A stretch of 37,667 bases of DNA from Planctomycetota bacterium. GTDB lineage: Bacteria > Planctomycetota > Brocadiia > Brocadiales > Brocadiaceae. Numbering within the stretch: position 1 is the first letter of the stretch; the number at the start of each line of letters is the position of its first letter. The stretch covers positions 1 to 37,667 of the forward strand of contig VGXX01000009.1 of the NCBI GenBank assembly GCA_016873155.1, read 5' to 3'. Below the pieces are notes generated by a model. It saw only the letters and a list, made by a program, of their open reading frames with translations, searched no databases and had not been told where the DNA came from. This document shows, piece by piece, positions 1 to 37,667 of the stretch. The position numbers and the translations under genes are program-made.

Positions 1-93
1 GTTGAGCGCATCTACCGGGGTATCAGCCAAATAAATGAAGAACCCGTTATTTTCAAATGGCGTTATAAAATGGATGAAATCGCAGCCACTTGA
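1..93 (+). CDS. 3' end of an unidentified protein gene (cut by window edge)
   Basis: Frame 1 is open from the first base to a TGA at 91-93, giving a 30-residue C-terminal tail that ends in DEIAAT. I do not recognise the family. The same frame continues after the stop with a protein-like stretch interrupted by a second TGA at 169-171 and closed by TAA at 250-252, so the true gene may once have been longer. Without the upstream sequence neither function nor integrity can be judged. Confidence 0.35.
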   Translation, partial: VERIYRGISQINEEPVIFKWRYKMDEIAAT

Positions 94-441
94 TTTATGC
101 CATGTTATTTACGGAACGTACTACTAGCGCAACATCCCCAATTAGGAGGACGCAAAGACGTCAGGCCTTGATTATTGAATATGCTTTACAATGCCAAAAC
201 GACAGAAGCTTCTTTGGAGTCACATTTGGAAAGTTTTTATCAATTAAAATAATTTACCACAACAAAATAATCACAGTATTTTGAATTCTTATAATGAACG
301 AAAAAAGAAAAGAGGTAAACAGAGAGGTGAACAAGGTAAAACCTTCATTTGTCAATTATCAGTATCCTTTTAATTTTCAAGCTTACATAGCCAGGAATTT
401 TTCGATTTCTTAAGAATAATTACTTTTATCACACGTCTTTA
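94..441. other. Gene-poor stretch, possible decayed coding remnant
   Basis: No intact gene is convincing here. Frame 1 downstream of the TGA at 91-93 reads like protein for about 50 codons but contains another TGA at 169-171 and ends at 250-252. The remaining part up to the mazF end is AT-rich and shows no clear hairpin, tRNA or promoter. Confidence 0.3.
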
Positions 442-784
442 TCATGATAGCAATGTACCAAGTTTCTGCAATACCTCCGACACTATTCGAGGTGGTAAGG
501 TACATATCCATTTTGCATCCCGAACACGCCAGTCTAAACTCTTAATCTGATCAGCCAAAATTACTCCGCTCACAGGCAAACCATCAGGCATGAGCACTTC
601 AAAAGGATAACCCTTGATTTGATTTGTAACAGGACACAAAATGGCAAGTTCAACCTTTTCATTTATATATCCCCGGTGAAAGCACCACCGCCGGGCGACT
701 CCCTGCCTGTTCATGACCTGATTGCAGATGCAAGGTAATCCACACGACATCGCCGCGTTGCGGGACGTATCCCTTCTTTACCAT
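442..784 (-). pseudogene. mazF: mazF/pemK-type toxin gene, frameshifted
   Basis: This is an endoribonuclease toxin of the MazF/PemK family, which in intact form cleaves mRNA and is neutralised by MazE. The ATG at 784-782 overlaps the mazE stop (ATGGTAA). The first frame gives a normal MazF start (VPQRGDVVWITL, then GHEQAGSRPAVVLSP) but hits TGA after about 42 codons. The remainder (NEKVELAILCPVTNQ, KGYPFEV, VSGVILADQIKSLDW) lies in the next frame and ends at 442. The two parts join exactly if one A is removed from the A-run on the minus strand at 664-662. Joined length is about 115 residues, normal for the family. Either the toxin is dead or this is a one-base sequencing error. The family call is secure; the inactivation depends on read quality. 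Confidence 0.88.
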
Positions 785-1020
785 ACTTCGCTTCCCATGG
801 CATGACTTGTATCAAATCCAGCATGTCGATTGTCTTTGGTGACTTGCGCAAGAAGTCGTCTGAGAGTCAACTTTGATTTAGGAGCGGCCTCTATCACAAG
901 TTTTCCATCTTCCAGCGACACTTCAACCGGTGAATCCTGTTCCAGCCCTGCTTCATTAGCGAACGATTTTGGAATGCGCAATGCAAGGCTATTTCCCCAT
1001 TTTTGTATACGAGTTTTCAC
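778..1020 (-). CDS. mazE: MazE-family antitoxin (AbrB/SpoVT fold)
   Basis: This 80-residue protein has the hallmark N-terminal swapped-hairpin DNA-binding domain: TRIQKWGNSLALRIPKSFA at about residues 3-21, followed by a PVEVSLEDGKLVIEA strand region. The C-terminal part (about 50-80) would wrap the toxin. MazE binds and inhibits MazF and represses its own operon. The ATG at 1020 is preceded by a strong Shine-Dalgarno sequence (AAGGAGG, 6 nt away). The stop codon overlaps the start of the frameshifted mazF gene, so the two are translationally coupled. The antitoxin frame itself is intact. Confidence 0.92.
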   Translation of the reverse strand: MKTRIQKWGNSLALRIPKSFANEAGLEQDSPVEVSLEDGKLVIEAAPKSKLTLRRLLAQVTKDNRHAGFDTSHAMGSEVW

Positions 1021-1037
1021 TAAATACCTCCTTATAA

Positions 1038-1078
1038 GTATCTACAAAGGAGATACATTGATTCTGGGTGTTTGTCAA
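1038..1078 (-). promoter_or_regulatory. mazEF promoter with overlapping palindromic operator
   Basis: On the minus strand, TTGACA (1078-1073) is followed after 17 nt by TATCTC (1055-1050), a good sigma70-like promoter 18 nt before the mazE Shine-Dalgarno region. An inverted repeat, GTATCT and AGATAC spaced by 7 nt (1038-1056), overlaps the -10 element. This is where an autoregulating MazE or MazEF complex would be expected to bind. The repeat and promoter are seen directly; the operator role is inferred. Confidence 0.6.
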
Positions 1079-1190
1079 GATTAATCAGCCCACCGCCGAG
1101 AACCGCGGTGCGTTCTTTGGTAACGAAGCCCGTATCGTGGGTCGGTGCTGGGTAACGTATGTGAGCCGACGTTATTAATAAACGAAACGG

Positions 1191-1838
1191 TTAGTTTAAA
1201 TACCTGACTTCCCTGCTGCCGCTCTCCCGAACGCCCTTGTGGATAATCAGTTTTTTCCCTTGTGATACTCCGGAATTATAGGCATCCTGACAGGTTTTGG
1301 AATACCTGGAAAAGGTTCGGGTACGCCTGGGATTTCTTTGGAGATAAAACTCCTTGAGCCGGGGGTCTCCCTTCCATACCAGTTTTTGTGACGCATTTTC
1401 CACCACCCTGCCTTCCAGTTTATGATAAAAACCTTCTAAGAGGCCGTATATAAAAGTCCTTCGATGCCTGTTCTCCTTGATTTTATTTTTCTCCTGGTAC
1501 TCTGTCCATAAGAGTTCCGGGACGTTTTGAAGATAATGATACACATATTCCGCCATCTCGACATTTTCCGGTGTCCCATAAATTTCCAAAACCCGGCCGC
1601 GCCGGTTTCTATGCTGGTCGTACCCGAACGTCCAGATGGCCTCTACGAAAAAATATTTGCAGAGTATCGCACTGATTATGGACTTCGTGGGGTCTCTCCG
1701 CCCTATTTCACCGATTTGCTTATGAATGTAGTTCCATTTCGCCTGAGTATCCAGGAGCGACAGGTTATGTCTTAATAACAACTCATGGGCCTTAGCCATG
1801 GCTGTCTGGGCCTCGTGTTCATTGGGGTTTTGGGCCAA
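1191..1838 (-). CDS. DUF2786 domain protein, probably the C-terminal part of an interrupted SprT-DUF2786 gene
   Basis: The sequence NEHEAQTAMAKAHELLLRHN matches the DUF2786 core, whose function is unknown. The usual first helix of that domain (ILDKVYKLLALA) is encoded upstream of the only conventional start codon, the TTG at 1838. The reading frame is open back to the TAG at 1883-1881, which is the stop of the SprT-like gene in the same frame. There is no ATG, GTG or TTG between that stop and the domain start. The C-terminal part (about residues 120-215) is very basic. The simplest reading is a former single protein of about 360 residues with a metallopeptidase and a DUF2786 domain, split by an amber codon. 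Translation from TTG would give a domain lacking its first helix. Confidence 0.72.
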   Translation of the reverse strand: MAQNPNEHEAQTAMAKAHELLLRHNLSLLDTQAKWNYIHKQIGEIGRRDPTKSIISAILCKYFFVEAIWTFGYDQHRNRRGRVLEIYGTPENVEMAEYVYHYLQNVPELLWTEYQEKNKIKENRHRRTFIYGLLEGFYHKLEGRVVENASQKLVWKGDPRLKEFYLQRNPRRTRTFSRYSKTCQDAYNSGVSQGKKLIIHKGVRESGSREVRYLN

Positions 1839-1880
1839 TGCCAGCAGCTTGTAAACCTTATCCAGTATCTGGTGGTTTTC

Positions 1881-2273
1881 CTAACTCACGGTGAATCTGT
1901 TTTTGCGCTTTTCCATCCAGATTTGGATGTCACCCGTAGCCGTTGGATCAATTCCCTTTTCCTGGCAAACTCTCTTGAATGCCTCTCCGTGGGGAAGTTC
2001 TTCGCAGATTCCTAAAACTTCCTCCACGTACTGGTGCGCCATTTCATGGCAAAGGACTTCCTGTACGTATTCCCAGGCATACGTCTTGATCAGATGAATG
2101 CTGATGGAGAGACGCCGGTGACAACCGCCTTTCCACTTGCCCAATGCTGTTCCTGAATACGATAGTTCATAGTTTGGGGGGCGCATAGAGTCTTTAAAGT
2201 AATGGAAATTTGCCGTTTTCCAGTCTTCATTCAATTGCCTGATCCACGCGGTTTTTAGCTTGTCGTTTATCAT
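1881..2273 (-). CDS. SprT-like zinc metallopeptidase domain protein
   Basis: This 130-residue protein has the SprT/Spartan-type zinc site: HEMAH at residues 76-80 and a third ligand in PHGEAF (His95). The segment LSISIHLI before it matches the strand that precedes the HExxH helix in SprT domains. Eukaryotic members cut DNA-protein crosslinks; bacterial short forms are mostly uncharacterised. The classical SprT C-terminal zinc ribbon is absent. The frame ends in TAG at 1883-1881 and continues in the same frame into a DUF2786 domain, so this may be the N-terminal half of a split protein. The ATG at 2273 is the only good start; there is no strong Shine-Dalgarno sequence. Confidence 0.82.
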   Translation of the reverse strand: MINDKLKTAWIRQLNEDWKTANFHYFKDSMRPPNYELSYSGTALGKWKGGCHRRLSISIHLIKTYAWEYVQEVLCHEMAHQYVEEVLGICEELPHGEAFKRVCQEKGIDPTATGDIQIWMEKRKNRFTVS

Positions 2274-2475
2274 ACAATGAGATTATCCCTATTATGGTTT
2301 ACATTTCAATGGAAATATGGGAAGTGTTCTCCCTTTCACGGGCGATTTCCTTCGAAAGCCGTGGCGCATTCCCAAGCCTTTCGTCAAGTCCTACTGACAA
2401 GATCGAGAGATCGATGGGGGGAGAAGGGGACAGGTGCTTGATATTATAGCAACATGGTGGATTTGCTTACGCTTA

Positions 2476-2506
2476 ATCGTTCGACTGAGTGCTCACGACG
2501 AAGTCC
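2476..2506 (-). repeat. Dispersed repeat, copy A
   Basis: The minus strand here reads GACTTCGTCGTGAGCACTCA followed by GTCGAACGATT. The plus strand at 22329-22357 carries the same sequence except that two bases (GC) are absent. The copies lie 20 kb apart, both in non-coding DNA near gene ends, so a genome-wide short interspersed repeat is likely. Confidence 0.55.
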
Positions 2507-2542
2507 ACCCTACAAAACTGTAATTATGAAAAATTAAATATT

Positions 2543-5407
2543 TTACCACCTCAGCGGTAACTGCCAGGCTTCCTTGAGGTCGTAAATATTCTCGTTGATA
2601 ACGGGTTTTTTGTTTAGACCGTTGATTTTGAGTATCGGTTCCGATGTGACTTTTCCCAATAGTCCCCATGGGATGTCTTTTACTAATGTCTCAAATTGCT
2701 TCTGGTGCTCAGGCCGCACCTCAATGATAAAACGGCTGTTTGATTCAGAAAAGAGAAGGGTGCCGTTTCTGTGAATTTGCCCTTCTGTAACCACCGCAGA
2801 AAGGTTAAGTGTCATACCGTATCCACCGGCAAAGGCCATTTCTGCTGCGGCGACGGCAAGACCTCCTTCTGAGCAATCGTGGCAAGACCTGATGATTCTC
2901 TGTCTTGTTGCCTGAGAAATCGTATTCATGATCTTTTTTCCTAAGACGGCATCTACCTTTGGGACGTTATTTCCCTTGTATCCGTGGAAATGATAGTAAT
3001 GTGAACCACCCAATTCCGGACGGGTGAGTCCAACGAAATATACCAGATTGCCGGGCTCTTTGATATCCATTGATACGGCATTCCGTATGTCTTCCATGAT
3101 CGCAACTGTTGAAATAAGTAAGGTTGGGGGTATTACAATTGTTTCTTTATCAGTGACGAATTCATTGTTCAGGCTGTCTTTCCCGGAGATAAAGGGAGTT
3201 CCATAAGCTACGGCTATATCGTAACAGGCCTGTGCCGACCTTACAAGACTGCCCAGACGATCGGGTTTGTTGGTGTTGCCCCAACAAAAGTTGTCTAAGA
3301 GCGCCACCTGTTCTAAACTTCCGCCAACGGCTATGATTTGACGTAGCGCCTCGTCAATGGCTGATGCTGCCATGTGGTAGGGGTCTATGTCACCATATCG
3401 TGGGTTCATGCCATTTGATACAATAATACCCTTCTTAGATCCCAGTACCGGCGTAACAATGCAGGCATCGCCTGGCCCATCATTGTGGATACCCTGGAGG
3501 GGTTTTAAGACGCTTCCGCCCTGTACTTCGTGGTCATACTGGCGTATAACCCATTCTTTGCTGCAAACATTCCAGGCGGAAAGTATCTTTTTTAAGTCTG
3601 CTCCATAATCTTCTTTTTCTGATAAATTTGGTTCTTCTAAGGTGGGTTTGTGCCACGAGGCTTTCCGTTCCAGTCTGGGAATGCCGTCGTGTAGAAAGTC
3701 CATATCCATTTCGCCAACGATCTGGGAATTGTACGACAAACGCAATATTTTGTCGTTTGTGAATCTTCCAATGACCGTGGCTTCCACATTTTCCGCTTTA
3801 AACAGATGAAGGATATCGTGTTCTTTTTCAGGTGGAACAGCGATTACCATGCGTTCTTGTGCCTCTGAAATCCAGATTTCAGTGTAGGAAAGTCCTTCGT
3901 ATTTAAGGGGCACCTTTTCTAAATTTACCAGAGCGCCGAGGTCTCGACCCATTTCTCCTATGGCAGATGAAAGACCACCAGCGCCGCAATCCGTAATACA
4001 ATTGTACAGCCCTTTGTCGCGTGCCTGTAAAAGGGTATCCAGCAATGCTTTTTCTGTTATGGCATTACCTATTTGTACAGCGCCTCCGGATATCTGTTCG
4101 GATTGTTCATGTAATTCTGCCGAGGAGAAGGTGGCTCCATGAATACCATCACGGCCGGTTCTGCCGCCAACAACGACAATGAGGTCGTTAGGATGGGGTG
4201 TTTTTTGACATTTATCTTTTGGTATAATGCCCACAGTTCCGCAAAAGACGATGGGATTACCGATGTACCGCTCGTCAAAAAAGATAGCGCCGTTTGCAGT
4301 GGGGATGCCCATACGGTTGCCATAATCCCGTACTCCTGCCACAACGCCCTTAAAAATTCTCTTTGGATGCAACACACCTTTAGGAATTTTGTCTTGAGGG
4401 GTGTCTGGCAGCCCAAAACAGAAAACATCTGTATTAAGGATGGGTTTTCCGCCTAATCCTGTACCCATAACATCCCTGATTACGCCGCCAATACCGGTAT
4501 TTGCGCCACCATAAGGTTCGATAGCAGACGGATGGTTGTGGGTTTCTACCTTAAAGCAAATGTTATTCTGGCTGTCGAAATTTATGATACCGGCGTTATC
4601 CTTAAACACAGAGACGCACCATGTCTTGTCGAGTTCACTGGTTGCCTTCATAATGGTGCTTTTTAATAGGTTATCAATTTTAGTTCCATTGAAATCAATA
4701 ATGCCTTTGAATGTTTTATGAACACAGTGTTCTGACCATGTCTGTGCAATGGTTTCAATCTCGACGTCGGTCGGTTCTCGTTTGATGGACTGATAATATT
4801 TTTGAATTGACTGCATCTCTTGTAAATTGAGGGAAAGCTGGCCACTCGTACTTATTTCTTCTAATCGTTTGTTGTCGGCATTTAATAACGGGATGGTCTT
4901 CTTTTTGAAGGAATAGCCGATATTGCCATGATCGTAATTGGGTGTTTCCGGATAGATGAAAATATCTTCTATCTTTGTGTTTGCAAGTAACCTGGTTGCT
5001 ATGATGCGAATTGTTTCAGGAGAGATATCTCCGTTGATGAGATACTTTTGGGCAGTTTTAACGCCTTCTATGTTTATTCCTATATCGCTGAGCGCCTTTG
5101 AAACGGATTGCTCAATAGGGTCCATGACGCCGGGTTTGCGGCTGATTTCAACGATATGATGTCTGAAGTCCGAAGTCCGAAGCCCGGAATCAGAAATTAG
5201 ATAATCTTGGGTAATCGTATCTACTAAAAGCTTTTGGGCAATAGTATCCAGATCGTTTTTGGTTACATTTCCGAAAATGATGTAAGCCTGGCGAACCCTG
5301 ATGTCGGATACTCCAGGGAAACCAAATGTTTCGATTTCTGATCGTAGGTTATTTCCTAAAGGATCAGGGAATTCATTTTTAAAAAACACCTCGATGCGTG
5401 AGTACAT
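2543..5407 (-). CDS. purL: Phosphoribosylformylglycinamidine synthase, synthetase subunit with N-terminal PurS-like domains
   Basis: The enzyme makes FGAM from FGAR, ATP and glutamine-derived ammonia in purine synthesis. The PurL core begins at about residue 190 with TDVEIETIAQTWSEHC (active-site His), then ETHNHPSAIEPYGGANTGIG near residue 290, DCGAGGLSS near 470, and a second ATP-grasp-like half with GGSVLKPLQG and DCSEGGLAVAAAEMA. The first 160 residues contain two PurS-like modules (about 1-72 and 83-155). The 954-residue length lies between small PurL (about 740) and the large fused enzyme (about 1290). No C-terminal glutaminase is present, so a separate PurQ is needed but a separate PurS probably is not. 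The gene starts 7 nt after tyrA and is likely co-transcribed with it. Confidence 0.95.
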   Translation of the reverse strand: MYSRIEVFFKNEFPDPLGNNLRSEIETFGFPGVSDIRVRQAYIIFGNVTKNDLDTIAQKLLVDTITQDYLISDSGLRTSDFRHHIVEISRKPGVMDPIEQSVSKALSDIGINIEGVKTAQKYLINGDISPETIRIIATRLLANTKIEDIFIYPETPNYDHGNIGYSFKKKTIPLLNADNKRLEEISTSGQLSLNLQEMQSIQKYYQSIKREPTDVEIETIAQTWSEHCVHKTFKGIIDFNGTKIDNLLKSTIMKATSELDKTWCVSVFKDNAGIINFDSQNNICFKVETHNHPSAIEPYGGANTGIGGVIRDVMGTGLGGKPILNTDVFCFGLPDTPQDKIPKGVLHPKRIFKGVVAGVRDYGNRMGIPTANGAIFFDERYIGNPIVFCGTVGIIPKDKCQKTPHPNDLIVVVGGRTGRDGIHGATFSSAELHEQSEQISGGAVQIGNAITEKALLDTLLQARDKGLYNCITDCGAGGLSSAIGEMGRDLGALVNLEKVPLKYEGLSYTEIWISEAQERMVIAVPPEKEHDILHLFKAENVEATVIGRFTNDKILRLSYNSQIVGEMDMDFLHDGIPRLERKASWHKPTLEEPNLSEKEDYGADLKKILSAWNVCSKEWVIRQYDHEVQGGSVLKPLQGIHNDGPGDACIVTPVLGSKKGIIVSNGMNPRYGDIDPYHMAASAIDEALRQIIAVGGSLEQVALLDNFCWGNTNKPDRLGSLVRSAQACYDIAVAYGTPFISGKDSLNNEFVTDKETIVIPPTLLISTVAIMEDIRNAVSMDIKEPGNLVYFVGLTRPELGGSHYYHFHGYKGNNVPKVDAVLGKKIMNTISQATRQRIIRSCHDCSEGGLAVAAAEMAFAGGYGMTLNLSAVVTEGQIHRNGTLLFSESNSRFIIEVRPEHQKQFETLVKDIPWGLLGKVTSEPILKINGLNKKPVINENIYDLKEAWQLPLRW

Positions 5408-5414
5408 TTATAAA

Positions 5415-6272
5415 TTATTTGTTTGTTGAATTGTTGTGAAATACGCTGTCACGCGACAACTTTGCATTTTTTAACCGATCGAGTATCTTGGCGTCATTTT
5501 TGTTTAAGAGATCGTTTCTAAATCCGTCAAGTTCCGCAATAAATCGGCCTATTGATTTTATTACATTTTCACGGTTTTGACAAAAAATGTCTACCCATAA
5601 CTCAGGGTCGCCCGATGCGACTCTTGTGGTGTCTCTTAGTCCACTAGCGCCGCAGACGAGGTATTCTTCCTTGATTGCATTTATCAGGCCTGATGCGAGC
5701 AGGTGAGGAAGATGACTCACAAATGCCAGTATTTCATCGTGTTGTTCAGGTGTTAAAAATTTTATTTTAGCGCCCAGGAGTTGCCACAAATGAGATATTG
5801 TTTCCACCTCATTTGTATGATTGCCTATGGGTGTTATGATACATGTGCAGCCTTCAAAAAGGTCAGGTGAAGCAAACTCAACACCTCTTTGCTCTGAACC
5901 TGCTATCGGGTGTGCCCCGACAAAGGTAATGTCTTTTCTTATATTATGGGAAATTTGCTCAACAATATATTTTTTTGTGCTGCCTACATCAGTGAGAATA
6001 GCATTCCTTTTCATGAGGGGAATAATTTTTTTTGCAGTGTCAATAATTTTATTCACTGACGTGGCGAGGATTACGATATCGGCATCTTTAACGGCTTCAT
6101 CGATATTTAAGATGCCGATGTCGATAGCATGCATTTTAGTGGCTTTTTCTAACGATGCAATCCTATGGCCAACACCGATGATGGTTTTTGCCAAATTTCT
6201 CTTTTTCAATCCCAGGCCAATAGAGCCGCCAATGAGTCCCGGTCCAATTATACAGACAGTTCCGAATTGCAT
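5415..6272 (-). CDS. tyrA: Prephenate dehydrogenase
   Basis: This 285-residue protein converts prephenate to 4-hydroxyphenylpyruvate in tyrosine synthesis. The NAD(P)-binding Rossmann motif GPGLIGGS is at residues 10-17, and the substrate/catalytic motif GAHPIAGSEQRG begins at 119 with His121. A conserved LPHLLASGL helix and GLRDTTRVASGDPELW follow in the C-terminal helical domain. There is no chorismate mutase or ACT domain, so it is the short monofunctional form and arogenate use cannot be excluded. It is the first gene of a two-gene unit with purL, only 7 nt apart, and has its own promoter at 6318-6346. Confidence 0.93.
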   Translation of the reverse strand: MQFGTVCIIGPGLIGGSIGLGLKKRNLAKTIIGVGHRIASLEKATKMHAIDIGILNIDEAVKDADIVILATSVNKIIDTAKKIIPLMKRNAILTDVGSTKKYIVEQISHNIRKDITFVGAHPIAGSEQRGVEFASPDLFEGCTCIITPIGNHTNEVETISHLWQLLGAKIKFLTPEQHDEILAFVSHLPHLLASGLINAIKEEYLVCGASGLRDTTRVASGDPELWVDIFCQNRENVIKSIGRFIAELDGFRNDLLNKNDAKILDRLKNAKLSRDSVFHNNSTNK

Positions 6273-6317
6273 TTAAACAGTATGATTAATATAAAATTTT
6301 TATGTAAAGAAAATCAA

Positions 6318-6346
6318 ATGTTACATATCTGGCTTCTTTTTGTCAA
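6318..6346 (-). promoter_or_regulatory. Candidate promoter of tyrA-purL
   Basis: On the minus strand, TTGACA (6346-6341) is separated by exactly 17 nt from TAACAT (6323-6318), about 46 nt before the tyrA ATG. It lies in the divergent intergenic region shared with accA. The match to a vegetative promoter is good; transcription is inferred. Confidence 0.55.
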
Positions 6347-6520
6347 TGGTTTTAAGCCATTTAAAGTAACAATTTTAAATGATACACTTTTATATAGTAG
6401 GTATCGTGGATTGTAATTTACTTGCAATAAATTGAAAAATAATTAGAATTTCGGAATCTATTATTAAGTGTTTTTGGGAATATAGTTCAAAATAGGTTTT
6501 TATTTTAAGTAAATTAGGAG

Positions 6521-7489
6521 ATGTCTTTGTCAGAAAAAACGGTAACAGAATTAGAAAATTCTATCTTGGAAATCGAGCATCGTATAGAGGATTTGGAAAA
6601 GGCCTCCGTAAAAGATAGCCTTGATAGAAGCGCGGAAATAAAATATCTGAAGGAGAAACAAGAGAGGCTTCAAATGAGGCTGTGCTCGAAATTAACCCCG
6701 TACGATATCGTTAAGATAGCGCGTCATCCATTGCGTCCGCTTACGGCAGATTATGTGAACATGACGATTGATGATTTTGTTGAACTTCATGGAGATAAGC
6801 GTTTTGGGGATGATAAGGCAATTATCTGTGGATTGGGAAGAATAGGGCAGGAAAGGCTTTTGATCGTTGGACAACAAAAGGGCAAAAGCACTAAGGAACG
6901 TATTGCTTGTAATTTTGGAATGCCTAATCCCGAAGGCTACAGAAAGGCGTTACAGAAAATGAAACTTGCGGAAAAGTTCCATCTGCCGATAGTTACTTTA
7001 ATAGACACGCCCGGAGCTAATCCTGATATTGGCGCTGAGGAAAGAGGGCAGGCGCATGCAATAGCAGAGAATATTTACGAAATGTGCCGGTTGAAAACCC
7101 CGATCATAAACATTGTTATAGGGGAAGGCGGTAGTGGTGGTGCGTTAGGTATTGGCATTGGTGATAAATTTGCAATTTTGGAGTATGCGTATTATTCGGT
7201 AATTTCACCCGAAGGTTGTGCAGCAATATTGTGGAAAAACAGTGAAAATGCGCCAGAGGCATCAGTATCTTTGCAACTCACAGCAAAGGACTTGTTAAAG
7301 TTTGGCGTGGTAGACGAAGTTATCCCAGAACCCCTTGGGGCGGCACATAAATCTCCTAAAGCGATGGCTAATACTCTTAAATCATATATTCTTAATTATT
7401 TAGAAGAAATCAAAAGCACTCCAATTGATAAACTCTTAGAGAATAGGTATAATAAATACAGAAATATAGGAAAATATTTCGAAGGGTAG
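6521..7489 (+). CDS. accA: Acetyl-CoA carboxylase carboxyltransferase subunit alpha
   Basis: AccA with AccD transfers the carboxyl group from biotin to acetyl-CoA to give malonyl-CoA for fatty acid synthesis. The N-terminal 55 residues are a typical charged helical region; the crotonase-fold carboxyltransferase domain follows, with RPLTADYVNMTIDDFVELHG, IDTPGANPDIGAEERGQ (about 161-177) and GEGGSGGALG (201-210), then SPEGCAAILWK. The 322-residue length is normal. The start needs care: AGGAG directly abuts the ATG at 6521, with no spacer, whereas a TTG at 6527 lies 6 nt behind it and would remove two residues. It is monocistronic by position, with a possible terminator at 7547-7583. Confidence 0.96.
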   Translation: MSLSEKTVTELENSILEIEHRIEDLEKASVKDSLDRSAEIKYLKEKQERLQMRLCSKLTPYDIVKIARHPLRPLTADYVNMTIDDFVELHGDKRFGDDKAIICGLGRIGQERLLIVGQQKGKSTKERIACNFGMPNPEGYRKALQKMKLAEKFHLPIVTLIDTPGANPDIGAEERGQAHAIAENIYEMCRLKTPIINIVIGEGGSGGALGIGIGDKFAILEYAYYSVISPEGCAAILWKNSENAPEASVSLQLTAKDLLKFGVVDEVIPEPLGAAHKSPKAMANTLKSYILNYLEEIKSTPIDKLLENRYNKYRNIGKYFEG

Positions 7490-7546
7490 AAATTAGTTAA
7501 GTGTTATAATGCAACTGCATTAGAGATGTTTTAAATAGTGGTGATG

Positions 7547-7583
7547 AAAAAGGTGATTTTTGTACTTGCATTTACCTTTTTTT
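7547..7583 (+). terminator. Possible accA terminator
   Basis: AAAAAGGT (7547-7554) pairs with ACCTTTTT (7574-7581), leaving a 19-nt loop and running into a T-tract. The loop is longer than ideal, so this is only a moderate candidate. It sits between accA and the rRNA promoter. Confidence 0.4.
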
Positions 7584-7635
7584 GAAAGTATAATTTTTCT
7601 TGTTGTTGGGAAATTGAAAAAAGTTATTTTTCTTA

Positions 7636-7663
7636 TTGACTTTTTGAAAATTTTGTATACAAT
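7636..7663 (+). promoter_or_regulatory. rRNA operon promoter
   Basis: TTGACT (7636-7641) and TACAAT (7658-7663) are 16 nt apart, with a TG-like extension (TGTATACAAT) and an A/T-rich upstream block at about 7610-7635 that could act as an UP element. The position about 135 nt before 16S and just ahead of a boxA sequence fits a ribosomal promoter. The rest of 7490-7799 holds the accA terminator candidate and the rRNA leader. Confidence 0.75.
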
Positions 7664-7692
7664 AACGAACTCTGCTGTTTGAGGTAGAGAAT

Positions 7693-7705
7693 TGCTCTTT
7701 AAAAA
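7693..7705 (+). promoter_or_regulatory. boxA antitermination site in rRNA leader
   Basis: TGCTCTTTAAAAA closely matches the boxA consensus TGCTCTTTAACA bound by NusB-S10 in rRNA leaders. Two perfect small hairpins follow: AAAGCTGA/TCAGCTTT with an AATG loop (7732-7751) and GCTAGG/CCTAGC just before 16S (7774-7790). Confidence 0.7.
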
Positions 7706-7707
7706 TT

Positions 7708-7730
7708 AGAAGTCAAATGCGTGCGAGTAG
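7708..7730 (+). other. 5' strand of 16S processing stem
   Basis: AGAAGTC (7708-7714) pairs with GACTTCT at 9438-9444, TGCGTGCGA (7718-7726) pairs with TCGCACGCA at 9426-9434, and TAG (7728-7730) with CTA at 9421-9423. The two strands flank the 16S gene exactly as an RNase III processing stem would. The pairing is seen directly; cleavage is inferred. Confidence 0.7.
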
Positions 7731-7799
7731 TAAAGCTGAAATGTCAGCTTTTGAGTTGGACAAAGTTAAGATTGCTAGGATTTGCCTAGCGCCTTTATA

Positions 7800-9401
<1,602 letters not shown>

Positions 9402-9420
9402 TTTAAAAATTCCAATTAAC

Positions 9421-9444
9421 CTACGTCGCACGCAGGAGACTTCT
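9421..9444 (+). other. 3' strand of 16S processing stem
   Basis: This segment is the partner of the leader strand at 7708-7730 (7 bp plus 9 bp plus 3 bp, with small internal loops). It begins 27 nt after the mature 16S 3' end. Confidence 0.7.
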
Positions 9445-9549
9445 ATTTTTTTTATTTATCATGAAATTTCTCTGCAAGGTTTGTAATAGGGTGAACTAGA
9501 ACAATACCGTGAGATTACAGGCCCAAAGAATTAGTGTGCGAATGATTTT

Positions 9550-9627
9550 GGGCCTATAGCTCAGTTGGTTTAGAGCATTCCCCTGATAAGGGAAAGGTCA
9601 GTGGTTCGAATCCACTTAGGCCCACCA
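9550..9627 (+). tRNA. tRNA-Ile (GAT)
   Basis: A complete cloverleaf: acceptor GGGCCTA/TAGGCCC, D stem GCTC/GAGC, anticodon stem TTCCC/GGGAA with loop CTGATAA (anticodon GAT), T arm AGTGG-TTCGAAT-CCACT, and an encoded CCA. It is in the usual place in the 16S-23S spacer. Its 5' acceptor strand can also pair with an upstream copy at 9519-9527. Confidence 0.98.
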
Positions 9628-9662
9628 TTGTAAAAATTGTATGAGAAGTTTTTTGATTTAGA

Positions 9663-9738
9663 GGGGATGTAGCTCAACTGGGAGAGCGCTGCCCTTGCAA
9701 GGCAGAGGTTGGCGGTTCGACCCCGCTCATCTCCACCA
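9663..9738 (+). tRNA. tRNA-Ala (TGC)
   Basis: A complete cloverleaf: acceptor GGGGATG/CATCTCC with one G-U pair, D stem GCTC/GAGC, anticodon loop TTGCAAG (anticodon TGC), T arm GGCGG-TTCGACC-CCGCT, and an encoded CCA. It lies 35 nt after tRNA-Ile. Confidence 0.98.
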
Positions 9739-9779
9739 CTTTAGATTGCGGTAAAGGTTTAAAGTGTGATTTGATAGTT

Positions 9780-9792
9780 CGTTCTTTGAAAA
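9780..9792 (+). promoter_or_regulatory. boxA-like site before 23S
   Basis: CGTTCTTTGAAAA resembles the spacer boxA elements that sit upstream of 23S genes, and it is immediately followed by the 5' strand of the 23S processing stem. Pairing of CTTAACGG (9800-9807) with CCGTTAAG (12880-12887), and of the CAATTTGA block (9812-9819) with TCAATTTG (12869-12876, one mismatch), encloses the 23S gene. Confidence 0.55.
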
Positions 9793-9850
9793 GTGAATAC
9801 TTAACGGGTAGCAATTTGATCCTCTTTGTAAGTATAAGATTACATAAATT

Positions 9851-12848
<2,998 letters not shown>

Positions 12849-12919
12849 CTTTTATATAAACATGGGTGTCAATTTGTTACCGTTAAGTCATTCATTATCG
12901 CATTTTAAATTTTTTAAAT

Positions 12920-13030
12920 TTCCGGTGGGCATAGTAAGAATGAAACACCCGTTCCCATTCCGAACACGGTAGTTAAGCTTCTTACGCTGATGGTACTGGT
13001 GAAAACTGGGAGAGTAGGTTACTGCCGGAA
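12920..13030 (+). rRNA. rrf: 5S ribosomal RNA
   Basis: The terminal stem TTCCGGT/GCCGGAA closes a 111-nt molecule containing CCCGTTCCCATTCCGAACAC and GGGAGAGTAGGTTACTGCC, both diagnostic for 5S. It follows 23S by about 70 nt and ends just before a strong terminator. Confidence 0.96.
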
Positions 13031-13040
13031 TGAAATTTAG

Positions 13041-13073
13041 AACCCGTCCCGACATGTCGGGATGGGTTTTTTG
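13041..13073 (+). terminator. rRNA operon rho-independent terminator
   Basis: AACCCGTCCCGACA pairs with TGTCGGGATGGGTT (14 positions, one G-U pair; the central bases form the loop), followed by TTTTTT. It begins 10 nt after 5S and is the strongest terminator in the window. Confidence 0.93.
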
Positions 13074-13137
13074 TTTATATCAGTTCTCTTTTTTATAAAG
13101 CAAACCTGTTGCTAATTTTTAAAAAAGGTAGTTTGAT

Positions 13138-13590
13138 ATGGATTCAGAAGAAGAGAGGTTCAGAGAATTTCTTTCTTCTCGCGGGTTAAAGTATACAACT
13201 GAACGTCAGGCAGTTTTTAACCGTGTTTTTGAAAACCATAGACACTTTGAGGCGGATGAACTATTAGTTGATTTGCGATTGAATGATATTAAAGTGTCAA
13301 AAGCTACGATATATCGCTCTCTTGCATTATTGGTAAAAAGTGGATTATTAAGAGAGGTTATCTCTGGAGAAAGACACACTCACTATGAACATGTTCACGG
13401 TCATGAACATCATGATCATTTAGTATGTGATAAATGTGGAAAAATTATTGAGTTTTTTGAAGAAAGAATTGAAGATTTACAAGATGAAGTATGCAAAAAA
13501 AACAAGTTTGTTCCAAAATCACATCGGTTACAAATACAAGGATTCTGCGAAGATTGTACAATAAAACCTGACAAAAAGGCACGAAAATAA
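13138..13590 (+). CDS. Fur-family metal-dependent transcriptional regulator
   Basis: This 150-residue DNA-binding repressor has a winged helix at about 15-75, with the recognition helix in VSKATIYRSLALLVKSGLL, followed by the family's His-rich hinge HVHGHEHHDH (85-94) and two CxxC pairs (Cys97/Cys100 and Cys137/Cys140) that form the structural zinc site. The sequence fits a Fur (iron) more than a PerR or Zur protein, but specificity cannot be fixed by eye. An AAAGG Shine-Dalgarno sequence precedes the ATG. It opens a tight five-gene run with rpmB, gatC, gatA and gatB (gaps of 24-34 nt) and lies about 65 nt after the rRNA terminator. Confidence 0.9.
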   Translation: MDSEEERFREFLSSRGLKYTTERQAVFNRVFENHRHFEADELLVDLRLNDIKVSKATIYRSLALLVKSGLLREVISGERHTHYEHVHGHEHHDHLVCDKCGKIIEFFEERIEDLQDEVCKKNKFVPKSHRLQIQGFCEDCTIKPDKKARK

Positions 13591-13617
13591 GGGAAATTTT
13601 GTAGAAAGGGTAGTCAA

Positions 13618-13851
13618 ATGGCCAGGATGTGCGAAATATGCAAAAAAAAGACGGTGGCAGGTAATCAAATAGAAACAAGAGGTTTGGCAAAGTGGAAGGG
13701 TGGTGTAGGTAAAAAGATTACTGGAAAAACGAAACGTAAATTTAAACCTAATGTACAAAAGATAAGGGCATTGGTTAATGGAAAAACAGTAAGAAGGATG
13801 AAAGTTTGTACTCGATGCATTAGTGCTGGGAAAGTCATGAAGGCGGTGTAA
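13618..13851 (+). CDS. rpmB: 50S ribosomal protein L28
   Basis: This 77-residue basic protein of the large ribosomal subunit has the zinc-binding form of L28: Cys5/Cys8 (CEIC) at the start and Cys64/Cys67 (CTRC) near the end. KRKFKPNVQKIRA and GKTVRRMKVCTRC are typical L28 strands. It lies 27 nt after the Fur-family gene, with an AGAAAGGG ribosome-binding site. Confidence 0.95.
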   Translation: MARMCEICKKKTVAGNQIETRGLAKWKGGVGKKITGKTKRKFKPNVQKIRALVNGKTVRRMKVCTRCISAGKVMKAV

Positions 13852-13882
13852 CACTATAAATAAAAAAGTTTTATGATGTTTT

Positions 13883-14170
13883 ATGAGTATCAACATAAAG
13901 GATATAGAATACATTGCATCGTTATCTAAGTTTAAACTTAATGATGATGAAAAAATGGTGTTTGTTGGTCAATTGAGCGAAGTGTTATCATATATAGAAA
14001 AGTTAAATAAACCGGATACAGAAAACGTTATGCCATTGGTTCATCCCTTAAGTATGACCAATGTATTTAGAGATGATAAACAAGAGGAATCGATTTCCAG
14101 GGAAAACGTACAATTCATTGCACCAGCCGTTATGGGGGCTTTTTTTAAAGTGCCGAAGGTAATAGAATAA
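13883..14170 (+). CDS. gatC: Asp-tRNA(Asn)/Glu-tRNA(Gln) amidotransferase subunit C
   Basis: This 95-residue GatC is a small helical subunit that clamps GatA and GatB together. Typical features are IEYIASLSKFKLNDDE, the helix VLSYIEKLNKPDTE, and the C-terminal NVFRDD and VPKVIE blocks. It precedes gatA by 24 nt. No Shine-Dalgarno sequence is obvious before the ATG, so the gene may rely on coupling or an A/T-rich leader. Confidence 0.93.
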   Translation: MSINIKDIEYIASLSKFKLNDDEKMVFVGQLSEVLSYIEKLNKPDTENVMPLVHPLSMTNVFRDDKQEESISRENVQFIAPAVMGAFFKVPKVIE

Positions 14171-14194
14171 AAAATTGTTATAAGAGAAGCGCCC

Positions 14195-15655
14195 TTGAAG
14201 CTCTTAAGTTTTACCGCACTCCAAATAAGAAGAAAAATACTCGCCAGAGAAATACGTACATCAGATTTAATTAAAGAACTTTATGAAAGGATCAACAAAG
14301 TTGATCCTGATGTACAGTCATTTCTTGCTTTAAATGAGAAAGCTGCATTTGACGCGGCAAAAGAAATTGATCAGAAAATTGCAAACAGTGTGAAGGTTGG
14401 CTTGCTTGCCGGAATTCCCATTGCAATTAAAGATAATATATGCACAGAGGGCATAGCCACTACTTGTGCTTCGAAAATTCTCAGAAATTTCATCCCGCCT
14501 TATGATGCTTTCGTTATAAAACGGTTAAAAGAAGAAGATGCCATTATAATTGGGAAAACCAATTTAGACGAATTTGCAATGGGTTCTTCTACCGAAAACT
14601 CCAGTTATAAAATTACCCGCAATCCTTATAACCTTAATTGTGTCCCTGGAGGATCCAGCGGTGGTTCTACTGCTGCTGTAGCTGCAGATATTGCATTTAT
14701 GGCATTGGGTTCGGAAACCGGTGGTTCAATCAGACAACCTGCGGCTTTGTGTGGTGTCGTCGGATTAAAACCAACGTATGGGAGAGTGTCTCGGTATGGT
14801 TTAATTGCGTTTGGTTCTTCACTTGATCAGATTGGTCCTGTTGCAAAAGATGTGTGTGATACGGCATTACTATTAAGTGTAATTGCAGGAAAAGACAAGC
14901 ACGATTCAACGTGTGCCGATATCGGTGTTCCCGATTATCTGAAGGGAATTGACGGTGGTGTAAAAGGTTTCAGGGTGGGTGTTCCTGTGGAGTATTTTGG
15001 TAAAGGATTGGATGATGATGTTCGGACAGCAGTAGATAAGGCATTAAAAATTTACGAAAAACTTGGAGCAAAGATTGTAGAGGTATCTTTGCCCCATACC
15101 GAATATGCCGTTGCAGTGTATTATATAGTGGCAAATGCGGAGGCAAGTTCCAATTTAGCACGGTTTGATGGTGTGCGATACGGTTTTCGATCTAATGATG
15201 TGAAAGGAATAGATGAAATGTATTGCCGGTCCCGTTCCGAAGGATTTGGCAATGAAGTGAAACGGCGCATTATGTTAGGGAACTACGCATTAAGTTCGGG
15301 TTATTATGATGCGTATTATTTAAAGGCTTCAAAGGTAAGAAATCTCATAAAAAAAGACTTTGATGAAGTTTTCAAAAAAATTGATTGTATTATCTGCCCC
15401 ACCTCCCCCGTTCCAGCATTCGAAATTGGAGAACGTGTTAATAATCCGTTAGAAATGTATCTTTCTGATATTTATACAATACCGGCAAATTTATCCGGTA
15501 TCCCCGGCATTTCGATTCCATGTGGATTTTCAAAAAAAGGATTACCTATTGGGCTGCAAATACTGACAAATTGCTTTGAAGAAGCAAAAATGCTGCAAAT
15601 TGCGTATGCTTTTGAGAGAGAAACCGATTTTCATCTGGCAAAACCTAAGTTGTAA
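14195..15655 (+). CDS. gatA: Asp-tRNA(Asn)/Glu-tRNA(Gln) amidotransferase subunit A
   Basis: This 486-residue amidase releases ammonia from glutamine for transfer to misacylated tRNA. The amidase signature gives the Ser-cisSer-Lys triad: Lys79 in IAIKDNI, Ser154 in PGGSSGGS and Ser178 in [14 protein letters not shown], the same numbering as in S. aureus GatA as I recall it. The start is TTG at 14195, which gives the usual N-terminus; a weak purine-rich site (AAGAGAAG) precedes it. It sits between gatC and gatB. Confidence 0.97.
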
Positions 15656-15689
15656 TTTTACTTTTATGCATTAAGGCAAGATTATACAA

Positions 15690-17126
15690 ATGGATTACGA
15701 GGTTGTTATAGGATTAGAAACTCATGCTGAATTGTCCACAATAACAAAATTGTTTTGTGGCTGTAGCACAAAGTTTGGCGCTGAACCAAATACGCAAGTA
15801 TGTCCGGTTTGTTTAGGAATGCCAGGTGTTTTGCCTGTTGTGAATAAAAAAGCCTTTGAATATGCATTAAAGGCTGCCATCGCATTAAATTGTACTATTA
15901 ACCGGTATACAAATTTTGATCGAAAGAGTTATTACTATCCTGATTTGCCTAAAAATTACCAGATTTCCCAAAATTATTATAATCTTGGCATTGATGGATA
16001 TATGACTATTGAGGTAAATAATGTTATCAAGAAAATCCGGATGCACAATGTTCATCTGGAAGAAGAAGCCGGCAAACTTATACATCCGGAAAATGCGGGA
16101 GCGGATTACAGTCTTGTTGATTTTAACAGGGCGGGAGTTCCTTTGCTGGAGATTGTATCATGTCCTGACATGAGAAATGCAACAGAAGTAGAAAGCTATA
16201 TGCATGCGTTAAAAAAGATACTTTTATACACAGGCATATCGGATTGTAAGATGCAGGAAGGATCTCTTCGGTTTGAGGCGAGTATTTCATTGAGAAAGAT
16301 TGGAGAAGAAAAGTTGGGTAACAGGGTAGAAATGAAAAATCTAAATTCAATGAAGTCTGTTTTGAAGGCGATTGAATATGAAACCTCTCGGCAGAGTGAA
16401 TTGCTCGATCGTGGTGAAAAGATAGAGAGGGAAACGCGATTATGGGATGAAATACGCGAGAGAAGCGTTAGAATGCGTTCAAAAGAGGAAGCGCAGGATT
16501 ATCGTTATTTTCCCGAACCTGATTTATTGCCGTTTGTGATTGATGAAAAATGGATATGTTCGATACAAGAGACTATCCCGGAACTTCCTCTTGAACGAAA
16601 ACAGCGATTTGTCGAAACGTTTCAATTATCCGATTACGATGCCGGTTTGTTGATTGAAGATAAAATACTTGCTGATTTTTTTGAAGAGTGTCTGAAAGAA
16701 GTAAATCTTCCAAAGGTATTTTGTAATTGGATCATCAATGATTTACTAAGGGAGGTAAAAGAGAAGAAATTAGATATTACTTCGCTGAAAATTAAACCGG
16801 ACCAATTGGCATCCCTCGTGATAATGATTGATAAAGGAACGATAAGTAATACAATTGCAAAAGAGGTGTTTTCTGAAATGATTGATACGGGGAAAGAACC
16901 AAAAGCAATTGTTGAAGAAAAAAAATTAGTACAGATAAGCGATGAAGGGCAAATAAGTGAAATATTAGATAAGGTTATTGCTTCAAATCCAAATGCAATA
17001 GAAGATTATAAAAAAGGCAAAAAAAATGCCCTTGCATTTCTCATGGGGCAGGTAATGAAGGAGTCAAAGGGAAAGGCAAACCCCAAAGTGGTAAACGAGC
17101 TATTGAAGAGTAAATTAGAAGGTTAG
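15690..17126 (+). CDS. gatB: Asp-tRNA(Asn)/Glu-tRNA(Gln) amidotransferase subunit B
   Basis: GatB (478 residues) binds and kinases the misacylated tRNA so that GatA-derived ammonia can convert Glu-tRNA(Gln) or Asp-tRNA(Asn). The N-terminus VIGLETHAELST is the family signature. A zinc site is formed by Cys23, Cys25, Cys38 and Cys41. The cradle has KSYYYPDLPKNYQISQ and VEMKNLNS, and a YqeY-like helical tail occupies about the last 150 residues. The gene closes the run that starts with the Fur-family regulator. Its presence suggests that GlnRS, AsnRS or both are missing elsewhere in the genome. Confidence 0.97.
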   Translation: MDYEVVIGLETHAELSTITKLFCGCSTKFGAEPNTQVCPVCLGMPGVLPVVNKKAFEYALKAAIALNCTINRYTNFDRKSYYYPDLPKNYQISQNYYNLGIDGYMTIEVNNVIKKIRMHNVHLEEEAGKLIHPENAGADYSLVDFNRAGVPLLEIVSCPDMRNATEVESYMHALKKILLYTGISDCKMQEGSLRFEASISLRKIGEEKLGNRVEMKNLNSMKSVLKAIEYETSRQSELLDRGEKIERETRLWDEIRERSVRMRSKEEAQDYRYFPEPDLLPFVIDEKWICSIQETIPELPLERKQRFVETFQLSDYDAGLLIEDKILADFFEECLKEVNLPKVFCNWIINDLLREVKEKKLDITSLKIKPDQLASLVIMIDKGTISNTIAKEVFSEMIDTGKEPKAIVEEKKLVQISDEGQISEILDKVIASNPNAIEDYKKGKKNALAFLMGQVMKESKGKANPKVVNELLKSKLEG

Positions 17127-17164
17127 GGGTATATAGAATGGGATATTATTTTGTAAAAATATTC

Positions 17165-17193
17165 TTGACACAAAAATAGGCATTGTTTACTTT
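17165..17193 (+). promoter_or_regulatory. Candidate promoter before the MshEN-like gene
   Basis: TTGACA (17165-17170) is followed after 17 nt by TACTTT (17188-17193). It would give a leader of about 150 nt for the gene at 17352. The -35 element is perfect, the -10 element mediocre. Confidence 0.4.
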
Positions 17194-17351
17194 AATTTTG
17201 GGAAATATGTAATGTATTAACGTAATGCGTCTATTTTTGTAATTGTTTTATATTACGTACATTCAGGAATGAAAGTCAGAATAATTGATTTGCTATGCTT
17301 GATACAACGCCATGAGAATATCGTTATTAAATTGTAAATAAAGGTTTTTTT

Positions 17352-17624
17352 ATGAAAATAGGTGAATTTTTAGTAAAAAATAATTATATATCACAAGAAA
17401 CGTTAAATGAAGCGTTAAGATTACAAAAGCAAGATGAAACATTGCGTATCGGTGAATTGTTGGTAAAGATGGAGGCCATTACAAAAAAAGACTTGCTTCG
17501 GTATATAGATGAATATATAAGAATCGCTTCTGATATAGACATGGGTGAGGCGAAGGATTGGTTGAGTCAGGAACAGGTAGATAAATTATTTTTGAAATAT
17601 TTTAATTCTAACAAAAAAAATTAA
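17352..17624 (+). CDS. Stand-alone MshEN / GspE-N-like small protein
   Basis: This 90-residue soluble protein consists of two short repeats, KIGEFLVKNNYISQETLNEA (residues 2-21) and RIGELLVKMEAITKKDLLRY (about 36-55). They match the [RK][LI]G-x2-L(V)...I(T/S)...L pattern of the N-terminal domain of GspE/PilB ATPases (MshEN, T2SSE_N), which in some proteins binds cyclic di-GMP. No ATPase domain follows; the tail is an acidic then Lys/Asn-rich helix. The full-length ATPases with such domains lie 8 kb downstream, so it could be a free regulator. Ligand binding is unproven because the motif is only approximate. Confidence 0.6.
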   Translation: MKIGEFLVKNNYISQETLNEALRLQKQDETLRIGELLVKMEAITKKDLLRYIDEYIRIASDIDMGEAKDWLSQEQVDKLFLKYFNSNKKN

Positions 17625-17674
17625 GACAAGAAATAAATAGAAAAAATAGCATTTCTTTCCCCCCTCTATTTTCC

Positions 17675-17814
17675 GGGAGCATTCCCAATTTTTTGTAAAA
17701 TGTGGAGGTATTATGCGGGGGATAAACCACCCGCGCTACGACACATATTGCATGGTAGCGCCGATCCTTTATGGTCGGCTTTATTTTGATTTACAAAAAA
17801 TTGGGAATGCTCCC
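17675..17814. mobile_element. 140-bp MITE with 24-bp terminal inverted repeats and 8-bp target duplication
   Basis: The left end 17675-17698 (GGGAGCATTCCCAATTTTTT, then GTAA) is a perfect inverted copy of 17791-17814. The octamer TATTTTCC flanks both sides directly (17667-17674 and 17815-17822). The interior has no reading frame but two hairpins, around 17717-17736 (GCGGGGG...CCACCCGC) and GCCGATC...GGTCGGC near 17760-17780. These are the features of a miniature element mobilised in trans. The rest of the 17625-18031 gap is AT-rich and shows no gene. Confidence 0.85.
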
Positions 17815-18031
17815 TATTTTCCTGCCGTCAAGTAGTAATCCCCCAAACAAGAGAATGAAAAACATTTTTGTTGTATTTTTTATTTAATTGCCTAAAACTT
17901 GTTGCATTCGATTGCAGTAACATGATGCTTGCTCTCGGCGATAGTATTTGCTAAACTCCTTGCTTACAGGTATTTTTGAATTATTTCTATGAAATGTAAT
18001 GGCTTAAAAAATTTATTTTCTCAAAAAATAC

Positions 18032-18403
18032 ATGGAAGAACACGAAAAAGCTTATTATCAAAATAGACGCGGAAAACCTGATTTTTTAATTAAATCTCTC
18101 AAATGGTTTGTTGTAATCAGTTGGTTGTTAATGGTTACCGCATTGTTGATTTTTGGGGCTGCAATACCTGAAGTAGAATCGTTCTTCGATAGAAAATTCG
18201 ATATGAAATTGATTAGTAACTGGAATCAAACAGTATCCTTGTATCTTTTTTATATGATGATCGTATGGTTTTGCATCAGTGTTATAGGGTTGGTGATCAA
18301 TTCAAAAAGATGTCGTCGCAAAGATGATGAATTTCGTGTGTCCCTTATTTTCCTTTGTATAATATCAGTCTTTGGCATTATTGTTTATCTTTTCCTCTTT
18401 TAG
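18032..18403 (+). CDS. Small three-helix membrane protein of unknown function
   Basis: This 123-residue protein is unrecognised by family. It has a charged cytoplasmic-looking N-terminus (1-22), then hydrophobic segments at about 24-44, 68-90 and 102-123, and a basic loop SKRCRRKDDE (91-100) consistent with the positive-inside rule. There is no signal peptide cleavage site and no catalytic motif. No strong Shine-Dalgarno sequence precedes the ATG. It lies between a MITE and the FGE-fold gene and gives no functional hint by context. Confidence 0.65.
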   Translation: MEEHEKAYYQNRRGKPDFLIKSLKWFVVISWLLMVTALLIFGAAIPEVESFFDRKFDMKLISNWNQTVSLYLFYMMIVWFCISVIGLVINSKRCRRKDDEFRVSLIFLCIISVFGIIVYLFLF

Positions 18404-18491
18404 AGTGATGAGTAAGTGAATACACAATTATAGGGAGTTTTAGGAATTATGATAACTTTATTTGTTCTGCATAAAGGGCGCCGGTAAAATT

Positions 18492-19388
18492 ATGATAAAA
18501 ATACACGAAACAAAGAATGTATCTTTCGAAGATATGATTTTTATTCCCGAAGGGAAATTTTTGATGGGCAGCACAAAAGCAGACATAGAAAAATTATTGG
18601 AGTTGGATAAAAGTATTGAAACATATAGATTAAATAATGAAATGCCCCAAAGAGAGGTTTTTTTGAATGCTTATTATATTGATAAATACCCCGTTACAAA
18701 TGCAGCATTTTCTCAGTTTATTGAGTCGAATGGATATAAAGATAAACGTTATTGGTCTGAAGCAGGGTGGCAGTATGTACTTGATACCAATCTGCTTGAA
18801 AGTGACGATATAGACAATATTTTAAGCGGTGATAAAGATTGTCCTGTGGTGAATGTTTCATGGTATGAGGCGGAAGCGTTCGCTCATTGGTCGGGGAAGA
18901 GGCTTCCCACCGAAGCAGAGTGGGAAAAGGCTGCCCGGGGTACAGATGGGAGAATATATCCATGGGGAAATGAATTTGACAAAACACGACTAAATTGTGC
19001 CGAAGCAAAAATTGAAAAATCAACACCGGTAATGCAATATCCGCAAGGGCAAAGCGTTTACGGATGTTTTGATATGGCAGGAAATGTCTGGGAATGGACT
19101 GCAGCTTGGTACGATAGTCAATATTATCTTATTGCACCGGATAAAAATCCTCAGGGACCAGATGTTCCCGAAGAAAAACCTTATTCCGGTAGACCTGAGG
19201 AGGTGGGGGTTTCTATTTATGAATTGAAATCTTCGCTTAGCAAAATACTCACTGAATGCAAAGTTATTCGTGGTGGTTCCTGGAATGGATCCGGCATTGT
19301 ACATATTCGCTGTGCAAACAGAGACTACGATGAACCATCATTTAAAAGCGATATCATTGGTTTCCGCTGCGCAAAATCGATTGAATAA
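18492..19388 (+). CDS. FGE-sulfatase-fold (SUMF1/PvdO-like) protein lacking the catalytic cysteines
   Basis: This 298-residue formylglycine-generating-enzyme-family domain has FIPEGKFLMGS near the start, YYIDKYPVTNAAFSQFI, PVVNVSWYEAEAFAHWSGKRLPTEAEWEKAARG, YPWGNEFD, DMAGNVWEW and RGGSWN...RCANRD...IGFRC at the end. True FGEs have a Cys pair just after the RGGS motif; here the stretch GGSWNGSGIVHIRCANR lacks it, so conversion of sulfatase cysteine is unlikely. Such proteins act in other roles, for example PvdO-like or EgtB-like or as binding modules. I prefer the ATG at 18492 because homology begins after it; a TTG at 18462 in the same frame would add ten residues. There is no signal peptide. 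Confidence 0.87.
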   Translation: MIKIHETKNVSFEDMIFIPEGKFLMGSTKADIEKLLELDKSIETYRLNNEMPQREVFLNAYYIDKYPVTNAAFSQFIESNGYKDKRYWSEAGWQYVLDTNLLESDDIDNILSGDKDCPVVNVSWYEAEAFAHWSGKRLPTEAEWEKAARGTDGRIYPWGNEFDKTRLNCAEAKIEKSTPVMQYPQGQSVYGCFDMAGNVWEWTAAWYDSQYYLIAPDKNPQGPDVPEEKPYSGRPEEVGVSIYELKSSLSKILTECKVIRGGSWNGSGIVHIRCANRDYDEPSFKSDIIGFRCAKSIE

Positions 19389-19449
19389 CACCATTTTCTG
19401 AAGGAATAAAACTACAACTGCCGTTTTTATTATTAGTCTGCGTAATTTG

Positions 19450-19473
19450 CCGAAATAGTAGTTTCGGTTTTCC
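19450..19473 (+). terminator. Weak candidate terminator between convergent genes
   Basis: CCGAAA (19450-19455) and TTTCGG (19462-19467) form a short stem with loop TAGTAG, followed by TTTTCC. It lies in the 87-nt gap between the convergent FGE-fold gene and the U32 gene. The stem is short, so confidence is low. Confidence 0.35.
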
Positions 19474-19475
19474 TG

Positions 19476-21935
19476 TCATAGTAGTTGCCTCTTAAAATTC
19501 CCCGTTGTTGAATTATGAACAGGTATTTTATTTTTTATTTTTGTGAATAAATCACGAATCGTTGCGGAAGAATAATCTTTATAGCATAAATCAATCCTGA
19601 AATTCTGTTGTCCGTTGTGCTGAAGTCCGGAACAAAGATGAATAAGGGAGAACGGTTTTTCGTTTACGACGACGGTTTTGCAGCCCTTATTGAAAGCGAT
19701 AAAGCGATCTTTGAATTCGTTTTCTACCGTAATCTGTTTGAAATTGCATTTATTTGTTCCCGGGCATTTATTTTTCATATTTGCCCAGATGCATGATTCG
19801 GAAATAAAAAGAGGTGTATCCTGATAAATAATAGTATCTGTGTCTGCATTAATAAATGCCTTTATATTCTCAAAATCATCTTCCGGCGAGTGCGTATATT
19901 TTGAAATCCCCAACATCCTGAGCGCCAATATCGACAGGGGGTTCACACAGTACAGGGGATAATCTGCAAACAGTTGTACGTCTTTACCTTCAAAAAAAGA
20001 CAACGCGCCAAGATTCGCTATCTGAAATTTCCGAAACCCAAGATTTATTAAATTACTGACATTTTGGTTAATAGAAGAGTATGCAACTCCTTCAATATCA
20101 TTGTCCCTCATAATGAAAGGGAGTGAGAAAACAATTTTGTCCCGATATTTAATAACAACATCAAATAATTGTTTATCCGTTTCTGATAATGGTAGTGCGA
20201 TATATACTCTGTAGATTTCTTCTAATGGTACAGAATTTAGATAGTGTAAATTATCTGTTTTTAAGGAGAGAATAACATTTTTGTCATGGGTATTTGTTAA
20301 TGGTAAATTCCCGGATACAGGAGTAATTTTTTCATGCTCTTGCTGTATCCATATAATAATTTTCCTCTTTCGTTCCTTTTTCTCCTTTTCCCAAAATTCA
20401 AATAGTTTCTGGAAATAATCACGCCGGATAGTATTCAAGACACTTAACGGAATAAAATAATTCTGTGAAATATCGATAGAAATATTCCTTAACTCAAATG
20501 GCGTATTCCCTAATCTGGAGAAACATTCTTCAACCGTCTCTTTTTTTATTATTCTCTCTTTTCCCATTTCCAGTTTTATATCATATACAGAAGGAAAAGA
20601 AGTGTGAAAAACTTCTCCGTTTATTTTCATACCATGCTGATTAATTTTTATTTTCAAGCAAACAGGTATTTTTTGGTAGGTAAGCTTTTTAGGGATTTTT
20701 GAGGCAAAGGCTTCCTTTAACGTTTGGGAAGATACCAAATAAATATCTGTGCCATGCGGATATTCTTTGAACGAATTAATGGTTGCGATAGCGCCTGCCG
20801 GGATATGGAATGCATTTTTCCCGTTAATATGAATCTCCCTGATGTGTAATAATTCAGGATTTCTTCCCTCTTTGTCAAATATTTGCAGCAAGTCCCTTAT
20901 GCCAATGCCAACAGATGCTTTTATTGTCAAGCGGCCTTTTTGGGAATCGATTACCTTTCCGGCATAAAGTCCGATATTTGCCGGATACACAGGATTTACC
21001 ATGTCGGTAGGTTTGACACATTCTTTAACAGGAGAAACAGTTGTGCTTTTTGGGGTGTGAGTAATTAAGTATGAATGAGTTGATTGCCTGCCAAAAACTG
21101 TTTTTAATTGTTGATCTATCCCCTCAATATCTTCCATATTTCCGTCAATTGCCTTACGATAGGCGTTTGTAGCTATTGCCACATATTCCGGCGATTTCAT
21201 CCTTCCCTCAATTTTAAAAGAATGTACGCCGGCAGCCATTAAATCGTTTACCAGTGAAAGTGTATGCAGGTCTTTCATGGAGAAAAAATATCCGTTTTTT
21301 CCGGAAGTTGATTCGTACTGTACCCTGCACGGCTGCGCACACCTTCCCCGGTTGCCGCTTCTTCCGCCTTGCATACTGCTGAAAAGACACATGCCTGAGT
21401 AGGAATAGCAGAGCGCACCATGGACAAACACCTCTATCTCAATAGATGAATGACGGACAATATTTCTGATTTCATCTATTGATAATTCCCGCGCGAGAAC
21501 AATACGTTTGAATCCCATCTTCCCGGCTTGTTGTGCTCCGGCAAGGTTATGAATAACCATCTGTGTGCTGGCATGGAGAGCAAAATGCGGGAATTGGGAC
21601 CGTATTAAATAATAAAGTCCCAAATCCTGGATAATAAGAGCGTCAGGCTGGATTTCTTCCAGCGCAAGCAACAAATCAACCATGCTTGCAAGTTCATTCG
21701 TTTTTATCAGGGTATTGAGGGCAATGTATACTTTTTTGCCATTTTTGTGGGCATAAGCAACTGCTGCGCTTGCTTCCTCTAATGTGAAATTCTGTGCCCC
21801 GGTGCGGGCGCTGAACTGTTTTAGCCCGAAATAAATGGCATCAGCCCCATGATGTATTGCTGCAAAAAAACATTCCGGATTTGAGGCGGGTGATAAGAGT
21901 TCTGGTCTTTTGCGGGTGATAGAATGGTAAGACAT
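19476..21935 (-). CDS. U32 peptidase-family protein, RlhA-like (possible 23S rRNA hydroxylation factor)
   Basis: This 819-residue protein begins with the U32 domain: ELLSPASNPECFFAAIHHGADAIYFG, ALNTLIKTNE, HASTQMVIHN, and the iron-sulfur motif VHGALCYSYSGMC...GNRGRCAQPC (Cys176, Cys183, Cys199, Cys203), then KIEGRMKSPEYVA. A DUF3656-like middle region and a U32-like C-terminal region with CPGTNKCNF follow. E. coli RlhA, a U32 protein needed for 5-hydroxycytidine formation in 23S rRNA, has a similar N-terminal plan but is shorter (about 650). Members of this family also include TrhP and UbiU/V, so substrate is inferred. The ATG at 21935 follows the TAG of the small Cys-rich gene without any gap (TAGATG), which suggests translational coupling. 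Confidence 0.85.
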   Translation of the reverse strand: MSYHSITRKRPELLSPASNPECFFAAIHHGADAIYFGLKQFSARTGAQNFTLEEASAAVAYAHKNGKKVYIALNTLIKTNELASMVDLLLALEEIQPDALIIQDLGLYYLIRSQFPHFALHASTQMVIHNLAGAQQAGKMGFKRIVLARELSIDEIRNIVRHSSIEIEVFVHGALCYSYSGMCLFSSMQGGRSGNRGRCAQPCRVQYESTSGKNGYFFSMKDLHTLSLVNDLMAAGVHSFKIEGRMKSPEYVAIATNAYRKAIDGNMEDIEGIDQQLKTVFGRQSTHSYLITHTPKSTTVSPVKECVKPTDMVNPVYPANIGLYAGKVIDSQKGRLTIKASVGIGIRDLLQIFDKEGRNPELLHIREIHINGKNAFHIPAGAIATINSFKEYPHGTDIYLVSSQTLKEAFASKIPKKLTYQKIPVCLKIKINQHGMKINGEVFHTSFPSVYDIKLEMGKERIIKKETVEECFSRLGNTPFELRNISIDISQNYFIPLSVLNTIRRDYFQKLFEFWEKEKKERKRKIIIWIQQEHEKITPVSGNLPLTNTHDKNVILSLKTDNLHYLNSVPLEEIYRVYIALPLSETDKQLFDVVIKYRDKIVFSLPFIMRDNDIEGVAYSSINQNVSNLINLGFRKFQIANLGALSFFEGKDVQLFADYPLYCVNPLSILALRMLGISKYTHSPEDDFENIKAFINADTDTIIYQDTPLFISESCIWANMKNKCPGTNKCNFKQITVENEFKDRFIAFNKGCKTVVVNEKPFSLIHLCSGLQHNGQQNFRIDLCYKDYSSATIRDLFTKIKNKIPVHNSTTGNFKRQLL

Positions 21936-22124
21936 CTAAGGTTTTTTGTTTAATTCATTATAGAGGGCAATCTGTTCTTCCACACTGAGTTGTCTTGGTT
22001 TTTTTTTGCTGCACAAACACATAGCACAGCGTTCATCACTGCAAAACTGACAACTAAAGCAGTCATCACAGGGATGTTTTTTATCCTTACAATTTCCCAT
22101 TGATACATGGCTCCGGATTTTCAA
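21936..22124 (-). CDS. Small cysteine-rich protein coupled to the U32 gene
   Basis: An unrecognised protein of 62 residues from a TTG at 22124, or 54 from the ATG at 22100 (MGNCKDKKH). Eight cysteines lie in one block, NCKDKKHPCDDCFSCQFCSD then ERCAMCLC, in a pattern that could bind zinc or an iron-sulfur cluster, followed by a charged helix (SVEEQIALYNELNKK). The TTG has GGAAAG just upstream and the ATG has CGGAG 10 nt upstream, so either could be used. Its stop touches the U32 start codon. The U32 protein carries an iron-sulfur motif, so a partner or metal-handling role is possible, but this is conjecture. Confidence 0.65.
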   Translation of the reverse strand: MKIRSHVSMGNCKDKKHPCDDCFSCQFCSDERCAMCLCSKKKPRQLSVEEQIALYNELNKKP

Positions 22125-22452
22125 CTTTCCAACCTATGAACATAATTATAACACATTAACTATTATTCCATGAATTGAAAAAGCGCTATTCCGCTGGACA
22201 TTAAAATTATTGCCGCTACCCACCTGAATATGGAACTGATGGTGAAACCCTCACGAACCATAGGCGCATAAAAGAGGATGAAAATCAATAATTATTCCAA
22301 TAATCCACATCGAAATGCAGGGACTGAAGACTTCGTCGTGAACTCAGTCGAACGATTTTCAGCCCCCTACGTAGCAATAATCCATTTTCGAAGGGAAATT
22401 AATCAGACTTTGTTTGACTATATATGAATCACTTTTTTATGAATCCTGACAG
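22125..22452. other. Intergenic stretch without a gene
   Basis: No reading frame, RNA or terminator stands out. It contains one copy of the dispersed repeat (22329-22357). AT-rich DNA on both sides separates the Cys-rich gene start from the end of pgi, which lie on the same strand. Confidence 0.5.
22329..22357 (+). repeat. Dispersed repeat, copy B
   Basis: GACTTCGTCGTGAACTCAGT followed by CGAACGATT matches the minus-strand copy at 2476-2506 except for a 2-base gap. The flanks differ, so the repeat is about 30 bp. Confidence 0.55.
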
Positions 22453-24117
<1,665 letters not shown>

Positions 24118-24293
24118 TTAAAGCGATATTCTGAATGATACGTGGCAATTGCGCCCGGATTGTTTTTCGCTGCAGGATCCCAGACAAAAAAGTTCTGAAG
24201 TATTTGAAAATAAAACTTTTTGGCTTGGTTCCGGTGGTTTTATGGTACGGAATATATAGCAAAACAAATATGGTTTTAATTATAGTTATTGGA

Positions 24294-25352
24294 TCAGGCA
24301 TAAGGGTCTGAGACTTTGGCATCCTGAAATGTTGCCATTTCATTTAATAATTTTACACCGGCTTCTACCAGATGTATCCCCAATGTGGCGCCGGTTCCTT
24401 CTCCCAGCCGCATATTTAAGTTGAATAACGGTTCTTTTCCCAAAAACGTTAACATGTGTTTGTGTCCCCGTTCTGCAGACACGTGGGAAGCAATAAGATA
24501 ATTGACCACCTTTGGCTCTAACGCACAGGCAATTATTGCGCCTGCGGTGGAGATAAACCCATCAAGGACGATGGGGATGCGATGACGTGCCGCTCCAAGA
24601 CACAAACCTGCAATGCCTCCTATTTCATATCCACCCACTTTTGCCAAGACATCAATCGGGTCGTTAGGATCAGGCCGGTTGATAGCAATGGCCTTCTCTA
24701 TTACGGATATTTTTTTTTGTAATTCATCATCGTTTAATCCGGTTCCGCGTCCGGTTGCCACAGAGACAGGAACATTTCCTAAAATTGAAAAGATGGCGCT
24801 GCTGGGAGTGGTATTGGCTATTCCCATATCTCCAAGACCGACAATATCCAGTCCGTCCCGGAGTTCATCTTCGATAAGTTCTATGCCGGTTTCAATTGAT
24901 TTAACCGCATCTTCTCCGGACATTGCCGGGCCTGATGCCATATTATTTGTGCCGTGATTCAATTTCTTTATTTTGAGGCCTTTTGAAGGAGTGATTTCGG
25001 CGGCAACTCCGCAATCCACTACAATTACCTTTGCGCCAATGTGCCTTGCCAGGACGTTAATGGCTGCACCTTCATGAATAAAGTTTTGTACCATTTGGCA
25101 GGTGACTTGTTGAGGAAAAGAGCTAACTCCTTCGGCGACAACACCATGATCCCCCGCAAGCGTAAATATCTTTTTGTGTTTTATTCCGCACGAGAGATTT
25201 CCCCTTATGGAGTAGTAGATTGTTGCCAGATCCTCCAACCGCCCCAAACTTCCTCTTGGTATGGCAAGGGTATCAAATTTGGCTTTAATGCGCCCCTTTG
25301 GGTCTGGTTGAATAGCTTCTATATTTTCGACGGTGTGTTTTAAGTAATCCAT
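24294..25352 (-). CDS. cobT: Nicotinate-nucleotide--dimethylbenzimidazole phosphoribosyltransferase
   Basis: This 352-residue enzyme activates the lower base of cobalamin by forming alpha-ribazole phosphate. Family marks are PRGSLGRLEDLA, TLAGDHGVVAEGVSSFPQ, GDMGIANTTPSSA, GGYEIGGIAGLCLGAA, and LGEGTGATL near residue 317, whose glutamate is the catalytic base. No cobalamin riboswitch is visible in the short divergent gap to gspE, and no strong Shine-Dalgarno sequence precedes the ATG. Anammox metabolism includes the corrinoid-dependent acetyl-CoA pathway, so cobalamin assembly fits. Confidence 0.96.
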   Translation of the reverse strand: MDYLKHTVENIEAIQPDPKGRIKAKFDTLAIPRGSLGRLEDLATIYYSIRGNLSCGIKHKKIFTLAGDHGVVAEGVSSFPQQVTCQMVQNFIHEGAAINVLARHIGAKVIVVDCGVAAEITPSKGLKIKKLNHGTNNMASGPAMSGEDAVKSIETGIELIEDELRDGLDIVGLGDMGIANTTPSSAIFSILGNVPVSVATGRGTGLNDDELQKKISVIEKAIAINRPDPNDPIDVLAKVGGYEIGGIAGLCLGAARHRIPIVLDGFISTAGAIIACALEPKVVNYLIASHVSAERGHKHMLTFLGKEPLFNLNMRLGEGTGATLGIHLVEAGVKLLNEMATFQDAKVSDPYA

Positions 25353-25446
25353 TTGGCTGGCATAAATATTGCATTCTGATGTAAGTTTTTATATAGTAAG
25401 ACTATAGCATATATATATCCATAAATAAATTCAAGTTATATTTGAT

Positions 25447-27162
25447 ATGAAGAATTCTGCACATCTGATAGAACATGCCTTGCTCAATAAAATAATAAAC
25501 AGAGAGCAGTTAGATAAGGCAAAAGAACTCCAGGGGAAAAAATCGATTGGATTGGAAGATGCGTTGGTGCAGCTTGGATATTCTACCTATCAGGAGATAA
25601 TTAAATGTTTATCCGAACACTATGATTTGCCAATTCTGGACATTACAAATCTGGAAATACCGGAAGAAGTCATCAATTTACTTCCTATGCAGATTATTAA
25701 AAAGAATGGCATTTTACCCGTATCAAAAAACAACGGTGTAATAATTGTCGCGATGAGTCGTCCCCCGGACCTTGGGTTTATGGATAATTTGCGATTTATG
25801 TTAGGTTCGGATATTAAATGTACGCTTGCCACCTCAGAACAGATTAAATATGCCCTTCGCAGGAATACCCGCAATGAGTCAACCGAAATGGTAGGTTCAT
25901 TGATGAAAGAAATAAGAACGGCGGATATCCCTGTCATTCAAACGGAGGGTGAATCTGAAGGTGCATATCAGACAGAAGCGAAATCCATGGAAGACGACAG
26001 TCCAATTATACAATTAGTTTCGCTTATTATTAACAAAGCCATTATTGCCCGTGCGAGTGATATTCACGTGGAACCGCTTTTAAGCAAATTGAGAATCCGG
26101 TACCGGATAGATGGAGTATGTCAGGAATCGGATGTTTTGCCAAAAAATCTCCAGGATCCTATAATTTCCCGTATAAAAATACTTGCAAATATTGATATTT
26201 CTGAAAAGAGACGTCCTCAGGACGGAAGAATAAGCCTTCATTTTTCAGGAAGAGACATGGATATTCGTGTAGCCTGCCTGCCTTCTATTTATGGCGAAAG
26301 CGTGGTTATGCGGTTACTCGAAAAATCTCAGGCGTTAATGGATATAAAAAATCTTGGGTTTTGCGAAAGCGATTTTCAGCGTTTCCAGTCGATTATTAAA
26401 AGACCGAACGGTATATTTCTTATTACGGGGCCGACAGGCAGCGGGAAGACAACCACCCTCTATGCAATCATTAATGAACTTAACCAAACAGGCGTAAAAA
26501 TTGTCACAGCAGAAGACCCGGTAGAATATACAATAAAGGGTGTGAATCAAAGCGAGGTGAACGAGAAAATTGGTTTTAGTTTCCCGAATATTTTAAGGAC
26601 AATGCTTCGCCAGGATCCAAATGTTATTCTTGTCGGTGAAATCCGTGATACCGAAACTGCGGATATTGCGATTACTTCCGCATTGACGGGACACTTTGTT
26701 TTAAGCACCCTTCATACGAATGATGCGCCGTCTGCTATTACCAGGTTGCTTGATATGAATATTAAACCGTTTCTTGTTTCGACCTCTTTGCAGGGAATCA
26801 TGGCGCAAAGGCTGGTAAGGGCCATATGCAAAGATTGTAAGGAACGGGTTTATTATACTCCGGAACAAATCGTGCAAATGGGTCTGGATGCGGGCATGTT
26901 TACGGATTATTCTTTCTATAAGGGAAAAGGGTGCAAGAAGTGTAATAATATAGGTTATAAGGGCAGGATTGGCATATACGAACTCATGGATATGGATGAA
27001 ACCTTACGTGATATGACATACAATGTAGCTTCTACCGATGAAATGAGAAAGGCTGCAAAAGCATCGGGAATGACAACGCTGAAAGAAGATGGCATCAGGA
27101 AAGCAAAAGAAGGGAAAACAACACTGGAAGAAATATTCAGGGTTACCGGGGTGGAAGAATGA
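25447..27162 (+). CDS. GspE/PilB-type secretion or pilus ATPase (first copy)
   Basis: A 571-residue hexameric cytoplasmic ATPase of type II secretion or type IV pilus systems. An N-terminal MshEN-like domain (about 1-150) is followed by the ATPase core: RASDIHVEP, Walker A GPTGSGKTTTLYA near 328-340, the Asp box TAEDPVEY, Walker B ILVGEIRDTETA, the His box LSTLHTNDAPSAITRL, and a four-Cys zinc site (CKDC...CKKC) in the C-terminal domain. It opens an operon: it overlaps the second ATPase by 4 nt (ATGA), and gspF-like and Nudix genes follow. PilB and GspE cannot be told apart without the rest of the system. Confidence 0.93.
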   Translation: MKNSAHLIEHALLNKIINREQLDKAKELQGKKSIGLEDALVQLGYSTYQEIIKCLSEHYDLPILDITNLEIPEEVINLLPMQIIKKNGILPVSKNNGVIIVAMSRPPDLGFMDNLRFMLGSDIKCTLATSEQIKYALRRNTRNESTEMVGSLMKEIRTADIPVIQTEGESEGAYQTEAKSMEDDSPIIQLVSLIINKAIIARASDIHVEPLLSKLRIRYRIDGVCQESDVLPKNLQDPIISRIKILANIDISEKRRPQDGRISLHFSGRDMDIRVACLPSIYGESVVMRLLEKSQALMDIKNLGFCESDFQRFQSIIKRPNGIFLITGPTGSGKTTTLYAIINELNQTGVKIVTAEDPVEYTIKGVNQSEVNEKIGFSFPNILRTMLRQDPNVILVGEIRDTETADIAITSALTGHFVLSTLHTNDAPSAITRLLDMNIKPFLVSTSLQGIMAQRLVRAICKDCKERVYYTPEQIVQMGLDAGMFTDYSFYKGKGCKKCNNIGYKGRIGIYELMDMDETLRDMTYNVASTDEMRKAAKASGMTTLKEDGIRKAKEGKTTLEEIFRVTGVEE

Positions 27163-28916
27163 AAACGGCGCAGACACAAAGTAAATCAAAGCCTGACATA
27201 AAGAGTGATGCCCGAAGAAGGCTTTTTGGCCAATTATTGAAAGAAAAAGGGTTTGTTACTGAAGATCAAATTCAGGAGGCGCTTGCCATACAAAAGCAGA
27301 AGGGAGGATTGCTGGGAGATATTCTCGTTAGTATGAATTATGTGACGGATGCCCAGATAATGCAGGTATTAAGCGAATATCTCGGAGTGGAAATTGTAAA
27401 CCTGGAAGAAATGGAAATACCAAAAGAGGTTATTGACAGCATTCCGCCTGCCATTGCACAATTATACAGGATTGTTCCGATACGGTATGAAGAAGATAAG
27501 CGGATTATTACCGTAGCACAGGCGGATGCCCTTGCAATTGAAAAGATTGACGACTTGCGATTGGTGCTTAAATTAAATGTAAAATCTGTTCTTTGTCATA
27601 AAAATGCAGTCGACCGCGCTCTGGAAAAATATTATCCAAGGAAGCATGAATCCGTGGAGCAGTTGCTGCTGGAATTTAAAGAGGACAGGTCATATGCGCA
27701 ATCTGTTTCAGGGAATTATATAGATATTGAAGAACTAAAGAAAATGGCGGCCACCGCCCCCGTAAAGAAATGGGTAGGCCTTATGTTTTTACATGCGGTT
27801 CTGGACAAAGCAAGCGATATCCATTATGAGGCTTTTGATGATGGCTTTAGAGTCCGGTATCGGATAGACGGCGTATTGTACGACAGAGTGTCTCCTCCCA
27901 GAGAACTAGGACTTCCCATTAATTCAAGAATTAAGGTTATGTCAGGAATGGACATTTCAGAAAGGAGGTTGCCGCAGGATGGAAGAATAAAGCTGAACGT
28001 TGGAGGCACATCAATAGATTTGCGTGTTTCCACACTCCCGACAAAATATGGGGAGAGCATTGTGATGCGATTACTTGATAAATCAACAGTATCGCTTAAT
28101 TTGGATACACTGGGTTTTCGCGCCGAAGAATTAAAATATATATATCAGTTGTTGAATACTCCGAACGGTATAATCCTCGTAACAGGACCGACCGGTTCCG
28201 GAAAGACGACTACATTGTACGCTTCATTAAACTATTTAAACGAAATAAGCACAAAAATAATAACCACAGAGGACCCTGTCGAATATGACATTGATGGACT
28301 TATTCAGGTGCAAATAAACCCGTCGATAGGAGTTGACTTTGCGAGTTGCCTGCGGTCTATTTTACGTCAGGATCCTGATATTATACTTGTTGGTGAAATC
28401 AGAGATGAGGAGACGGCCAAGATTGCCATCCAGGCTTCGTTGACAGGCCATCTGGTTTTTAGTACATTACACACAAATGATGCTCCGCTGACGATAACAC
28501 GCTTAATCGATATCGGCATAAAACCTTATTTGATTGCTTCGACGCTGGAATGTATAATTAGTCAGCGGTTGGTGAGAAAAATATGCGAATCTTGTAAAGA
28601 AGAATACGAACCTTCCGATGAATCTTTAAATGAATTAAATATTACAAAAGAGACGATAGCTGGCAAAAAATTTTTCCGTGGAAGCGGGTGCAGTGAATGC
28701 AGAAAAATAGGATACAGGGGACGCATGGGTATTTATGAAATAATGCATATTAACGAAGAAATACGGCATTTGATTACAGAACAGGCAAGCACAAATGTGA
28801 TAAGGAGCGTTGCGAGAAAAAATGGTATGAATACATTACGTGAAAGCGGCTTGAAAGCAATTTTTGAAGGACGGACAACCATTGAAGAAGTCGTGCGGGA
28901 AACAATTTCCATATAA
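27159..28916 (+). CDS. GspE/PilB-type secretion or pilus ATPase (second copy)
   Basis: A 585-residue homologue of the preceding gene with a cleaner MshEN domain: RRLFGQLLKEKGFVTEDQIQ, then GLLGDILVSMNYVTDAQI (about 20-70). The ATPase core has Walker A GPTGSGKTTTLYASLNYL near 342-359, TTEDPVEYDI, ILVGEIRDEETAKIA, FSTLHTNDAPLTITRL, and a zinc site CESCKEEY...CSEC. The Glu/Arg residues expected for ATP hydrolysis are all present, so neither copy looks dead. The 4-nt overlap with the upstream copy implies coupling. The two proteins are clearly divergent, not a fresh duplication. Confidence 0.93.
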   Translation: MKTAQTQSKSKPDIKSDARRRLFGQLLKEKGFVTEDQIQEALAIQKQKGGLLGDILVSMNYVTDAQIMQVLSEYLGVEIVNLEEMEIPKEVIDSIPPAIAQLYRIVPIRYEEDKRIITVAQADALAIEKIDDLRLVLKLNVKSVLCHKNAVDRALEKYYPRKHESVEQLLLEFKEDRSYAQSVSGNYIDIEELKKMAATAPVKKWVGLMFLHAVLDKASDIHYEAFDDGFRVRYRIDGVLYDRVSPPRELGLPINSRIKVMSGMDISERRLPQDGRIKLNVGGTSIDLRVSTLPTKYGESIVMRLLDKSTVSLNLDTLGFRAEELKYIYQLLNTPNGIILVTGPTGSGKTTTLYASLNYLNEISTKIITTEDPVEYDIDGLIQVQINPSIGVDFASCLRSILRQDPDIILVGEIRDEETAKIAIQASLTGHLVFSTLHTNDAPLTITRLIDIGIKPYLIASTLECIISQRLVRKICESCKEEYEPSDESLNELNITKETIAGKKFFRGSGCSECRKIGYRGRMGIYEIMHINEEIRHLITEQASTNVIRSVARKNGMNTLRESGLKAIFEGRTTIEEVVRETISI

Positions 28917-28942
28917 CATTATTTAATGAGAGAAAAATTGCC

Positions 28943-30196
28943 ATGTCTCTATACCAATATTATGCGGTAAACAATACAGGAAAACAGGTAAAGGATAAAA
29001 TTGAAGCGCTATCATCCGAAGAAGCGATCTCCAAAATTCGGGGATTGGGTTATTTCCCTACCCGTGTAAAAGAAATAAATGTGCGCGGGAAATCATCGGA
29101 ACAACAAGGAACAGCAACCCGTAAGAAAAAATTTGGTGAAATAAATATATCTGTTGGCGGAATAAAATCCAAACATTTGACGCTGTTTACACGACAATTG
29201 TCAACATTACAGGATGCGGGATTGCCTATAATCAGAAGTTTGCAAATACTTACCGCACAGCTTAAAAAAGGAACACTGAAAAGAACCGCGCAGAAAGTTA
29301 TTGAAAGCATCGAAGGCGGAAGCACTTTCGCAGGAGCGCTTGCAAAACATCCGAGAGTATTTGATAAACTCTACGTGAATATTGTCAAAGCCGGAGAAGT
29401 GAGTGGTTCTTTGGACATCATTTTACGGAGACTGGCCGATTTCAGAGAAAAGATGGAGCGGCTTGTCAGAAAAATAATAACCGCGATGATCTATCCTTCA
29501 GTAGTGGTCGTTGTTGCTACCCTAATTCTTATAGGCCTTATGATCTTTGTTGTGCCAAGTTTTGCAAAAATATTTGATGAACTGGGATTAGATCTGCCTG
29601 CGCCAACGAGAATGTTGATTAATTTCAGCACCTTGCTTAAAACAAATTGGATGTATTTACCTGCAGTTCTGATAGGAATTTTTGTGTTTTACAAACTCGT
29701 GCGGATTATTAAGAAGGTCAGACTCCTCATTGACCGTGCCAAATTTAAGATCCCCATTTTTGGCGCGATAATTAACAAATCTACCGTTTCACGGTTTACC
29801 CGTACGCTGGCGACGTTGACATCAAGCGGCGTGCCTATTTTGGATGCGCTCATTAATTCAAAAGATACGACAGGAAATGCTGCCGTTGCTCATGCGATAC
29901 AAAATATCCATGATAGTATTCGAAGCGGCGAAACTATTGCAAAACCGCTGCGTGAATCAAAGATTTGCAGTGAAATAGTAGTGAATATGGTCGAAGTAGG
30001 TGAGGAAACAGGCGAACTGGAAAAGATGCTTACAAAAGTAGCGGATAACTATGACGATGAAGTGGACAGGGCTGTTGAAGGGTTGGTAAGCCTGATAGAG
30101 CCGGTTATGATTGTATTTTTAGGGGGATCGGTTGGTTTTATCGTTATTGCGATGTTTCTGCCTCTGGTAAAATTAATGCAAAGTATCGGTGGGTAA
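28943..30196 (+). CDS. GspF/PilC-type inner membrane platform protein
   Basis: This 417-residue integral membrane protein forms the cytoplasmic-face platform that the ATPase drives in type II secretion and type IV pili. Two T2SSF domains are visible (about 75-200 and 280-405), each with the typical helices: LTLFTRQLSTLQDAGLPIIR and SRFTRTLATLTSSGVPILDA. Membrane segments lie at about 180-205, 230-250 and 385-410 (the last with IEPVMIVFLGG). It starts 26 nt after the second ATPase and ends 5 nt before the Nudix gene, so it is in the same operon. Pilin, secretin and prepilin peptidase genes are not in this window. Confidence 0.95.
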   Translation: MSLYQYYAVNNTGKQVKDKIEALSSEEAISKIRGLGYFPTRVKEINVRGKSSEQQGTATRKKKFGEINISVGGIKSKHLTLFTRQLSTLQDAGLPIIRSLQILTAQLKKGTLKRTAQKVIESIEGGSTFAGALAKHPRVFDKLYVNIVKAGEVSGSLDIILRRLADFREKMERLVRKIITAMIYPSVVVVVATLILIGLMIFVVPSFAKIFDELGLDLPAPTRMLINFSTLLKTNWMYLPAVLIGIFVFYKLVRIIKKVRLLIDRAKFKIPIFGAIINKSTVSRFTRTLATLTSSGVPILDALINSKDTTGNAAVAHAIQNIHDSIRSGETIAKPLRESKICSEIVVNMVEVGEETGELEKMLTKVADNYDDEVDRAVEGLVSLIEPVMIVFLGGSVGFIVIAMFLPLVKLMQSIGG

Positions 30197-30201
30197 TAAT
30201 A

Positions 30202-30708
30202 GTGATAATTTACTCCGGAATAAAAATAAATGTAAGAAAAGATGAGGTTACTCTTGATGGTGGCAGAAAAGTAATGAGGGAGGTAATCGACCATCCCGGT
30301 TCTGCTGCCATAATTCCTTTTATTACAAAAGATGAGATTATATTGATTAAACAATACCGGTATGCGGTAAATGAAACAATTTACGAAATTCCTGCCGGTA
30401 CCCTTGATAAAGGTGAAACTTTCTTTGAATGCGCAAGCCGGGAACTTGAAGAGGAGATTGGGTATAAAGCGGGCATTCTTGAACCACTGTCCATTATTTA
30501 TCCTTCACCGGGCATTTTGAGCGAAACGATGCATCTTTATAAAGCAACAGACCTGATTAAAACCAAAACAAATCATCAAGCGGACGAATCAATTAAAGGA
30601 ATTATTCAGTTAAAACTGAAAGATGCATTTGAGTTGATAAAAAAAGGGGAGATCAGAGATGCAAAAACAGTGTGCAGTATTTTAATGTGCGGCAAAAATA
30701 TTTTTTAA
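30202..30708 (+). CDS. Nudix hydrolase, ADP-ribose pyrophosphatase-like
   Basis: This 168-residue cytoplasmic enzyme has a perfect Nudix box, G-TLDKG-E-TFFECAS-RELEEEIGY, at about residues 66-88. The preceding IKQYRYAVNETIYEIPAG is characteristic of ADP-ribose/sugar-nucleotide pyrophosphatases. It starts at GTG, 5 nt after the gspF-like gene, with GGTGGG upstream, so it is likely expressed with the secretion genes; this neighbourhood may be incidental. The exact substrate is uncertain. Confidence 0.9.
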   Translation: MIIYSGIKINVRKDEVTLDGGRKVMREVIDHPGSAAIIPFITKDEIILIKQYRYAVNETIYEIPAGTLDKGETFFECASRELEEEIGYKAGILEPLSIIYPSPGILSETMHLYKATDLIKTKTNHQADESIKGIIQLKLKDAFELIKKGEIRDAKTVCSILMCGKNIF

Positions 30709-30911
30709 GAAGAAGTTTTTTTGATTTTAAGCAGTGGAAGATTTTTAGAACGTAAAATATTTTTTAAAAAATATAACCCATCAATTTCATTCCAGAACGT
30801 ACCGCAACACTGTTTTCTTACCATACTATTTTCTCTTTCTTTATTTTTAAAAGATTTATATAGGTTCACCCATACTGAATAATATTTTTATAAACCTTTG
30901 AACGTATAACG

Positions 30912-31976
30912 ATGAATCAAAAAAATGATAACCTCTCTATTTCGATAATAATTCCCGTATATAATGGGGAAAAACATATTGGAAGATGTCTGGATGCTGT
31001 ATGTGCATCGAGTTATTCTCCCTGTGAAATTATTGTGGTGGATGATAATTCTACGGATAAAACTATTGATATTGCACGGCAAAAAGGAGTTATAGTGCAC
31101 CAATTGCCGGAGAGAGCAGGCCCTGCCGTTGCAAGAAATTATGGGGCAAAACATGCAATGGGTGAGATTCTTTTATTTATCGACTCTGATGTCGAGGTGC
31201 GTAAAGATACCCTTGCGGCGGTTAACGAAGATTTCCGGCGTTATCCGAAAATAACTGCAGTTTTTGGCTCGTATGATGATACACCCTCCGAAGAAAATTT
31301 TCTCTCCCAATACAGAAATTTAATGCATCATTTTCATCATCAACAGGCACGTGAGGAGGCTTTTTCCTTTTGGGCAGGTTGTGGAGCTATAAAAAAGTGT
31401 GTTCTTATGGGAATAGGCGGATTTGACCAAAATCGTTACAAGAAACATTCTATAGAGGATATAGAATTAGGCTATAGATTATGCGCAAAGGGACATAAAA
31501 TATTATTAGATAACCGTTTATTAGTAAAACATCTTAAGCAGTGGAAATTTATTCAAATGATACGAACAGATATTCTTCTGCGCGCGATTCCCTGGTCATA
31601 TCTTATTTTGGAATCAAAATATATGCCAATGGATCTCAATCTTAAATTGCACCATAAAATAAGTACGATCCTAGCAGGGATAATGATTTTTTTAATGCCT
31701 CTTTTATTATTGCGAGGTGATGATTTATTTTCTTTTAATTTTGTTATGTTCATTGGTATTATTTTGTTTTCATTTTTGATCTTAAACAAGACGTTTTATG
31801 TCTTTTTTTTCAGGAAAAAGGGTATAGATTTTACCATAAAGGTTTTTCCCTTTCATGTTTTGTACTATTGTTATAGCGGCGCTTCATTTGTGTTATGTTG
31901 TTTTATTTATTATATAAGGTGTTTTAGGCGAATTGTGAAACGTGGCAGGCACACTCGAAACTATAAATTCAAATAA
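30912..31976 (+). CDS. GT2 family glycosyltransferase with C-terminal membrane segments
   Basis: This 354-residue enzyme has a GT-A fold: ISIIIPVYNGEKHIGRCLDAV, VVDDNSTDKT and the metal-binding DSD at 91-93, then GIGGFDQNRYKKHSIEDIELGYRL, the acceptor-side ED motif. Three hydrophobic segments close the protein (about 250-270, 275-295 and 305-335), so it is membrane-anchored and would add sugar to a lipid-linked or surface glycan. The donor and acceptor cannot be predicted. It starts the glycan cluster, about 200 nt after the Nudix gene; a MITE follows its stop. Confidence 0.9.
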   Translation: MNQKNDNLSISIIIPVYNGEKHIGRCLDAVCASSYSPCEIIVVDDNSTDKTIDIARQKGVIVHQLPERAGPAVARNYGAKHAMGEILLFIDSDVEVRKDTLAAVNEDFRRYPKITAVFGSYDDTPSEENFLSQYRNLMHHFHHQQAREEAFSFWAGCGAIKKCVLMGIGGFDQNRYKKHSIEDIELGYRLCAKGHKILLDNRLLVKHLKQWKFIQMIRTDILLRAIPWSYLILESKYMPMDLNLKLHHKISTILAGIMIFLMPLLLLRGDDLFSFNFVMFIGIILFSFLILNKTFYVFFFRKKGIDFTIKVFPFHVLYYCYSGASFVLCCFIYYIRCFRRIVKRGRHTRNYKFK

Positions 31977-31979
31977 TTC

Positions 31980-32120
31980 GTATCACTTTAGCTTTTTGAA
32001 AAAACATGATTTCTCAGCTATTCTGCAACCCTGACAGGGTTCTGAAACCCTGTCAGGGTTAAACCCGTAAGCAAGATTTACCTTATGTTGTCACAGTTTT
32101 TCAAAAAGCTAAAGTGATGC
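31980..32120. mobile_element. 141-bp MITE with 24-bp terminal inverted repeats and 8-bp target duplication
   Basis: The left end 31980-32003 (ATCACTTTAGCTTTTTGAAA inside) is an inverted copy of 32097-32120 with one mismatch at position 2. The octamer AATAATTC flanks both sides (31972-31979 and 32121-32128). The interior contains two adjacent self-palindromic 15-mers that are reverse complements of one another, AACCCTGACAGGGTT (32027-32041) and AACCCTGTCAGGGTT (32046-32060). It holds no reading frame. It was inserted right after the GT2 stop codon. Confidence 0.85.
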
Positions 32121-32139
32121 AATAATTCTGACAATTATC

Positions 32140-33549
32140 ATGAAAAAAAAAGTCGTTGTTATTGGCGCTGGTCCCGCCGGGCTAACAGCAGCGTATGAGT
32201 TGTCGAAAAGAAATGTTGAAACAATATTACTTGAAAAGGAAAACTCCGTTGGAGGTCTTTCAAGGACTATTCGATACAAAAAATATTATTTTGACATTGG
32301 CGGACATCGTTTTTTCACTTTGTGGGAAGAAATAAACAGTTTCTGGAAAGAAATTCTCGGCAAAGATTTTCTGTATCGCAAAAGGCTTTCCAGGATATTT
32401 TTTCATAAAAAATTTTTCTCCTATCCCCTCCAACCCTTTAACACCCTACGCAATTTAGGATTGTTAAAGAGCCTTCTGATCATTTCCAGTTACCTCAAGG
32501 CGCATGTGTTTCCACTGCTGCCGGAAGATACCTTTGAAAGATGGGTTGCAAATCGCTTTGGCAGGTGTCTTTATCGGATATTTTTTAAGTCATATACGGA
32601 AAAAATTCTTGGAGTATCCTGTAAAGAGTTAGATGCCGAGTGGGCAGCGCAACGGATCAGCGGATTGTCATTCATAAGCGCAGTGAAACATTCCGTAATA
32701 AAGAAACAGAATCATTCCGAAAACGGAAAAACAATAAAGACGCTGATAGATGGTTTTTATTATCCGAAGTTAGGTCCGGGGATGATGTGGCAAAGACTGG
32801 CAGAGATTTCAGAAAGACAAGGAGCTACTCTCTATACAGGTGCAAATGTTGAGGGGATTTTTTGGAAGAATAACAGGATAAGGGCAATAGAAGTACTACA
32901 AAACGGAAAATATCAATATTTTGAAGGCACCCATTTTGTCAGCAGCATGCCGTTGCAGGAACTTATACGGAAAATGAAACCTGAGGCGCCTTCCGAGATT
33001 CTTGAAGCAGCGAATACATTACGGTATCGGGATTATATTACGGTAGTGCTTATGGTAAATAAGAGAGACGTATTTCCTGACAACTGGCTGTATATTCACG
33101 AACCAGATCTTAAGGTAGGAAGGATACAAAATTATAAGAATTGGAGTCCTGAAATGGTGCCGGATAACGGGAAAACCTGTCTGGGGTTGGAATATTTTTG
33201 CCAGGAAGGGGACGAATTATGGAATATGCCGGATCAGAAATTACTGGAATTGGGGATTCGGGAATTGTGTTCGATGGGATTTGCGCAGAGTAGTGATGAT
33301 GTCGAGGATGGCACAGTACTTCATGTGCCGAAGGCATATCCGCTTTATAAGCTGGGATACCGGGAAAGTCTGTATAAAATTAAAGAATATTTGAAGACCA
33401 TAGAAAATTTATATCTTATAGGTCGCAATGGAACCCATACATACAATAACCAAGATCACTCCATGATGACGGGAATGTTGGCGGCAGAAGATATATGTGC
33501 GGCAAATTGTACGATAGCGGAATCTGACAGACAATGCATAGAGATCTGA
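32140..33549 (+). CDS. FAD-dependent oxidoreductase, UDP-galactopyranose mutase/protoporphyrinogen oxidase-like
   Basis: This 469-residue flavoprotein has the dinucleotide motif VVVIGAGPAGLTAAYEL (residues 5-21), the second FAD motif VGGLSRT, and GGHRFF (54-59), a combination common in amine oxidase/UDP-galactopyranose mutase-like proteins of polysaccharide clusters. The C-terminal YLIGRNGTHTYNNQDHSMMTG is the FAD-binding end. It could be a mutase or a desaturase-like enzyme; no more precise call is possible. Its last codons overlap the start of the truncated glycosyltransferase by 16 nt. Confidence 0.85.
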   Translation: MKKKVVVIGAGPAGLTAAYELSKRNVETILLEKENSVGGLSRTIRYKKYYFDIGGHRFFTLWEEINSFWKEILGKDFLYRKRLSRIFFHKKFFSYPLQPFNTLRNLGLLKSLLIISSYLKAHVFPLLPEDTFERWVANRFGRCLYRIFFKSYTEKILGVSCKELDAEWAAQRISGLSFISAVKHSVIKKQNHSENGKTIKTLIDGFYYPKLGPGMMWQRLAEISERQGATLYTGANVEGIFWKNNRIRAIEVLQNGKYQYFEGTHFVSSMPLQELIRKMKPEAPSEILEAANTLRYRDYITVVLMVNKRDVFPDNWLYIHEPDLKVGRIQNYKNWSPEMVPDNGKTCLGLEYFCQEGDELWNMPDQKLLELGIRELCSMGFAQSSDDVEDGTVLHVPKAYPLYKLGYRESLYKIKEYLKTIENLYLIGRNGTHTYNNQDHSMMTGMLAAEDICAANCTIAESDRQCIEI

Positions 33550-34229
33550 TGGATAAGACTTCAAACGGGAATAACCATCCTGAACCGTGTCCAAAGGTGT
33601 TGATAAATGATGTTGTAGCAGATAAGAATTCGTTGCGTAAGCTGGTGGAGGCAGGGCGGACGGATGAGAGAATCGGCGTGATTGCCCCGGTTGTTTATTC
33701 GTATCATAATCCTGTTTCGATACAATGCTGCGGTTACCGAATAAATTATTGGATAGGGCGACTGAAGAAACTGAAGTATGGTCGTGACATATTTGTAAAA
33801 GAGAGTGATACGGTTTCAGAGGTGGATTCGCAGATAGGCTGTGCAAATCTGATAAAGGTAGTTGTTTTTAAAGAGATAGGACTTTTTCGAAGGATATACG
33901 ATATTTATTTTGAAGAAACGGATTTTAACGTCAGGGCGTGGAGAAACAACTTCCGTGTGGTGGTGGTAAAAGATGCGAAGGTGTGTCATAAAGCGGCGTC
34001 AACCATGAATAAATACATTATGAAACGCGCCTATCTTCTCTTAAGGAATCTCTTCATCTTTGAGTTGCTCAATGCAGGAATGCGACATTTGATGGCATTT
34101 GTTCCCTATTTTTTCCTGGTGCATGTTCCTTATTTCCTTGTCTATGGAAGCGTGTATGGTTTGAATGTTAAATTTAAGGATACCAGGAATAAGTATGGCG
34201 GCGTTACTTCGAAGATTAAATCAGTGTAA
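33534..34229 (+). pseudogene. 5'-truncated GT2 glycosyltransferase
   Basis: The 231-residue frame is the C-terminal two thirds of a rhamnosyltransferase-like GT2 protein: VLINDVVADKNSLRKLVEAG corresponds to the usual LLNNDVVVD region (the metal site, here degraded), then ERIGVIAPVVY, INYWIGRLKK and GLFRRIYDIYFEETDFNVRAW. The about 90 residues that should precede it (the SIIILNWN nucleotide-binding half) are missing, and the first 20 residues show no homology. The start overlaps the upstream gene. It probably lost its 5' part by deletion; activity is unlikely. The C-terminal hydrophobic stretch is intact. Confidence 0.75.
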
Positions 34230-34276
34230 CTAATTAATGAAAATAATACAACTTGACTGGGTCTCAGGGATAGTGT

Positions 34277-35227
34277 ATGCAACTCCACTCATCGGTTTCA
34301 AGATTAACCGCAATTTTGATTGTCGGTGGATTACGGCAACGCAGTGAACGATGTTTACAAGCCTTATTGGCTCAATCGTCTGACATGCAGTTTGACATTC
34401 TCATCATTGATATTGCACCGCAAACAATGCCTTTGGTAGGTTGTGATCATCCGTATGTCCGCTGCATCCGTTATCCAGATTGCCCATCTTACGCAACTGC
34501 AAAAGTCAAGGGCATTCAAAGCGCCACTACAGAGGTAGTCGCTTTTATCGAGGATCATGCGATTCCCGATGCGAACTGGGTGAAGGGTGTTCTGCGCGCA
34601 TTTCAGCAGTCACCAGACATTGCCAGTGTTGTCTATACTTATAAAAATCTGAATCCGCAAACAGTGATCAGTAGGGCGTTCATGTTGTTCTCGTATGGTA
34701 GGTGGATGAATCCGGCATTTTCCGGCTATGTTGGCTCAGGCCCTAGCAACAATATTGCATATCGCCGGGCAGTGTTGCTGGAATTGGGTGACACACTTAC
34801 CACCTACCTTGATATGGAATATGTTTTCCACCAGCGCTTCCAGGCTCAGGGATGGAAAATGTATAAAACCGCTGAGGCTGTCATTGCTCATGAGAACTGG
34901 GTACGCCTGCTGCCGGGATTGCGTGATATTGGCGTACATAGCCAATTTTCAGCTATTCGGAGGGTTAAGCTGAATCATTGGTCATTGATAAAACGCACGT
35001 TGTTTATCGGCGGGATGACGATATTCCCGTTGGTTCAATGTTGGAGGATGGGTAAAAGTCTGCGACCCTGTCCCGAATTATTTCGGGCATTTTTGTGCTA
35101 TTTACCAATTTTTTTTCTTTTTTCCGTTTATGGAGCTTTTAAGGAAGCCATCGGGTATATGAATACTTCCAGAGATCTCAGGGTAGTGGTAACTGACAAT
35201 GAACTTTTCATCCCGCGCGATGTCTGA
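34277..35227 (+). CDS. GT2-like glycosyltransferase
   Basis: This 316-residue GT-A-fold protein has the order ILIVGGLRQRSERCLQALLAQ, FDILIIDIAP, FIEDHAIPDANWVKGV (metal site region at 92-94, EDH instead of DxD), GPSNNIAYRRAVLLELG and FHQRFQAQGWKMYKTAEAVIAHEN. Two hydrophobic segments end the protein (about 240-260 and 275-298). By eye its base composition is richer in G+C than the surrounding glycan genes, and a CCCGAA-TTAT-TTCGGG palindrome lies inside it at about 35072-35087, so it may be a later arrival. Donor and acceptor are unknown. Confidence 0.82.
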   Translation: MQLHSSVSRLTAILIVGGLRQRSERCLQALLAQSSDMQFDILIIDIAPQTMPLVGCDHPYVRCIRYPDCPSYATAKVKGIQSATTEVVAFIEDHAIPDANWVKGVLRAFQQSPDIASVVYTYKNLNPQTVISRAFMLFSYGRWMNPAFSGYVGSGPSNNIAYRRAVLLELGDTLTTYLDMEYVFHQRFQAQGWKMYKTAEAVIAHENWVRLLPGLRDIGVHSQFSAIRRVKLNHWSLIKRTLFIGGMTIFPLVQCWRMGKSLRPCPELFRAFLCYLPIFFLFSVYGAFKEAIGYMNTSRDLRVVVTDNELFIPRDV

Positions 35228-35229
35228 AG

Positions 35230-35451
35230 GTGATTCCCATGCCTTACGTGTCAATTATTATTCCCGTGTACTATTCTGTTGATCGCATTGAGGCGAGTTC
35301 ATACAGTCTGCAAGAGCAAAGTTTCATAATTGTTGTAGACAGCACATCTGATGGTGCAACCGCCAGTATGCGAGAAACCATGTACCTGAATATACGACCA
35401 GTGCGAAGTTCGTTGCGATTATTACCAAATTGTGGAAATGGGAAAGAATAG
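35230..35451 (+). pseudogene. Remnant of a GT2 glycosyltransferase N-terminus
   Basis: The first 45 codons resemble a GT2 start: PYVSIIIPVYYSVDRIEASS, SLQEQSF, then IIVVDSTSDGAT, with the two or three residues that usually separate SF from IIVVD deleted. The following 25 residues have no resemblance, and the frame stops at 35451, inside the start of the next glycosyltransferase gene. It can only be a fragment left by recombination or deletion. Confidence 0.65.
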
Positions 35452-36358
35452 AGAGTTTGAAAGTATGGGATTTGACAATGAGCCCTTTTTTTCCGTTATT
35501 ATTCCTACGCTTAAAAGACCGTCGAGGCGGTTGCAGAATTGTCTGGAAGCTTTGGCAGGTCAAAGCTTTCGCAGTTTTGAAATCATTGTGGTAGATGATG
35601 GCAGTGATTTCCCTCCGGGAGAAATCGTAGGGAATTTTGCCGATCGTTTAGATGTACAATTAGTGTTGAATAATCGATTAGGGCCTGCTTCGGCAAGAAA
35701 TTTGGGCGCGAAAATGGCAAAAGGTAAGATGTTAGCATTTACTGATGATGACTGTGAACCTGCCCCTGATTGGCTGCAAAAGATGGCAGATAGTATTGTC
35801 ATTACCAAAGAGAGTAATATTGCTCTTGGTGGACGTACGGTTAATGTTATGAATAACAACCTGTTCTCCATCGCAAGCCAATGCCTCATTTCGTATCTCT
35901 ACAGTTATTTTCAAAATCGTCCGGGAAGATTTTTTACCACAAACAACATTGTTCTACCGGTAAAGCTTTTTGGTGAAATAGGCGGTTTTGATTATCGGAT
36001 CCCTTTTGCTGCGGAAGATCGCGATTTGTTTGACAGGTGGCAGTATATGGGTTACGGGATGCAATATATACAGGAAGCCGTAGTTTATCATAAACATTCT
36101 TTTACTTTGTTCAGTTATTTGAAACAACACATGGCCTATGGGCAAGGAGCATTCTTTTATCATAGACTGCGTTCTGGCCGAAAACATTTACCGATTAATA
36201 TTGATCAAAAAAAATTTTATTTAGGTATGATGCGATTTCCATTTTCTCACTTCAGAAATATTAAAGCGACACTAATAGTGTTGCTGCTAGTGATTTCTCA
36301 GGTGGCATATGCCATTGGATATTTTTTCGAGTGGGGTAGAAAGCCGTTGCATAAGTGA
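35432..36358 (+). CDS. GT2 family glycosyltransferase
   Basis: This complete GT2 protein of up to 308 residues has FFSVIIPTLKRPSRRLQNCL, IIVVDDGSD, GPASARNLGAKMAKGKMLAF and the metal site TDDDCEP (104-110), then the acceptor motif AAEDRDLFDRW and one C-terminal membrane segment (about 280-300). The first ATG overlaps the preceding remnant. The ATG at 35465 (MGFDNEP, residue 12) is the more natural start because homology begins shortly after it. It is probably a working enzyme of the cluster. Confidence 0.88.
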   Translation: MEMGKNREFESMGFDNEPFFSVIIPTLKRPSRRLQNCLEALAGQSFRSFEIIVVDDGSDFPPGEIVGNFADRLDVQLVLNNRLGPASARNLGAKMAKGKMLAFTDDDCEPAPDWLQKMADSIVITKESNIALGGRTVNVMNNNLFSIASQCLISYLYSYFQNRPGRFFTTNNIVLPVKLFGEIGGFDYRIPFAAEDRDLFDRWQYMGYGMQYIQEAVVYHKHSFTLFSYLKQHMAYGQGAFFYHRLRSGRKHLPINIDQKKFYLGMMRFPFSHFRNIKATLIVLLLVISQVAYAIGYFFEWGRKPLHK

Positions 36359-36502
36359 ATTTGTTGATGCAGTGACCATGAAGTACGATAATAAAGGAGA
36401 GAGAATATATTCTATCCTTGATCTCGTATATAAAATGAAAAATATGATTCAGTTATATTTCTGATATTAATCAAGAGTTATACAAGGATAATTTATTGAA
36501 AA

Positions 36503-37504
36503 ATGCCGGGACTTTCAATTACGATTTGCAACCGCAACTTGCCAGAGTATAAAGGTCGTAAAGCAACTATTCCGGAATATTCTCTTATGGATTATATATC
36601 AACGATACTGGAAAAGCAGGGATGTTCTGTTATAAGGGTGGTAGAAAATAAGATGGAGCTTAATCCGGAAGGAGTATTGTTGATATTTGGCAATGCAAAC
36701 TGGTATCCGACTGTTTGTCGAATGCTGATGAAAATTCCCGCTCATAAACGACCTTTGACGGTTATTTGGCATACAGAGCCGCTTCCCCTTCCAAAAAAAG
36801 CACAATTGCCCAGACATTACCCCAATCTACGGGAAATAGGGAAAATATTACTTTGTGATGCGCGTGCAACTGATATTTATACAAATTATTTTCGATTACG
36901 CAGTTTGATAAAAAACGGTATCCCCGATATTCTTCTGGTATCTACACAGAGTCGCTGTGAATTTCTTTTTGAGAACGGTATTTCTTCTCATTGGATACCT
37001 CTTGGTTATTTTCCTTCTATGGGAAAAGATATGAATCTGTTTCGTGATATTGATATCCTTTTTCTCGGAGCACTTGATGTTTCCAGACGGAAGCGACTGA
37101 TTAGACAGCTTCGGGAAAGAGATGTTAATCTGGCAACATTGGGTGATTGGTTTGATGAAGCCTGTTGGGGTGAAAATCGTACACAGATTATAAACCGTTC
37201 GAAGATATTTCTGAATATTCATAGAGTATATGGTGATTTGGCAGGATACCGGATGATTCTGGGAATGGCAAATAAATCGTTAATACTTTCGGAACCCATT
37301 TACAACCCGGCGCCATTTATTCCCGGAAAACATTATATCAGCGCAACGATAGAAGAAATGCCAGATGTCATTGATTATTATCTTAATCATGAACAGGAAC
37401 GCGAACGAATCGCAAATGAAGGTCATGCCTTTTTAATGAATGAATTGCAATTAGAACATTCAATATTTCACATTCTGAAATTAATTATGGAATATCACAG
37501 GTAG
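36503..37504 (+). CDS. CgeB-like glycosyltransferase (GT4/GT-B type)
   Basis: This 333-residue soluble protein resembles the CgeB/DUF3880 group: an N-terminal domain with LLIFGNANWYP and TVIWHTEPLPLP, then DILFLGALDVSRRKRLIRQL and the C-terminal Glyco_trans_1_2-like part NRSKIFLNIHRVYGDLAGYR, LILSEPIYNPAPFIPGKHYI and YYLNHEQERERIANEG. In spore formers CgeB decorates the spore surface; here it more likely glycosylates surface glycan or protein. It follows the GT2 gene by about 145 nt. The call rests on fold pattern, so the exact family is moderately sure. Confidence 0.8.
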   Translation: MPGLSITICNRNLPEYKGRKATIPEYSLMDYISTILEKQGCSVIRVVENKMELNPEGVLLIFGNANWYPTVCRMLMKIPAHKRPLTVIWHTEPLPLPKKAQLPRHYPNLREIGKILLCDARATDIYTNYFRLRSLIKNGIPDILLVSTQSRCEFLFENGISSHWIPLGYFPSMGKDMNLFRDIDILFLGALDVSRRKRLIRQLRERDVNLATLGDWFDEACWGENRTQIINRSKIFLNIHRVYGDLAGYRMILGMANKSLILSEPIYNPAPFIPGKHYISATIEEMPDVIDYYLNHEQERERIANEGHAFLMNELQLEHSIFHILKLIMEYHR

Positions 37505-37616
37505 GAAAATATGATTCCCATTCATCGTCTATATTTTGGACTAGTATAATGATTCCATAATAACATTGCAATGTGATTCTTTTTGTGGCATACTTCCCTC
37601 AAGAAAGGAGGCGAAG

Positions 37617-37667
37617 ATGCCATTTGAAAGAAAAAGACCACGTATCATATTAAATCACGAAGAAACA
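37617..37667 (+). mobile_element. 5' end of an IS630-type transposase gene (cut by window edge)
   Basis: An ATG at 37617 with a strong ribosome-binding site (AAAGGAGG, 37605-37612) opens a frame reading MPFERKRPRIILNHEET to the window end. RPRIILNHEE resembles the first residues of IS630/Tc1-mariner-like transposases (a PRI-L-x2-EE start before the helix-turn-helix). The left end would lie around 37540-37600 but I cannot define a terminal repeat. Only 17 codons are visible. Confidence 0.5.

Follow-up and report, generated by a model that had tools for sequence, protein, structure and literature searches.

Among described proteins, those closest to the one studied here include members of the SprT-like family (PF10263), such as human SPRTN and bacterial SprT. 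Similar to them, the protein encoded by the fusion gene of this study possesses a SprT-like domain with an HExxH motif and a third histidine residue, and its matches in structure searches included SPRTN. Different from them, its C-terminal part is composed of a DUF2786 and a DUF7168 domain. The score against the bacterial SprT equivalog (NF003421) was 25.5 bits compared with a cut-off of 175, which places the protein outside that group.

The fusion gene of the window and its homologs

The window, which refers to the whole stretch of 37,667 nucleotides analyzed, derives from an anammox-type bacterium and contains the fusion gene as a joined frame running on the minus strand from 2273 to 1191. 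All coordinates of the gene given below are on this strand. The frame begins with an ATG at 2271–2273, and its first codons are ATG-ATA-AAC, compared with ATG-xxx-GAT-ATA-AAC in relatives. The SprT-like half (2273–1884; PF10263, E 1.1e-11) consists of 130 codons and is followed by an in-frame amber codon, TAG, as codon 131 (1883–1881), so that half and stop together span 1881–2273. Within this half, HEMAH (2034–2048) represents the HExxH zinc-ligand/catalytic motif, and the histidine of PHGEAF (1989–1991) is the third putative zinc ligand. Past the TAG, the frame continues for 229 codons, which encode the DUF2786 and DUF7168 module (1880–1194), and then ends with a TAA (1191–1193). DUF2786 was located at 1758–1868 (PF10979, E 3.3e-14) and DUF7168 at 1323–1703 (PF23771, E 3.7e-21). 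All three domains scored above their Pfam cut-offs (45 vs. 25.6 bits for SprT-like, 53 vs. 23.9 bits for DUF2786 and 75.7 vs. 25.5 bits for DUF7168). Coordinates and Pfam matches thus confirmed the claim of an earlier note on this DNA that a SprT-like and a DUF2786 domain share one frame split by a TAG. For the part past the TAG, that note named DUF2786 only, to which DUF7168 is now added. The 360 residues that it gave for the joined product hold if the TAG counts as a residue, whereas removal of the TAG leaves 359. The split frame is far beyond chance, because both halves align end to end and without gaps to intact relatives of the same length.

A second copy of the gene was identified in the same assembly (G000:C236:37–1113, referred to as the C236 copy), which was 92% identical to the window copy and had no stop. 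Its presence in the same cell as the window is assumed from binning. The gene was present in 22 of the 33 genomes of the family, and the TAG of the window was the sole stop within any listed copy. A scan of genome contigs revealed 25 intact loci, from Brocadia, Kuenenia, Scalindua and planctomycete bins, all with a sense codon at position 131. This codon encodes Ser in most relatives, and close relatives almost always have TCG. For the second copy found in G011, the sequence covers residues 2–124 only and ends there, most likely at a contig end, which makes a mutation an improbable cause. In another genome of the same order, a decayed remnant of the fusion gene was observed with a TAA and short fragments (L158; G374:C42).

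Homologs were also found across the phylum. The profile of close relatives matched 46 of 392 sampled Planctomycetota genomes, and most of the matches were near full length. The SprT-like, DUF2786 and DUF7168 domains were all present in each of the 32 aligned Planctomycetota proteins, 19 of which were 34–39% identical to the C236 copy, and the SprT-like match was at E <= 0.001 in every one. Moreover, the two histidines and the glutamate of the HExxH motif (H78, E79, and H82 in L051 numbering) and the third histidine (H97) were invariant across these 32 proteins and are retained in the window copy. The SprT-DUF2786-DUF7168 fusion is a widespread protein of Planctomycetota, and seemingly an undescribed one. 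A literature search, for which subscription papers were mostly out of reach, gave five papers that each name DUF2786 once and no description that pairs SprT with DUF2786, and this bears out the earlier view of the pairing as poorly described.

The model of the C236 protein built with a diverse alignment had a mean pLDDT of 81.7 and a pTM of 0.79. With 30 close relatives only, the pLDDT was 39.5, and it reached 81.7 after distant planctomycete sequences were added. In the model, residues 127–132 (L051 numbering) form a low-confidence linker, and the site of the TAG, residue 133, is one residue past it. Among PDB entries, SPRTN ranked first by profile (6mdx, E 5.6e-4), and a PDB sequence search with the close-relative profile yielded no match. 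The best fold match was also SPRTN (6mdw), with a probability of 1.00 but an E value of only 0.024, followed by jannalysin and selecase, which are small archaeal metallopeptidases.

Origin of the amber codon

The gene in the window is probably a broken second copy of the conserved fusion gene, in which a recent nonsense mutation changed TCG (Ser) to TAG. Among the explanations that the earlier note had offered, this is the one supported by the results of this study, given the intact fusions in the assembly, the family and the phylum and the codon shared by nearly all close relatives. As those relatives have TCG, one C-to-A change of Ser codon 131, at the junction of the two parts, would suffice. 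The window allele would then yield only a 130-residue SprT-like fragment with the downstream half untranslated, and the C236 copy would supply the function. When the window copy was compared with six relatives, pairwise dN/dS of the post-TAG half was 0.07–0.28. Values among intact copies lie in a similar range, which suggests that this half was coding until recently. The TAG aside, signs of decay in the window copy were slight. For instance, its S149N was unique, the residue being the same in all others of 34 sequences, and its H141Y occurred at a residue invariant among close relatives. So little decay fits a recent stop and would also fit an artefact.

An artefact of assembly or sequencing, such as the chimeric joining of two copies or strains near codon 131 in place of a gene that is in truth intact, is the main rival to a nonsense mutation and is considered unlikely. 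The window derives from a single draft bin of 362 contigs (completeness 96.04 and contamination 4.44) that includes two copies 92% identical to each other. In addition, the halves of the window copy have different nearest relatives: the first half grouped with G032, G029 and their kin, with a weak support of 65–67, and the second half with the C236 copy, with a support of 90. A max-chi2 test on the sites that separate these two groups of relatives placed the strongest breakpoint between nucleotides 369 and 426 of the gene (~1848–1905; permutation p 0.0038), which adjoins the TAG at nucleotides 391–393. However, gene conversion between co-resident copies would leave the same pattern. Moreover, sites of the two types are mixed past the breakpoint, and the first type is found again near the 3′ end, as is not expected of a single join, and the window copy differs from the C236 copy at 34 of 687 post-TAG sites. 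From these site patterns, we read the mosaic as gene conversion between the co-resident copies. A chimera, which retains some probability, is the main reason why confidence in the nonsense mutation is no higher.

Readthrough of the TAG, by which the 360-residue protein would still be made, is highly unlikely. Similar to genes in pyrrolysine and other amber-decoding systems, the window copy has an in-frame TAG within an otherwise open, conserved frame, and the dN/dS of its second half is low. Different from those systems, neither a suppressor tRNA nor PylS was found, the residue of relatives is Ser, and the TAG is not conserved, as every relative covering the site has a sense codon and none has TAG. 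No CUA anticodon was detected among the 47 tRNA genes of the assembly (Rfam matches and ARAGORN anticodons; assembly 96% complete), and a PylS search of the assembly reached 23.6 bits compared with a cut-off of 178.15, with sub-cutoff matches in most control genomes too. Furthermore, TAG is a normal stop in the window, where it ends 4 of the 26 open reading frames picked as likely genes, including an accA-like gene. The earlier suggestion of readthrough was thus not supported by tRNA content, PylS search, TAG usage or relatives.

Synthesis of two proteins, with DUF2786 restarted at an ATA/CTG near codons 136–137 or at the TTG of codon 146, is the least probable of all, because, although the mutation creates a purine-rich TTAGGA 10–13 nt ahead of the ATA/CTG and the DUF2786 half occurs on its own in phage and plasmid relatives, no standard start precedes the first helix, and a start at the TTG would cut into the domain. 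As the earlier note had observed, there is no ATG, GTG or TTG ahead of this helix; the first one past the amber codon is that TTG (1836–1838), which is within the helix in the model. The rare start codon and the two separate genes with a proper start that the note had considered both found no counterpart among relatives, which are fused in the family, in the phylum and in the contig scan.

Genomic place and expression of the fusion gene

The fusion gene of the window is located between purL and a mazEF pair. The latter, a MazF/PemK-like toxin and a MazE-like antitoxin, is directly downstream of the broken gene (442–1020, minus strand). PADLOC identified no defence family. purL and the genes around it are collinear among five members of the genus. 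Besides the window, the sole genome in which the fusion gene was found next to purL was G007, which belongs to another genus; G029 counts for neither side, as its contigs end at this position. Thus, intact fusions, which the earlier note sought at the same locus of other genomes, do exist but mostly at other loci, with a purL-adjacent one clearly in one other genome. Homology between loci often stops near the coding sequence, within ~35 nt on its upstream side and 20 nt on its downstream side. Judging from the differing neighbourhoods and from homology that ends near the coding sequence, the fusion gene has evidently changed place several times. One neighbour gene family is common to six genomes and is just downstream of the fusion gene in five. 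A solo mobile unit, first considered because homology stops near the coding sequence, was toned down as an idea, given that several genomes share the downstream neighbour and hence a common locus. Among distant planctomycete loci, no neighbour was common to more than 4 of 19 loci. Part of the flank of the C236 copy shares 85–88% identity with several members of the genus, a usual level for these species. A short repeat, which recurs in near-identical form in many contigs of the genus, was also noted in the flank of the intact copy (L051, ~2940–3045).

A sigma-70-like promoter, TTGAAA-16-GATAAT (2282–2309, minus strand; 10 of 12 matches), ends 8 nt ahead of the ATG of the window copy. Promoter-like sites numbered 4 compared with 2.4 expected, and a sequence similar to that of the window precedes several homologs. 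The position of the window promoter suggests a leaderless or nearly leaderless mRNA, from which synthesis of the SprT half would continue. In G029, G032 and G010 (L052, L053, L063), ~117–123 bp separate the conserved promoter-like stretch from the start codon. This stretch is absent from the window copy, the C236 copy, G028 and G030.

Predicted function and comparison with phage proteins

The TAG itself looks like an ordinary mutation, and the conserved fusion family matters more. The intact fusion may plausibly be a protease of the SprT/SPRTN kind that acts on DNA-bound proteins, with DUF2786/DUF7168 as its targeting part, a prediction that we hold tentatively. As such, it would be a zinc metalloprotease that cuts proteins stuck to DNA, and DUF2786/DUF7168, in place of a zinc ribbon or other recruiting modules, would target it to DNA or the replisome. 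The SPRTN profile and fold matches and the invariant HExxH...H residues point to a protease of this kind, and guidance to DNA is suggested by two results from phages. First, the second half of the fusion matched phrog_421 over nearly its whole length (E 1.7e-30), and its fold matches were phage DUF7168/DUF2786 models. Second, in Bacillus phage AR9 the DUF2786 gene AR9_g005 adjoins genes annotated as SbcD-like, DprA-like and DnaB-like. It is more doubtful that the fusion would represent an undescribed class of Planctomycetota DNA-targeted repair protease with a phage-type recruiting module, of whose two parts the amber copy would be a natural separation, with a free SprT domain as its remaining product. 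There is almost no literature on DUF2786, and a phylum-wide SPRTN-like fusion hints that this domain, common in phages, acts on DNA or DNA-bound proteins.

Similar to the second half of the fusion, the phage proteins phrog_421 and AR9_g005 represent the DUF2786/DUF7168 module. Different from the fusion, the phage and plasmid DUF2786/DUF7168 records examined have the module alone, with no detectable SprT part, and a search of phages and plasmids for the fusion returned either the DUF2786 half only or a weak SprT match alone. Microcystis phage Me-ZS1 showed a longer weak match and was rejected as a fusion, since its protein of 235 residues is too short. Two phage proteins in BFVD, A0A8E4UXR3 with 329 residues and A0A6J5R8L4 with 380, cover most of the fusion model in alignments and may be phage fusions. 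A further comparison is with the intact fusions of other Planctomycetota. Different from the window copy, no listed full-length copy has an internal stop; similar to it, they all possess the same three domains, in the same order and at a similar length.
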